Under the pieces are notes generated by a model. That model worked only from the letters and a program-made list of their open reading frames with translations, was not told the origin of the DNA and searched no databases. A program made the translations under genes and the position numbers. From Rhodococcus sp. Z13 (GTDB lineage: Bacteria > Actinomycetota > Actinomycetes > Mycobacteriales > Mycobacteriaceae), in the NCBI RefSeq assembly GCF_025837095.1, contig NZ_CP107551.1, positions 2,598,668-2,662,667 on the forward strand: a DNA stretch of 64,000 nt, given 5' to 3'. This document shows, piece after piece, positions 1 to 64,000 of the stretch. Each line of letters begins with the position of its first letter. Within the stretch, counting starts at the first letter, position 1.

Positions 1-258
1 TCGCACGTGGTCACCCGGCTGGGCCGGCGCGGCTGGGTGGAGCGGGAGCCGATCCCCGGCAGCCGCGGCTCGTACGCGGTGCTCACCGACGCCGGCTACG
101 CGAAGGTCGTCGAGACCGCCCCGAGCCACGTCGAGGCGGTGCGGCGCCTGGTCTTCGACGGCCTCGACGACGAGCAGGTCCGGGAACTGGCCCGGCTCGG
201 GGCGGCGCTGGTCGAGCAGATGGACAAGGCCATCGCGGGTGGGATCGGGCGGGCCTGA
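1..258 (+). CDS. MarR-family regulator, 3' part (5' end outside window)
   Basis: The frame is open from the first base and ends at TGA 256-258, giving the last 85 residues of a protein that starts before the window. The visible part begins in the DNA-recognition region (HVVTRLGRRGWVERE), followed by a beta-wing with the typical 'R-G-S-Y-A-V-L-T-D-A-G' pattern and a C-terminal dimerisation helix (VEAVRRLVFDGLDDEQVREL). This is the usual winged-helix layout of MarR repressors. The ligand and targets cannot be judged. The stop codon lies inside the first copy of a tandem repeat, so the C-terminus may have been moved by repeat expansion. Family assignment is good; function is unknown. Confidence 0.75.
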   Translation, partial: SHVVTRLGRRGWVEREPIPGSRGSYAVLTDAGYAKVVETAPSHVEAVRRLVFDGLDDEQVRELARLGAALVEQMDKAIAGGIGRA

Positions 259-315
259 GACACCGCCGGGATCGGGCGGGCCTGAGACACCGCCGGGACC
301 GGGCGGGCCTGAGAC
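241..315. repeat. 27-bp tandem repeat, about 2.8 copies
   Basis: Two identical 27-bp units occupy 241-267 and 268-294, and a third, partial copy with one change (ATC to ACC) runs from 295 to about 315. Each unit contains the word GGGCGGGCCTGAGAC. The first copy holds the stop codon of the MarR gene, and the array fills the gap between that gene and the convergent tautomerase gene. It looks like a short replication-slippage expansion; no regulatory role is evident. Confidence 0.85.
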
Positions 316-318
316 GGC

Positions 319-498
319 TCAGCCGAGGGGTGTGCCGCCCACACCCCAGTTCTCGCGGGGCACCTCGGTGATCGTCACCCACACCGACGACGGGTTCTTG
401 CCGGCCGCTTCGGCGTAGGCGGCGGTCACGGCGGCGATGACGTTCGCCTTCTGTTCGTCGGTCAGGCCGGGCGTCTGGCTGATCTGGATGAGTGGCAT
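319..498 (-). CDS. 4-oxalocrotonate tautomerase family protein (59 aa)
   Basis: A 59-residue protein read from ATG 498 to TGA 319. It begins M-P-L-I-Q-I, so removal of Met exposes an N-terminal proline, the catalytic base of 4-oxalocrotonate tautomerases. Length (about 60 aa), the helix TDEQKANVIAAVTAAYAEA and the ending ENWGVGG all match the family. The arginine usually found in 'GRT' near residue 11 is leucine (GLT), so the substrate may differ from 4-oxalocrotonate. The left end of the insertion sequence lies only 9 bases upstream of the start codon, which has separated the gene from its original promoter region. Confidence in the family is high; the substrate is unknown. Confidence 0.85.
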   Translation of the reverse strand: MPLIQISQTPGLTDEQKANVIAAVTAAYAEAAGKNPSSVWVTITEVPRENWGVGGTPLG

Positions 499-576
499 GC
501 AGGCATTGAGGTTTTCTCACCAGAGAGTCACCGACGACAGCAAAGACATCCGAACGGTGTGGCGTGAAAAGAGGAC

Positions 577-636
577 GTGGGGTCCTGCCTGGTAGGGATT
601 GTTTCGAGCAAGAAGCAACCCGGAGCAGGACCCCAC
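577..636. promoter_or_regulatory. Inverted repeat just before the transposase start
   Basis: GTGGGGTCCTGC (577-588) is repeated in perfect inverted form at 625-636, separated by 36 bases. The right arm contains the purine-rich stretch ahead of the transposase start codon and ends directly at GTG 637. A transcript entering from outside the element would fold both arms and hide the translation start, while a transcript starting inside the loop would not. This is the kind of arrangement known to protect other IS elements from read-through activation; here the role is inferred from position. Confidence 0.6.
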
Positions 637-1440
637 GTGATTACCTATCGTGCCACGCTCGACGTGCCCGAGCACACCCTGACCTTCGTCGCCCGTATCC
701 TCGCTGCCCACCGCCGCAGGACCGATCGCCGGCCGTGGCAGCGGGCCGCGACCGTCTACGTCCAGGCTCTGATGGTGCTGCGGTGGTTCCGCGACGGCAC
801 CGACGTCGCCACCCTGGCGCGCGATGCCCGCATCTCGCAGGCCACCGCCTACCGGTATCTCCACGAAGGTATCGACGTGATCGCTGCGCACGCCCCGGAC
901 CTGCACGACGTGCTCGAACGTGGGATCGAGTCCGGCTGGGAGCATGTCTGTCTCGACGGCACCCTCATCGCCTCGACTCGCTGCCGGGAGCGTTCCGAGT
1001 CCGGGCACGACGTGTGGTACTCGGGTAAACATCGCCGCCACGGCGGCAACGTCCAGGTCCTGACCGATCCGACCGGCTACCCGATCTGGGTGTCCGAGGT
1101 TGCCCCCGGTTCGGTGCACGACCTCACCGCTGCTCGTCGGGGCGGGATCCTCGGCGCCCTCTACCACGCTGCCGCCGGCGGGATGCCCACCCTCGCCGAC
1201 AAGGGGTACACCGGTGCCGGGATCGGCGTCCACGTCCCGACGAAAGGCCGTGATCTCGATATCGGCACTCGTTGCCGCAACACGCTGCTGTCTGCGATGC
1301 GTGCTCCGGCCGAACGCGCGAACGCGCTGCTGAAGACCCGGTGGAAGGCGCTGCAGCGAATCAGTCTATGTCCGTGGAGGATCGGCTCGATCGCTGCTGC
1401 GGCTCTCGTTCTTCTTCACCTGCAAGCACCGGCCTGGTGA
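637..1440 (+). CDS. IS5-family transposase (HTH plus DDE_Tnp_4-type catalytic domain)
   Basis: The protein has 267 residues from GTG 637. This start was chosen over the in-frame start at 577 because related transposases begin just before the 'YRATLDVPEHTL' segment and because the longer form would be coded by a hairpin arm. An N-terminal helix-turn-helix (LARDARISQATAYRYLHE) precedes the DDE catalytic domain. The first aspartate is in HVCLDGTL, the second in LADKGYTG, and the glutamate in APAERANALLKTRW. No frameshift is present. It should cut and rejoin DNA at the 16-bp ends of this element. Confidence 0.88.
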   Translation: MITYRATLDVPEHTLTFVARILAAHRRRTDRRPWQRAATVYVQALMVLRWFRDGTDVATLARDARISQATAYRYLHEGIDVIAAHAPDLHDVLERGIESGWEHVCLDGTLIASTRCRERSESGHDVWYSGKHRRHGGNVQVLTDPTGYPIWVSEVAPGSVHDLTAARRGGILGALYHAAAGGMPTLADKGYTGAGIGVHVPTKGRDLDIGTRCRNTLLSAMRAPAERANALLKTRWKALQRISLCPWRIGSIAAAALVLLHLQAPAW

Positions 1441-1469
1441 GAAAACCTCATTGTCGCAGCCGTCACGGC

Positions 1470-1498
1470 GCGCTCCGCACCTCGGTACTGCGGAGCGC
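1470..1498 (-). terminator. Hairpin downstream of hisI
   Basis: A perfect 10-bp stem (GCGCTCCGCA at 1470-1479, complement at 1489-1498) with a 9-base loop sits 15 bases past the hisI stop. There is no clear U tract, which is common in high-GC actinobacteria. Its place at the end of the histidine operon, next to the IS end, makes it the likely transcription terminator. Confidence 0.6.
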
Positions 1499-1512
1499 CG
1501 GGCGTGTGGGGG

Positions 1513-1875
1513 CTATTCGGCGATCGGCTGTGCTTCGAGCAGCACGTCGGTGTCGAAGCAGGTGTGGGTGCCGGTGTGGCAGGCCGCCCCCACCTGGTCG
1601 ACGACCAGCAGCACGGTGTCGCCGTCGCAGTCCAGCCGCACCTCGTGGACGTGCTGGGTGTGGCCGGACGTCTCGCCCTTGACCCAGTACTGCTGCCGGG
1701 ACCGCGAGAAGTAGGTGGCCTTGCGGGTGGCGAGGGTGCGGGCGAGGGCCTCGTCGTCCATCCAGGCCATCATCAGCACCGCCCCGGTGGAGCGTTCCTG
1801 GACGACGGCGGCGAACAGGCCGTCGGCGTTGCGCTTGAGCCGCGCAGCGATCGCGGGATCGAGGATGTCGCTCAT
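1513..1875 (-). CDS. hisI: Phosphoribosyl-AMP cyclohydrolase
   Basis: HisI opens the purine ring of phosphoribosyl-AMP, the third step of histidine synthesis. The 120 residues cover the cyclohydrolase domain alone; there is no fused HisE pyrophosphatase domain, as usual in actinobacteria. Signature segments are visible: [13 protein letters not shown], then DCDGDTVLL and the cysteine-rich metal-binding stretch [13 protein letters not shown] 1875 overlaps the hisF stop by 4 bases, indicating translational coupling. It is the last gene of the operon and is followed by a hairpin. Confidence 0.97.
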
Positions 1876-2645
1876 CGGACCGTGATCCCTTCTGCGCGCA
1901 TGGCGTCCTTGACCTGCGCGATGGTGAGTTCCCGGAAGTGGAAGACGCTGGCGGCGAGCACCGCGTCGGCGCCGGCGTGCACGGCGGGCGCGAAGTGCTC
2001 GGCGGCACCGGCACCGCCGGAGGCGATGACGGGCACGCTCACGGCCTTGCGGACGGCCTCGATCATCTTCAGGTCGAAGCCGTTCTTGGTGCCGTCGGCG
2101 TCCATGGAGTTGAGCAGGATCTCCCCCACGCCGAGTTCCTCACCGCGACGCGCCCATTCGACGGCGTCGATGCCGGTGCCACGACGGCCGCCGTGGGTGG
2201 TGACCTCCCAGCCGCTGGAGGTGGGTTCCTGGTCGGCCGGCACGGTGCGGGCGTCGACGGACAGCACGATGCACTGCGAACCGAACCGTTCCGCCATCTC
2301 CTTGAGCACCTCGGGCCGGGCGATGGCCGCGGTGTTGACGGAGACCTTGTCGGCCCCGGCGCGCAGCAGGCGGTCGACGTCCTCGACGGTGCGGACGCCA
2401 CCACCGACGGTGAGGGGGATGAAGACCTGTTCGGCGGTGCGGGTGACGACGTCGAGCATGGTGCTGCGGTCGCCGCTCGAGGCGGTCACGTCGAGGAAGG
2501 TCAGTTCGTCGGCGCCCTGCTCGTTGTAGAGGGCGGCGAGTTCGACGGGGTCGCCCGCGTCGCGGAGGTTCTCGAAGTTGACACCCTTGACCACCCGCCC
2601 GGCGTCGACGTCGAGGCACGGGATGACCCGCACGGCCAGTGTCAT
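1872..2645 (-). CDS. hisF: Imidazole glycerol phosphate synthase, cyclase subunit
   Basis: HisF joins with the glutaminase HisH to turn PRFAR and ammonia into imidazole glycerol phosphate and AICAR. It is a (beta/alpha)8 barrel of 257 residues, the family length. The N-terminal [16 protein letters not shown] holds the first catalytic aspartate; the phosphate-binding glycines are in LTVGGGVRT and [13 protein letters not shown], and the second catalytic aspartate region is in LNSMDADGT. The start overlaps the impA stop by 4 bases. The partner gene hisH is about 6.7 kb upstream in the same direction, on the far side of an inserted transporter block. Confidence 0.97.
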
Positions 2646-3484
2646 GTTCGATCTCCTTCGGAACCCAACTGTTGCGCCACGGACTGCTCCGTCGCCGATT
2701 GCACTATCTCCAGTATCTCGCCGTGCACTCCGGGTGCCGCGGCGACCACCGATCCGGAGCCGATGCGCCAGGGCCGGCCCGCGAAGTCGGTGGCGATGCC
2801 CCCGGCCGCACGGACCAGCGCGACACCGGCGGCGTTGTCCCAGGGGTGGTGGCCGAACACCACGGCGCCGCCGAGGGCACCGACAGCGGTGTAGGCGAGG
2901 TCGGCGCCGGTCGAGCCGTGCATGCGTAGCCGCGCGACACGCCGGCTCAGTTCGGTGATGACCGCCAGCCGGCGGGTGCCGGGGACGCGGCCGCGACTGT
3001 CGATGTCGAAGCTGCCGACGCCGATCATGACGTCCTCGAGGCGCGCGGGTCTCAGCGGCTCGGCGGGTTCACCGTCGACGAGCAGCGGACCGTCGGCGAC
3101 GGCGGCGAACCGCTGCCGGGCCAGCGGCAGCCAGGTGAGCCCCGCCACGGGTTCGCCGTGGTCGACGAGGGCGAGCAGGATGCCCGCCATGGGCAGTCCG
3201 GCGGAGTAGTTGACGGTGCCGTCGACCGGGTCGAGCAGCCAGATGGTGCCCTCGTCCGCCGCCGGGCCCCCGAACTCCTCGCCGTGCACCGCGATCCCGG
3301 TGCGGTCGGTGAGCATCCCACCGATGCGGCGTTCGAGTTCGAGGTCGATGTCGGTGGCGAAGTCGTTCGGGCCCTTGTCCACGGAGCGGGGTGCCCCGTG
3401 GCCGGCGACGAAACGATCCGCGACCTCGTCGAGCACGTCGCTCGCGACGGCGAGCAGACGGTGCAGGTCCGCGGAGTCGGTCAT
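2642..3484 (-). CDS. impA: Inositol monophosphatase family protein ImpA
   Basis: A Mg2+-dependent phosphatase of the inositol monophosphatase family, 280 residues. Metal-binding motifs are clear: HGEEFGG near residue 70, [15 protein letters not shown] near 85, and the C-terminal [17 protein letters not shown]. In mycobacteria and corynebacteria the gene at this place between hisA and hisF is impA, implicated in inositol/phosphatidylinositol metabolism. Some relatives (HisN) are histidinol-phosphate phosphatases, and since no other histidinol phosphatase lies in this operon, that role cannot be excluded from sequence alone. It starts at ATG 3484, 3 bases after the hisA stop. Confidence 0.88.
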
Positions 3485-3487
3485 CGC

Positions 3488-4222
3488 TCAGCCGGAGACG
3501 GCGGCGAGCGCCTCGGGGAGGGTGAAACGGCCGGCGTAGAGCGCCTTGCCGACGATCGCTCCCTCGACGCCCTCGTCGACGAGGGTCGCGATGGCACGCA
3601 GGTCGTCGACGGTCGAGACGCCGCCGGAGGCGACCACCGGGGAGTCCGTCGCCGCGCACACCTCGCGCAGCAGGTCGAGGTTCGGCCCGGTGAGGGTGCC
3701 GTCCTTGCTGACGTCGGTGACGACGTAGCGCGCGCAGCCGTCGCGCTCGAGTCGTTCGAGGACCTCCCACAGGTCGCCGCCGTCGGAGACCCAGCCGCGG
3801 CCGCGCAGCCGCCACTGGCCGTCGAGGAGTTTGACGTCGAGGCCGACGGCGATGCGGTCGCCGAACTCGCCGATGACCTTGCGGCACCATTCGGGGTTCT
3901 CGATCGCGGCGGTGCCGAGGTTGACGCGGGCGCACCCGGTGGCCAGGGCGGCGGCGAGGGTCTCGTCGTCGCGGATACCGCCCGACAGTTCGACCTTCAC
4001 GTCGAGTTCACCGATGACCTCGGTGAGGAGGGCACGGTTGTCGCCGCGGCCGAACGCCGCGTCGAGGTCGACCATGTGCACCCATTCGGCGCCGGCGTTC
4101 TGCCATTCGAGGGCGGCGTCGCGGGGCGAGCCGTATCCGGTCTCGCTTCCCGCCTCTCCCTGAACGAGGCGAACTGCTTCACCGTTGACGACGTCGACTG
4201 CGGGCAAAAGGACCAGGCTCAC
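3488..4222 (-). CDS. hisA: Phosphoribosyl isomerase A (HisA/PriA)
   Basis: It isomerises ProFAR to PRFAR in histidine synthesis. In actinobacteria without trpF the same enzyme (PriA) also isomerises phosphoribosylanthranilate for tryptophan; whether this strain lacks trpF cannot be seen here. It is a (beta/alpha)8 barrel with [18 protein letters not shown] at the N-terminus, [10 protein letters not shown] in the middle and [12 protein letters not shown] near the C-terminus. GTG 4222 gives 244 residues and a start ([10 protein letters not shown]) like that of relatives; an in-frame GTG at 4231 adds three residues. The gene begins 68 bases after the stop of the transporter ATPase gene rather than directly after hisH. 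Confidence 0.93.
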
Positions 4223-4289
4223 TGCGTACACATTAGTGCCTGCACCTGTGACGACGCCAAACGCCGCACCCTCCGCCCTCCTCGGCGCC

Positions 4290-5078
4290 TCAGCGGCCCG
4301 CGGGAGCGAGCCGCCCCTCCGGGGAGAACAGGGCGTCGGAGATGGCGTCGCAGAGACGGTGGAACTCGGGTGTGCGCTTGACCTCGGGCAGCCGGGGGCG
4401 CGGCAGGTCGATCTCGAAGTCCGCGCGGATGCGGCCGGGCCGCGCCGACATCAGCAGCACCCGGTCGGCGAGGAAGACGGCCTCCTCGATGGAGTGCGTG
4501 ATGAGCAGGGTGGTCGTGGCGCGGCGGGTCCAGATCTCCTGCAGCAGGCCGTTGAGGTTCTGCCGGGTCATGTCGTCGAGGGCGCCGAACGGCTCGTCGA
4601 GCAGCAGGATGTCCGGTTCCGAGACGAGCGCGCGGGCGATCGAGGCGCGCTGGCGCATGCCGCCCGAGAGGTGCGCGGGGCGGGCGTCGGCGAAGTCGCC
4701 GAGCCCGACGAGCCGGACGAGTTCGGCGACCAGGCCGGGATCGGACCGGCCGGCCGCGGCGAGCGGCAGGGCGACGTTCGCGGCGACGGACCGCCAGGGC
4801 AGCAGCGCCGGGTCCTGGAATGCGATGCCCACGCCGTGGCGGCGGCGCACGACGTCGGGGTCCTCCCCCGCCACCTTCACGCTGCCGGTGGTGGGGGCGT
4901 CGAGGCCGGCGAGCATCCGCAGCAGGGTGGACTTGCCGCAGCCGGACGGGCCGACGATCGCGGTGAACGAGCCCGCGGGGGCGTCGAAGGACACGTCGGT
5001 GAGGGCTTCGACGCGGCCGCCGCGGCCGTCGAAGAACTTGTGGACCGCCGAGACGGAGATGCCCGGGGTGCTCTGCAT
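4290..5078 (-). CDS. ABC transporter ATP-binding protein, NitT/TauT (SsuB/TauB) type
   Basis: The ATPase subunit of an importer, 262 residues. Walker A is GPSGCGKS near residue 43, the signature is LSGGMRQR, Walker B is [12 protein letters not shown], and the switch histidine is in [10 protein letters not shown]. The 'EPFGALD' form and the Q-loop FQDPALLPW are typical of the nitrate/sulfonate/taurine/thiamine-precursor importer class. It follows the permease by one base, so one permease-ATPase mRNA is likely. It is the last gene of the block inserted between hisH and hisA. Confidence 0.92.
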
Positions 5079-5079
5079 G

Positions 5080-6711
5080 TCAATCTCCCATCCGTGCCAG
5101 CACCCAGGACTCCAGGGCGGTCACGATCGTGTAGGCGGCGATCATCGTCAGGGTGCACGCCACGACCGCCGCCCACAGCTGGTCGTAGGCGAAGGTGGTG
5201 GTCGAGCGCAGCATCAGATAGCCGAGGCCGGTGCCGGTGGCGAGCCATTCGACGAGCAGCGCACCGACGACCGCGGCGGGCACGGCGATCCGCGCTGCGG
5301 CGAGCAGGGCCGGCAGCGCGGCGGGGACCTGGGCGCACAGGAAGGTGCGGGTCGCGCTCGCGCCGCTCGCCCGGAAGACGTCGGTGACGCTGCTCGGCAC
5401 CGCGCGCACGGCGGCGAGGGTCATGACGAGCGTCGGGAAGAAAGTGACGGCACCGCAGATGGCGGCGGCGGTGAACAGCCCGCGCCCGAAGACGATCATG
5501 AAGATCGGGGTGAACACGCCGAGGGGCACCGACTGCAGCACGATCGCCGGGGGCATCGCGACGTATTCGAGGGCCGGGACGCGCACCAGCAGCGCGACGA
5601 GCAGCAGCGCCGCTGCGGTACCGGCGAGATAGCCGACCGCCGCGAACGACAGGGTCTGCCCGAGCGCGTCGAACACCACCTCGCGGTGCTCGGCGGCGCG
5701 ATCGCCGGTGAACAGGAACTGTGCGACGTCGAGGGGGGTCTTGGCCACCATCGGGCTCGGCTGCAGCAGTTCGACGGCGGCCCACCACACGGCGAGGGTC
5801 ACCGTCACCGCGGCGACGAGCCCGCCGACGGCGGCGAGGATCCGGCGCGGCCCGGACATCGGCCGGCTCACCGGACCGAAGGTGACCGAGCCGGTGGACA
5901 CGGTGGACGCCCACGGGGAGGTCAGCCTGTTGACCACGGCGGGGACGGCGTAGGCGATACCGGCCACGGCGGTGGCGGCGAGGGCCAGCGCCCAGGTCAG
6001 GGGCACGTCGAGTTGCTGCTGGGCGGTCATCATGGCGGGGCCGAGTCCCTCGGAACCCCCGAGATATTCGCCGATGATGGCGCCGAGCACCGCGGCGGGG
6101 CCGGCGATGCGCAGGCTCGCGAGCAGGCTGGGCAGCCCGGCGCGGATGCGGGCGAAGCGCAGTTCGGCGCCGAGACCGCCGCCGGTGGCACGGACGACGT
6201 CGAGCACGGTCGGGCTCACGGCGCGCAGGCCCACGACCGTGCCCACGACGGTGGTGAGCACGACGCCGAGCGCCGAGATCACGATCTTCGGGGCGTCGCC
6301 GTCGAGGAGCACGTAGAGCACCGGCCCGATCGCGAGGGCCGGCAAGAACGACACGACGGCGGCCAGCCGCAGCACGGTCACTTCGAGGCGCGGCACGACG
6401 AGCACGAACACCCCGAGCGTCACCGCGACGGCGTTGCCGATCAGCCAGCCGAGCGCCGCGACCCGCGTGGTGTCGAGGGTGTTGGCGAGGACGAGGTCCC
6501 GGTCGGTGACGAGGGCGGCGAGCACCGCGAGCGGGGTCGGGATCAGGGCGGGGCGGGCCACGGCGAGCAAGGTCCACACGAGCAGCAGGCCCGCGAAGCC
6601 CCCGATTCCGGACACGACCCGGCGGTCGAGCCGGAAGCGGGGACCGCGCCGGGCCGGGGGCACGCCGGTGGGGCGCGCCGGGGTCACCGGACCGGCGACG
6701 GCGGTGCTCAT
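5080..6711 (-). CDS. ABC transporter permease with two fused permease domains
   Basis: A 543-residue membrane protein from ATG 6711, which overlaps the stop of the substrate-binding protein by 4 bases. It contains two complete permease domains of the binding-protein-dependent type in one chain. Domain 1 (about 30-265) has its coupling (EAA-like) loop around [18 protein letters not shown]; domain 2 (about 295-540) has its own around [17 protein letters not shown]. Most members of this importer class have one permease domain that homodimerises, so this fused pair would form the whole channel from one polypeptide. The long basic N-terminus ([16 protein letters not shown]) is cytoplasmic. Confidence 0.88.
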
Positions 6712-7799
6712 CCGTCGACCGCGACGTCGGCGAGCGCCGTCGCGAGGTCGGGTCGTGCCTCGTAGACCTCGGCCAGCACCGACAGGTCGAACAGTTCGTC
6801 GGCGGAGATGTCGAGGCCGGAGGCGGCGAGGGTCGCGAGGTTCTGGGCGACGAGCTCGTCGGTGACGGTCATCAATCCGGAGCTGCGGGTGGCGTCGGTG
6901 ACGATCAGGCCGTTCTGGATGCGGGCGATCTCGGTCTGGACGGCGAGGTCGAGACCGAGATCGGGGGCGTAGGTGTCGATGGTGATCTCCGCGGCCCGCT
7001 CGGGGTTCTTCACCGCGACGATCCAGCCCTCGATCTCGGCGGTGAGGGCCTTGACGAGGTCGGCGCGCCGGTCGCCGTCGAGGTTCGACTCGTCGGCGAC
7101 GTACACCTGGGCGACGAGCGGGTAGCCGTTGTCGGCGAGCAGCAGGGTCTCGACGTCGTAGCCGGCGGCGGCGAGGGTGACGGGTTCGTTGGTGACGAAG
7201 GAGAACCAGCCGTCGACCTCGCCCTGGGTCAGCGGCGAGGGGTCGAACTGGACGGGGACGGTGGTCACCGACGCGGGGTCGATGCCGGCGCCCTCGAGGA
7301 AGGCCGTCCACACGGTCTCGTTGACGGCCTGCACGCCGATGGTGCGGCCGACGAGATCCTGCGGGGTGCGGATCGGGGCGCTCGCCAACGACGTCACGGC
7401 GTAGGGATTCTTCTGGTAGAGCGCCCCGATGATCTTCACCGCCGCTCCCCCGTTGAGTCGCGCGGTGGCGACCTGGTCGGGGGTGGAGGCGACCCCGAGC
7501 AGGGCTTTGCCCACCCCGACGTCGAGCGGCGTCGGGGTGGCGGTCGGCCCGCCCTCGAGCAGTTCTACCGTGTCGATGCCCTGGGCGGCGTAGAAGCCGT
7601 CGGCGATCGCGAGGTAGGTGCCGGCGAAGGACACCGAGTGGGTGTAGGACAGCCGGAACGCGACCGATCCCGCGCCGCCGGAAGCGGTGCCATCGTCACC
7701 GTCGTCGGAGCAGGCGGTGAGCAGCGCGGATCCGCTGCCGAGCAGGATCAGTCCGCCGAGGGAGCGGGCAAGGAACGCGCGTCGGGGCATGGTCGTCAC
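6708..7799 (-). CDS. ABC substrate-binding lipoprotein, NMT1/THI5-like
   Basis: A periplasm-side binding protein of the NMT1/THI5-like class, 363 residues. The N-terminus RRAFLARSLGGLILLG combines a twin-arginine-like RR-x-F-L motif with a lipobox (ALLTAC), suggesting a lipoprotein exported by Tat. The mature part begins with a Ser/Gly-rich linker and continues with FRLSYTHSVSFAGTYLAIAD, typical of this class. GTG 7799 was chosen because GAGGAG lies 9 bases upstream; ATG 7790 is the alternative. The ligand is unknown: relatives bind pyrimidine precursors, riboflavin, taurine or sulfonates. Its partner is an oxygenase, so the imported compound may be oxidised on entry. Confidence 0.88.
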   Translation of the reverse strand: MTTMPRRAFLARSLGGLILLGSGSALLTACSDDGDDGTASGGAGSVAFRLSYTHSVSFAGTYLAIADGFYAAQGIDTVELLEGGPTATPTPLDVGVGKALLGVASTPDQVATARLNGGAAVKIIGALYQKNPYAVTSLASAPIRTPQDLVGRTIGVQAVNETVWTAFLEGAGIDPASVTTVPVQFDPSPLTQGEVDGWFSFVTNEPVTLAAAGYDVETLLLADNGYPLVAQVYVADESNLDGDRRADLVKALTAEIEGWIVAVKNPERAAEITIDTYAPDLGLDLAVQTEIARIQNGLIVTDATRSSGLMTVTDELVAQNLATLAASGLDISADELFDLSVLAEVYEARPDLATALADVAVDG

Positions 7800-7870
7800 G
7801 TGGATGGACTCCTCGGGAGGACCGCCGGCGGGGGAACCGGCGGTGGGACAGGGGGTGGGGCGGGGACGGT

Positions 7871-8968
7871 TCAGGCGGTGAGGCCGATGACCTTGTATTC
7901 GAGGTATTCGCCGGAGTGCACCGGGTCGTGGACCGGCGGGTGGTCGGCGTCGGTGCACGAGGGCAGGCATTCGATGATCGCGGACCAGTTGGGGGTGTGG
8001 AAGAACGGCATGGAGATGCGTTCGCGGTCCCACTTCTCCGGCGGCGGGGGCAGGATGCGGTGGTGGGTGGAGACCCAGCGGTTGTTGGTCCAGATGGCCA
8101 TGAGGTCACCGATGTTCACGACGAACGAGTTCTCGATGAACGGCACGTCGACCCATTCGCCGGTGGAGCGGTCGACGACCTGCAGGCCGCCCTCCTCGTC
8201 CTGGTAGAGGATCGTGAGGGTGCCGGAGTCGGTGTGCGGGAACTTGCGGAACTGCCCTTCCACCGGGGGTGTGGTGATGGGCGGGTAGTAGTTCGCGCAG
8301 AGGTTGGTGAGGTGGTTGTCGAACAGGCCGTCGAAGAAGTGCTCGTCGAGTTCGAGGCCGAGGGCGAAGAACCGCATGACCTCGAGCGCGAGGTGTTCGA
8401 GTTCGCCGTAGTACTCCAGCCAGGCCGGACGGAAGTCCTCGAGGCCGGGCAGGTCGGGCCAGCGGTTGGGACGGGTCCACACCTCGGCGCCCTCGGCGAG
8501 TTCGGTGGTGTCGGCGACGCCGGGTTCGCCGGCGCGGTTCATGGTGAACAGCTCGCACAGGTCCGGCGGCGAGTCGAGGCCGGTGGCGAGGCCGTCGGCG
8601 CTGGCGCCGTCGCGACCCTTGGTGCTGACGCGGCCCTCGTGGAACAGGCGCAGGCCTCGCAGGGTCACGTCGCCGGGCGGGGCGACAAGGTGGCGTCGCT
8701 GTTCGAGTGGGACGTGGAAGAAGCGGCGGGTGGCGTCGAGGACCCGGTCGATGAGGGCGCGGTCGATGCCGTGGCCGGAGAGCACGAAGAATCCGGAGGT
8801 GCGGCAGGCCTTGTCGAGCGCCCGCCCGACCGCGGCACGGGCGGCGGGATCGCCGGTGAGGGCGAGGGTGAGGTCGATCTGGGGGATGTAGCCGTCGAGG
8901 AGGACCGGGGAGTCCACGACGGTGGTGGGAGTGCTGCTGGGGTTCGTCACGGTTTCATCGTTGGGCAC
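7871..8968 (-). CDS. 2-oxoglutarate/Fe(II) oxygenase, isopenicillin N synthase family
   Basis: A soluble non-heme iron oxygenase of 365 residues. The N-terminal domain (PQIDLTLAL ... FFVLSGHGID) is the usual DIOX_N part, and the C-terminal double-stranded beta helix carries the iron ligands: His and Asp in FPHTDSGTLT near residue 245 and the distal His in VSTHHRILPPP, where the Arg should bind the 2-oxoglutarate carboxylate. It is the first gene of the block that continues with lipoprotein, permease and ATPase in the same direction. The substrate is unknown. Families with this fold include thymine hydroxylase, ethylene-forming enzyme and desaturases. GTG 8968 is the only suitable start. Confidence 0.88.
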   Translation of the reverse strand: MPNDETVTNPSSTPTTVVDSPVLLDGYIPQIDLTLALTGDPAARAAVGRALDKACRTSGFFVLSGHGIDRALIDRVLDATRRFFHVPLEQRRHLVAPPGDVTLRGLRLFHEGRVSTKGRDGASADGLATGLDSPPDLCELFTMNRAGEPGVADTTELAEGAEVWTRPNRWPDLPGLEDFRPAWLEYYGELEHLALEVMRFFALGLELDEHFFDGLFDNHLTNLCANYYPPITTPPVEGQFRKFPHTDSGTLTILYQDEEGGLQVVDRSTGEWVDVPFIENSFVVNIGDLMAIWTNNRWVSTHHRILPPPPEKWDRERISMPFFHTPNWSAIIECLPSCTDADHPPVHDPVHSGEYLEYKVIGLTA

Positions 8969-9108
8969 GCCGATGACGAATATTGTTGCGTAGATTAACT
9001 ACATGTTACCGGTTTGTCCGGTTTCGTTCCGTCTGCGTAAAGCCGCAGTTCGCGCGCCGGATCGAGGTTCGCCCCCGCTGCAGCAGGGGTGAAACCCGGT
9101 CGGGCGCG

Positions 9109-9363
9109 TCAGGATTCGGAACGGTCGTCCTTGCCGGGACCGAACGCCCGGCGGACCGAGCGCGTCGACACGACCCCCATCACCGCGACGGCCGCGACGA
9201 TACCGACCAGCGCGACGACCAGCCCGAGCACCGGGCCCGGCCGCAGCGCGACGACCACGACGGCGGTGACGACCAGGACCGAGGAGGCCGCACCGACGGA
9301 GATCAGGGCGTGGCGGCCGAGGGAGAACTCCCCGCCCGGCCGGCCGCGCCCCGTCTTGCTCAC
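9109..9363 (-). CDS. Small two-helix membrane protein after hisH
   Basis: An 84-residue protein from GTG 9363, whose start overlaps the hisH stop by 4 bases. Two hydrophobic helices are visible, about residues 19-41 ([20 protein letters not shown]) and 46-66 ([20 protein letters not shown]), followed by a basic, charged tail ([18 protein letters not shown]). No enzymatic motif is seen. The coupling to hisH suggests it is a real gene of the histidine operon, but a role in histidine synthesis is not implied by its sequence. After it the operon is interrupted by about 140 bases that precede the oxygenase gene. Confidence 0.75.
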
Positions 9364-9995
9364 AACGAGCGGACCCAGTTCTCCAGCAGCTGCGCACCCG
9401 CGTCGCCGGACTTCTCCGGATGGAACTGGGTGGCCGACAGCGGGCCGTTCTCGACGGCGGCGACGAACCTGTCGCCGTGCTCGGCCCAGGTCACCTTCGG
9501 CGGGTCGAGACGCTCGGGGTCGGCGAGCTCCCACGTGCGGGCGGCGTAGGAGTGGACGAAGTAGAAGCGGGTGCCGGGGTCCATGCCCGCGAACAGCACC
9601 GAGTCGGCCGGGGCCTCGACGGTGTTCCAGCCCATGTGCGGCAGCACCGGGGCGTCGAGGCGCTCGACGGTGCCGGGCCACTCCCCGCAGCCCTCGGTCT
9701 CGATGCCGTGCTCGACACCGCGCTCGAACAGGATCTGCATGCCGACGCAGATACCGAGCACCGGGCGGCCACCGGCGAGGCGGGTGCCGATGATCTTGTG
9801 GCCGCCGACGGCGAGCAGGCCCTTCATGCACGCGTCGAAGGCACCGACGCCGGGAACGACGAGTCCGTCCGCGGCGAGCGCGACCTTCGGATCCGAGGTG
9901 ACCTCGACCTGCACGCCGGTGCGGGCGACGGCCCGGGTGGCGGAGTGGAGATTGCCCGAGCCGTAGTCGAGGACGGCGACCGTGGTTGCGCTCAT
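9360..9995 (-). CDS. hisH: Imidazole glycerol phosphate synthase, glutaminase subunit
   Basis: HisH hydrolyses glutamine and passes ammonia to HisF. The 211 residues form a class I glutamine amidotransferase: the N-terminal [13 protein letters not shown], the nucleophile cysteine in [11 protein letters not shown] near residue 83, and the catalytic His-Pro-Glu in [10 protein letters not shown] near the C-terminus. Relatives usually read 'PVLGICLGMQ'; the valine is a conservative change. It follows the MFS gene by 10 bases. In mycobacteria hisA would come next; here a membrane protein gene and a four-gene transport block intervene. Confidence 0.97.
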
Positions 9996-10005
9996 GATCT
10001 CGATT

Positions 10006-11163
10006 CTAGGGGGTGGGGCGGGGGCGCTCCGACGGCCCGGTCAGTCGGGCGAGCAGCGGCAGGATCGGCACCAGCACCGCCGCGACGGTGAACGCCGCCG
10101 GATAACCGGCCGCGGCGGCCACCGCACCGAGCGCGAACGATCCCGCGCCGGTACCGGCGTCGAAACCGATGTTCCAGGCCGCGCTCGCCGACCCGGTGTT
10201 GCCGGCCCCGGCCCGCCGGAACGCGACGAGCAGCGCCTCGTTCTGCACGATGCCGAAACCGACGCCGAAGCACACCGCCGCACCGACCAGCGCGACGGTG
10301 CCGCCGCGGTCGTCGGCGACGAGAGCGAAGGGCACCATCGCCAGCGCCGCCAGCGCGAGACCGACCGGCAGCATCCGGCCCGCCCCGATCCGGTCGGCGA
10401 CCGCACCGGCGCCGTACCGGCCGACGAGCGTGGAGGCGCTGAGCACGGCGAGGGCCGCGGCGACCGGCAGGTCCTCGACCGCGATGCGCAGCAGCGAAGT
10501 GAGCCCGCCGTAGGCGATGGCCCCGGCACCGACCGCGACCATCGGGAACAGCAGCACCAGCGGCGGCACCCTCCGCACGGCCTTCTCCTGCCGGGCGGCG
10601 AGCCGCGGCAGGCGCACCGCGGCGAGCAGACCGGCCGACGAGATCACCGCGCCGAGCACGAACACCGGGGTGGTGGAGAGCCGGTCGACAATCGCCAGAC
10701 CCGCGGGCAGCCCCACGGTCTGGGAGGCGGCGATCGCGATGCCGAGCATGCCGGTCGCGCGGCCGAGCAGCCGCGGTGGGGCCAGTTCCCCGACGAGCGC
10801 GGCAGCGGCGACTGTGATCATCCCGAAGCCGATCCCGCGCAGCGCGGAGATCCCCAGCACCGACGCCGGGGCCATGGACACCAGGAACAGCAGCGAGGGC
10901 GGCCCGAGGAACAGGCAGCCCGCGACGAGGGTCGCCCGGTGCCCGAAGGACCGCAGCAGCCGCGGCATCGCCAGCTGGGTGAGCACGGTGGTGAGCATGA
11001 ACACCGCCGTCACCGACCCGGCGAGGGTGTCGCTGCCCCCGGCCTCGGCGATCGCCCACGGCACCACCGGCAGCAGCAGCGAGAAGCCGCCGAAGGCCGC
11101 CGCGGACGTCGACCACGCCGGAATCAGGCCGCGGACGGTGAACAGTCCCGCTCGGTCCGCCAC
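10006..11163 (-). CDS. Major facilitator superfamily transporter within the histidine operon
   Basis: A 385-residue membrane protein with about 12 hydrophobic helices. The loop after helix 2 ([17 protein letters not shown]) resembles the MFS signature, and the repeat after the central loop ([19 protein letters not shown]) is the second one. The central loop is basic ([17 protein letters not shown]). GTG 11163 follows the stop of the preceding 51-residue ORF by one base and is preferred; an in-frame GTG at 11193 would overlap that ORF. Being placed between hisB and hisH it is presumably co-transcribed with them. The substrate is unknown. Confidence 0.85.
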
Positions 11164-11164
11164 G

Positions 11165-11320
11165 TCAGAGCAACCGGAGGATGCCGGCGACACCGGCCAG
11201 CAGGGTCAGCGCCAGCAGCACCCCCGCGAACAGGGTGTTGCGTGCCTTCCACATCGACCAGGTTCCTCCGGCCGCGAGGCCTGCGAGGATGAAGCACAGA
11301 TAGGTCAGCACCACATCCAT
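11165..11320 (-). CDS. Small membrane protein (51 aa) between hisB and the MFS gene
   Basis: A 51-residue protein from ATG 11320 to TGA 11165, beginning 3 bases after the hisB stop and ending 1 base before the MFS start. It consists of two hydrophobic segments (VVLTYLCFILAGLAAGG and TLFAGVLLALTLLAGVAGI) joined by a short polar turn containing SMWKARN. The tight packing with hisB and the MFS gene is strong support for translation. No function can be assigned; a small partner subunit of the adjacent transporter is one possibility. Confidence 0.7.
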   Translation of the reverse strand: MDVVLTYLCFILAGLAAGGTWSMWKARNTLFAGVLLALTLLAGVAGILRLL

Positions 11321-11323
11321 GGA

Positions 11324-14381
<3,058 letters not shown>

Positions 14382-14417
14382 GAGGTGTCCTCTCTCGCAG
14401 AACAGGGATCGACGTCC

Positions 14418-14423
14418 ATTATC
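14418..14423 (-). promoter_or_regulatory. Candidate -10 element of the histidine operon
   Basis: GATAAT on the minus strand lies 37 bases before the hisD start, a sensible distance for a promoter with a short leader. No strong -35 is seen at 16-18 bases. This is the best -10 match in the 132-base divergent region. Confidence 0.4.
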
Positions 14424-14501
14424 CGCGACGACGGGGTGTGCCTCGGCGTGCACTCCCTTACACCGCTCCTCCGGGGCGCCGGTGGGCCCGGTTCACCCCC
14501 T

Positions 14502-14513
14502 TATGCTGTCGGC
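14502..14513 (+). promoter_or_regulatory. -10 element for a leaderless XRE regulator mRNA
   Basis: TATGCT at 14502-14507 is followed by 6 bases and then ATG 14514. A transcript starting 6-8 bases after such a -10 would begin at the start codon, the leaderless arrangement common in actinobacteria. No ribosome binding site is visible, which fits. Confidence 0.55.
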
Positions 14514-14897
14514 ATGGACGAGGACGAGTCGCGCCCCACGACGCTGGGCGAACTGATCCGTCGTCAGCGCGAGTTGGCCGAACTGCCGATGCGGCAGCTC
14601 GCGGCGATGGTGGGTATCTCGAACCCGTACCTGTCGCAGATCGAGCGGAATCTGCGGGCGCCGAGCGAGCGGGTGCTGCATGCGATCGCGGAGCAATTGC
14701 ACCTGTCCGCAGACACTCTCGCGGCGCACCTGTCCCCCGGCGAGGAGCGCGAGTCGGCGGTCGTGCGCGCGATCCGGGAGGACCCGGACCTGACCAATGC
14801 GCAGCGGCGGTCGCTCGAGGAGATGTACGAGGCGTTCCGCGAGGTGACGATCGCGCGCCGTCGACGTGGCGCAAGCCGTGATCCCGAGGACGAGTGA
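14514..14897 (+). CDS. XRE-family transcriptional regulator (Rv0474-like)
   Basis: A 127-residue DNA-binding protein. The helix-turn-helix spans about residues 11-65 (LGELIRRQRELAELPMRQL, then MVGISNPYLSQIERNLRAPS, then LHAIAEQLHLSADTL). The C-terminal half is charged and helical (EEMYEAFREVTIARRRR). It resembles the XRE regulator that lies beside the HbhA adhesin gene in mycobacteria (Rv0474/Rv0475); here the phasin, also a Lys/Ala-rich helical protein, is two genes downstream. Control of the PHA genes through the TGCTAAC sites is plausible but inferred from position only. Confidence 0.8.
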   Translation: MDEDESRPTTLGELIRRQRELAELPMRQLAAMVGISNPYLSQIERNLRAPSERVLHAIAEQLHLSADTLAAHLSPGEERESAVVRAIREDPDLTNAQRRSLEEMYEAFREVTIARRRRGASRDPEDE

Positions 14898-15078
14898 CGA
14901 TTCTCACACCTACCCTCGGCGTGTGAGACCCGGGAGTGCGCCCGGGCAGGTCAACACCCCATACACCCGGTACGTTACGAACCTGCAGGTCGCACGTACC
15001 TCGAAGTAAGGTGCGCGGCCCCGGGTGTGATGCAAGCCTCGGCTCCGGACCCATCCGCCCGTCTTCCGGAGTTGCTCG
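14898..15078 (+). promoter_or_regulatory. Region before phaC with inverted repeats
   Basis: This 181-base gap holds no gene. GGTACGT (14969-14975) and ACGTACC (14994-15000) form a 7-bp inverted repeat with an 18-base spacer that contains the 10-bp palindrome ACCTGCAGGT (14981-14990). These may be operator or promoter elements for phaC. A GGAG lies about 8 bases before GTG 15079. Confidence 0.35.
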
Positions 15079-16767
15079 GTGCTCAACGATCTGCAGAAGA
15101 AACTCACCTCCACGCTCGACCCCATCGGCTGGGGTCCGGCCGTCGCCTCCGTCGCCGGTCGCGCCGCGAAGAACCCGCGGGGTGTCGCGGAGGCGACCAC
15201 GGAGTACGCCCACCGCCTGGCGAACATCCCGGCGGCGGCGACCCGGGTGTGGAACGCGACCGACCCCCTGCCGCCGGTCCCGATCGACCCGAAGGACCGC
15301 CGGTTCGCCGACGCGGCCTGGAAGGAGAACCCGGCCTACTTCTCGCTGCTGCAGAGCTATCTGGCCACGCGGGAGTACGTCGAGGATCTGACCGAGGCCG
15401 GCTCGGGCGATCCGGTGCAGGACGGCAAGGCCCGGCAGTTCGCGAACCTGATGTTCGACGCACTGGCCCCGTCCAACTTCCTCATCAATCCCGGTGTGCT
15501 CGTGCGTGCGCTGGACACGGGCGGTGCGAGCCTGTTCCGGGGCGCGAAGTTCGCCCTCGAGGACCTGGTGCACCGCAAGGGGGTGCCACTCAAGGTCGAC
15601 CGCGAGGCGTTCACGCTCGGCGAGAACATGGCCGCGACCCCCGGCAAGGTCGTCTTCCGCAACGACCTGATCGAGGTCATCCAGTACGCGCCGCAGACCG
15701 AGCAGGTGCACGAGATCCCGATCCTGGCGGCGCCGCCGTGGATCAACAAGTACTACATCCTCGATCTGGCGCCGCAACGCAGCCTGCTCGAGTGGGCGGT
15801 GCAGCACAACCGCACGGTGTTCACGATCTCGTACCGCAACCCGGACGAGTCGATGAGCGACATCACGATGGACGACTACTACCGGCAGGGCATCGCCACG
15901 GCGCTGGACGTCGTCGAGGAGATCACCGGCGCGTCGCGCATCGAGGTGCTGTCGATCTGCCTCGGCGGCGCGATGGCCGCGATGGCCGCCGCGCGCATGG
16001 GCAAGCTGGGCGACAAGCGCATCAGCGCGTTCACCATGCTCAACACGCTGCTGGACTACAGCGAGGTCGGGGAGCTGGCGCTGCTGACCGATCCGGCGAC
16101 GCTCGACCGGGTCGAGTACCGGATGAGCCGGCAGGGCTTCCTGTCGGGCAGCGAGATGGCCGGCAGTTTCGACATGATCCGGGCGCGGGACCTGGTGTTC
16201 AACTACTGGGTGTCGCGGTGGATGAAGGGCGAGAAGCCGGCGGCGTTCGACATCCTCGCCTGGAACGAGGACAGCACCCGGATGCCGGCGAAGATGCACT
16301 CGCACTATCTGCGGTCGCTCTACGGCCGCAACGAGCTCGCGCGCGGGGTGTACGAGCTGGACGGCGAGGTGCTGGATCTGTCGGACATCACCTGCGACAC
16401 CTACGTGGTGGGTGCGATCAACGACCACATCGTGCCGTGGACGTCGTCGTACAAGGCCACGAATCTGCTCGGCGGGTCGGTGCGGTACGTGCTCTCCAGC
16501 GGCGGGCACATCGCGGGGGCGGTGAACCCGCCGAACCCGAAGGCGTGGTTCGAGGCGGTCGGCGCGCCCGACGCCGACGAACCGCCGGCCCTGCCGGAGG
16601 AACCGAAGGCGTGGAGCGACAAGGCTTCCCGCGTCGCCGGGTCGTGGTGGGAGGACTGGACGGTGTGGTCGACGAAGCGTGCGGGGGCGCTCGTCGCCCC
16701 GCCGCGGATGGGCAGCGACGCCCATCCCCCGCTGGGTGACGCGCCGGGTACCTACGTCTTCTCCTGA
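15079..16767 (+). CDS. phaC: Class I polyhydroxyalkanoate synthase
   Basis: It polymerises hydroxyacyl-CoA into polyester storage granules. The 562 residues match class I synthases. The lipase-like box is S-I-C-L-G-G with catalytic Cys near residue 294; the aspartate is in GAINDHIVPW and the histidine in SSGGHIAGAVNPP. Other family segments are YFSLLQSYL and the tryptophan-rich C-terminus SWWEDWTVWST. No phaE or phaR subunit is adjacent, consistent with class I. GTG 15079 has GGAG upstream. The phasin gene follows after 111 bases that hold an operator-like region. Confidence 0.95.
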   Translation: MLNDLQKKLTSTLDPIGWGPAVASVAGRAAKNPRGVAEATTEYAHRLANIPAAATRVWNATDPLPPVPIDPKDRRFADAAWKENPAYFSLLQSYLATREYVEDLTEAGSGDPVQDGKARQFANLMFDALAPSNFLINPGVLVRALDTGGASLFRGAKFALEDLVHRKGVPLKVDREAFTLGENMAATPGKVVFRNDLIEVIQYAPQTEQVHEIPILAAPPWINKYYILDLAPQRSLLEWAVQHNRTVFTISYRNPDESMSDITMDDYYRQGIATALDVVEEITGASRIEVLSICLGGAMAAMAAARMGKLGDKRISAFTMLNTLLDYSEVGELALLTDPATLDRVEYRMSRQGFLSGSEMAGSFDMIRARDLVFNYWVSRWMKGEKPAAFDILAWNEDSTRMPAKMHSHYLRSLYGRNELARGVYELDGEVLDLSDITCDTYVVGAINDHIVPWTSSYKATNLLGGSVRYVLSSGGHIAGAVNPPNPKAWFEAVGAPDADEPPALPEEPKAWSDKASRVAGSWWEDWTVWSTKRAGALVAPPRMGSDAHPPLGDAPGTYVFS

Positions 16768-16775
16768 GGTGTTGC

Positions 16776-16808
16776 CTGTTAGCAATCATCTTGCTAACCT
16801 GCTAACAG
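16776..16808. promoter_or_regulatory. Three TGCTAAC half-sites before the phasin gene
   Basis: GTTAGCAA (16778-16785), 5 bases, and TTGCTAAC (16791-16798) form a perfect 8-bp inverted repeat. A third copy, TGCTAACAG (16800-16808), is the reverse complement of 16776-16784. Three copies of the same half-site in 33 bp, 70 bases before the phasin start, point to a repressor operator. In other bacteria phasin genes are controlled by granule-sensing repressors; which regulator binds here is unknown. Confidence 0.7.
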
Positions 16809-16878
16809 CGCCGTACGCGGTGCATCCGACATCGCAGTCCCGCTCACCGTCCACGAGCACCCGACGAAAGGCACCACC

Positions 16879-17298
16879 ATGACCGCTCCGTCCAAGACCG
16901 CCAACGCCAAGGTCGCCGACGCCACCGCCAAGGCCACCGAGACCGCGTCGAAGGTCGCCGCCGACGCCACCGCGGCCGCCCAGCAGTCCGCCGAGAAGCT
17001 CACCGCCGGTGCCGCCGCCGTCGCCGACAAGGCCGCCGCCGACTTCACCAAGGTCGTCGACGAGGCCACCGAGCGTTTCCAGGAGTTCAACGCGAAGTTC
17101 GTCGAGGCCGCCAAGCAGGGCGGCAACCTCGGCGTCGACACCTACGAGAAGGCCGTCACCAGCCTGCTCGACCTGCAGGAGAAGGCCGCCGAGGCCACCC
17201 CGATCGAGTGGCTCGCCGACTTCACCAAGGCGCAGGTGTCGTTCGCCCGCGAACTCACCACCACGGTCACGAGCACCGCTCGCGACCTGCTGAAGTAA
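16879..17298 (+). CDS. Phasin (granule-associated protein)
   Basis: A 139-residue Ala/Lys/Thr-rich, amphipathic helical protein. The first 55 residues are low-complexity repeats of the AKVADATAKATETASKVAAD type, and the rest resembles the phasin domain (FTKVVDEATERFQEFNAKF, then NLGVDTYEKAVTSLLDLQEK). Phasins coat PHA granules and set their number and size. The position between phaC and an alpha/beta hydrolase supports this. Mycobacterial HbhA and the rhodococcal lipid-droplet protein TadA have a similar composition, so binding to other hydrophobic bodies is possible. Confidence 0.85.
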   Translation: MTAPSKTANAKVADATAKATETASKVAADATAAAQQSAEKLTAGAAAVADKAAADFTKVVDEATERFQEFNAKFVEAAKQGGNLGVDTYEKAVTSLLDLQEKAAEATPIEWLADFTKAQVSFARELTTTVTSTARDLLK

Positions 17299-17304
17299 GA
17301 CTGC

Positions 17305-18450
17305 GTGTCGAGACCGACACCGGCCTGGATCGCCGCGGCCCCGATTCGTATCGGGACCGCGGCGATCGCCGGTTGGAGCGCCTATCTCACGGGCCTGATC
17401 CGGCGCGGGGCCGGCCCCTGCACCCTCGTCGAGGACGCGACCCGCTTCACCCGGGTGCTGACCTCCACCTCCCCACCCCGGTGGGCGACGGACTGGCCGG
17501 TCGTCGCGGAGTGGCCGCTCGGCCGCCTGCGCGACTGCGGCGTCCCCGAAGTCCACGGGGACGAGGCACACGGGGACGGGGTACACCGTGACGAGATCCC
17601 GACCCTGCTACTGCCACCGCATTCCGGCACCCACTCGTGCATCGTCGACCACTCGCCGGGACGCAGCCAGGTCGAGGCGCTGCGGGCCGGCGGCCTGACC
17701 CGGCTGCACTGTCTCGAATGGGCCCCGGCCACCCCGGAGACGAACCACTGCTCGATCGACGAGCACCTCGCAGTGGTCGACGCCGCGATCCGGCGGCTCG
17801 GCGGGCAGGTGCACCTGATCGGCGACAGCCAGGGCGGCTGGCTCGGCGCGATCCACGCGGCGCTGCACCCCGAGACGGTGCGGACGCTGACGGTGGCCGG
17901 GGCGCCGATCGACTTCCACGTCGATCAACCGGCCCTCGCGGCGCTCGCCGATCTGCCTGCCGGGGCGGGGGCGTCAGCGCTCGACGTCTGGTACGGCACC
18001 GCCCGGGCGCTGGGCCTGCCCGCCACCGATCCCGTCGGCGAGCTCGAACGCGCGATGACGCTGCTCGGCCACCTCGACGATCCCGAGGCGGTGAGACGGT
18101 GGGAGGCCGAGCACCGCTGGTTCTCGTGGCGGCAGGAGATCCCGGTCGCATTCCGGGAGTGGATCATGCGGCACCTGTTCGTCGGTAACGACCTCGTCGC
18201 GGGCCGACTGGTCGCCGAGGGGCGCAGGGTGGACCTGTCGGCGGTGCACTGTCCCGTGCATCTGATCGCGGGCCGGCACGATCCGGTCGCGACCCCGCGG
18301 CAGGTCGCCGCGCTCGCCGCGCACGTGGCGACCCCGCGGTCGGCGATCACCACCACCGTCGTCGACGACGGTCACATCGGCTTGTTCGTCGGCCGCCGCG
18401 CGCTCGCGCAGGTGTGGACGCCGCACGCGCGGCGCCTGCTGGACTCGTAG
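17305..18450 (+). CDS. Alpha/beta hydrolase, possible PHA depolymerase or PhaC-like enzyme
   Basis: It starts at GTG 17305, 6 bases after the phasin stop, so it is probably in one mRNA with it. The 381 residues show an alpha/beta-hydrolase triad: nucleophile Ser175 in LIGDSQGGWLG, aspartate in IAGRHDPVATP, and histidine in VDDGHIGLF. The serine in place of the cysteine of PhaC argues for hydrolysis rather than polymerisation. An N-terminal helix (PIRIGTAAIAGWSAYLTGL) may bind granules or membrane. Residues 82-97 (VHGDEAHGDGVHRDEI) are coded by three 15-bp repeats at 17551-17595. Context suggests storage-polymer turnover; the exact substrate is unproven. Confidence 0.75.
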   Translation: MSRPTPAWIAAAPIRIGTAAIAGWSAYLTGLIRRGAGPCTLVEDATRFTRVLTSTSPPRWATDWPVVAEWPLGRLRDCGVPEVHGDEAHGDGVHRDEIPTLLLPPHSGTHSCIVDHSPGRSQVEALRAGGLTRLHCLEWAPATPETNHCSIDEHLAVVDAAIRRLGGQVHLIGDSQGGWLGAIHAALHPETVRTLTVAGAPIDFHVDQPALAALADLPAGAGASALDVWYGTARALGLPATDPVGELERAMTLLGHLDDPEAVRRWEAEHRWFSWRQEIPVAFREWIMRHLFVGNDLVAGRLVAEGRRVDLSAVHCPVHLIAGRHDPVATPRQVAALAAHVATPRSAITTTVVDDGHIGLFVGRRALAQVWTPHARRLLDS

Positions 18451-18514
18451 CCGCGCGGCCCGCGGACGGAAACACGGTGTAGACCGGTTGTTTCCGTCCG
18501 CGGCGGTCGCGCGG
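18451..18514. terminator. Strong bidirectional hairpin between convergent genes
   Basis: A perfect 15-bp inverted repeat (CCGCGGACGGAAACA at 18460-18474 and its complement at 18489-18503) has a 14-base loop. An outer pair, CCGCGCG (18451-18457) and CGCGCGG (18508-18514), can extend it. It lies between the stop of the hydrolase and that of the DUF2470 gene and should end transcription from both sides. Confidence 0.8.
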
Positions 18515-18516
18515 GA

Positions 18517-18810
18517 TCAGGACGGGGTGTCGACACCGAGGCGGACGCACGCCGCCTTGTAGAGATCGACGACGGCGGTCCGCAGACCCGCCCGGTCGGT
18601 GACGGGTTCGATCCACGGGATCCGCACGGTGCGGTCGCGGCCGTCGATCTCGACGGTCCACTCCCCCGATTCGCTGTCGACACCGGTCATACGGGCCCGC
18701 GTGGCGCCGGGTTCGGCGAAGGCACGCACGATGAGCAGGCTGTCGTCGGCGTGGTCGTCGTTCATGTGGGCGGTCACCGCCGCCACGACGGCAGCATCGA
18801 AGTCGGTCAC
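18517..18810 (-). CDS. DUF2470-domain protein (97 aa)
   Basis: A small protein from GTG 18810. The segment AVVAAVTAHMNDDHADDSLLIVRAF is the N-terminal signature of DUF2470, a domain found alone or at the C-terminus of HugZ-type haem-utilisation proteins. The later part (TVEIDGRDRTVRIPW, then GLRTAVVDLYKAACVRLG) also fits. Haem binding or a redox role is inferred from the HugZ link only. It lies 19 bases after the TetR gene in the same direction and may be co-transcribed with it. Confidence 0.75.
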   Translation of the reverse strand: MTDFDAAVVAAVTAHMNDDHADDSLLIVRAFAEPGATRARMTGVDSESGEWTVEIDGRDRTVRIPWIEPVTDRAGLRTAVVDLYKAACVRLGVDTPS

Positions 18811-18829
18811 GGGCGCCGAGCCTAGCCGA

Positions 18830-19474
18830 TCATCGGGGCGTCCCGGCCGAGTTCGTCCCAGCGCCGTCGGTGATGATCTGCCGCAACGCCTTTCGGCACT
18901 CACGGTAGACCTCCACCGGGTCGCGGTCGTGCCCGGCGAGGACGAGTTCACCCCAGCGGTCCCAGCTCGTGCGCCACACGGTGACGGCCAGTTCGGCGAG
19001 CAGACGCACCGTGGTGGCGTCCAGATGGCCGGCCTGCTCGGCCAGACGGGCCCGCAGCCGGTCGACGAGGGTCTTCTCCTGGGCGGCGGCGAGGGCCTGC
19101 AGTTCGGGGTGGACGGTGAGCAGGCGCGCGACGCGGCGGTGTTCGTGCAGTTCGGGGTCGGTGTCGCGACCGACGACCTTCTCCGTGGCCCGGGCGATCG
19201 CGTCGAGGATCTCCGCCGGGACCGACGCGGTGAGTTCGAGGTTCTCGATCATCTCGAGCAGGCGTCGCTGGCCGGGCAACGCGGCCTGCTCCTTGGAGGT
19301 GAAGTAGCGGAAGAAGGTACGCGAGGAGATGCCGACGCGGTCGGCGATCTGCGCGACGGTGGTCTCCCGAACCCCCTGTTCCTCGAACAGATCCATTGCG
19401 GCGCGGTGGATCTCGTAGCGGGTGTCGTCTCGGCGCCGCGTCCGCAGATCGCGGGGCGCATCGTCGTCGGACAT
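18830..19474 (-). CDS. TetR-family transcriptional regulator
   Basis: A 214-residue repressor from ATG 19474, with AGAGGG 5 bases upstream. The N-terminal DNA-binding domain is clear (RYEIHRAAMDLFEEQGVRET, then VAQIADRVGISSRTFFRYFT), and the C-terminal ligand domain is all helical. A perfect palindrome 57 bases upstream is its probable operator. The divergent partner gene seems to have been lost, leaving only a transporter-like remnant, so the present target could be itself and the DUF2470 gene. Confidence 0.9.
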   Translation of the reverse strand: MSDDDAPRDLRTRRRDDTRYEIHRAAMDLFEEQGVRETTVAQIADRVGISSRTFFRYFTSKEQAALPGQRRLLEMIENLELTASVPAEILDAIARATEKVVGRDTDPELHEHRRVARLLTVHPELQALAAAQEKTLVDRLRARLAEQAGHLDATTVRLLAELAVTVWRTSWDRWGELVLAGHDRDPVEVYRECRKALRQIITDGAGTNSAGTPR

Positions 19475-19530
19475 GGGATCCCTCTTCTGCGATGTCGGAC
19501 ACACAGCTTCGATGTCAGCTTACGACAAGT

Positions 19531-19545
19531 TGTCACATTGTGACA
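19531..19545. promoter_or_regulatory. TetR operator palindrome
   Basis: TGTCACATTGTGACA is a perfect 15-bp palindrome with 7-bp arms about one central T. It sits in an AT-richer patch between the TetR gene and the divergent remnant. Its symmetry and place are those of a TetR-type operator. Confidence 0.65.
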
Positions 19546-19589
19546 CCATCCCGGGGTCGCCCATCCAGATCCACGAGAAACAGGTGTTC

Positions 19590-19800
19590 ATGACCGACCT
19601 TCGACATCGGGAGGACTTCCCCGGCCGGTGACGCAGCAGAAGAGAACACACCGTCCACCCGGCCCCTCACCAAGGTCTCCGGCATGGACCGCGCGTTCGT
19701 GCTCGGCGGCTGCATCGGACTCGTCGCGCTCGTGCTGGCACCGCTGGTGCGCCGCCTGGACGGGCGGTCGCTCGAACCCACGGACGTCCAGGAGTTCCCG
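19590..19800 (+). pseudogene. Possible remnant of a divergent MFS transporter gene
   Basis: ATG 19590 opens a 13-residue frame (MTDLRHREDFPGR). In another frame, between about 19629 and 19800, the sequence reads one hydrophobic helix (RAFVLGGCIGLVALVLAPLV) followed by basic residues and a polar tail, which resembles the C-terminal end of an MFS transporter. A TetR gene facing an MFS gene is a common pair, so this may be the two ends of such a gene after internal deletion and frameshift. The evidence is compositional only; it may also be non-coding. Confidence 0.3.
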
Positions 19801-21240
19801 TCAGTCCCTTTCGGCCTCGGTGTGCGGAGCGATCCGCACACCGAGTGCCGTTTCGAGGCTTTCGAGTTCGGCGTCGAGGTGGTCGAGCAGCTTCCCCAGA
19901 TCCGGGACGGTGCGACCGCACGCGGTGAGCCCGAACGCGATCTCGTCGTCGGTGCTGGTGCACGTGATGTTGAGGGCCTGGCCGTCGACGGGTACCGACA
20001 GCGGGTACAGCGCGTCGACGCGGGCACCGTTCCAGAACAGCGGGGTGTCGGGTCCGGGCACGTTCGAGACGATGATGTTGAACGCCGGCCGGATCGGTGC
20101 GCGGTTGCCGGTGACCACCCCGACGGCGAGGGGCGCGATCCCCACGGCGCTGGCCGCGAGGCGGCCGAGGCTCGACATCGAGCCCATGGCGCGTTTGCCC
20201 TCCGCCATCGACTGCCGCACGCACGCGAGTCGTTCGACCGGATCCTGGCACTGTGTGCCGAGGGGGCACATGAGGATGCCGATGTCGTTGCCGCCGCCCT
20301 GTTTGTCCCGGCGCAGCGACACCGGGACCATCGCGACGAGCGACTCGTCGGGCAGCGCGTCGTGTTCGGCGAGGAACGCCCGCAACGCCCCGCCGGAGAG
20401 TTCGAGAACGACGTCGTTGACGGTGACGTCGGCGGCCTTTGCCACCAACCGCAGCCGTTCGAGCGGCCAGGAGCGGGCCGCGAAGCGACGCGAACCGGAG
20501 ATCTGCCGGTTGAACATGGTGCGCGGGGCGCTCAGTGACACCGACCCGCCACGATTGTGCAGGGCCCGGTCGAGGGTGCCCACCAGCGCGGGCACGACCC
20601 CGGCGAGTTCCCCTGCGACGTGCACGGTCTCGGACACCGCCCCGGTGACGGCGCGGACGAGGGTGCCGGGGAACCCGATCGCCGCGCCGACGGTGGAGCG
20701 GGCCACCGGTGACGCGTCGGGCACCGCCCAGGGGGCGGGCATGTCGGTGCGCTCGGGGTCGGTGCTCAGCGCGCGGCGCAGCAGCCGCATCGCGCCGACG
20801 CCGTCGGTGAGCGCGTGGTGGATCTTCACGTACAGCGCGTACCGTCCGTCGGCGAGACCCTCGATCAGGTGCATCTCCCACAACGGCCGTGTGCGGTCGA
20901 GCAGCGAGGCGTGCAGCCGGGAGACGAGCTCCCACAGCTCGTCCATGGTGCCCGGCGACGGGAGCGCGTTGAAGCGCACGTGGTAGTCGATGGAGAAGCG
21001 CGGATCGTCCTCCCAGGCCCACTGACCGAGCGTCAGCAGCGACCGCACCGGGCGTTTGCACCAGAGCGGTCCCGGCGGTTCCTCCCGCGCGACGGCCTCG
21101 GCGAACATCGCCCGCGGATCGGACGCGTCGCGCCCCTCGGGGGGATGCAACAGCAGGAGCCCGCCCACGTGCATGGGATGGTCCCGCGACTCGCCCAGCA
21201 GGAACATCGAGTCGGTCGGCGACATAGGCAACCGCATCAT
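19801..21240 (-). CDS. Wax ester synthase / diacylglycerol acyltransferase (WS/DGAT)
   Basis: It transfers fatty acyl-CoA to diacylglycerol or fatty alcohol, making triacylglycerol or wax esters. It has 479 residues from ATG 21240, which has GGGAGGA about 8 bases upstream; ATG 21237 and GTG 21246 are alternatives. The catalytic motif HHxxxDG is present as KIHHALTDGVGAM near residue 142. Other conserved parts are LWEMHLIEGL, TVNDVVLELSGGALR, and FNIIVSNVPGP near the C-terminus. Rhodococci carry many such genes; this one sits next to the PHA genes, forming a carbon-storage region. Confidence 0.93.
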   Translation of the reverse strand: MMRLPMSPTDSMFLLGESRDHPMHVGGLLLLHPPEGRDASDPRAMFAEAVAREEPPGPLWCKRPVRSLLTLGQWAWEDDPRFSIDYHVRFNALPSPGTMDELWELVSRLHASLLDRTRPLWEMHLIEGLADGRYALYVKIHHALTDGVGAMRLLRRALSTDPERTDMPAPWAVPDASPVARSTVGAAIGFPGTLVRAVTGAVSETVHVAGELAGVVPALVGTLDRALHNRGGSVSLSAPRTMFNRQISGSRRFAARSWPLERLRLVAKAADVTVNDVVLELSGGALRAFLAEHDALPDESLVAMVPVSLRRDKQGGGNDIGILMCPLGTQCQDPVERLACVRQSMAEGKRAMGSMSSLGRLAASAVGIAPLAVGVVTGNRAPIRPAFNIIVSNVPGPDTPLFWNGARVDALYPLSVPVDGQALNITCTSTDDEIAFGLTACGRTVPDLGKLLDHLDAELESLETALGVRIAPHTEAERD

Positions 21241-21305
21241 GTGCACTTCCTCCCCCGTCGGACCGGCCCCACGATCGACGTCCCCTCCGGCGTGACCGGC
21301 CCGTA

Positions 21306-21335
21306 CTGCGTCGATGTGTTCTGCGTCGATGTGTT
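21306..21335. repeat. Perfect 15-bp tandem repeat upstream of the WS/DGAT gene
   Basis: CTGCGTCGATGTGTT occurs twice head to tail (21306-21320 and 21321-21335), in the 164-base gap between the WS/DGAT and nadC genes. A spacing of 15 bp places the copies roughly 1.5 helical turns apart. It may be a binding site or a slippage product. No other feature is clear in the gap. Confidence 0.8.
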
Positions 21336-21404
21336 CTCAGTTCTACCCCACACACGCGTCCGCAGGTGCCGACTCGTCCCGACCGGCACCGGGAGCCGTG
21401 CGCA

Positions 21405-22271
21405 CTACATGTCGAGGCCGAGATCGAGGACGGTCACCGAGTGGGTGAGCGCGCCGACAGCGAGGTAGTCGACGCCGGTGCGGGCGTAGTCGGAGGCGAC
21501 GTCCAGCGTCAGGCCACCGGAGGATTCGAGCCGGGTCTGCGGGGCGCGGGCGTTGCGGCGCTGCACCGCGATCTGGGTCTGCCACAGCGGGAAGTTGTCG
21601 AGCATGATCAGCTCGACGTTCTCGGCGAGCACCGCGTCGAACTGTTCGAGGTCGTCGACCTCCACCTCGCAGGCGATGCCCGGGGCGTGGGCGCGGACGG
21701 CGCGCAGTGCCGCCACGACCGAACCCGCCGCGGCGACGTGGTTGTCCTTGATGAGGGCCTCGTCACCGAGTCCCATGCGGTGGTTGACGCCGCCGCCGAC
21801 GCGCACCGCGTACTTCTGCAGGCTGCGCAGGCCCGGGAGGGTCTTGCGGCTGTCGCGGATCTTCGCGTCGGTGCCCTCCACCGCGTCGACCCAGCGGGCC
21901 GTGGCGGTGGCGATGCCCGACAGGTGGCACAGCAGGTTGAGCATGGTGCGCTCGGCGGTGAGCAGACCGCGGGTGGGGGCCTCGACGGTGAGCACCGCGT
22001 CGCCCGGCTGCACGCGGTGCCCGTCCTGGACGCGGTCGAGCACCCGGTAGCCGTCGACGCCGATGACCTCGTCGAGAACGAGCAGCCCCACGTCGAGCCC
22101 CGCGACGGTGCCGGGCTGCCGCGAGACCACCGATGCCGTCGCGACCGCGTCGGCGGGTACGGTCGCCTCGGTGGTGACGTCCGGCCCGTACCGCAGGTCC
22201 TCGTCGAGCGCCTGCCGGACCAGCGCGCGGATCTCGTGGAGGTCGAGTCCGGTGGGCAGCACGGTGGTCAT
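21405..22271 (-). CDS. nadC: Nicotinate-nucleotide pyrophosphorylase (quinolinate phosphoribosyltransferase)
   Basis: It makes nicotinate mononucleotide from quinolinate and PRPP, the third step of NAD synthesis from aspartate. It has 288 residues from ATG 22271. Family segments are ERTMLNLLCHLSGIAT near residue 110, the substrate-binding KIRDSRKTLPGLRSLQKYAV, VGGGVNHRMGLGD, LIKDNH, and ESSGGLTLD. The start overlaps the nadB stop by 4 bases. It is the last gene of nadA-nadB-nadC. Confidence 0.97.
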   Translation of the reverse strand: MTTVLPTGLDLHEIRALVRQALDEDLRYGPDVTTEATVPADAVATASVVSRQPGTVAGLDVGLLVLDEVIGVDGYRVLDRVQDGHRVQPGDAVLTVEAPTRGLLTAERTMLNLLCHLSGIATATARWVDAVEGTDAKIRDSRKTLPGLRSLQKYAVRVGGGVNHRMGLGDEALIKDNHVAAAGSVVAALRAVRAHAPGIACEVEVDDLEQFDAVLAENVELIMLDNFPLWQTQIAVQRRNARAPQTRLESSGGLTLDVASDYARTGVDYLAVGALTHSVTVLDLGLDM

Positions 22272-23845
22272 GTGGGGTTCGCTCCTGTCAGTTCCGGGGT
22301 GGTGAAGGTCAGGTCGCCGTCCTCGAGCCGCAGTTCGAGGCTGCGGGCCTGGGCGGGATCGGTGTCGCGGTGGTCGCTGCGGGTGTGGCAGCCCCGCGAC
22401 TCGGTGCGACGCTGCGCGGCGAGCAGCAGCGCGCGGGCGGTGACGGTGAGCGCGGCGTCCTCGAGCCGCGGCCCGTCGACGTGCGGGGTGGCCCTGCCGG
22501 CGGCGGCGAGGTCGGTGAGACCGGCGGTGAGACCGGCGGCGTCGCGCACGACCAGCGCGTGGCGGGTCATGGTGCGCTGCAGCACCTCGCGCGGAACCGC
22601 GGTGAGGGACGGCATCGTGACGTCGCGGGTCTCGACCCGGGTGCCGGCGCGTTCGGTGACGGCGGCGAGCCCGGCCCGTTCGCCGAGCACGAGCCCTTCG
22701 AGCAGGCTGTTGGAGGCGAGTCGGTTGGCGCCGTGCAGGCCGGTGCGGGCCACCTCCCCCGCGGCGTAGAGGCCGGGGACGCGGGTGCGTCCGTGAACGT
22801 CGGTGACGACGCCGCCACACGAGTAGTGCGCGGCGGGTGCGACCGGCAGCAGATCATGAGCCGGGTCGAGTCCGGCCTCCGCGCACATCGCGGTGATCGT
22901 CGGGAAGCGGGCAGCGAAGCCGTCGAGGTGCCGCGCGTCGAGGTAGACGTGGTCCTCGTCGAGTGCGGTCAGCCGGTCGGCGATGGCGCGGGAGACCACG
23001 TCGCGGGGTGCGAGGTCGCCGAGCGGGTGTCTCCCTTCGGTGACGGACCGGCCACGCGAGTCGACCAGGCGGGCCCCTTCACCGCGGACCGCCTCGCTGA
23101 TGAGCGGGCGGCGGCCCGTGCCCCCGGCGGCGAACAGCACCGTCGGGTGGAACTGCACGAATTCGAGATCGGCGACACCGGCGCCCGCGCCGAGGGCGAG
23201 GGCGATGCCGTCGGCGGTCGCGCCGGGCGGGTTGGTGGAGCATGCGTAGAGCTGCCCGAGACCGCCGGTGGCGAGCAGCACGGCCGGGGTGTGGACGACA
23301 CCCAAGCCGCGCTCGTCGAGGACGAGCAGGCCGGTGACGCCGCGGTCGTCGGTGAGGATCCGGACCGCGGCGGTGCCGAACAGCACCGGCAGGCCGGCCG
23401 CGCCGAGGGCGCGCTGGACTTCGGCGCCGGTGGCGTCGCCGCCGGCATGGATGATGCGGCGGGTGCTGTGCCCGCCCTCGCGGGTGCGGGCGATGTCGCC
23501 GTCACCGGCGGTGTCGAAGACCGCGCCGAGGTCGCGCAGTGCGGCCACGGCGTCCGGGCCTGCGGCGACGATCGAGCGGACCGCGTCCGCATCGCACAGG
23601 CCGCCGCCGGCGGCGAGGGTGTCCTCGACGTGGGAGTCGACGCTGTCACCGACCGGTGCGACGACCGCGATGCCGCCCTGGGCGTACTGGGTGGCGGTGT
23701 CGGTGGGGCCGCCCTTGCTCACGGTGAGCACGCGGGCGCCGCGCCGGGAGGCGGCGCGGGCCGCGGTCAGGCCCGCGACCCCGCCGCCGACGACCACCAG
23801 GTCGGCGTGGTCCTCCCACACGACCGTGACCGGCGGCGTCGTCAC
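22268..23845 (-). CDS. nadB: L-aspartate oxidase
   Basis: An FAD enzyme that oxidises aspartate to iminoaspartate for quinolinate synthesis. It has 525 residues. The dinucleotide-binding fold is at the N-terminus ([21 protein letters not shown]), followed by [14 protein letters not shown]. The active-site segments are FVQFHPT and [17 protein letters not shown], and the FAD contact is [18 protein letters not shown]. The C-terminal helical domain is shorter than in some relatives. The start overlaps the nadA stop by 4 bases. Confidence 0.97.
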
Positions 23846-24873
23846 TCGCCGCTGCCCGGGTTGCCGATGGCGATCATGCGCTGCACCGACAGGCGGGCCC
23901 GCTCGGCGACGGCCGCGTCGACGTGGACCTCGTCGCGCCCCTCCTGCAGGCAGCGCAGCAGCGCCGCGGGGGTGATCATCTTCATGTACGGGCAGGAGGC
24001 CCGGTCGTTGACCGGCTGGAAGTCGATGCCCGGGGCTGCCTTGCGGAGCTGGTGCAGCATGCCGACCTCGGTCGCGACGAGGACCTGCGTGGCGCCGGTC
24101 TCGCGGGCGGCGTCGATCATGCCGCCGGTCGAGAGGATCTTCACCTTGTCGTCGGGCACGAAGCCTTCACCGGCGAGGTAGAGCGCGGAGGTGGCGCAGC
24201 CGCACTCGGGGTGGACGAACAGGTCGGCGTCGGGGTGCGCCTTGGCCTGGGCAGCGAGCTCGTCGCCGTTGATGCCGGCGTGGACGTGGCACTCCCCGGC
24301 CCAGATGTGCATGTTCTCGCGGCCGGTCACGCGCTTGACGTGGGCGCCGAGGAACTGGTCGGGCAGGAACAGCACCTCGCGGTCGGGGTCGATGGAGGCC
24401 ACGACGTCGACGGCGTTCGAGGAGGTGCAGCAGATGTCGGTCAGGCCCTTGACCTCGGCCGTCGTGTTGACGTACGAGACGACGACGGCGTCGGGGTGGT
24501 CGGCCTTCCATTCGCGCAGCTGGTCGGCGGTGATGGAGTCGGCCAGCGAGCAGCCGGCACGCTCGTCGGGGATGAGCACGGTCTTGTTCGGGCTCAGGAT
24601 CTTGGCGGTCTCCGCCATGAAGTGCACACCGCAGAAGACGATGGTGTCCTCCTCGGCCTCGGCGGCGATGCGCGAGAGCGCGAGGGAGTCACCGACGTGG
24701 TCGGCGACGTCCTGGATGGCGGGCAGCTGGTAGTTGTGCGCCAGGAGGGTGGCGTTGCGTTCCCGGGCCAGCCGACGGACCTCTTCGGCCCACTCCGGCG
24801 TCGCCTCGACGCCCGTGTAGCCGCCGGGGCCGTCGACGATCGTGGCGGCTCCCGCCCACTCGGTCGTGGTCAT
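23842..24873 (-). CDS. nadA: Quinolinate synthase
   Basis: A [4Fe-4S] enzyme that condenses iminoaspartate with dihydroxyacetone phosphate. It has 343 residues. Cluster cysteines are seen in [31 protein letters not shown] and ASCPYMKM; the substrate loop [12 protein letters not shown] is near residue 40. AGGAG lies about 7 bases before ATG 24873. It is the first gene of the NAD operon, diverging from the NUDIX regulator across an 82-base gap that carries a palindrome. Confidence 0.97.
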
Positions 24874-24932
24874 GGCCTTGCTCCTTCGAGGGGTTCATCC
24901 CGGCGGGCTGCGCCGGAATTTCCGTGTTCGGG

Positions 24933-24955
24933 GTTTTCGACTTAGGATCGAAAAC
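24933..24955. promoter_or_regulatory. Operator palindrome and -10 between nadA and the NAD regulator gene
   Basis: GTTTTCGA (24933-24940), 7 bases, and TCGAAAAC (24948-24955) form a perfect 8-bp inverted repeat ending directly at the regulator start codon. The spacer contains TAGGAT (24943-24948), a good -10 placed 7 bases before ATG 24956, so the regulator mRNA is probably leaderless. A repressor bound here would block its own promoter and could also reach the nadABC promoter. Confidence 0.7.
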
Positions 24956-25666
24956 ATGCCACATAGTAACACCCGTCACGAAGTGCTCATCGCCGTGTTC
25001 CAGGTTCGCCGCTTCGGGGACACCCAGGGAACCCCCGGCGGGGCACCCGAACTCGGGGTGTTGCTCTGGCAACGGGCTCTCGACCCCCAGGCCGGCACGT
25101 GGTCGCTTCCCGGCGGGGAGCTGCGTCACGACGAGGACCTCACCACCTCCGCGCGCCGCCAGCTCGCCGAGAAGGTCGACGTCCGGGAGGTCGCGCACCT
25201 CGAGCAGCTGTCGGTGTTCTCGGATCCGCACCGCGTGCCGGGCCCGCGCACCATCGCCTCGACCTATCTCGGTCTGATCCCGATCACCTCGGATCCCCAA
25301 CTGCCCGCGGACACGCGCTGGCACCCTGTGTCGCACCTGCCGGAGATGTCCTTCGACCACCGGGTGATGGTGGAGAACGCCCACGCGCGGCTCGCCGCCA
25401 AGCTGTCCTACACGAACATCGCGTTCGGCCTGGCACCCGCCGAGTTCCCGATGTCGACGCTGCGCGACATCTACTGTGCAGCACTGGGTTACGAGGTCGA
25501 TACGACGAACCTGCAGCGGGTCCTGGCCCGCCGGAACGTGCTCACCCGCACCGGGAACACCGCACCCTCCGGCAAGGCCGGGGGCCGGCCGCCCGCCCTG
25601 TTCCGCTTCACCGAGTCCCAGTTGCGGGTGACCGACGAGTTCGCCGCCCTTCGCCCGCCGGTGTAG
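24956..25666 (+). CDS. NUDIX-type transcriptional regulator of NAD synthesis (NrtR/NdnR, Rv1593c-like)
   Basis: A 236-residue protein with an N-terminal NUDIX-like domain (residues 8-140) and a C-terminal winged-helix domain (about 150-230, RDIYCAALGYEVDTTNLQRV ... GGRPPALFRF). The NUDIX box is degenerate: GGELRHDEDLTTSARRQLAE lacks the paired glutamates of active hydrolases, so it should sense an NAD-related ligand rather than cut it. In Corynebacterium the relative NdnR represses the nad genes. Its place, divergent from nadA over a perfect palindrome, supports the same role. Confidence 0.88.
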   Translation: MPHSNTRHEVLIAVFQVRRFGDTQGTPGGAPELGVLLWQRALDPQAGTWSLPGGELRHDEDLTTSARRQLAEKVDVREVAHLEQLSVFSDPHRVPGPRTIASTYLGLIPITSDPQLPADTRWHPVSHLPEMSFDHRVMVENAHARLAAKLSYTNIAFGLAPAEFPMSTLRDIYCAALGYEVDTTNLQRVLARRNVLTRTGNTAPSGKAGGRPPALFRFTESQLRVTDEFAALRPPV

Positions 25667-25676
25667 GAGGCACGCG

Positions 25677-25715
25677 CCGGATATTCGGTATTTCTCACTT
25701 CTCCGTATATTCCGG
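25677..25715. repeat. Imperfect inverted repeat in an AT-rich gap
   Basis: CCGGATATTCGG (25677-25688) and CCGTATATTCCGG (25703-25715) are near-complements with one indel, in a 150-base gap that is clearly AT-richer than its surroundings. It could be a promoter/operator for the broken gene that follows, or a terminator for the NAD regulator. Confidence 0.3.
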
Positions 25716-25815
25716 ATCTATTCTGCGCTCGGAATCTCCGGGGGCGCGATCCGGAATGGGAGCCGGCACCGGCACCACGGCACGGGTCGGCGCACCGGAA
25801 GGCGGGGTGATCCCG

Positions 25816-26244
25816 TTGAACACCGACGACCTCTGGGACGCAATCGATCTCCGGTGCGGCCGCACCGCGGATCTCCTGGAGGGCCTGACGAATCCGAGTG
25901 GCGCACCCGTCGCCGTGCGAGGGCCGGACCGTCCGCGACGTCGCCGCGCATCCGACCCTCCGTCATCCCGGGGGCATCAACCGGATGATCCGCGAGTCCG
26001 CCCGCGACCGCGCCGGCCTGCCGCCCGAACGCCTCGTCGCCGAGTTGCGCGCCACGGTCGGGTCGCGCCGGCACAACGTCGGCCTCACTCCCCTGGGGAC
26101 ACTGATCGACGTCCTCGTCCACGGACAGGACATCGCCGTACCGCTGCACCGGGAGCTGCCGAGGTCACCGGCCGAACCACTGGGCTCGCCGAGCTCGACG
26201 GGGACGGCGCCGCGGCACTACGCAGGCGGCTGGAACACCCCTGA
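25816..26244 (+). pseudogene. Frameshifted maleylpyruvate isomerase-like (mycothiol-dependent/DinB-type) gene
   Basis: From about 25816 the first frame reads NTDDLWDAIDLRCGRTADLLEGL and then loses homology. From about 25899 a second frame reads AHPSPCEGRTVRDVAAHPTL, the 'PSxCxGWxVxDVxAH' signature of this family with Trp changed to Arg, followed by GTLIDVLVHGQDIAVPLHRE. Near 26160 the likely continuation returns to the first frame. At least two frameshifts and altered signature residues show that it is decayed. Intact relatives are mycothiol-dependent isomerases or transferases of about 200 residues. Confidence 0.65.
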
Positions 26245-26249
26245 GAGTG

Positions 26250-26390
26250 TCAGAAGGGACGGCCGAGGATGACCTCGATCAATCCCAGCGGCATGGTGAG
26301 GAAGGCGGCTCCGACGAAGAGGGCCGACCGCAGCGGATCCCCTGCCAGATAGCCCTCGGTCACCCACTGCACGATCTCCGCAGAACCCAT
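26250..26390 (-). CDS. Small hypothetical protein (46 aa)
   Basis: Read from ATG 26390 to TGA 26250. GGAAGG lies 4 bases before the ATG, a good ribosome binding site. The sequence begins MGSAEIVQWVTEGYLAGDPL and contains one hydrophobic stretch (ALFVGAAFLTMPLGLIEVIL), so a single-pass membrane protein is possible. No family is recognised. It lies about 100 bases downstream of bsaP on the same strand. Confidence 0.5.
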   Translation of the reverse strand: MGSAEIVQWVTEGYLAGDPLRSALFVGAAFLTMPLGLIEVILGRPF

Positions 26391-26493
26391 GTCGCCTTCC
26401 CCCTGCTCGCCGTTGTGCGTACGAGGGGTTCATCGGCACCGGGACGACGGACGTTACGGGGCGACGACGTCACGACCCGGAAGCCGTTGCTCG

Positions 26494-26694
26494 TCAGCGG
26501 CGTTCGTCCGCCGACGAGTCGACCGTCCCGTGCCGCGAGCAGCGCGCCCACCAGCCGTCGGGGGTGATCTGCACGATCATGCGCCGCCCGCACTGCGCGC
26601 AGAAGCGCGGTGGTTCGAGCCCGAGTTCCGCTGCGGCGAAACGGGTTCGGACACCACCCTCGGCGAGCGGTTCGCCGGTGAAGGGATCGAACAC
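26494..26694 (-). CDS. bsaP: Biotin synthase auxiliary protein BsaP (Rv1590-like)
   Basis: A 66-residue protein from GTG 26694, 13 bases after the bioB stop. It has C-x2-C (Cys32, Cys35 in FCAQCGRRM), then Cys52 and His55 in WWARCSRHG, arranged to bind a metal or Fe-S cluster. The M. tuberculosis gene at the same place, Rv1590, matches this layout; BsaP is reported to be needed for actinobacterial biotin synthase to work. Identification rests on position, size and cysteine pattern. Confidence 0.8.
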
Positions 26695-26707
26695 GGACCG
26701 GCCCCCG

Positions 26708-27721
26708 TCAGATCGTCTCGCCGAGCGCCTTGATCGGCATCTTCAGCTCGCCCAGCAGGTCCAGGTCGGTTTCGGCGGGCCGGCCGAGCGTGGTGAGGTA
26801 GTTGCCGACGATGACGGCGTTGATACCGCCGAGGATGCCCTTGCGGGCACCGAGATCGCCGAGGGTGATCTCGCGGCCGCCGGCGAAGCGGAGGATGGTG
26901 CGCGGCAGCGCCAGCCGGAAGGCGGCGACGGCCTTGAGCGCCTCGGTCGCGGGCAGGACGTCGAGGTCCCCGAACGGCGTACCGGGGCGCGGGTTGAGGA
27001 AGTTCAGCGGCACCTCATCGGGTTCGAGGGCGGCGAGGTCGGCAGCGAATTCCGCGCGCTGCTCGACGGTTTCGCCCATACCGAGGATGCCGCCGCAGCA
27101 CACCTCCATGCCGGCCTCGCGCACCATGCGCAGGGTCTCGAAACGTTCCTCCCAGGTGTGGGTGGTGACGACCTTCGGGAAGTAGGAGCGGGCGGTCTCG
27201 AGATTGTGGTTGTAGCGGTGCACGCCCATCCCGACGAGCCGGTCGACCTGATCCTGGGTGAGCATGCCGAGCGAGCACGCGATCTGGATGTCGACCTCGT
27301 TGCGGATCGCCTCGATACCGGCGGCGACCTGCGCGAGGAGCCGGTCGTCCGGCCCGCGCACGGCCGCGACGATGCAGAACTCGGTGGCGCCGGTCTTGGC
27401 GGTCTGCTTCGCGGCCTCCACCAGCGACGGGATGTCGAGACGCGCGGCGCGCACCGGGGAGGCGAACAGTCCGGACTGGGAGCAGAAGTGGCAGTCCTCG
27501 GGGCAGCCGCCGGTCTTGAGGCTGATGATCCCCTCGACCTCGACCTCGGGTCCGCACCACGCCATCCGCACCTCGTGGGCGACGGCGAGCAGTTCGTCGA
27601 TGCGCTCGTCGGGCAGGTTCAGCACCTCGAGCGTCTGGTCGCGATCGAGACCGACTCCACGGCGGAGAACCTGGTCGCGGGCGATTTCGAGGATGTCGGT
27701 GCGGGCGGGCGCCTGGGTCAC
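26708..27721 (-). CDS. bioB: Biotin synthase
   Basis: A radical-SAM enzyme that inserts sulfur into dethiobiotin. It has 337 residues from GTG 27721. The SAM cluster cysteines are in [13 protein letters not shown] (CxxxCxxC) near residue 75, and the [2Fe-2S] ligands lie later in the barrel, including the arginine in [10 protein letters not shown]. The N-terminal segment ([15 protein letters not shown]) is normal. Two BioQ boxes lie in the 136 bases to the divergent bioQ gene. bsaP follows. Confidence 0.97.
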
Positions 27722-27747
27722 TGCCGTCTCCTGACGTGGCGGGAACT

Positions 27748-27775
27748 TGAACAGCGTTCACTTGAACGTCGTTCA
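27748..27775. promoter_or_regulatory. Two BioQ boxes between bioB and bioQ
   Basis: TGAACAGCGTTCA (27748-27760) and TGAACGTCGTTCA (27763-27775) both match the known BioQ palindrome TGAAC-N3-GTTCA exactly. The centres are 15 bp apart. They lie 27 bases upstream of the bioB start and 82 bases from the bioQ start, placed to control both genes. Confidence 0.88.
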
Positions 27776-27856
27776 GGTTAGGCCGCGGCGTCGGATACTG
27801 TCAAAGGCACGGGCCTCTCGGCCCGGCCATGCGGAAGACACGGGAGCGGAAGAACG

Positions 27857-28483
27857 GTGCACCTGCGACGCGGCGACGTCCTCGACGGCGCCATGGCGAT
27901 CCTCGACGAGTACGGACTCGGCGACCTGACGATGCGCAAGCTCGCCTCCTCGCTCGGCGTCCAGCCCGGGGCGCTGTACTGGCACTTCCCCAACAAGCAG
28001 ACCCTGCTCGGCGCGATGGCCGACCGGATCCTCGACGGCCTCGACGAACCGCCCACCAGCGACGCCTGGGACGAGGCCCTCACCGAACTCGCCCACCGCT
28101 TCCGCGGCGCACTGCTCGCCCACCGTGACGGCGCCGAACTCGTCGCCTCCACCTACGCCTCGCGACTGACCACCTCGCGCACCCGCGACGCCTTCGTCGC
28201 CGTCGCCGAACGGGCGGGCCTGTCCCGCGCGTACGCCGAACTGACCGGCTACACGCTGCTGCACTTCGTCCTCGGGCACACCGTCGACGAACAGTCCCGC
28301 GCGCAGCTCGCCGAACTCGGCGCCCTCACCCGCGCTCCCCTGTCCCCCGACGTCGCCACCGAACAGCCGGCCGGTTCGGACGAGGACCTGCTCGACGGCG
28401 ATCCCGCCGTCCGCTTCGACTTCGGGCTGCAGTTGCTCGTCGACGGTGTCCGTGCCCGGTTGAGCGCCCGTGCGACGTCCTGA
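27857..28483 (+). CDS. bioQ: TetR-family biotin repressor BioQ
   Basis: A 208-residue repressor. The DNA-binding domain is at the N-terminus (RRGDVLDGAMAILDEYGLGD, then MRKLASSLGVQPGALYWHFP), and the ligand domain resembles the TetR_C type, with a helical core (YTLLHFVLGHTVDEQSR). It is named BioQ because it diverges from bioB across two exact BioQ palindromes. BioQ represses biotin synthesis genes in mycobacteria and corynebacteria, where the cofactor signal is indirect. GTG 27857 fits the usual N-terminus. Confidence 0.85.
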   Translation: MHLRRGDVLDGAMAILDEYGLGDLTMRKLASSLGVQPGALYWHFPNKQTLLGAMADRILDGLDEPPTSDAWDEALTELAHRFRGALLAHRDGAELVASTYASRLTTSRTRDAFVAVAERAGLSRAYAELTGYTLLHFVLGHTVDEQSRAQLAELGALTRAPLSPDVATEQPAGSDEDLLDGDPAVRFDFGLQLLVDGVRARLSARATS

Positions 28484-28511
28484 CCGACCCGTTCCTGTCG
28501 GACCGCTCTCC

Positions 28512-28525
28512 TATCTTCGACGCTC
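28512..28525 (+). promoter_or_regulatory. -10 element for the five-gene MoxR/VWA operon
   Basis: TATCTT at 28512-28517 is 8 bases before GTG 28526, and there is no ribosome binding site, suggesting a leaderless first gene. The gap to the bioQ stop is only 42 bases. Confidence 0.5.
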
Positions 28526-29812
28526 GTGACCGCGCCCTGGACCCCTGCCCGCATCGCCGCCGTGGCCCCCGACCCGTCCTCGATGACGGCCGCGCGCGGT
28601 GTGGCCTCGGCGTGGCTCGAGACCGGTCGCGACGACACCGTGCTGTGGGGCCGCTGCCGCGGTCGCGGCACCGAGCCGTACCGCACCGCCGTCGACCCGG
28701 CCGGGCCCGCCTACACGTGCTCGTGCCCGAGCCGGAAGATCCCCTGCAAGCACGCGCTGTCGCTGCTCGTGCGGTGGTCGGAGGGCGCGGTCCCGGTCGC
28801 CGAGGCCCCCGCCTTCGTCACCGGATGGATCGCGTCCCGCAGCACCGCCGTACCGGTCGCCGAACCCGACGCCGCGCCGGTGAAGGCACCCGATCCGGAG
28901 GCCGCGCGGCGCCGCACCGAGCGCATCGCGGCGGGCCTCGAGGAGCTCGGCCGGTGGCTGACCGACCGGATCCGTCTCGGTCTCGGCGCCGTCGACCACG
29001 ATCCCGCCGTCTACGACGCGATGGCCGCCCGCATGGTCGACGCCCAGGCGCCCGGGGTGGCTGCCGCGCTGCGGGCGCTGGCCGCGATCGTGGCCACCGA
29101 ACCGGACTGGCCCGCGCGGCTGCTCACCGAGTACGCGCGGCTGCACCTGATGGTGGTCGCCTTCCGGGAGCGCGACGAGCTGCCCGCCGCACTGGCCCGA
29201 TCGCTGGACACCCATCTCGGGATCAGCACCCGGGCCGAGGATGTACGGGCACAGGCACCCGTGCGCGACCGCTGGCAGGTGCTCGCGACCGCCGTCACCG
29301 AGGAGGGCCGGCTGTTCACCCGCCGGATCCGGTTGCGCGGCCGCACCACCGGCCGCTGGGCGACGGTGCTCGATTTCGCCCACGGCACAGCGCGTTTCAC
29401 CACGCCGTCGCCGGACCCCGGCATCCTGCTCGACGCCGACCTGCACTTCTATCCCGGCGCGGCACCCGTCCGCGCCGTGATGGGGCGGCAGCACAGTGCT
29501 TCGGAACCGTTCACGACCCTGACCGGCACGGATCTCGACACCGCGCTGGACGAGTACGCGCGCATGCGCGGCGCCGATCCGTGGCTGCGCTCCTGGCCGG
29601 TGCTGCTCGACGCGGTGGTCCCCGTCGACGGTGAGAACGGCTGGTGCGTCATCGACGGGTCCGGGCGCGCTCTCCCCCTGGCGTCCGACGACAGCCGGTG
29701 GCGTCTGCTCGCACTCGCGGGCGGGTATCCGGTGACGTTGTGCGGCGAGTGGGACGGCATCCGGCTCACCCCCGTGTCGGTGTTCGCCCGCGGTGAGGTG
29801 GTGTGCCTGTGA
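28526..29812 (+). CDS. SWIM zinc-finger protein (YehQ-like) of the MoxR/VWA cluster
   Basis: A 428-residue protein with a SWIM zinc finger at residues 65-76: CSCPSRKIPCKH, that is Cys65-x-Cys67-x6-Cys74-x-His76. SWIM domains bind DNA or protein. The remainder (helical part around 110-240, beta-rich C-terminus such as RWQVLATAVTEEGRLFTRR) has no enzymatic motif I recognise. It is the first of five genes that overlap by 4-10 bases. The E. coli yehQ gene beside yehL and yehP also encodes a SWIM protein, so this is probably the same type of system. Confidence 0.82.
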   Translation: MTAPWTPARIAAVAPDPSSMTAARGVASAWLETGRDDTVLWGRCRGRGTEPYRTAVDPAGPAYTCSCPSRKIPCKHALSLLVRWSEGAVPVAEAPAFVTGWIASRSTAVPVAEPDAAPVKAPDPEAARRRTERIAAGLEELGRWLTDRIRLGLGAVDHDPAVYDAMAARMVDAQAPGVAAALRALAAIVATEPDWPARLLTEYARLHLMVVAFRERDELPAALARSLDTHLGISTRAEDVRAQAPVRDRWQVLATAVTEEGRLFTRRIRLRGRTTGRWATVLDFAHGTARFTTPSPDPGILLDADLHFYPGAAPVRAVMGRQHSASEPFTTLTGTDLDTALDEYARMRGADPWLRSWPVLLDAVVPVDGENGWCVIDGSGRALPLASDDSRWRLLALAGGYPVTLCGEWDGIRLTPVSVFARGEVVCL

Positions 29813-31260
29813 CCGTCCCCGAAGACCTGGTCACCGCAGCGCTTCTCGGCACCGCGCGGACCACACCCGATCTGCGTGCCCTGCACACCTCCGCCGCCGC
29901 GGACGGACTGCTCGGCGACGCGGCCACGCGGCTGCTCTCGGCGGCGGCGCTCGAGTCGGCGTTCCTCACCTCGGCGACCGTGCCGGTGGTGCGGGAGCGT
30001 CCCGTCCCCGCTCCCGAGGACGATCGTCCGGTACTTCCCGATGCGGCCGCCGAACGGCTGCGGGCGCTGCTCACCGTCCGTTCTCCGTTGCTCGACGAAT
30101 GGTTCGATGCCGCAGCGGGTTTCCGGGCCGACCACCGGATCGTGGTGGATCTTCTCGACGCCGCTGCGGCCGATCCGGTCCACCGCGACCGGCTCGTGCG
30201 GCTCACCGGTGCCCGCGGCCGGTGGCTCGCGGCCCGCAACCGTGCGTGGACGGACCTGCTGCCACCCGACCCGGACGACGAAACGCCCTGGCGGGACGGC
30301 CCGCCGGCCGGTCGTCGCCGCTGGTTCGAGGCGGTACGCGCCCAGCGGCCCGAGCACGCGGCCGATCTGCTGGCGGTGGCGTGGAGTTCGCACACCGCGG
30401 CGCAGCGCGCCGAACTGCTCGAACTGCTCACCGACGGCCTCGGCCCCCACGACGAGGCGCTGCTCGAACGCGCCCTCGACGACCGCAGCCGGAAGGTGCG
30501 GGCGGTGGCCCTGGACCTGCTGTCCCGGCTTCCCGGCTCGGCGTTCGCGCACCGCATGGCCGAGCGGGTGGAGGCGTGGATCCGTCTCGACGGGTTCGCG
30601 CCCGTCGTCGCCGTGCCCGAGGCCCTGGATGCGAGCGCGCTCCGCGACGGTCTCGGCGAGCCCGCCCCGCGCGGCACCGATCCCCGCACGTTCCGGGCCG
30701 TCACGCTGATCTCGGCGGCGCCGCTGCAGGTGTGGGATCGCTACCGCGACGGCACGTCGCTGCCGCGTTTCGATCCCGACGACCCGCTCTGCGCCGCGCT
30801 GCTCGACGGCTGGAGCACGGCGACGGTCCGGCAACGCAACAGCGAGTGGGCGACCGCGCTGCTGCACCGATGCGGCAGCGTCGGCCAGGATCTCGCGCAG
30901 GTGCTGCCCCGCGAGGTCGTGCTCGACCGGCTGCGGGCGGCGCGACGGACGAGCCTGCTCGACCGCGTGCGCGGGGTGCAGCGGCCGGAGGTGCTCGACG
31001 AGGCCCTGCTCGCCGCGTTGCCCGCCCCCTGGCCGCGCGACGTGGCGGAGAAGGTGCTCACCGCCCTGTACTCCGATCCGGAAAGCACCCGGCTCGTCCA
31101 CGAGGTGCTGGCCCTGCTCGCCCACCGCGCGCCGTTCGAGCTCGCCGACCTGCTGGCGGACGCCGCGAACCGCACCGACGATCTCGGCCGGGTGCACCTG
31201 TTCGCGAGCGCCGCCGACACCCTGATCCTGCGCCGCACCATCCACGAGGAGTTGAGTTGA
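29803..31260 (+). CDS. DUF5691-like protein of the MoxR/VWA cluster
   Basis: A 485-residue helical protein starting at GTG 29803, overlapping the SWIM gene by 10 bases. It is rich in Ala/Leu/Arg repeats like those of HEAT-type scaffolds (DRSRKVRAVALDLLSRLPGS near 225-245) and includes LLGTARTTPDL at the N-terminus. It lacks catalytic motifs that I can recognise. Proteins of this type usually accompany MoxR ATPases and SWIM proteins. A scaffold or adaptor role is inferred. The DUF number is from memory of the family look and was not checked. Confidence 0.65.
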   Translation: MPVTVPEDLVTAALLGTARTTPDLRALHTSAAADGLLGDAATRLLSAAALESAFLTSATVPVVRERPVPAPEDDRPVLPDAAAERLRALLTVRSPLLDEWFDAAAGFRADHRIVVDLLDAAAADPVHRDRLVRLTGARGRWLAARNRAWTDLLPPDPDDETPWRDGPPAGRRRWFEAVRAQRPEHAADLLAVAWSSHTAAQRAELLELLTDGLGPHDEALLERALDDRSRKVRAVALDLLSRLPGSAFAHRMAERVEAWIRLDGFAPVVAVPEALDASALRDGLGEPAPRGTDPRTFRAVTLISAAPLQVWDRYRDGTSLPRFDPDDPLCAALLDGWSTATVRQRNSEWATALLHRCGSVGQDLAQVLPREVVLDRLRAARRTSLLDRVRGVQRPEVLDEALLAALPAPWPRDVAEKVLTALYSDPESTRLVHEVLALLAHRAPFELADLLADAANRTDDLGRVHLFASAADTLILRRTIHEELS

Positions 31261-32462
31261 CCGAACCCGAGGCCACCGGAGCCGAGTTCCCCGCCGCGGA
31301 ATCGACCCCCACGGAATCGGCCGCCACGGAATCGATCGCCACGGAATCGATCACCGGGGAGCCCACCGGCGCCGTGCCCGCTCCTGCGCTGCTGCGCCCG
31401 CACGCCGAGCAGCAGTACGCGCACGAACTCGCGGCGCTCGCCCGGCTCGACGACCGGCCCCGCCCGCCGTCGTGGGCGTTGTCCCCCTGGGCGGTGGTGA
31501 CCTACCTGCTCGGCGGGGAGCTGTCCGACGGCACGGTGATCACTCCCAAGTACATCGGTCCGCGCCGCATCGTGGAGGTCGCGGTCGCCACCCTGGCCAC
31601 CGACCGGGCCCTGCTCCTGCTGGGTGTGCCGGGTACGGCGAAGACCTGGGTGTCCGAGCATCTCGCCGCGGCGATCAGCGGGTCGTCGACCCTGCTCGTG
31701 CAGGGCACGGCGGGCACGAGCGAGGACGCCGTCCGGTACGGCTGGAACTATGCCCGGCTGCTCGCCGAGGGCCCGAGCCCGGCCGCGCTGGTGCCCTCCC
31801 CCGTCATGACCGCGATGCGGCGGGGCGCGGTGGCCCGCATCGAGGAACTCACCCGCATCCCCGCCGATGTGCAGGACGCGCTGATCACGGTGCTGTCCGA
31901 GAAGACCCTCCCGGTACCGGAACTCGGTATCGAGGTGCAGGCGGTGAAGGGTTTCAACGTCATCGCCACCGCCAACGACCGGGACCGCGGCGTCAACGAC
32001 CTGTCCTCGGCGCTGCGGCGCCGTTTCAACACCGTCGTGCTGCCTCTGCCCGCCTCGGAGGAGGACGAGGTCGCCATCGTCACCCGCCGCGTCGAGCAGC
32101 TCGGTGCCGCACTCGAACTGCCGCCGGTGCCGGCGGCCGCCGAGGAGATCCGCCGGGTCGTCACGGTGTTCCGCGAGCTGCGCAACGGGGTCACGGTCGA
32201 CGGCCGCACCCGGCTCAAGTCGCCGTCGGGCACCCTGTCGACGGCCGAGGCCATCTCGGTGGTCACCGGAGGGCTGGCGTTGTCCGCGCACTTCGGTGAC
32301 GGGGTGTTGCGGCCGGAGGACGTCGCGGCCGGGATCGTCGGGTCGGTCGTCAAGGATCCGGTGGCCGACCGGGTGGTGTGGAACGAATATCTCGAGGCCG
32401 TGGTGCGCGAGCGCGGCGACTGGTCGGACTTCTACCGGGCGTGCCGGGAGATCGCGGGGTGA
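31257..32462 (+). CDS. MoxR-type AAA+ ATPase (YehL-like)
   Basis: A 401-residue ATPase. It starts at TTG 31257, which overlaps the previous stop (TTGA); no ATG or GTG is available, so translation depends on coupling. Residues 1-45 are a low-complexity tail with repeats of TES (15-bp DNA repeats near 31320-31350). Walker A is GVPGTAKT (123-130). The Walker B place reads ARIEELTRIP, with Glu for the usual Asp; sensor 1 is NVIATANDRD and the arginine finger is near SSALRRRF. MoxR ATPases work with VWA proteins as chaperone-like remodelling machines; the VWA partner is two genes downstream. Confidence 0.88.
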   Translation: MTEPEATGAEFPAAESTPTESAATESIATESITGEPTGAVPAPALLRPHAEQQYAHELAALARLDDRPRPPSWALSPWAVVTYLLGGELSDGTVITPKYIGPRRIVEVAVATLATDRALLLLGVPGTAKTWVSEHLAAAISGSSTLLVQGTAGTSEDAVRYGWNYARLLAEGPSPAALVPSPVMTAMRRGAVARIEELTRIPADVQDALITVLSEKTLPVPELGIEVQAVKGFNVIATANDRDRGVNDLSSALRRRFNTVVLPLPASEEDEVAIVTRRVEQLGAALELPPVPAAAEEIRRVVTVFRELRNGVTVDGRTRLKSPSGTLSTAEAISVVTGGLALSAHFGDGVLRPEDVAAGIVGSVVKDPVADRVVWNEYLEAVVRERGDWSDFYRACREIAG

Positions 32463-34711
32463 CCGTGCCGTCGAGCAACGGTCCCGCCGAGATTCGGGTC
32501 TTCGGGATCCGGCACCACGGCCCGGGATCGGCGCGGGCCCTGCTGCGGGCGCTCTCGGCGTTCGAACCGGACACCGTGCTGATCGAGGGGCCCGCCGACG
32601 CCGACCCGGTGCTCGCCCTGGCGACCGGCGAGGACATGACCCCGCCGGTCGCGTTGATGGCCTACGCCCGCGACGAACCGGGCCGGGCGGCGTTCTGGCC
32701 GTTCGCCGCGTTCTCTCCCGAATGGCAGGCGCTGCGCTGGGCGTATCTGCACGACGCGGACGTGCGGTTCTGCGATCTGCCCGCGGCGATCACCCTCGCG
32801 GACGACCGGGATCCCGAGGCCGCCGGACGCGGCGACCTGCTCGGCGAACTCGCCCGCTCCGGCGGGTACGACGACTTCGAGCAGTGGTGGGACGCCGTCG
32901 TCGAACACTGCCGCGACACCGAGGACGTGCGGACGACCGGGACCGACGAGACCGCGGTGTTCGACGAGACCGCGCTGTTCGACGAGATCACCGAAGCCAT
33001 GCGGGTTCTGCGCGAGGGCGTCGAACTCGACGCGTACACCGCGCGCCGCGAGGCGCACATGCGGCAGGTGCTGCGCGCGACCGTCAAGGCCGGAGCCCGC
33101 GCCATCGTCGTGGTGTGCGGGGCGATGCACGCCCCCGCACTGACCGGGAAGCTCGGGCCGGCCGCCCCGGATGCACGGCTGCTGCGGGGACTGCCCAAGG
33201 TGAAGACGAACCTGACCTGGGTGCCCTGGAGTCATTCCCGGCTGTCGCTGCGCTCCGGCTACGGTGCGGGCATCACCTCCCCCGGCTGGTACCACCATCT
33301 GTTCACCGAACCCGCCGACACCACGGCCCGCTGGTTCACGCGGGTCGCGCGGGTGCTGCGCAAGGAGGACCTGCCGGTCTCGAGCGCCCACGTCATCGAG
33401 GCCACCCGCCTCGCCGACACCCTCGCCGCCCTGCGCGGCCGCGGCGCCGCCGGTCTCGAGGAGGTCACCGAGGCGACCCGCGCGGTGTTGTGCGACGGCG
33501 ACGACGTCCTGCTGGACCTGGTGATGCGCCGGCTCGTCGTCGGGGAGGCGCTCGGCGCGGTGCCCGAGGAGACCCCGACCGTCCCCCTCGACGCCGACCT
33601 GCAGCGGCAGGCTAAGTCGTTGCGGATCAAGCGGGCCGCGACCGCGAAGTCCGTGGACCTCGACCTGCGCCGCGACATCGACGTACGACGCTCGCATCTG
33701 CTGCACCGGTTGATGCTGCTCGATATCGACTGGGGCACACCGGCGGAGAGCGCGGTGCGTTCGACCGGCACCTTCCGCGAGTCGTGGACGCTGGTCTGGC
33801 GCCCCGAGCTGTCGGTGGCCGTCGTGGAGGCGGCCCGGTGGGGCACGACGGTCGAGGCCGCCGCGCACGCGACGGTGCTCGACCGCGCACGCCGCCCGGG
33901 CACGAGCCTCGGTGAGGTCACCGAACTGCTCGAGCGTGCCCTGCTCGCCGACCTGCGGCGGGCGGTCCCGGCTCTCGTCACGGCGGTCGACGCGGCCGCC
34001 GCCCTCGACCACGACGTGCTGCACCTGATGACGGCGCTGCCGACGCTGGTACGCACCGTCCGGTACGGCGACGTGCGCGGCACCGACCTGTCGTCGCTGG
34101 TGCACGTCGTCGACGCGCTGCTCGCCCGCACCTGCGCGGGCCTGCCCGCGGCGGTGACCGGACTCGACCGCGACGCCGCCGACACGCTGCGCACCGCGAT
34201 CGACGAGGTGCACGTCGCGCTCGCCGTGCGCGAGGACCCCGAGGCCACCGGCCGGTGGCTCGACGTGCTGGCCGCCGTCAGCGAGCGGGAGGACGTCGAC
34301 GGGCTGCTCACCGGCCGCACCACCCGGCTGCTGCGCGACGCGGGCCGCCTCGACGAGCCGCACACCGCGCTGCGTGTCGCGCGGGCACTGTCGGTGGGGA
34401 GCACGGTGACCGCGAAGGCCCGCTGGATCGAGGGTTTCCTCGGCGGCGGGGGGTTGCTGCTCGTGCACGACCGCAGCCTGCTGCGGCTGGTGGACGACTG
34501 GCTCCGCGGTCTGGGCGACGAGGACTTCCTCGACGTGCTGCCGGTGCTGCGCCGTACCTTCGGTTCGTTCGCGTTCGGGGAGCGGCGGCTGCTCGGCCGC
34601 GCGGTGCGCGGCGAGCGCACCCCCGCCCCGCGTGCCGAGTCCGGCCTGGCGGTCGACCGCGGCCGTCTCGCCGTCGCCGCGACCGCACGGATCCTGGGGG
34701 TGACCGCGTGA
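32459..34711 (+). CDS. DUF5682-like protein (YehM-like) of the MoxR/VWA cluster
   Basis: A 750-residue protein from GTG 32459, overlapping the ATPase stop by 4 bases. The N-terminal third (IRVFGIRHHGPGSARALLRA, then PDTVLIEGPADADP, and later IVVVCGAMHAPALTGKLG) has conserved-looking His, Glu and Asp in an arrangement like that of the erythromycin-esterase/ChaN/TIKI group, so it may be an enzyme. The rest is helical. Its length is close to that of E. coli YehM (about 760). Both the enzymatic idea and the DUF name are inference. Confidence 0.65.
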   Translation: MTVPSSNGPAEIRVFGIRHHGPGSARALLRALSAFEPDTVLIEGPADADPVLALATGEDMTPPVALMAYARDEPGRAAFWPFAAFSPEWQALRWAYLHDADVRFCDLPAAITLADDRDPEAAGRGDLLGELARSGGYDDFEQWWDAVVEHCRDTEDVRTTGTDETAVFDETALFDEITEAMRVLREGVELDAYTARREAHMRQVLRATVKAGARAIVVVCGAMHAPALTGKLGPAAPDARLLRGLPKVKTNLTWVPWSHSRLSLRSGYGAGITSPGWYHHLFTEPADTTARWFTRVARVLRKEDLPVSSAHVIEATRLADTLAALRGRGAAGLEEVTEATRAVLCDGDDVLLDLVMRRLVVGEALGAVPEETPTVPLDADLQRQAKSLRIKRAATAKSVDLDLRRDIDVRRSHLLHRLMLLDIDWGTPAESAVRSTGTFRESWTLVWRPELSVAVVEAARWGTTVEAAAHATVLDRARRPGTSLGEVTELLERALLADLRRAVPALVTAVDAAAALDHDVLHLMTALPTLVRTVRYGDVRGTDLSSLVHVVDALLARTCAGLPAAVTGLDRDAADTLRTAIDEVHVALAVREDPEATGRWLDVLAAVSEREDVDGLLTGRTTRLLRDAGRLDEPHTALRVARALSVGSTVTAKARWIEGFLGGGGLLLVHDRSLLRLVDDWLRGLGDEDFLDVLPVLRRTFGSFAFGERRLLGRAVRGERTPAPRAESGLAVDRGRLAVAATARILGVTA

Positions 34712-35862
34712 CCACACCGTCCGACGATCAGGAACGGCTGCGCCGGTGGCGCCTCCTCCTCGGTGAGGCCGCCGAGGACTCCACGGGCGCCCTCCCCGCG
34801 GCGGACGACGCGGCGATGGACGCCGCGCTGGCGGCGCTGTACGACTCGGCGCCCGTCGACGGCGACGCACCGCGCAGCGCCGGGCTCGGGGCGTCGGCGC
34901 CGCGGGTGGCGCGCTGGCTCGGCGACATCCGCACCTACTTCCCCGCGTCGGTGGTGCAGGTGATGCAGCGCGACGCCGTGGACCGGCTCGGGCTGACCCG
35001 GCTGCTGCTCGAACCGGAACTGCTCGAGGCGGTGGAACCGGACGTGCACCTCGTCGGCACCCTGCTGAGCCTGAACCGGGTGATGCCGGAGACCACCCGG
35101 GCGACGGCCCGCGCGGTGGTGGAGAAGGTGGTCCGCGAGGTCGAGGAACGGCTCGCGCAGAACACCCGCGCCGCCGTGGCCGGAGCACTGAACCGGTCGG
35201 CGCGCACCGCGCGGCCGAAGCCGCGCGACATCGACTGGGACCGCACGATCCGCGCGAATCTCGCCCACTACCTGCCCGAGCACCGCACCGTGGTGCCGCA
35301 GAAGCTGGTCGGGTACGGACGCCGCTCCCAGGCGGTGCAGCGCGAGGTGGTGCTGGCCGTGGACCAGTCCGGCTCGATGGCATCGAGCGTGGTGTACGCG
35401 TCCGTGTTCGCGGCGGTCCTCGCGTCGATGCGGGCGCTGCGGACCTCACTGGTGGTGTTCGACACCGCTGTGGTGGATCTGACCGACAAGCTCACCGATC
35501 CGGTGGACGTGCTGTTCGGGACGCAGCTCGGCGGCGGCACCGACATCAACCGGGCGATCGCCTACAGCCGGTCGCTGATCACCCGACCCACGGACTCGTT
35601 GTTCGTGCTGATCTCGGACCTGTACGAGGGCGGGATCCGGCAGGAGATGCTCGCCCGGGTGCAGGAGATGCTCACCGCCGGTGCGCAGGTGGTGGTGCTG
35701 CTCGCGTTGTCCGACGACGGCGCACCGTCGTTCGACCGGGACAACGCCGCGGCCCTCGCGGCGCTGGGAGTGCCGGCGTTCGCGTGCACCCCGGACCGGT
35801 TTCCGGAGCTGCTCGCCGTCGCCCTCGAGCGCGGGGACGTCTCCCGCTGGGCTCAGGCCTGA
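34708..35862 (+). CDS. VWA-domain protein (YehP-like) of the MoxR/VWA cluster
   Basis: A 384-residue protein from GTG 34708, overlapping the previous stop by 4 bases. The N-terminal half is helical (LGDIRTYFPASVVQVMQRDA ... EVEERLAQNTRAAVAGAL). The C-terminal half is a von Willebrand A domain with an intact metal-ion-dependent adhesion site: Asp219-x-Ser221-x-Ser223 in VDQSGSM, Thr in GGGTDINRA, and Asp in LISDLYEGG. Such domains bind partners through Mg2+ and are the usual clients of MoxR ATPases. The length matches YehP (about 380). The 3' end overlaps the convergent MFS gene by 10 bases. Confidence 0.87.
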   Translation: MTTPSDDQERLRRWRLLLGEAAEDSTGALPAADDAAMDAALAALYDSAPVDGDAPRSAGLGASAPRVARWLGDIRTYFPASVVQVMQRDAVDRLGLTRLLLEPELLEAVEPDVHLVGTLLSLNRVMPETTRATARAVVEKVVREVEERLAQNTRAAVAGALNRSARTARPKPRDIDWDRTIRANLAHYLPEHRTVVPQKLVGYGRRSQAVQREVVLAVDQSGSMASSVVYASVFAAVLASMRALRTSLVVFDTAVVDLTDKLTDPVDVLFGTQLGGGTDINRAIAYSRSLITRPTDSLFVLISDLYEGGIRQEMLARVQEMLTAGAQVVVLLALSDDGAPSFDRDNAAALAALGVPAFACTPDRFPELLAVALERGDVSRWAQA

Positions 35863-37454
35863 CCGGTCCCTGACCGGTCACGCGCGGCGTCCTCCCGCGC
35901 GTAGCGGGCGAGCAGTTCGGTCTCCGCCTCGTGCCGGGGGAAGAGGAGGTACACCAGGAGCGCGCCGAGCAGCACGATCCCGATGGCGGCGGCGTAGGCG
36001 CGGCTGTCGCCGTGGAGGAAGGCGTCGCGGGCCGCGGCGATGATCTGCTGCGCGTACTGGGGGTAGCGCTCGGCGATGTTCACCGCCCCCGCGAACGACT
36101 TCTCGAGGGCGGCCTCGGTCTTCTCGTTCACCGACGCGGCCTGAGGGGTCGCCGCGATCGTGCCCGCCAGGGAGGCGGTGTAGCCGGCGGTGAGGATGGC
36201 CCCGAGGATCGACTGCACGATCGCGCCGCCGAGATCGCGTTGCAGATCCGCGGTGCCCGATGCCATTCCGGCGCGGTCGATCGGCACCGATCCGGTGAGC
36301 GAACGCGAGGCAGGGGTGCCTGCGAGGCCCACCCCCGCGCCGAGGCACATGAATCCGAGCGCCACCACCGCGTAGGAGGCGTCGGCGTCCCACCACACGA
36401 AGGCGACGACGAGCCCGGCCACGATCGCCGTGTACCCGGCGAGCAGGGTGAACCGGGAGCCCCGTGTCTCGACGAGTTTCGCGGACTGCGGTGCGACGAG
36501 CACCATCACCAGCGCGGCGGGCAGTGCTGCCGAACCGGATTCCAGGGTCGAGTAGCCGAGCACGTTCTGCAGGTACTGCTGACTGACGTACATGGTGCCC
36601 ATGAGGGTGCCGAACACGACGATGCCCGCGACGGCGGCGACCCAGAAGATGCGGCGCCGCCCCACCTGCAGGTCGAACAGCGGGTTGCCGGCCCGGTGTT
36701 GCCGGAGTACGAACAGGATCCCCGCGACGGCCGCGATCACCAGCGCGGACACGGCGACGGTCTGCATCCCGTCGGTCGGCAGGAAGTTGATGCCGAGCAC
36801 GAGGGCGCCGACGAGGACCACGGACACGAGCCCGCCGAGATGGTCGACGGGCTCGGACGATTCGTTGACGTGGCTCGGCACGAACACCCATGTCATCGCC
36901 AGTGCGACCAGCGCGAGCGGCATGGTCACCAGGAAGACCGAGCCCCAGGAGAAGCCCTCGAGCAGGGCGCCGGCGACGAGCGGTCCCAGTGCGGTCAGGC
37001 CTCCGCCGATCGCCGACCACAGGGCGATGGCGTGGGTGCGGGCGGGCCCGGACCACAGGGCCGTGATGAGCGCGAGGGTGGTCGGGAAGGCGAGGCCCGC
37101 GGACACGCCGCCGAGGACCCGGGCGGCGAACAGCACCTCGAGGGTCGGCGCGAAGCCTGCCACCAGCGAGACGGGCACCGCCATCGCCATGCCGAGCAGG
37201 AGCATGGTCCTGCGGCCGTAGCGGTCGCCCACGGCACCGAGATAGAGCACGGAGGCGGCCAGGCCGAGCGAGTAGCCGACGGCGACCAGGTTCAGTCCGG
37301 TCTGGCCGGCGTCGAAGGCCTTGCCGATGTCGGGCAGGGCGACGTTCGCGACCGCCAGGTTCAGGTTCGCGACCGCCGCGACGAGGATCAGCGAGGCCAG
37401 GACCAGCGGGGCGCGGACGGGACGATCCTCGGCGGAGGTGCTCACGGGAGACAT
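35853..37454 (-). CDS. MFS drug exporter, DHA2 (EmrB/QacA) type with 14 helices
   Basis: A 533-residue membrane protein from ATG 37454. Motif A is GAVGDRYGRRTMLLLG, motif C-like is SAIGGGLTALGPLVAGAL, and N-terminal ANLNLAVANVALPDIGKAF is typical of 14-helix multidrug exporters. A large polar loop near the C-terminus (SVNEKTEAALEKSFAG ... DAFLHGDSRAY) precedes the last helix, as in other DHA2 members. The substrate is unknown. No regulator is adjacent; a small ORF diverges from it 122 bases upstream. Confidence 0.9.
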   Translation of the reverse strand: MSPVSTSAEDRPVRAPLVLASLILVAAVANLNLAVANVALPDIGKAFDAGQTGLNLVAVGYSLGLAASVLYLGAVGDRYGRRTMLLLGMAMAVPVSLVAGFAPTLEVLFAARVLGGVSAGLAFPTTLALITALWSGPARTHAIALWSAIGGGLTALGPLVAGALLEGFSWGSVFLVTMPLALVALAMTWVFVPSHVNESSEPVDHLGGLVSVVLVGALVLGINFLPTDGMQTVAVSALVIAAVAGILFVLRQHRAGNPLFDLQVGRRRIFWVAAVAGIVVFGTLMGTMYVSQQYLQNVLGYSTLESGSAALPAALVMVLVAPQSAKLVETRGSRFTLLAGYTAIVAGLVVAFVWWDADASYAVVALGFMCLGAGVGLAGTPASRSLTGSVPIDRAGMASGTADLQRDLGGAIVQSILGAILTAGYTASLAGTIAATPQAASVNEKTEAALEKSFAGAVNIAERYPQYAQQIIAAARDAFLHGDSRAYAAAIGIVLLGALLVYLLFPRHEAETELLARYAREDAARDRSGTGQA

Positions 37455-37576
37455 GGTGCGCGATGTGCGGGTGTCCGTGGACCCGAAACGGAAAGTTCGA
37501 CTTCGCGCCACATTCCGGAAACACACTGCGCCGACACTGGGTGCACAGTGAGCCGAGTCACCGAGGGGGAATCGAG

Positions 37577-37861
37577 ATGACCGAGATCGCATTCGTCACG
37601 GACTTCGTCACCGACGGCACCGGGGCGCGGCCGTACCGGGCCCGCCCGACCGGGTCACCGGCCGTGCCGCCGGTCGCGCTCGCACCCGTGGGGTCCCCGT
37701 TCGTGGCGTCGCCGCGACGCGGGGCGGGCCGGCGCCTCGTGGAGTCGACGATCGGCACCGCCTTCTCGTTGGCGGTCACCGCCGCGATGGTGACGGGACT
37801 GGCGGGGGCGGGCACGGCCTCCGCGGTGGCGGCCGCCGCCTCCGCACTGCGTTCACGCTGA
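37577..37861 (+). CDS. Small hypothetical protein with one membrane helix (94 aa)
   Basis: ATG 37577 is preceded by a GAGGGGGA ribosome binding site 6 bases upstream. The protein has a polar, Pro-rich N-terminal part, basic residues (RRGAGRRLVEST), and one hydrophobic helix (TAFSLAVTAAMVTGLAGAG) ending in an Ala-rich tail. No family is recognised. It is placed between two divergent/tandem transporter genes. Confidence 0.55.
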   Translation: MTEIAFVTDFVTDGTGARPYRARPTGSPAVPPVALAPVGSPFVASPRRGAGRRLVESTIGTAFSLAVTAAMVTGLAGAGTASAVAAAASALRSR

Positions 37862-37887
37862 ACGACCCCCGGCTCCCGGCGAGCGGG

Positions 37888-37906
37888 TTAGGATCGCCTC
37901 ACCTGC
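37888..37906 (+). promoter_or_regulatory. IdeR/DtxR-like iron box before the siderophore-binding protein
   Basis: TTAGGATCGCCTCACCTGC matches the IdeR consensus TTAGGTTAGSCTAACCTAA at 14 of 19 places by eye. It lies 26 bases before the start of an iron-siderophore binding lipoprotein, where iron repression is expected. Confidence 0.5.
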
Positions 37907-37931
37907 TGTCCGACGGAGCCGAGGTCCACTC

Positions 37932-38912
37932 ATGAAGCGTCGCGCCGCCGCGCTGCTCGCCACCACTGCCGTCCTCCTGGCCGCCTGCGGATCGGACGAC
38001 GGAGAGTCCGCGTCCGAGACCACGGGTGCCGAATCGGGGGCGTTTCCCGCCACGATCGAGACGATGTTCGGGCCCGTCACCGTGGAGGAACAATCCGAGC
38101 GGGTCGTCGCCCTGGGCTGGGGCGACGCGGAGACCGCCCTCGCGTTGGGAGTCGAGCCGGTCGGGGCGAGCGACTGGCTCGCGTTCGGCGGCGACGGAGT
38201 AGGGCCGTGGGTGGAGGACGGTTACAGCGAATCCCCGGAGATCATCGGCACCGTGGAGCCGTCCTTCGAGCAGATCGCGGCGCTGACGCCGGATCTGATC
38301 CTCGACACCGCCAGTTCCGGTGAGCAGGCCCGCTACGACACGCTCTCGGGGATTGCGACGACCATCGGCCCACCCGAGGGGGCGACCGCCTATCAAACCC
38401 CGCGCGACGCGCAGATCACGATGGTCGCGACCGCGCTCGGGGTGCCCGAGAAGGGCGAGGAACTCGTCACGGAGCTCGACGAGCAGTTCGCGCAGGCCGC
38501 GGCCGACCATCCCGAGTTCGCCGGCAAGACGGTCACGGTCGCGGCGTACACCTCGGACGGCTGGGGCGCCTACGTCTCGCGGGACGCGCGCGTGCAGTTC
38601 CTGCAGGATCTCGGCTTCGTCAACAATCCGGCGGTCGAGGCGATGGCGGGCGACAACTTCTTCGTGCCGGTCTCCGACGAGAACCTCGGGATGCTCGACT
38701 CCGACCTGCTGCTCGTCCTCCCGATCTACGTCGATTCGGCGGAGGTGACGGAGAATCCGCTCTTCCAGCAGCTTCCGGTCGTGCAGGACGGTCGGTACCT
38801 CGTGCTCGACAGCGGCTCCGACGTCGCGAACGCGATCTCGCTGAACTCGGCGCTGTCGATCCCGTTCGCGCTCGATCAGCTGGTGCCGCAGCTCGCCGAA
38901 CGCGTCGACTGA
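37932..38912 (+). CDS. Iron-siderophore ABC transporter binding lipoprotein (FepB/FecB type)
   Basis: A 326-residue secreted lipoprotein: signal peptide [17 protein letters not shown] with lipobox LAAC at about residue 20, then an acidic linker. The mature part ([20 protein letters not shown], then [14 protein letters not shown], ending [20 protein letters not shown]) is the two-lobed periplasmic binding fold of ferric-siderophore importers (PF01497-like). No permease or ATPase gene is adjacent, so it must use components coded elsewhere. An IdeR-like box upstream suggests iron control. The last 37 bases overlap the convergent bioD gene. Confidence 0.88.
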
Positions 38913-39607
38913 GAGACCGTCCACCGGGACACCCCTGCCGGGACGGAGACGCAGCGCCGGGCCAGGGTGGTGAACGCCGCCCTGTCGAGGCGCCCCGCGC
39001 CCGCCGGGAGGCACCCGAGCAGCGGCACACCGGTGACCTCGGGCAGGTCGTCGAGATTGCATCGCTCGGCGAGATCCGGTTCCTCGGGCCAGGCTCCGAC
39101 GATGACCCCGGCGCAGGCGACGTCGGCGGCGCGCAGCGCGGCGACGGTCAACGCGGAATGGTTGAGGGTGCCGAGCCCGGCGGCGGCGACGACCACGGCC
39201 GGGGCGGCGAGGGCGGCGGCGACGTCGACGAGGGTGAAGCCTTCGGCGCCCAGCCGCACGAGCACCCCGCCGGCCCCCTCGACGAGGGTCAGGTCGTGCT
39301 CGTCGTCGACGCGGCGGATCGCGTCGACGACGGCCTGCAGGTCGAGCAGCGGACGGCCGCTGCGCCGCGCGGCGGTGTCGGGGGCGAGCGGGTCGGGATA
39401 GCGGGCGAGTTCCACGAGGTCGACGTCCGGACCTGCGAGGCGCCGGATCTCGCGCAGGTCGCCGGGTGCATCGTCGGTCACCCCGGTCTGCGCCGGTTTG
39501 CACACCGCGACCCGCAGGCCGGCGGCGCGGGCGTCGGCGGCGAGCGCGGCGGTGGCGACGGTCTTGCCGACATCGGTGGAGGTGCCGGTGACGACGAGGA
39601 CGCTCAC
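38876..39607 (-). CDS. bioD: Dethiobiotin synthetase
   Basis: It forms the ureido ring of dethiobiotin from DAPA, CO2 and ATP. It has 243 residues from GTG 39607, which overlaps the bioF stop (GTGA). The P-loop is [18 protein letters not shown]; other conserved parts are [21 protein letters not shown] and [11 protein letters not shown]. The C-terminal 20 residues ([14 protein letters not shown]) look like read-through into the end of the convergent lipoprotein gene rather than normal BioD sequence. Confidence 0.96.
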
Positions 39608-40743
39608 GCGTGGGCTCCCGCAAGCACGTCGGTGAGCACCTCGTCGACGAGAGCCAGGTCGTCGCCGGTGAGGTTCGCCCGGGCGGTCAGCCGCAGCCGG
39701 GAGGTGCCGGCGGGCACCGACGGCGGCCGGAAGCAGCCGACGTGGACGCCGCGGTCGCGACACCGGCGGGAGGCGTCGAGGGCGACCTGCGGTTCACCGA
39801 GGACCACCGAGACCACTGCGGACGGCGGGGCGACGACCCCGGTGATGCGGGCGAGGTCGGCGGCGCGGTCGAGGACCGCCGCGGCACGTTCGGGTTCGGC
39901 GCGCAGCACCTTCAGGGCGCCGCGCGCCGCACCGACCGCCGCCGGCGCGAGCCCGGTGTCGAAGATGAAGGTGCGGGCGGTGTCGACGAGGTGTTCGCGG
40001 ATCCGCCCGTCGGCGAGCACGACACCGCCCTGGGAGGCGAGCGACTTCGACAGGGTGGCGGTGACGATCAGGTCGGGCTCGCCGGCGAGGCCCACCTCGT
40101 GGACGAGTCCGCGGCCCCCCGCACCGCGGACTCCCACTCCGTGAGCCTCGTCGACGAGCAGGAACGCCCCGTGCGCGCGGCACACGCGGTGCAGTGCGCG
40201 CAGTGGGGCGAGGTCTCCGTCGGTGCTGAACACCGAGTCGGTGAGCACGAGCGCGCGCGGTTCGGTGCGCGCGGCGAGTGCGGCGGCGACGGCGTCGACC
40301 TCGTTGTGCGGGGTCACGACGACGCGGGCGCGGGAGAGCCGGCAGGCGTCGACGAGCGAGGCGTGGGAACCGGCGTCGGACACCACGAGCGCGTCGCGGC
40401 CGGACAGCGCGGTGACCGCGCCGAGGTTGGCGGCGTAGCCGCTGGAGAACACCAGTCCGCTCTCCGCACCGGTGAACTCGGCGAGTTCGCGTTCGAGCAG
40501 TTCGTGTTCGGTGGTGGTGCCGGTGACCAGCCGTGATCCGGTGGATCCGCCGCCCCAGCGGCGCAGCGCCGCGGTGGCGCCGGCGAGGACCTCGGGGTGG
40601 CGGATCAGGCCGAGGTAGTCGTTGGAGGCCAGGTCGACGATCGCCGAGCCGGAGGTGCGGGCGACCGGTTCGCGGTGCAGTCCTGCGGCGCGGCGCGCCG
40701 CGGCGGTGTCGTCGAGCCAGGCGAGGCCGGGGTGTGCGGTCAT
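39604..40743 (-). CDS. bioF: 8-amino-7-oxononanoate synthase
   Basis: A PLP enzyme that joins pimeloyl thioester and alanine in the first step of biotin ring assembly. It has 379 residues from ATG 40743. Visible motifs: [36 protein letters not shown], the aspartate in [11 protein letters not shown], and the PLP lysine in [14 protein letters not shown]. It is co-transcribed with bioD. A perfect BioQ box lies 14 bases upstream of the start codon. Confidence 0.96.
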
Positions 40744-40757
40744 GACCCGAGACCATA

Positions 40758-40774
40758 CTTGAACACCGTTCAAG
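40758..40774. promoter_or_regulatory. BioQ box before bioF
   Basis: CTTGAACACCGTTCAAG is a 17-bp palindrome whose core TGAACACCGTTCA (40760-40772) matches the BioQ site exactly, as at bioB. It should repress bioF-bioD. Confidence 0.88.
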
Positions 40775-40859
40775 GCGTCATCCCGGCACGGTCGCCCGCT
40801 GGGCTCGAGCGGTCCGGCAGACCCGGAGACGGGGGACGTCCCGGTGTGAGGAGCAGTCG

Positions 40860-41279
40860 GTGATCGAGGAGTTGCACGTGCGGTCGGCGGACGCGGCGGC
40901 GGTGGCCGAGAGCGATCCCGACCGGGCGCCGACGATCGCGATGACCGAGATCCTGCAGGTACCGGAGGAGAGTGTCGCCGGGCTGCGCCGCACCCCGATG
41001 TGGGCGCCCATGGCGGCACTGACCCCGACCTGGGTGCGGGAACTGCGCGTGATCGACACGCTCGGACCGGACGTGACGCGATACGCGCCGGTCACCGCCG
41101 AGACCCTCTTCCTGTTCGGTGGCCGCATCGCGCGGCACCACGTCGAGGCCACCGCGGCGCTGCGCGCCGTCCTGCCGGCCACGCGGCTCGTCGAGTTCCC
41201 CGGGCACGCGCACGTCGCGCACGTCACCGGCCCGAAGCAGGTGGCCGAGGCGATCGCCGGGTTCGCGACGACCGGCTGA
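40860..41279 (+). pseudogene. 5'-truncated alpha/beta hydrolase gene
   Basis: The 139 residues match only the C-terminal half of an alpha/beta hydrolase: a cap-like helical part (DPDRAPTIAMTEILQVPEES), the strand TAETLFLFGG and the histidine in EFPGHAHVAHVTGP. The core with the G-x-S-x-G nucleophile is missing and no upstream frame supplies it. It lies between the divergent ends of bioF and bioA, where M. tuberculosis has other genes. Probably a remnant; a short functional protein is unlikely. Confidence 0.6.
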
Positions 41280-41311
41280 GCCGGCGCAGGGGCACCGCCG
41301 ACCGAGCGGAT

Positions 41312-42619
41312 TCAGGAGGCCGGGGTGCGCACCCCGGCCTGCGCGCGGGCCGCGGCGAGCATCCCCGTGGTGATGGTGGCGACGTCGTCGGCGCTGCACA
41401 CGTAGGGCGGCATCGCGTAGATCAGGTTGCGGAACGGGCGCAGCCACACCCCGGCGCCGACGGCGGCCGCGGTCGCCGTCCGCATGTCCACCGGTTCGGA
41501 GAGTTCGAGGACGCCGATGCCGCCGAGCACCCGCACGTCCGTCACCCCGGGCAGGTCGCAGGCGGGGGCGAGCCCGGTCTCCAGGCCCGTCTGCAGTGCC
41601 GCGACCTCGGCGCGCCAGTCCCGCGACAGCAGCAGTTCGATCGCCGCGACGGCGACCGCACACGCGAGGGGATTACCCATGAAGGTCGGGCCGTGCATGA
41701 TGCCGCCACCCTCCCCCGCGCTGATCGCCTCGGCGATCGCCCGGGTGGTCAGCGTCGCGGCGAGGGTCATGTAGCCGCCGGTCAGGGCCTTGCCGACGCA
41801 CATGACATCAGGTGACACCCCGGCGTGGTCGGCGGCGAACAGTTCGCCGGTGCGGCCGAAACCGGTGGCGATCTCGTCGAAGATCAGCACCAGGCCGTGC
41901 TCGTCGCACATCCGGCGCAGCTCCCGCAGGTAGCGTGGCTCGTGGAAGCGCATCCCGCCGGCGCCCTGCACGACCGGCTCCACGATGACGGCGGCGAGCT
42001 CGTCGACGTGCGCGACGAGGATCTCCTCGAAGGCGGCGACGTAGTCGGGGTCGAACGCCGCGGGCGGGGCGGGGGCGAAGACCTGACGGGCGAGGATGTC
42101 GGTCCACAGCGCGTGCATGCCGCCCTCGGGGTCGCACACGCTCATCGGGGCGAAGGTGTCGCCGTGATATCCGCCACGCCAGGTGAGCAGCCGGCGGCGC
42201 CGCGGACGACCGATCGCACGCTGGTACTGCACCGCCGTCTTCACCGCGACCTCCACCGACACCGAGCCCGAGTCGGCGAGGAAGACCGTGTCCAGCCCGG
42301 CGGGGGTGAGGTCGACGAGCAGTTCCGCGAGCCGCGCGGCGGGGGCGTGGGTGAGACCCCCGAACATGACGTGACTCATCTTCTCCAGCTGGTCGCGCAC
42401 CGCCGTGTCCAGCACCGGATGCCGGTAGCCGTGCACGGCGGCCCACCACGAACTCATGCCGTCGACCAGCTCGCGTCCGTCGGCGAGCACCAGCCGGGTG
42501 CCGTGGGCTCGGTCGACCACCAGCGGTTCGGTGGCGGCCGGAAAGGCGCCGTAGGGATGCCACAGATGCTGCGCGTCGAGGCTGCGGATCCGGTCGGCCG
42601 GGAGTCCTGAGGTGCTCAC
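41312..42619 (-). CDS. bioA: Adenosylmethionine-8-amino-7-oxononanoate aminotransferase
   Basis: A PLP enzyme that uses S-adenosylmethionine as amino donor to make DAPA. It has 435 residues from GTG 42619. Family marks are [11 protein letters not shown] at the N-terminus, [36 protein letters not shown], the aspartate in [14 protein letters not shown], and the PLP lysine in [13 protein letters not shown]. Unlike bioB and bioF, no exact BioQ box is seen in its upstream 156 bases. bioF-bioD lies upstream in the same direction behind the truncated hydrolase. Confidence 0.96.
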
Positions 42620-42775
42620 GCCCCGACTGTAGGCGGTTGGCCTCCGCGGCTCGCGGCCGCGTAGTCTGCCCGGGTTGCCGTGACTCGAACTCACCGGTAA
42701 CACCGTCGGGGGACGGCCCTGCCACGCCGCCCGACGCCACCGATTACGCACGACTGCCGGAGGGTATGCGCTTCC

Positions 42776-44857
42776 ATGTCCGTCCACACCTCGGGACACG
42801 ATCTCGGGAGTGCTGTACCGGCACCGGGCGCGAAGCCCGCCCGCCGCGCCGATCTCGACGGCGTGCGCGGTCTGGCCATCGCCCTGGTGGTGGTCTTCCA
42901 CGTGTGGTTCGGCCGGGTCTCCGGCGGCGTCGACGTCTTCCTGGCGATGTCCGGCTTCTTCTTCGTCGGTACCCTGCTGCGCACAGCCGAGTCCGGTGCG
43001 GCCCTCGATCCGGTGCCGGTGGTGCGGAGGGTGGGCCGCCGCCTGCTGCCGCCGCTGGTGCTCGTGCTGACCGTCACCGTGCTCGCGACGACGGTGATCC
43101 TGCCGTCGACGCAGTGGTTCCGGGTGGCCGACGAGACCGGCGCGTCGCTGCTGTTCTTCCAGAACTGGCATCTGGCGCGGTCGGGCAGCGACTATCTCGC
43201 GGCCGATCCGATGGTCAGCCCCCTGCAGCATCTGTGGTCCATCGCGGTGCAGGGGCAGTTCTATCTCGCGGCGCTGGTGGTGGTGTTCGCCGTGGCCTGG
43301 CTGCTGCGCCGCCGGTCGCTGCCGGTCCGGCCGGTGCTCGCCGTGCTGCTGGCGGCGCTGACCGCGGCGTCGCTGACCTACGCGACGGTGTCCGAGCACC
43401 CGCAGTCGTGGCTGTACTACGACAGCGCCGCCCGCGCGTGGGAGCTGACCCTCGGCGGGTTGCTGGCGTGCGTGGTGCCGTGGCTGCGGCTGCCCCGCTG
43501 GGCGCGGATCGCGCTCGGTGTGGCCGCCCTCGCGGTGCTGCTGTCGTGCGGGTTCCTGCTCGACGGCAACGCCCTGTTCCCCGGCCCGTGGGCGCTGGTG
43601 CCGGTGGGTGCCGCGATGGCGCTGATCGTCGCGGGCGCCGCGCCGGGCGACACGACACCCGACACCCCGACCGCCCGGGTGTTGTCCTCGCGGCCGCTGC
43701 TGCGGCTCGGCGCGATCGCCTACGCCCTGTACCTGTGGCACTGGCCGATCCTCATCGGCTACCTCGTGGTGCGGCAGCACCCGTCGGCGGGACTCGTCGG
43801 CGGCCTCGGTGTCGTCGTCGTGTCGCTGCTGCTCGCGGAGGCCTCCACGCGGTGGCTCGAGGAACCGCTCCGCCGCACCGAGCCGCCGCGCTCGGCACGG
43901 ACCGCGCTGGTGAGCGCGGTGGCCGTCACGGCGGTGGCGCTGTTCGCCGCGGCGAATCTGTGGGGCGTCCACATCGACCGGGCCTCGCAGGCCCTCGCAC
44001 ACACGGCGGAGCTGCCCGCGGACCTGTATCCGGGGGCGGCGGTGTTCGACCCGGCGGTCCAGGCCGACCCGCAACCGATCCAGCCGCCGCTGCAGGTCGC
44101 GCATCTGGACCTACCGCCCGCGACCCTGGACAACTGCATCGCCCAGCACACCAACCGTTCCCCGCTGACCTGCACCTACGGGGATCCGCTGGCGACCCGG
44201 CGGATGGTCCTCGTCGGGGGTTCGCACTCGGAGCACTGGCTCGCCGCGCTGGACGCCCTCGGCATCGAGCACAACTTCCGGCTCGACACCTACCTCAAGG
44301 TGGGCTGTCCGCTGTCCGATCCTCTCGCGCCGCTGGTGGAGGACTCCCCCACGGTCGAGTGCGATACCTGGTCGACGGCGGTGCTCGCCGAACTGCGCGC
44401 CGATCCGCCGGACTACGTGTTCACCACCTCGACCCGCACCAAGGACGAGGGTGAGGGACCGGGCGACTTCACCCCGTTCTGGTACGTCGACCTGTGGCAG
44501 ACCCTCGCCGATCACGGCATCCCGGTGATCGCGATCCGCGACAACCCGTGGTTGTTCCGCGACGGCGTGGCCTATCGGGCGGCCGACTGCCTCGCCGGGG
44601 GCGGCACCGCCGAGTCGTGCGGGGTGCCGCGCGAGGAGGCCCTCGACCCGGTCGACCCGGCGATCGCGGCGTCGGCGCACCTGCCGTCGGTGTCGCTGAT
44701 CGACATGTCCGACCTGTTCTGCCGGCAGGATCTGTGCCGCGCGGTGGAGGGCAACATCCTGATCTACCGGGACGAGAACCACCTCACGACCACCTATGTG
44801 CGGACGATGACGCCCGAGCTCGGCGAGCGGCTCGGCCCGCTCACGGGATGGTGGTGA
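42776..44857 (+). CDS. Acyltransferase-3 / SGNH fusion membrane protein (Rv1565c-like)
   Basis: A 693-residue protein. The N-terminal half (about 25-400) is a ten-helix acyltransferase-3 membrane domain with the catalytic His in [19 protein letters not shown] and the Arg-rich loop [15 protein letters not shown]. After a linker comes an extracytoplasmic SGNH-type domain: the serine in [11 protein letters not shown] near 480, and the C-terminal Asp/His in [11 protein letters not shown]. Such OafA-type proteins acylate cell-envelope sugars; the M. tuberculosis gene next to treX has the same domains. GGAGGG lies about 12 bases before ATG 42776. Confidence 0.88.
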
Positions 44858-44890
44858 CGCACTCACCCCGAGCGAACGCTCCGAGAAGGC

Positions 44891-44902
44891 TAGTGTGGCG
44901 AC
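44891..44902 (+). promoter_or_regulatory. -10 element for leaderless glgX mRNA
   Basis: TAGTGT (44891-44896) lies 6 bases before ATG 44903; no ribosome binding site is present. This spacing is that of a leaderless promoter. The gap to the preceding stop is only 45 bases. Confidence 0.5.
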
Positions 44903-47121
<2,219 letters not shown>

Positions 47122-47125
<4 letters not shown>

Positions 47126-49509
47126 CGGATGCGCGTGTGAGGAGCGCCGGAGCGGGGAACACGGGTGCGGTGCTGTCCACCTACCGCCTCCAGCTGCGCG
47201 GCGACGCGTGCACCTTCGACGACGCCGTCACCCTGCTCGACTATCTCGACGCGCTCGGGGTCTCCCACCTGTATCTCTCCCCCGTACTGACGGCGACCGC
47301 CGGCTCCACACACGGTTACGACGTGGTCGATCCCACCACGGTCTCCGATGCACTCGGTGGCCGTGACGGGCTGGAAAGGCTGGCGCGGGAAGCGCGTTCG
47401 CGCGGGATGGGGTTGGTGGTCGACATCGTCCCCAACCACGTGGGCGTCGCCGATCCGCGACAGAACGCGTGGTGGTGGGACGTGCTGAAGCACGGCCGCG
47501 ACTCGCATCACGCGTCGTTCTTCGATCTCGACCTCGCCGACGACAACGGCGCGGACGGCCGGATCGCGTTGCCGGTCCTCGGATCCGAGGAGGACGTGCG
47601 GGAGCTGACCGTCGACCGGTCCGGTGACGAGCCGATGCTCGCCTACTACGACAAGCGCTTCCCCGTCGCGCCCGGCACCGACGAGGGCACCGGGGAGGAG
47701 GTACACGCCCGGCAGTCCTACCGGCTGGTGGCGTGGAACTCGGGGCTGATCGGTTACCGCCGGTTCTTCACCGTCGACGATCTCGCCGCGGTGCGGGTGG
47801 AGGACCCGGCGGTGTTCGACGCGACGCACGAGCAGGTCGGATCGTGGATCACCGACGGGCTGGTGGACGGGATCCGCGTCGATCATCCCGACGGGCTGGC
47901 CGACCCGGCCGGTTATCTCGCGCGGTTGCGGGAGCTGATGGGGGCGGATCGGTGGCTGGTGATCGAGAAGATCCTCGGCGACGGCGAACCGCTGGACGCG
48001 ACCCTGCCCGTGGACGGGACCACCGGGTACGACGCGCTCGCCGAACTGTCGGCGGTGTTCGTCGACCCCGACGGCGAGGCCGAGCTCAACGCCCTGTCGC
48101 GGATCGTCGCGGGGGTGGACGGGGACGCGGCGTGGCTCGAGGTCCGCGAACGCGAACTCAAGCGCTGGGTGCTCGAGAACGGTCTGGCACCGGAGGTGCG
48201 GCGGCTGGTGCGGGCGCTCCGCCGCGACACCGGCGCCACCGACTGTTCCGACGAGGAGCTGCGGGAGGCGGTGATCGGGGTGGCGGCGCGGCTGCCGGTC
48301 TACCGCGCCGACTATGCGCCGTTGAGCACGCTGACACCGCGGGTCGCCGGGGATCTGGCCCGGTCGATCCCGTCCCTGTCCCCCGCGCTGACCGTCTTCG
48401 CGCGGGCGATGGCGGTACGGGGTGAGGCAGCGGTGCGGTTCGGGCAGGTGTGCGGTGCGGCGACGGCGAAGGCGGTGGAGGACTGTCTGTTCTACCGTGC
48501 GGCGCGGTTGATCTCGCTGCAGGAGGTCGGTGGGAATCCGGGGCGGTTCGCGATCTCCCCGGCCGAGTTCCATCTGGCGTGGACGCAGCGGGCCCGGCAC
48601 TGGCCCCGCACGATGACGACCCTGTCCACCCACGACACCAAGCGCAGCGAGGACGTGCGGGCGCGCATCGGAGTGCTCTCGCAGGTGCCCGAGGAATGGA
48701 CCCGGCGCCTCGACGGATGGAACTCCGCGGAGCCCGCCCCGGATCCCGCGATCGGGTTGTTCCTGTGGCAGACCCTGGTCGGGGTGTGGCCGCTCGATGG
48801 TGCCGTGACCGGCGAACTCCGTGAACGGCTGCACGCCTACGCACGGAAGGCGTTGCGGGAGAACGGGACCCGGACAACCTGGACCGAGGTGGACGAGGAG
48901 TTCGAGAAAGCGGTCGCGCGGTGGATCGACGCGGTGTGCGACGGCCCGGTCGGTGTCGAGCTCACCGAGTTCGTCCGCGTCCTCGAGCCGCACACCTCCG
49001 CGGTGTCGCTGGGGCAGAAACTGCTGCAGTTGCTCGGCCCCGGCATCCCGGACGTCTACCAGGGCACCGAGTTGTGGGACGACTCCCTCGTCGACCCGGA
49101 CAACCGGCGGCCGGTGGACTTCGAGGCCCGGCGCCGTCTGCTCGACGATCCCGAGGCGGCCCCGGCGAAGTTCACGGTGGTGCGCTCCGCGCTGCGGTTG
49201 CGACGGGAGCGGCCGGCGAGTTTCGTCGGTGGCGCCTACGTGCCGATCCTCGCGTCGGGTCCGGCCGCCGAGCATCTGCTGGCGTTCGGCCGGGGGCCGA
49301 CGCCGGACGATCCGGACGTGCTCGCGCTGGCGTCGCGGCGCACGGTTGCATTGTCGCGCACCGGGTGGCGGGACACCGTGGTGGATCTACCCGAGGGTCG
49401 GTGGTCGGAGGCGCTGACCGGCCGCACCTTCAGCGGGCGGGTCCGGTTGGCGGAGTTGCTGTCTCCGCTGCCGGTCGCGGCGCTGGTGCGGGAGGACCGG
49501 GCGCGGTAG
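47122..49509 (+). CDS. treY: Malto-oligosyltrehalose synthase
   Basis: It converts the reducing end of maltodextrin to an alpha,alpha-1,1 trehalose unit. It has 795 residues with the GH13 features of Tre[19 protein letters not shown] at the N-terminus, [14 protein letters not shown], the nucleophile in [14 protein letters not shown], and the glutamate in [12 protein letters not shown]. It overlaps glgX by 4 bases. The usual next gene, treZ, is 2.6 kb further on, after five unrelated genes. Confidence 0.95.
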
Positions 49510-49516
49510 GCCGGAC

Positions 49517-50017
49517 TCAGTCCTCGAGGCCCTCTTCCGCGTCGAGCCGCCGTTCGGTGCGGCGCCGGTTCCACACCACGAACACCGCGAAGATCACGAG
49601 GACGGTCGCCGCGCCGGCGATGCGGCCGGCCCAGGTGGCGGGGTCGTTGTCGACACCGTCGCCGTAGCGCAGCTGCACGAAGATCCCGGCGATACCGACG
49701 AGATAGAGGGCCGCGCCGGCGACGGCACGGGGCCGCCACACGTTCGCGGTGAGGTACAGGTCGACGTCGCGTTGCCGCGCATACAGCTGGGTGACGACCG
49801 AGACGACGAACCAGGCGATCAGGATGCCCAGGGCCGTCCACGCGCCCGGCCGGCCGGCGATCCAGGGCAGGACGGCGGCGGCGACGAGCGCGATCCATTG
49901 GGACAGCTGGAATCCCACGGCCGACGCCTCGTTCCACACGTCGCGCTGACGTTCGTCGCGGTAGAAGTCGTCGTCGAGATCGCCGACGAACCGGGCGGCC
50001 TTGTAGAACGCGGTCAT
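49517..50017 (-). CDS. Membrane protein of an XRE/membrane gene pair (166 aa)
   Basis: A protein with four hydrophobic helices (WIALVAAAVLPWIAG, WTALGILIAWFVVSVVTQLY, VAGAALYLVGIAGIFVQLRY, GAATVLVIFAVFVVW), an N-terminal charged part (DLDDDFYRDERQRDVWNEAS) and a basic, acidic tail. It has no known catalytic motif. ATG 50017 overlaps the stop of a small XRE regulator by 4 bases; such regulator-membrane pairs are common in actinobacteria and their function is mostly unknown. It converges on treY with a gap of 7 bases. Confidence 0.75.
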   Translation of the reverse strand: MTAFYKAARFVGDLDDDFYRDERQRDVWNEASAVGFQLSQWIALVAAAVLPWIAGRPGAWTALGILIAWFVVSVVTQLYARQRDVDLYLTANVWRPRAVAGAALYLVGIAGIFVQLRYGDGVDNDPATWAGRIAGAATVLVIFAVFVVWNRRRTERRLDAEEGLED

Positions 50018-50235
50018 GGGGAATCCTCCTCGCCGAGCGGGAACAGGGCCTCGACGGTGGTGTCGAGGGTGCGGGCCAACCGCAGGGCGAGGTACACGCT
50101 CGGCGCGTAGTCACCCTTCTCGGTGGAGACGATGCTCTGCCGGCTGACACCGACAGCGTCTCCGAGAGCGGCCTGCGTGAGACCGGCCTGTCGCCTGAAC
50201 TCACGCACTCTGTTGTGTCGCGGAACTCCGGTCAC
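50014..50235 (-). CDS. Small XRE-family regulator (73 aa)
   Basis: A minimal helix-turn-helix protein (VREFRRQAGLTQAALGDAVG, then SRQSIVSTEKGDYAPSVYLA), as in YozG-type regulators. It starts at GTG 50235 directly after a strong promoter and has no Shine-Dalgarno sequence. It is co-translated with the following membrane protein. The palindrome and direct repeats in its promoter suggest self-control. Confidence 0.85.
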   Translation of the reverse strand: MTGVPRHNRVREFRRQAGLTQAALGDAVGVSRQSIVSTEKGDYAPSVYLALRLARTLDTTVEALFPLGEEDSP

Positions 50236-50240
50236 GGAAA

Positions 50241-50285
50241 AAAGTAAAGTCGACTTGTCATTTTATGTCAAGAGGACTTGTCATT
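50241..50285 (-). promoter_or_regulatory. Promoter and operator-like repeats of the XRE/membrane pair
   Basis: On the minus strand a consensus -35 TTGACA (50266-50271) is followed after 19 bases by TACTTT (50241-50246), 5 bases before GTG 50235, so the mRNA is probably leaderless. Between them lies the 10-bp palindrome AAGTCGACTT (50247-50256). GACTTGTCATT occurs twice in direct orientation (50252-50262 and 50275-50285). The patch is distinctly AT-rich. Confidence 0.65.
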
Positions 50286-50329
50286 CCGCTGCGGGGTGCG
50301 GACCCGGGGTGCCGTCGGCCGAGGATGGG

Positions 50330-50806
50330 TCAGACGGGATCCTTCCGCCACAACAACGCGTGCAGGCATTCGACGGCCTCGGCCGGGGATTCGACGTCGA
50401 GCACCCCACCGGCGGGCATGCGCCAGCCGCCGATGGAGATCACCGGGACCCCGGTGCGGACCGCGAGCGCGATCTCGCTCATCGTGCCCCAGCTCCCGCC
50501 CACCGCGATCAGGGCGTCGCTGCTGCGCACGATCAGCGCGTTGCGCATCTCCCCGAGCCCGGTGGGCACGGCGATCGTCAGGTACGGGTTGCCGTCGGCC
50601 CGGTCCTCACCGGGCAGGAACCCGAGGGTGGTGCCCCCGGCCTCGATCGCCCCGCGGCAGGCCGCCGCCATGACCCCGCCGAGACCACCGGTGACCACGA
50701 CCGCCCGGCGGCCGGCGAGGAGCCCTCCGACCTGACGGGCGATCCGTCGCTGTTCGGGCGTGGCCTCACCCGGCCCCACGACCCCGACATAGCGCTGCGC
50801 GTTCAT
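50330..50806 (-). CDS. LOG-family-like protein (TIGR00725 type)
   Basis: A 158-residue Rossmann-like protein. Motifs: VGVVGPGEATPEQ at the start, VVTGGLGGVMAAACRGAIEA, and VGGSWGTMSEIALAV, the PGGxGTxxE-like nucleotide-binding stretch of the LOG/lysine-decarboxylase-like fold. Members of the wider family free cytokinin-type nucleotides or bind molybdenum cofactor; for this branch no activity is known to me. ATG 50806 was chosen; ATG 50815 is also possible. Confidence 0.75.
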   Translation of the reverse strand: MNAQRYVGVVGPGEATPEQRRIARQVGGLLAGRRAVVVTGGLGGVMAAACRGAIEAGGTTLGFLPGEDRADGNPYLTIAVPTGLGEMRNALIVRSSDALIAVGGSWGTMSEIALAVRTGVPVISIGGWRMPAGGVLDVESPAEAVECLHALLWRKDPV

Positions 50807-50912
50807 GATCGGCATTCTCCACCAGAAATGCCCCGCAAGCGTGAGGTCCGCGAACATCTTTCGCGCCCTCCCCCGCGTCCCTCACCCTCGGCCTCCCGTA
50901 GACAATGGGCGC

Positions 50913-51320
50913 ATGAGCAGACGCAGCGCCGCACCCCCTCCTTCCTCGCCCTGCCCGTGCGGTCGCGGGGTTCCGTTCGGGGAGTGCTGCGGCCCGCTGC
51001 TGGACGGGCAGAGCGCCCCGACGACCGAGCGTCTGATGCGCTCGCGGTACACCGCCTTCGCCGTCGGCGACACCGCCCACCTGCTGCGCACCTGGCATCC
51101 GTCCACGCGACCCCGGTCCCTCGAACTGGATCCGGAACAGCGCTGGACGGGCCTCGAGGTGCTGCACAGCACCGGAGGCGGTTTCCTCCACACCAGCGGC
51201 ACGGTCGAGTTCCGGGCGCACTGGACCGAGAACGGCATCCCCGGGTCGATGCTCGAGCACAGCCGGTTCGTCCGCGAGAACGGCGACTGGCTCTATCTCG
51301 ACGACCGCGCCGAGGACTGA
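50913..51320 (+). CDS. YchJ-like protein with SEC-C zinc motif (135 aa)
   Basis: The N-terminal SEC-C motif (PCPCGRGVPFGECCGPLL) binds zinc, and the remainder (ERLMRSRYTAFAVGDTAHLL, then TWHPSTRP) is the NTF2-like UPF0225/YchJ domain. The function is not known for the family. ATG 50913 is preceded by TAGACA about 8 bases upstream, possibly a leaderless promoter. The last 28 bases overlap the convergent TetR gene. Confidence 0.88.
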   Translation: MSRRSAAPPPSSPCPCGRGVPFGECCGPLLDGQSAPTTERLMRSRYTAFAVGDTAHLLRTWHPSTRPRSLELDPEQRWTGLEVLHSTGGGFLHTSGTVEFRAHWTENGIPGSMLEHSRFVRENGDWLYLDDRAED

Positions 51321-51991
51321 CCGGCCCCACCCTCACCACCGCGCAGCAGCGTGGTGCGCAGCGTGCGGGCGAGCCATTGGCGGTACTGGTCGACGTCCCA
51401 TCCGCAGTCGCGCCGCAGCAGGGCGTGCACCTGCGGGGAACTGAGGGTGAACAGCACGTCGGCGGCGTGCTCGACGGTGACGTCCTCCCGCAGCCAGCCG
51501 GCGTGCCCGAAACCCTCGGCGAGGGTGCGGGCGTTCTCGGCGGTCGCGCGGGCGTCGTCGGCGGCGAAGCGCCGCATGTCCGGATCCGCGCCGGACGACT
51601 CGACGGAGGTCATGAGCAGACCGCCGGCGCGTTCGAGCATCGCGGCGCCGTAGCCGACCACCTGCTCGACGACGAGGTCGACATCGCTGACGGGCTCCTC
51701 GGAGTGCCCCGATCCGGACCCACCGGCGGGCTGCCGGTCGTCCTCCCCGGCGACCGCGTGATCGAGGGCCTCGCGGAAGATCTCCGCCTTCCCGCCGGGG
51801 AACGCGCTGAAGACGGTGCGGACGGCGACACCGGCCTCCTCGGCGATGTGCCTGACGGTGGTGCTGACGTAGCCCTCGCGGACGAACAGCCGGGCCGCGG
51901 CGTCCCGGATGGTGGTGCGGGTCCGGCGCGCGGCCTCCTCCCGGAGCGGTGAAGTGTAGCGGCGACGTGCGCGTTCGGGCTTCGGGTTCAC
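51293..51991 (-). CDS. TetR-family transcriptional regulator
   Basis: A 232-residue repressor from GTG 51991. DNA-binding domain: TRTTIRDAAARLFVREGYVS, then HIAEEAGVAVRTVFSAFPG. The C-terminal part is helical with a long Gly/Ser-rich insert (QPAGGSGSGHSEEPVSD). The tail GGEGGAGQSSARSSR runs into the convergent YchJ gene. treZ diverges from it 108 bases away, so treZ may be a target, but this is only positional. Confidence 0.88.
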   Translation of the reverse strand: MNPKPERARRRYTSPLREEAARRTRTTIRDAAARLFVREGYVSTTVRHIAEEAGVAVRTVFSAFPGGKAEIFREALDHAVAGEDDRQPAGGSGSGHSEEPVSDVDLVVEQVVGYGAAMLERAGGLLMTSVESSGADPDMRRFAADDARATAENARTLAEGFGHAGWLREDVTVEHAADVLFTLSSPQVHALLRRDCGWDVDQYRQWLARTLRTTLLRGGEGGAGQSSARSSR

Positions 51992-52006
51992 TCCTCCAGT
52001 ATCGAG

Positions 52007-52021
52007 TGCAGTACCGCTGCA
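52007..52021. promoter_or_regulatory. Inverted repeat between a TetR gene and treZ
   Basis: TGCAG-TACCG-CTGCA (5-bp arms, 5-base spacer) lies 15 bases upstream of the TetR start. It may be the autoregulatory operator. The related word GTACCGTTGC follows further towards treZ. Confidence 0.35.
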
Positions 52022-52099
52022 TCAAAATCGCCGGTACCGTTGCGCTACTTCCGGTCCGCAACCGCTGCGCCACACCGGGGCACACGGCATGCTGGTGAC

Positions 52100-53845
52100 G
52101 TGCACACCTTCGAGGTCTGGGCCCCGCGCCCGTCGAACGTCCGCCTGTTCGCCGACGGCACGTTGCATCCCATGCAGCGCGACGAGAACGGCTGGTGGCG
52201 CGCCGCGATCGACGCCGGTCCGGGCACCCGCTACGGCTTCGTGCTCGACGACGACACCGACACGGTGCTGCCCGATCCCCGCTCCCCCCGCCAGCCCGAC
52301 GGCGTGCACGAGCCGTCCTGCCTGCACGAGGTCGACGCCTCCGCGTGGACCGACCACGGTTGGACGGGACGGCAACTCGCGGGCAGCATCGTCTACGAAC
52401 TGCACGTGGGCACCTTCACCCCGGAGGGCACCCTCGACTCGGCCATCGCCCGGCTCGACGAACTCGTCGATCTCGGCGTCGGTTTCGTCGAACTGATGCC
52501 CCTCAACGCGTTCAACGGCACGCACGGCTGGGGTTACGACGGGGTGCTGTGGTACGCGGTGCACGAACCCTACGGCGGCCCCGACGCGCTGCAACGGTTC
52601 GTCGACGCGGCGCACGCGCGTGGCCTCGGCGTGGTCCTCGACGTCGTCTACAACCATCTGGGCCCGTCCGGCAACCATCTCGGGCGGTTCGGCCCCTATC
52701 TCGCTGCGGCGCCGGGGGTCTGGGGCGACAACGTCAATCTCGACGGCCCGGGTTCCGGTGAGGTGCGCCGCTACGTCCTCGACAACGCGCTGCGGTGGTT
52801 CCGCGAATTCCACATCGACGCCCTGCGCCTCGACGCGGTGCACGCCCTCGTCGACCACACCGCCACCCACATCCTCGAGGAACTCGCCGTCGAAACGTTC
52901 CGGCTCTCCGCGCATCTCGGGCGCCCGCTGACGCTGATCGCCGAATCCGACCTGAACGACCCGCGCATCGTCACACCGCGCTCCGGTGGCGGGTACGGGC
53001 TGGACGCGCAGTGGGCCGACGACGTGCACCACGCGATCCACGCTGCGGTCTCCGGGGAGCGGCAGGGCTACTACGGGGACTTCGGATCGCTCGAATGTCT
53101 CGCCTACACGCTCGGGCACGGCTTCTTCCACGCCGGCACGTACTCGACCTTCCGCGGTCGCGTGCACGGCCGCCCGCTGGACGTACGGCGCACGCCCGCA
53201 AGCTCTCTCGTGACGTACACGTGCACGCACGATCAGGTCGGCAACCGCGCCCTCGGCGACCGGCCGAGCGCGTATCTCACCCCGGGACAGCTCGCGGTCA
53301 AGGCCGCGCTCGTCCTCACCTCCCCCTACACACCGATGTTGTTCATGGGCGAGGAGTGGGGTGCGAGCACCCCCTTCCGGTACTTCACCTCGCATCCCGA
53401 GCCGGAACTCGCCGCGGCGGTCGTCGAGGGACGCCGGCGCGAATTCGCCGAGCACGGCTGGGATGCCGAGGACGTCCCCGACCCGCAGGATCCGGAGACC
53501 TTCCTCGGATCGAAGCTGCGCTGGGACGAGCGCGACGAGGAGGGACACGCCCGGCTGCTGGCCTGCTACCGCGACCTGATCGCGCTGCGCCGCGACCGGT
53601 GCGAGCTCACCGACCCCTGGATCGAGCACGTGCACGTGACCTACGACGAGGACGAGCGGTGGATCGTCGTACACCGCGGCGACCTGCGGGTGGCCTGCAA
53701 TCTCGGCCCCGAGACGGTCACCGTGCCGGTGGGTGGACGGCCGCTGCTGTGGTGGGACGAGCCGGTGGTCAACCACACCGGGTCGGCCGTCGACGTCCCG
53801 GGGCACTCGTTCGTGGTGCTCGAGGCCCCGGAGGCGTCAGCGTGA
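52100..53845 (+). CDS. treZ: Malto-oligosyltrehalose trehalohydrolase
   Basis: It releases trehalose from the chain end made by TreY. It has 581 residues from GTG 52100, which gives the usual N-terminus HTFEVWAPRPSNVRLFADG; the frame is open 60 bases further upstream without a better start. An N-terminal beta-sandwich precedes the GH13 barrel: VVLDVVYNHLGPSGNH, the nucleophile in DALRLDAVHALVD, the glutamate in LIAESDLNDPR, and YTCTHDQVGNRALGDR. It is separated from glgX-treY and so must have its own promoter. Confidence 0.95.
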   Translation: MHTFEVWAPRPSNVRLFADGTLHPMQRDENGWWRAAIDAGPGTRYGFVLDDDTDTVLPDPRSPRQPDGVHEPSCLHEVDASAWTDHGWTGRQLAGSIVYELHVGTFTPEGTLDSAIARLDELVDLGVGFVELMPLNAFNGTHGWGYDGVLWYAVHEPYGGPDALQRFVDAAHARGLGVVLDVVYNHLGPSGNHLGRFGPYLAAAPGVWGDNVNLDGPGSGEVRRYVLDNALRWFREFHIDALRLDAVHALVDHTATHILEELAVETFRLSAHLGRPLTLIAESDLNDPRIVTPRSGGGYGLDAQWADDVHHAIHAAVSGERQGYYGDFGSLECLAYTLGHGFFHAGTYSTFRGRVHGRPLDVRRTPASSLVTYTCTHDQVGNRALGDRPSAYLTPGQLAVKAALVLTSPYTPMLFMGEEWGASTPFRYFTSHPEPELAAAVVEGRRREFAEHGWDAEDVPDPQDPETFLGSKLRWDERDEEGHARLLACYRDLIALRRDRCELTDPWIEHVHVTYDEDERWIVVHRGDLRVACNLGPETVTVPVGGRPLLWWDEPVVNHTGSAVDVPGHSFVVLEAPEASA

Positions 53846-53858
53846 GGCACCGGAGCGG

Positions 53859-55214
53859 TCAGGTCAGGTAGCGGTAGGCCGGCGATCCCGGCTCGAGCCG
53901 CTGCGAGTCGATCGGTGAGACCTCCATCCGGTGCAGCAGCGCCGGAAGATCCTCGGCGGAGCCGAGTTCGATGCCCACCAGCGCGGCGCCGGTCTCGCGG
54001 TTGTTGCGCTTGACGTACTCGAACAGGGTGATGTCGTCGTCCGGGCCGAGCACCTCGTCGAGGAAACGCCGCAGTGCGCCCGGCTCCTGCGGGAAGTCCA
54101 CGAGGAAGTAGTGCTTGAGGCCGCGGTGGACGAGCGACCGCTCGATGATCTCGCCGTAGCGGGAGACGTCGTTGTTGCCGCCGGAGACGATGCACACCAC
54201 GTTCGCCCCCGGCTGTACCGTCACCTCGTCGAGCGCGGCGACGGACAGTGCACCGGCGGGCTCGGCGATGATGCCCTCGTTCTGGTACAGGTCGAGCATC
54301 GTGGTGCACAGCGCACCCTCGTCGATCTGGGTCATGCCGAAGGGGGCACGGCCGAGGCCCTCGCGGCGCAACGTCGCGACCAGCGGCAGGCTCGAATGGG
54401 TGACGACGTCGACACCGAGCTGCGACACCACGGCGTAGGGCACGTCGCCGATACGTTTGACGGCGGCGCCGTCGACGAACGGCTCGACCTCGGGCAGGGT
54501 CACCGGTCCCCCGGCGACCAGCGCGGCGGTCATCGACGCGGCACCTGCGGGTTCGACGCCGACGAGCGAGGTGCGCGGCGAACGCTCGCGCAGATAGGCG
54601 GCGATGCCGGCGAGGAGACCGCCGCCGCCGACGGGGACGAGCAGCACGTCGAGGTCGCCGTCGAGCTGTTCGAGGATCTCTCGGGCGATGGTGCCCTGGC
54701 CGGCGGCGGTGCGGGAGTCGTCGAAGGGCGGGATCATCGTCGCGCCGGTGCGGGCGACATCGGCTGCCGCGGCCGCGGCAGCGGCGTCGAAGGTGTCGCC
54801 GACGCCGATCAGCTCGACCCGGTCGCCGCCGTGGGCGCGGATGCGGTCACGCTTCTGCTTGGGGGTGCGGGTGGGCACGTAGATGCGGCCGTCGATCCCC
54901 ATGGTGCGGCACGCGTAGGCAACGCCCTGGGCGTGGTTGCCGGCGCTGGCGGTGACCACACCGGCGGCGCGTTCGGCCTCGCCGAGCTGGGCCATGGCGT
55001 TGTAGGCGCCGCGGAGCTTGAAGGAGCGGACGCGGGTGAGGTCCTCACGCTTGAGGTAGACGTTCGCCCCGGTGAGGGCGGACAGGCGCGGGCACAGTTC
55101 GAGCGGAGTCGGGGCGACCGCCTCGGAAATTCGCTCGGCAGCCACATCGATGTCGGCCGCGCAGGGCACGGCGGTGACGGGTGTGGATTCTGCGGTTCGC
55201 GAAGTGGAGGTCAC
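53859..55214 (-). CDS. ilvA: Threonine ammonia-lyase (threonine dehydratase)
   Basis: A PLP enzyme that makes 2-oxobutyrate from threonine for isoleucine synthesis. It has 451 residues from GTG 55214. The PLP lysine is in VRSFKLRGAYNAM; other marks are ASAGNHAQGVAYA and the glycine loop VPVGGGGLLAGI. The C-terminal 85 residues (HYFLVDFPQEPGALRRFLDE onward) form one ACT-like regulatory domain, so feedback by isoleucine/valine is likely, as in the short biosynthetic form. It converges on treZ. Confidence 0.95.
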   Translation of the reverse strand: MTSTSRTAESTPVTAVPCAADIDVAAERISEAVAPTPLELCPRLSALTGANVYLKREDLTRVRSFKLRGAYNAMAQLGEAERAAGVVTASAGNHAQGVAYACRTMGIDGRIYVPTRTPKQKRDRIRAHGGDRVELIGVGDTFDAAAAAAAADVARTGATMIPPFDDSRTAAGQGTIAREILEQLDGDLDVLLVPVGGGGLLAGIAAYLRERSPRTSLVGVEPAGAASMTAALVAGGPVTLPEVEPFVDGAAVKRIGDVPYAVVSQLGVDVVTHSSLPLVATLRREGLGRAPFGMTQIDEGALCTTMLDLYQNEGIIAEPAGALSVAALDEVTVQPGANVVCIVSGGNNDVSRYGEIIERSLVHRGLKHYFLVDFPQEPGALRRFLDEVLGPDDDITLFEYVKRNNRETGAALVGIELGSAEDLPALLHRMEVSPIDSQRLEPGSPAYRYLT

Positions 55215-55340
55215 CCGTCAATGCTGCCACTTCCCCGCATCGCGGGACACGGCGGGACCCGCATTCGCGGGGCGGCAGGTGGTTCCGGCGCCGCGCAGCA
55301 TCCCGTCGGGCGCTTCCTCTCCGGAGCCACGGCCCCCGCG

Positions 55341-55784
55341 CTACGCCTCCTCGATCCGTTCGAGCACGAAGACCGGGATCTCGCGGTCGGTCTTCTTCTG
55401 GTAGTCGGCGTAGGGCGGGAAGGCGGCGACCGCGCGTTCCCACCACAGTGCCTTCTCCTCGCCGTGGACCTCGCGGGCCCGCATGTCCCACACCTCGGTG
55501 CGGTCGCGCAGTTCGACCTGGGGATTCGCGACGACGTTGTGGTACCAGACGGGATTCTTCGGGGCGCCGCCCAGCGAGGCGACGGCCGCGTAGGCGCCGT
55601 CGTGCTCGACCCGCATGAGCGGGATCTTGCGCAGCTTGCCGGTCTTCGCGCCGCGCGTCGTCAGGATGACGACGGGCCGGCCCTCGAGGGTCGTGCCGCG
55701 GGTGCCGCCGGAGGATTCGTACTCCTCGACCTGCGCGGCGCTCCACTCCATCGGGCTGGGTTCGTACTGTCCGTCCAGAGGCAT
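55341..55784 (-). CDS. Deazaflavin (F420)-dependent nitroreductase family protein (Rv1558-like)
   Basis: A 147-residue split-barrel protein from ATG 55784. The segments [20 protein letters not shown], then [24 protein letters not shown], are the signature of the Ddn/DUF385 family, whose members use coenzyme F420H2 to reduce quinones and nitro compounds in the membrane. The M. tuberculosis relative Rv1558 also lies near ilvA. The physiological substrate is unknown. Confidence 0.9.
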
Positions 55785-55913
55785 ACCGACCAGTGAACAC
55801 CGTCCGGTGATCACTTTCACTCCCGACCGAAAGTTCGGTGGCCCGAACTCACCGATACGTCTATCCTGAAGGAAGATTTTCCCCGGTCGGCCGAGCGCAG
55901 GAGGTGTACCCGA

Positions 55914-56141
55914 ATGTCCGTCCTCGACACCCGCATGCGGTCCGTGACCACCGACGGGGTGGACATCGCCGGCACGATCTGGCCGCTGTACAAGCTCGAG
56001 GCCCTCGCCGTCGGGTTCCTCACCCTGCTCGCGCTCCTCGTCATCACCGGCACCGCGCAGACCGCCGTGCTCGGCGCCGCAGCGGTGACCGTCGTGGTGT
56101 GGTGGGCCCGCCGGATCCGGCGGTACGGGCTCCGCTCCTGA
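55914..56141 (+). CDS. Small membrane protein (75 aa)
   Basis: ATG 55914 has GGAGG about 9 bases upstream. Residues 28-62 contain two hydrophobic helices ([19 protein letters not shown] and [16 protein letters not shown]) and the protein ends in a basic tail ([10 protein letters not shown]). The N-terminal 25 residues are polar. No family is recognised. It diverges from the F420-type gene. Confidence 0.65.
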
Positions 56142-56251
56142 CGCAGCACCCTCCACCGCCCGACCTCACGTGAACGAGGCGGCCCGGCTCCGGGCACGCC
56201 GTTCGACCCGCGCGGCGCCGGCCGAGGCCCTCGCGCCACGCGGCGGACCGG

Positions 56252-59200
56252 TCAGCCGGCGAGGCAGCCCGGCCCGAGCAGCGCCTTCAGATCACCCATG
56301 AGCGCCGAGGACGGTTCGACGCGCAGGCTGTCGTCGAGCTTGAGGACGGTGACCTTGCTGCCCGTGATGAGCCGCACGTGCACGTCGGCCGTGCCCGGAT
56401 GGCGGGTGAGCACGTTCTTGAGGGCACCGACCTTGTCGGGGGTGCACAACCGCGTGGGCATGGACACCGAGACCGGCTTGACGGTGCCGATCTGCGACAG
56501 ATCCGGAACGGCGAGATCGTTGGCGATCAGCGAGATCCGGTCGTCGCGGATGGACACGCGTGCCTTGACCAGCACCACCGAGTCCTCCACCACGTCCATG
56601 CCGTAGACGGCGTAGGACTGCGGGAAGAACAGCACCTCGATGCCACCCGTGAGGTCCTCGAGCTGAGCCGACGCCCAAGCCAGGCCGTTCTTGTTGATGC
56701 GGCGGTTCACCGAGGCGAGGATGCCGCCCACGGTGACCTGTGTGCCGTCCTTGATCCCGCCTTCGAGGATGGCCGGGATCTGGGTGTCGGCCTGCGCGGC
56801 GAGGACGTGCTCGACACCGTTGAGCGGGTGCCCGGAGACGTACAGGCCGAGCATCTCCCGTTCGAGCGCCAGGCGGTGCTTGGTGTCCCATTCCTCGTCG
56901 GGGATGCGGACGTTGAACACGGAGGTGACCGACTCGTCGGCGTCGGCGCCGCCGAAGAGGTCGAACTGGCCGATGGCCTCGGCCTTCTTCGTGCTCATCA
57001 CTGCGTCGATGGCGTCGGCGTGCACGAGCATCAGACCCTTGCGGGGATGCCCGAGCGAGTCGAACGCGCCTGCCTTGATGAGGGATTCGGTGACCTTCTT
57101 GGAGCAGGCCACCGTGTCGATCTTGTTGAGGTAGTCGGAGAAGTCGGTGTAGCGGCCCTTCTCCTCGCGTGCCTTGATGATCGACGCGACGACGTTGGCG
57201 CCGACGTTGCGGACGGCACCGAGACCGAAGCGGATCTCCTCGCCGACGGCGTTGAAGTCGACCTGCGACTCGTTGACGTCCGGGGGCAGCACGGTGATGC
57301 CCATCTTGCGGCAGTCGGACAGGTAGACCGCGGCCTTGTCCTTGTCGTCGCCGACGGAGGTGAGCAGACCGGCCATGTACTCGGCGGGGTAGTTCGCCTT
57401 GAGGTAGGCGGTCCAGAACGAGACGAGGCCGTAGCCAGCGGCGTGCGACTTGTTGAACGCGTAGCCGGCGAAGGGCAGAACGGTGTCCCACAGCGCGGTG
57501 ATCGCCGCCTGCGAGAAGCCGTTGTCCTTCATGCCCTGCGCGAAGCCGTCGTAGGCCTCGTCGAGGATCTCCTTCTTCTTCTTACCCATCGCGCGGCGCA
57601 GCAGGTCTGCCTGTCCGAGCGAGTAACCGGCCACCTTCTGAGCGATCTGCATGATCTGCTCCTGGTAGACGATCAGGCCGTAGGTGTCGGCGAGGATGTC
57701 CTTGAGCGGTTCCTCGAGCTCGGGGTGGATCGGCTTGACCTCTTGCCGCCCGTTCTTGCGGTCGGCGTAGTCGTTGTGGGCGTTCATGCCCATCGGACCC
57801 GGCCGGTACAGCGCGAGCACGGCGACGATGTCCTCGAAGCCGGTGGGCTGCATGCGGCGCAGCAGGTCGCGCATGGCGCTGCCGTCGAGCTGGAAGACGC
57901 CGAGCGTGTCGCCGCGCGCGAGCAGTTCGTAGGTCGCCGGGTCGTCGAGCGGCAGGGTGTCGAGATCGAGGTCGATACCCCGGTTGGCCTTGATGTTCTC
58001 GATGGCGTCGCCGATGACCGTGAGGTTGCGCAACCCCAGGAAGTCCATCTTCAGCAGGCCGATGGCCTCGCAGGAGGGGTAGTCCCAGCCGGTGATGATG
58101 GCGCCGTCCTGGGCGCGCTTCCACAGCGGGATCGCGTCCATGAGCGGCTCGGACGACATGATCACTGCGCAGGCGTGCACGCCGGCGTTGCGGATCAGGC
58201 CCTCGAGGCCGAGCGCGGTGTCGTAGATCTTCTTGACGTCCGGGTTGGACTCGATCAGCTGACGGACCTCGGCGGCCTCCTTGTACCGCTCGTGGCTCGG
58301 GTCGGTGATGCCCGACACCGATATGTCCTTGGCCATGATCGGCGGCGGCAGTGCCTTGGTGATCTGGTCGGCGATGGCGAAACCGGGCTGGCCGAACTGG
58401 ACGCGGGCGGCGTCCTTGATGGCGGCCTTGGTCTTGATGGTGCCGAAGGTGATGACCTGCGCGACCTTGTCGCTGCCCCACCGTTCGGTGGCGTAGCGCA
58501 CCATCTCACCGCGGCGACGATCGTCGAAGTCGATATCGATATCGGGCATCGACACGCGCTCGGGGTTGAGGAATCGCTCGAACAGCAGGCCGTGCGGGAT
58601 CGGGTCGATGTTCGTGATGCCCATCGCGTAGGCGACGAGCGAACCGGCCGCCGAACCACGGCCCGGGCCGACGCGGATGCCGACCTCGCGGGCGTGGTTG
58701 ATGAGGTCGCCGACGACGAGGAAGTAGGCGGGGAAGCCCATCTGGTTGATGACGCCGATCTCGTACTCGGCGCGCTCGACGTACTCGCGGGGCGGGCCGC
58801 CGGGGAAGCGCCGGTCGAGGCCGCGCATGACCTCCTTGTGCAGCCAGCTCGCCTGCGTCTCCCCCTCCGGGACGGGGAAGATCGGCATCCGGTCGCGGTG
58901 GGTCCACACCTCGTCGTAGGACTCGACACGCTCGGCGATGAGCAGGGTGTTGTCGCACGCCCCCGGTACCTCGCGGTCCCACTGCTCGCGCATCTCCTCG
59001 GCCGACTTGAGGTAGTAGCCGTCGCCGTCGAATTTGAAGCGGGTGGGGTCCGAGAGCGTCTTGCCGGTCTGGATGCACAGCAGCGCCTCGTGGTTCGCGG
59101 CGGCGTCCTTGGTGACGTAGTGGCAGTCGTTGGTGACCAGCGGCGGGATCCCGAGCTTGCGGCCGATCTCGAGCAGGCCCTCGCGCACCCGCCGTTCGAT

Positions 59201-59788
59201 GGACAGGCCGTGGTCCATGAGCTCGAGGAAGAAGTTGTCCTTGCCCCAGATCTCCTGCCACTTCGCGGCGGCCTCGAGCGCCTCGCGGTCGTGGCCCAGG
59301 CGCAGCCGGGTCTGGATCTCGCCCGACGGGCAGCCGGTGGTGGCGATGATCCCCTCGTGGTACTGGGCGATGAGTTCCTCGTCCATGCGGGCCCACTTGC
59401 CGAGCTGGCCCTCGATGGACGCGAGCGACGACAGCTTGAACAGGTTCCGCAGGCCGGTGGCGTTCTCCGCCACCATCGTCATGTGGGTGTAGGCGCCGGA
59501 ACCGGAGACGTCGTCGGACTTCTGGCTGGGGTCGCCCCACTGGACGCGTTTGGTGGAGAACCGTGACTCGGGGGCGACGTACGCCTCGATGCCGATGATC
59601 GGCTTGATGCCGAACTTCTTGGCGACGTTGTAGAACTCGCTGGCGCCGTACATGTTCCCGTGGTCGGTCATGCCGACGGCCGTCATCCCCAGACGTTCGG
59701 CCTCCTTGAACAACGGTCCGACCTTGGCCGCACCGTCGAGCATCGAGTACTCGGTGTGGGTGTGCAGATGAACGAACGAGTCAGCCAC
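56252..59788 (-). CDS. dnaE1: DNA polymerase III alpha subunit (replicative)
   Basis: The main replicative polymerase, 1178 residues from GTG 59788 with GGGAGAGG upstream. Order of domains: PHP exonuclease-like domain ([16 protein letters not shown], then [13 protein letters not shown]), polymerase domain with the catalytic aspartates in [10 protein letters not shown] near residue 415, the motif [20 protein letters not shown], a helix-hairpin-helix region, and a C-terminal OB domain ([20 protein letters not shown]). The intact PHP histidines suggest proofreading by this domain, as known for mycobacterial DnaE1. Confidence 0.97.
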
Positions 59789-59822
59789 GCGTGCCTCTCC
59801 CGGGATGTTGTGGGCAGAGACG

Positions 59823-59828
59823 AGTCTA
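59823..59828 (-). promoter_or_regulatory. Candidate -10 of dnaE1
   Basis: TAGACT on the minus strand lies 34 bases before the dnaE1 start, overlapping the last codons of rarD. It would give a short leader with the GGGAGAGG binding site. Confidence 0.35.
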
Positions 59829-60749
59829 AGCCGCGCCGGTGTCCGAAGTGACCGGGGCACGCCCGCGACGCGACCTCAGCAACACGTCCGTGCTGTAGAC
59901 GGCGAGGGCGATCCAGATGAGCACGAATCCGATCCACCGGGAGGCCGGCATGTCCTCGCCGAGCACCCACACACCCCACACCATCTGCAGGCTCGGGGTC
60001 AGGTACTGCAGCATCCCGAGGGTCGCGAGGGGCACGCGTTGCGCGGCGGCACCGAACAGCAGCAGCGGGACGGCGGTGACAGCGCCCGCCGCGACGAGCA
60101 GCAGGGTGTGGTTCGTGCCGTGTCCGAGGAAGGTGCCGGTGCCCGTAGCGGCGAGGAAGATCACGTAGGCGAGGGCGAAGGGCGCCGCCACCACCCCCTC
60201 CCCGGCCAGGGAGGTGCGCGGGTCCAGCGGCACGATCTTCTTGAGCACCCCGTAGGACGCGAAGGACAGTGCGAGGGTGAGGGCGATGAACGGCGGCCGG
60301 CCGTAGTCGACGGTGATGACCACCACTGCGCAGACCGCCAGCGTCAGCGCCAGGATCTGCGCCCGGCTCAGGCGTTCCCGGAAGAACAGCACCCCGAACA
60401 CGACGCTCACGAGCGGATTGACGAAGTAGCCGAGCGCCGTCTCGACGACGCGGCCGGAGACGACACCGAAGATGTAGGTGCCCCAGTTGACGGCGATCGC
60501 CGCGGACGCCGCGGCGACGAGTCCCCAGGTGCGGGCCGACAGGGTGCGCAGGCTGTCCAGACGCCCGGTGACACCGAGCAGGACGACCATGAGCACGAGG
60601 GTCCACAGCACCCGGTGCGCAAGGATCTCGACGGAACCCGAGGGGTCGAGGAGCCCGAAATAGGCGGGGAACAGACCCCACAATCCGTAGGCCCCGAGCC
60701 CGCACATCACGCCGGTGCGCACGACGGTCCGGTTCGGCGAGTCACTCAC
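59826..60749 (-). CDS. rarD: EamA-family permease RarD
   Basis: A 307-residue membrane protein with ten helices. The start [20 protein letters not shown] and the segments [20 protein letters not shown] and [20 protein letters not shown] are typical of RarD (chloramphenicol-sensitive protein group). The transported compound is unknown. GTG 60749 is the start. It reads towards dnaE1 on the same strand, with the dnaE1 promoter at its 3' end. Confidence 0.9.
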
Positions 60750-60799
60750 CGCACCACCCTACGACCCGGCCGGCAGCCCTCCCGCAGCGGCCGGACGGG

Positions 60800-61444
60800 T
60801 CACGGCTCGCCGTCGTCGCGGCCGGGGACGACCGTGTCGACGTGGGTGGGCAGCAGGGGGTTGACCGAGAACCGGCCGGCGACCGCATCGGCCGGCAGCG
60901 CCTCCACCGCGCGCACCGCCGGGGCGTCCGCGATGCCGCGCAACCGGTCGGCGGAGCCGCGCACCACCGCGCCGACGACGCAGTCGCATCCGCCGGCGAG
61001 CCGGTCGGCCGAGGTCGCGGCGACGCGGGCGGCGCGCTCGGTGCCCTGTTCGATCAGCCGCAGCCGGCCCGCCGCGACCGCCGGGGCGCGGCGCAGCGCC
61101 TCCGCGTCGGCCGGGACCTCGACGGGCACCAGCGGGGTCTGCACGCGGTCGATCGGGACCCGGAACAGCACCTGCCCCACCCGCACCTCCTCGGACAGGC
61201 CGACGATCGTGTCGATGCCGACGGGCTCGGTGAACGACACCAGCGCCCAGTGCTCGCCGGTCCCGGTCCCCGCCGCGGTGAGGCTGTCGGCGGCGCGGGC
61301 GAGATAGTCGGCGACGACCTCCCCGTTGTCGGGGCCGAGGGCGTCGGTGCCCACCGCCGCGGGACGCGTCGGGGCGAACCATCCGGCGAGGAGCACGGCG
61401 AACACGAGAGCGGCGGTGGCCACCCAGGGCAGGGCACGGCGCAT
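60800..61444 (-). CDS. Membrane-anchored or secreted protein of unknown function (214 aa)
   Basis: ATG 61444 lies 3 bases after the stop of the pseudouridine synthase gene. One N-terminal hydrophobic helix (WVATAALVFAVLLAGWFAPT) without a lipobox suggests a signal anchor, leaving about 190 residues outside the cell. These contain two cysteines (GGCDCVVGAVV) that could form a disulfide. No family is recognised. It may be co-transcribed with lspA and the rluD-like gene. Confidence 0.75.
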   Translation of the reverse strand: MRRALPWVATAALVFAVLLAGWFAPTRPAAVGTDALGPDNGEVVADYLARAADSLTAAGTGTGEHWALVSFTEPVGIDTIVGLSEEVRVGQVLFRVPIDRVQTPLVPVEVPADAEALRRAPAVAAGRLRLIEQGTERAARVAATSADRLAGGCDCVVGAVVRGSADRLRGIADAPAVRAVEALPADAVAGRFSVNPLLPTHVDTVVPGRDDGEP

Positions 61445-61447
61445 CGG

Positions 61448-62374
61448 TCAGCCGTCGCGCAGGACGGCGAGCGCGTGCTCGAGGTCCGGCGGGTACTTGC
61501 TGGTGATCTCGACCCAGTGGCCGCGGGTCGGGTGCGAGAACCCGAGCGAGCAGGCATGCAGCCACTGCCGTTCCAGGCCGAGCTTGGCGGCCAGGCGCGG
61601 ATCGGCGCCGTAGGTGAGGTCGCCGCAGCAGGGATGCCGCAGCGCCGAGAAGTGCACGCGGATCTGGTGGGTGCGGCCGGTCTCGAGGTGGATGTCGAGC
61701 AGGCTCGCGGCCTGGAACGCCTCGATGGTGTCGTAGTGCGTGACGCTGGGCTTGCCGTCGGCGGTGACGGTGAACTTCCAGTCGCTGCTGCGGTGCCGGC
61801 CGATCGGGGCGTCGATGGTGCCGCTGCTCGGATCCGGGTGGCCCTGAACCAGGGCGTGGTAGCGCTTCTCGATGGTGCGTTCCTTGAATGCCCGCTTGAG
61901 CACCGTGTAGGCACGTTCGGAGGTCGCGACGACCATGACGCCGGAGGTTCCCACGTCGAGGCGGTGCACGATGCCCTGCCGCTCGTGGGCACCCGAGGTG
62001 GAGATGCGGTAGCCGGCGGCGGCGAGCCCGCCGATGACCGTCGGGCCGGTCCAGCCGACGCTCGCGTGGGCGGCGACACCGACCGGCTTGTCGACGGCGA
62101 CGATGTCGTCGTCGGCATAGAGGATCTCCATGCCCTCGACGGGCTTGGCCTCGATGGTCAGCGGCCGGGGCGGCTCGGGCAGCACGACCTCGAGCCACGA
62201 GCCGGCGGAGAGCCGGTCGGACTTGCCGACGGGCGCGCCGTCGACGACGACGGAGCCCTCCTCGGTGAGCGTGGCGACCACGGTCCGGGACAGACCGAGC
62301 AGGCGCGCGAGGCCCGCGTCCACACGCATCCCGTCGAGCCCGTCGGGTACGGGCATCGCCCGGGTTTCCCTCAC
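61448..62374 (-). CDS. Pseudouridine synthase, RluD-like (Rv1540-like)
   Basis: It converts uridines in rRNA to pseudouridine. It has 308 residues from GTG 62374, which overlaps the lspA stop; ATG 62356 would be a shorter form. An S4 RNA-binding domain ([20 protein letters not shown] ... [16 protein letters not shown]) precedes the catalytic domain with the aspartate in [16 protein letters not shown] and the RluD motif [16 protein letters not shown]. In relatives lspA-rluD is a conserved pair. Confidence 0.94.
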
Positions 62375-62991
62375 TGGCGTGATTCCTTTCTCGTTTCGGG
62401 TGACGGCGTGCGCCGGCTGTCGCCGTCCTTCGCGGCGCCGCCGCCGGGTTCGATGCCGAAGATCGTCAGGGCGACCAGCAGGACCGCTCCGCACACGATC
62501 GCCGAGTCGGCGACGTTGAAGACCGGCCACCAGCCGACCGACACGAAGTCCACGACGTGGCCCTGCAGCGGTCCCGGTGACCGGAACAGCCGGTCGGTGA
62601 GGTTGCCGAGCGCACCGCCGAGCACGAGGGCCAGGCCGAGTGCCCACCAGCCCGAGGTCAGGGTCCGGCCGATGCGGATCACCCCGATCACCACGCCGAC
62701 CGCGACGAGGGTCAGCAGCCAGGTCATGCCGGTGGCCATCGAGAACGCAGCGCCCGGATTGCGCACCAGGGTCAGAGTGACCGTGTCGCCGACGATCGAG
62801 ATCGGGTCGGCGGGGTCGATGTAGTGGACGGCGAGCAGTTTCGTCACCAGGTCGGCGACGTAGACGACGACCGCGACGAGGAGAAGCGTCCCCAGTCTGC
62901 GGCGGCCGACGGGGGTCGCCGAGGGCTCGGTCGGACCGGCGGGAACCGGCGCCGCTGGGTCGCCGTCCGGCCGGGATGCTTCGTTCGTCAC
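62371..62991 (-). CDS. lspA: Lipoprotein signal peptidase (signal peptidase II)
   Basis: It cleaves the signal peptides of lipoproteins in the membrane. It has 206 residues from GTG 62991, with four helices. The two catalytic aspartates are in [12 protein letters not shown] and [10 protein letters not shown], and [13 protein letters not shown] is also conserved. It has a longer Pro-rich N-terminus and an acidic/basic C-terminus ([15 protein letters not shown]) than E. coli LspA, as in other actinobacteria. Lipoproteins in this window are likely clients. Confidence 0.96.
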
Positions 62992-63046
62992 CGTTCCATC
63001 ATCCCCTACCGGGGACGACCTCGACGGTTCCCCCTCCTGTCGTGGC

Positions 63047-63059
63047 TACCCTGGGTGTC
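63047..63059 (+). promoter_or_regulatory. -10 element for a leaderless lipoprotein mRNA
   Basis: TACCCT (63047-63052) is 7 bases before GTG 63060, with no ribosome binding site. Confidence 0.45.
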
Positions 63060-64000
63060 GTGCCTGCGCTGTCCAGAATCGCCCGGCCGGGGCCGTGTGC
63101 CCTCGCCGCCGTCCTGTCCCTCACCGCTCTCGTCACCGGTTGCGGTGCCTCCTCGGACGGTGCTCCCGCCGTCACCGCGGCGACCTCCACGGAGGTGACG
63201 GTGCCCGTGTCGGCCGTGACCACGACGGTGCTCGACCCCGGTGCCGAGCCCCGCGCCGCGGTGCGGATCACCCCGCAGGAGGGTGTGGAGCAGCGGGTCG
63301 TGCTGACCACCCGCTCCGAGGTGTTCCAGCGGGTCGGCGACGAGCCGGAACAGGACTTCTCCACCCCCGAGCTGACCTTGCCGCTGGCGGCGACGGTCAC
63401 CGCCGCCGTGTCCGGCGACTCCCCCAGCACCGTCGTGGACATCACACTGTCCGGGGCGAGTTCCCCCGACGAGACGCTCGACCGGGCCCTGACCGAGACG
63501 GACGGTTCCGGGATCGGGTTGACGATCGGGCCGGACGGCGCGGTGAGCGCGCTGCGGCTCGCGCCGGCGCAGGACGCGGCGAACATCGCGCGGTCGGCGA
63601 TCGAGCAGGCGTTCTACCAGGCCGTCTACCGCATGGTGTCGTTCCCCGGCGAGGAGATCGGGGTGGGCGCGGTGTGGGAGAGCCACCAGCAGGTGATGAG
63701 CGCCGGGATCACCCTCGACCAGGTGGGCACCGCGACGCTCGTGGAGCGCGACGGCGACCGGCTCGTCGTCGACGTGACGGTCGAGCAGACGCCCCGCGGC
63801 GCGATCTGGGTACTGCCCAACGGGCAGGGCGAACTCGACATCGAGCAGTACACGATGACGGGTCGCGGCACGATGACCGTCGACCCGGCGAGGCCGCTGC
63901 CGGTGGGCGGTGAGCTGATCGTGCGGGGTGAGCAGGTCTACGTCGACCCGGTGGGGGCGACGCGCCTGTCGCAGTCGCAGGTCGACCAGGTCGCCTGGTC
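63060..64000 (+). CDS. Secreted lipoprotein of unknown function, 3' end outside window
   Basis: The frame from GTG 63060 stays open to the window end (313 codons). Residues 15-30 form a signal peptide (ALAAVLSLTALVTGC) with lipobox LVTGC, followed by a Ser/Thr-rich linker. The mature part is beta-rich, with segments such as SGIGLTIGPDGAVSALRLAP and SFPGEEIGVGAVWESHQQ; the latter resembles bacterial proteins with repeated steroid/lipid-type binding sheets, but I cannot name a family. Lipid modification would depend on the divergent lspA gene. Confidence 0.75.
   Translation, partial: MPALSRIARPGPCALAAVLSLTALVTGCGASSDGAPAVTAATSTEVTVPVSAVTTTVLDPGAEPRAAVRITPQEGVEQRVVLTTRSEVFQRVGDEPEQDFSTPELTLPLAATVTAAVSGDSPSTVVDITLSGASSPDETLDRALTETDGSGIGLTIGPDGAVSALRLAPAQDAANIARSAIEQAFYQAVYRMVSFPGEEIGVGAVWESHQQVMSAGITLDQVGTATLVERDGDRLVVDVTVEQTPRGAIWVLPNGQGELDIEQYTMTGRGTMTVDPARPLPVGGELIVRGEQVYVDPVGATRLSQSQVDQVAW

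Follow-up and report, generated by a model that had tools for sequence, protein, structure and literature searches.

What machine do five tightly packed genes of Rhodococcus sp. Z13 encode, and what does it do for its host? The genes lie in a window of 64,000 nucleotides, the whole stretch of DNA that was analysed, and resemble a yeh-type operon that is found in nearly all E. coli genomes and has relatives across several other phyla. For the E. coli yeh operon no assignment of function was found in the literature searched. A first-pass annotation, made from the letters alone, described an actinobacterial version of this group; here we explore the five protein families and their occurrence elsewhere.

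Layout of the locus

The five adjacent ORFs share one strand and overlap by exactly 10, 4, 4 and 4 bases, as the first-pass annotation had it, and its family names were recovered by Pfam (Table 1). At E <= 0.1, P0001, P0002 and P0004 match only SWIM, DUF5691 and DUF5682, respectively. A TANNNT sequence with identical spacing to the GTG start occurs in 10/10 sequences, the window plus nine congeneric loci out of the 12 other congeners with the module; since these sequences are related, the match amounts to conservation and not to an independent test. It lends support to the leaderless promoter suggested earlier, and judged from sequence the TATCTT hexamer is probably that promoter. The module is flanked by bioB and tetR in all nine congeneric loci compared, which bears out the bioB side of its earlier placement in the biotin region. 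A VMAP-M2 match in the flanking TetR (21.3 bits, cut-off 27.7) was taken as chance.

Table 1. Features of the module, in positions of the window.
Feature	Position	Strand	Remark
TATCTT, -10-like hexamer	28512..28517	+	ends 8 bases ahead of GTG start
Gene 1, P0001, SWIM zinc-finger protein, 428 aa	28526..29812	+	PF04434 E 8.8e-6; family linked in module
SWIM finger with CSCPSRKIPCKH (inside residues 63-81)	28712..28768	+	Pfam stretch 63-81
Gene 2, P0002, DUF5691 protein, 485 aa	29803..31260	+	PF18944 E 4.2e-100
Gene 3, P0003, YehL-type MoxR AAA+ ATPase (by homology to YehL), 401 aa, TTG start	31257..32462	+	AAA_5 E 2.1e-37
Walker A GVPGTAKT, residues 123-130	31623..31646	+	G123, K129 kept 83/83
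Gene 4, P0004, DUF5682 protein, YehM homologue, 750 aa	32459..34711	+	PF18934 E 2.2e-255
Predicted N-terminal TIKI/ChaN/EreA-like alpha/beta domain of DUF5682, about residues 10-260	32486..33238	+	AF2 model and fold comparison
C-terminal, nearly all-helical region of DUF5682, residues 286-716	33314..34606	+	
Gene 5, P0005, VWA_CoxE protein, YehP homologue with MIDAS, 384 aa	34708..35862	+	PF05762 E 8.9e-55

The ATPase-VWA pair and its known counterparts

By BLAST, P0003 matches YehL (41% over 362 aa, E 3e-76), P0004 matches YehM (28%, E 3e-39) and P0005 matches YehP (39%, E 6e-82). Presumed motifs of the ATPase are an R-x-E-E at residues 194-197, which we take to be Walker B-like, N240 as sensor 1, and the arginines 254-256; residues G123, K129, R194, E196, E197, N240 and R256 are kept in 83/83 ATPase sequences. 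Because the scores of P0003 against Pfam AAA_3 (24.9 bits, just below the cut-off of 27) and against bpMoxR (21.4 bits, cut-off 27) fall short, its MoxR placing rests on YehL, which the available text of PMC3893208 names among the MoxR subfamilies. Homology to YehL, and that only, supports P0003 as a YehL relative and hence a putative MoxR-group ATPase, as the first-pass annotation had supposed. The MIDAS of the VWA protein, called intact in that annotation, is so across the VWA sequences compared: D219-x-S221-x-S223 and D304 are found in 81/81 sequences and T278 in 79/81.

The likeness to the E. coli operon yehI-K-L-M-P-Q drawn earlier holds by sequence for yehL, yehM and yehP, whose ATPase, DUF5682 and VWA products are homologous and follow in identical order, but only in part for the rest. 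A SWIM protein is also present there (YehQ, 614 aa), but it is encoded downstream of the VWA gene and has only the finger in common with P0001, which gave no BLAST match to it at E <= 0.1 and an HHalign probability of 0.8%, aligning the finger alone. DUF4132 (YehI) stands beside the E. coli core in place of DUF5691; no DUF5691 match is present in the E. coli control genome, and P0002 retrieved nothing at E <= 0.1 by BLAST against all eight yeh proteins. Homology between DUF5691 and DUF4132 was examined because each seems to replace the other, and was left unsupported (HHalign probability 0.2%). A yeh operon in the strict sense would have a SWIM protein with full-length homology to YehQ, and the locus does not qualify as one; its YehL-homologous ATPase with adjacent DUF5682 and VWA_CoxE proteins, the latter with intact MIDAS, makes it a YehL-type MoxR-VWA module. 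In the ATPase tree the E. coli-type layouts cluster with L019/L020 and the L137/L023 pair, and in a tree rooted with four distant outgroups type A is not monophyletic.

RavA-ViaA and NorQ-NorD likewise pair a MoxR ATPase with a VWA partner; to our knowledge neither has a DUF5682, DUF5691 or SWIM subunit. The MoxR-vWA ternary conflict systems (Kaur et al. 2020, PMC7159879) share with the module a MoxR-type ATPase, a VWA protein and a third core protein. Their third component is VMAP, iSTAND, FtsH or a beta-propeller, whereas here it is DUF5682, none of these four, and bpMoxR scores under its cut-off. The main text of that paper makes no mention of YehL, YehM, DUF5682, DUF4132, WGR, SWIM, TraB or TIKI.

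A predicted TIKI-like domain in DUF5682

A Foldseek search with the whole DUF5682 protein listed mostly helical repeats among its matches, none at E <= 0.001, after which the N-terminal domain was folded alone. The common TIKI alpha/beta core is present in the resulting AF2 model, and the best named fold match is ChaN. The predicted fold is thus that of the TIKI/EreA/ChaN superfamily (EreC, Bcr135, ChaN, HopBA1), but the domain differs in being fused to a helical region of ~430 residues and tied to an AAA-VWA pair. H20, E43, E88, D106, R197, E198 and H224 are near-invariant and form a candidate active site, counted over 52 rows in which four genes occur twice and L023 is missing because it was too diverged for the profile used. 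A separate count over 117 sequences was picked by a motif pattern and is not the basis relied on. In the predicted fold H20, H224 and E43 sit at strand ends matching the 2His/2Glu set of active TIKI hydrolases; the full set is not found, as the first Glu is replaced by R18. The DUF5682 profile had no match at E <= 10 among PDB sequences, and its motifs were collinear with those of the EreA profile, without significance. A comparison with TraB (PF01963) was dropped after one match in 60 actinobacterial genomes.

Given this predicted domain, which the first-pass annotation missed, the enzymatic part of the machine may lie in DUF5682, a candidate hydrolase. A rather unlikely alternative is a non-catalytic TIKI-fold protein, a haem or metal carrier or a scaffold, within a MoxR-VWA assembly chaperone that inserts cofactors or matures a client complex as NorQ/NorD or RavA/ViaA do. 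The absent Glu of the tetrad would fit such a protein, as would the CoxE type of the VWA protein, the title of ChaN as a haem binder and the insertion of cofactors by MoxR-VWA pairs such as NorQ/NorD, as far as the sources at hand describe it. However, the H/E/D/R/E/H residues are near-invariant even in distant members and resemble an active site, and no client gene recurs beside the module across genera, the widest flank family reaching 6/38 genus labels.

We consider it fairly probable that the module encodes a YehLMP-type MoxR-VWA machine in which the ATPase gates a TIKI-type hydrolase, DUF5682, and SWIM and DUF5691 form a recognition arm. The YehL-type ATPase would assemble into a ring, and the VWA protein would, through its MIDAS, hold a client or connect DUF5682 with the ring. 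Within DUF5682, the helical C-terminal part would serve as scaffold and the N-terminal domain as a hydrolase of peptidase or esterase type, whose substrate access or activity would be switched by ATP hydrolysis. The arm would probably recognise nucleic acid, or a protein bound to it; its E. coli counterpart would consist of DUF4132, with or without WGR, and another SWIM protein. More tentatively, DUF5682/YehM proteins could form a new branch among the TIKI-fold hydrolases, one that a MoxR AAA+ ring drives or gates by way of a VWA adaptor, with an exchangeable recognition arm. If true, the module would add another class to the MoxR-VWA ternary machines and, as an ATP-dependent system for proteolysis or ester cleavage, would differ from Clp, Lon, FtsH and the proteasome. 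The fold assignment offers a first testable biochemical activity, hydrolysis under control of the ATPase ring.

Spread of the module and its likely role

The same five families occur at 69 of the 80 loci compared (the best 80 of 576), a set biased to close relatives of the window module because the search pattern held the G..H motif and only the best 80 were taken. Linkage is far above chance by Fisher's p, which ignores kinship among genomes. The five families co-occur widely and the ATPase is related to YehL, so neither of the two outcomes that would have refuted the first-pass annotation was obtained. The word actinobacterial proved too narrow, as the module is also present in cyanobacteria, Alpha- and Gammaproteobacteria, Bacteroidota and Deinococcota, and the claim that it has no counterpart in mycobacteria fails for at least two named records that carry it (L086, Mycolicibacterium peregrinum; L087, Mycobacterium sp.).

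A conflict role, also raised by the first-pass annotation, found no direct evidence. Such a system, in which SWIM/DUF5691 (or WGR/DUF4132) would sense nucleic acid and trigger a TIKI-type effector, thresholded by ATP, that attacks phage or plasmid, appears improbable. Its MoxR-vWA logic recalls the ternary systems as far as PMC7159879 was available, the spread is patchy (10/149 genomes of the phylum), and plasmid copies in Iodobacter and Hymenobacter adjoin restriction or nuclease genes, IS elements or a recombinase. Against this, the core is present in 5162/5426 E. coli genomes, and DUF5682 in 13/15 genomes of the genus (own included) with synteny fixed in the nine loci compared. PADLOC 2.0.0, run with all subunits, returned only IetA (E 0.01 and 0.021, on ATPase residues 111-140), a single unverified match was obtained among 50,697 phage records, and no variable effector was seen when families and flanks were compared across the loci. 

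Most likely the module serves the host cell in conserved quality control or in its stress response, and is not a dedicated phage-defence island. A module for repair of DNA damage or envelope/metal stress, acting without hydrolysis and recognising DNA by WGR/SWIM, is an unlikely reading, if less so than conflict. In the available part of PMC8533742 a D. radiodurans DUF4132 operon and a WGR protein go up on DdrO depletion, but these genes are not upregulated in irradiated irrE-deleted cells, and their link to AAA/DUF5682/VWA is only presumed. Likewise yehM was mutated in copper-evolved E. coli (available text of PMC12409786), but such mutations are not a phenotype test.

Flank genes were called by a GC-position heuristic; counted by loci, the commonest flank families are found in 14, from two or three genera. 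Among the best 80 of 576 loci, CxCPSRxxPCKH is present in 70/74 SWIM-family ORFs and a looser SWIM motif in 71/74. DUF5691 and SWIM share one frame in 12 of the 69 complete loci of this set, and also in Hymenobacter.

The operon and its setting

The five genes of the module (table) overlap by 10, 4, 4 and 4 bases at the four successive junctions. A leaderless promoter, proposed in the first-pass annotation, is supported because a TANNNT hexamer ending 8 bases 5' of the GTG keeps this spacing in 10 of 10 sequences (the window and nine fetched congeneric loci), though these are related to one another.

Features of the module and of related loci
Feature	Position	Strand	Description
Five-gene run	window 28526-35862	+	one direction
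Gene 1 (P0001)		+	SWIM zinc-finger protein, 428 aa
Gene 2 (P0002)		+	DUF5691 protein, 485 aa
Gene 3 (P0003)		+	AAA_5 ATPase, 401 aa, TTG start
Gene 4 (P0004)		+	DUF5682 protein, 750 aa
Gene 5 (P0005)		+	VWA_CoxE protein, 384 aa
Walker B-like stretch	window 31836-31850		P0003 residues 194-198
L019 fusion	985-5049	+	DUF5682-VWA, one ~1350-aa frame
L020 fusion	1210-5232	+	DUF5682-VWA, one ~1350-aa frame
L161 small ORF	6371-6982		Hymenobacter plasmid
L163 small ORF	6786-7022		Deinococcus plasmid

The module is flanked on its 5' side by bioB, a biotin-synthase-type gene (- strand), and a TetR gene whose end lies 42 bases 5' of the first GTG, and on its 3' side by an MFS gene (- strand) and a periplasmic binding protein gene. 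The bioB-tetR pair adjoins the module in all nine fetched congeneric loci; genomes G320 and G330 retain the pair and lack the module. Among the best 80 of 576 relatives, as called by a heuristic gene caller, no flank family is common to more than 6 of 38 genus labels, and the commonest by locus count occur at 14 loci from two or three genera.

Linkage of the five families

Among 201 same-family genomes DUF5682 was matched in 67 (66 above cut-off) and DUF5691 in 65. Both occur in 62, in every case less than 5 kb apart on the same strand; five genomes have DUF5682 alone and three DUF5691 alone. Nine DUF5691 matches are remote from every DUF5682. The stand-alone DUF5691 paralogues L135, L136 and L145 (genomes G254, G319 and G227) have no DUF5682 close by, and in such paralogues the profile match begins at about position 42-65.

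DUF5682 was found in 10 of 149 genomes of the phylum sample. In the 45 loci from the phylum and family samples (~1.5 kb flank, own locus counted, L022 being a second piece of L017), BLAST identified the ATPase at every locus; it found the VWA gene at 43, the exceptions being L022 and L023. The named-genome collection yielded 593 candidate stretches, 576 of which encode a relative; the neighbourhood check bore out the proposed co-occurrence, with all five families at 69 of the best 80 of these 576. Five genes on a single strand are present in 43 of the 69, SWIM and DUF5691 share one frame in 12, and in 14, from Streptomyces, Kitasatospora and Streptantibioticus, these two lie on the opposite strand. 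Complete loci range over Actinomycetota, Leptolyngbya-type cyanobacteria and Thiofilum. The same layout is annotated on plasmids of Rhizobium, Methylosinus, Deinococcus and Hymenobacter, the last with SWIM-DUF5691 fused. The Hymenobacter and Deinococcus plasmids have a small extra ORF between the AAA and DUF5682 genes, the former looking membrane-bound by eye.

In ten of the 11 incomplete loci the contig ends no more than 206 bases away on one side or both. For L109 (Mastigocoleus), ~9.9 kb is available on either side and the other four families are missing; L093, cut on the left, lacks VWA and has 9,982 bases on the right. Each of the two is a cyanobacterial DUF5682 gene with neither an ATPase gene nor a VWA gene linked to it.

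Kinship with the E. coli yeh genes

P0003, P0004 and P0005 match YehL (41%, E 3e-76), YehM (28%, E 3e-39) and YehP (39%, E 6e-82); no counterpart of note was found for P0001 or P0002 among the E. coli yeh proteins. PMC3893208 counts YehL among seven subfamilies of MoxR. The K-12 order, yehI (DUF4132), yehK, yehL, yehM, yehP, yehQ, corresponds to a second layout of distant actinobacterial loci, in which DUF4132, AAA, DUF5682 and VWA are followed by a SWIM-like-finger protein; annotation of an Iodobacter plasmid matches it as well. DUF4132 was found in five of nine scanned proteins (L138, L139, L140, L143 and L144), one with WGR also; the same five loci have the finger, which is doubtful in L141. 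No homology between DUF4132 and DUF5691 is detectable. A third layout, VWA, AAA, DUF5682, is seen in L137, whose DUF5682 has diverged; L142 (= L023) has a closely related ATPase, an even more diverged DUF5682 and no identified VWA gene. The ATPase tree unites the loci of the second layout with L019/L020 and the L137/L023 pair in a single group.

The literature search found neither DUF5682 nor DUF5691, and most subscription journals lay outside its reach; the module is "not described" only in that sense. Two or more of yehL/M/P/Q occur together in two papers, and 71 contain yehM, yehP or yehQ as words, many of the matches listed plainly concerning something else. PMC7159879 describes MoxR-vWA ternary systems, and its main text makes no mention of YehL, YehM, SWIM, TIKI, TraB, DUF4132, WGR or DUF5682. 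Two further papers report that in D. radiodurans depletion of DdrO raises a WGR protein as well as an operon with DUF4132 (PMC8533742), and that yehM is among genes with mutations under copper (PMC12409786).

Proposed machine and its role

The SWIM-DUF5691 and DUF5682-VWA fusions, the latter in second module copies of two actinobacterial genomes (L019, L020), suggest two sub-assemblies, SWIM-DUF5691 and AAA/DUF5682/VWA, which agrees with the Streptomyces split. Seven ATPase motif residues (G123, K129, R194, E196, E197, N240 and R256 of P0003) are conserved in 83 of 83 sequences. The VWA MIDAS is conserved too, with D219, S221, S223 and D304 in 81 of 81 sequences and T278 in 79 of 81. To these and the linkage is added a TIKI/ChaN/EreA-like N-terminal domain predicted for DUF5682. 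The proposal is a YehLMP-type MoxR-VWA machine in which the ATPase would form a ring, the VWA protein would provide coupling, a hydrolase would be gated and a further part would serve as recognition arm; taken whole, we regard this as fairly probable. Its boldest form, a new class of ATP-gated hydrolase, is put forward tentatively and appears rather doubtful. The Walker B-like stretch reads R-x-E-E in all 83 ATPases, the usual form being D-E.

Of 5426 E. coli genomes, 5162 carry the yehL-yehQ stretch at a coverage of 80% or more, with 5320 of 5322 places chromosomal. DUF5682 occurs in 13 of the 15 genomes from the genus to which the window belongs, its own among them. PADLOC gave no match of note for the module proteins, 36 of 72,556 plasmid records hold a relative, and the one phage record is unverified. 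A few plasmid copies adjoin nuclease, restriction, recombinase or IS genes. From these observations and the bioB-tetR setting we read the module as conserved and cellular, mobile at times. The phage record (L165, MT835988.1), a 14 kb faecal "phage" scaffold matching the N-terminal part of DUF5682 at 32%, is possibly a mis-binned bacterial piece.
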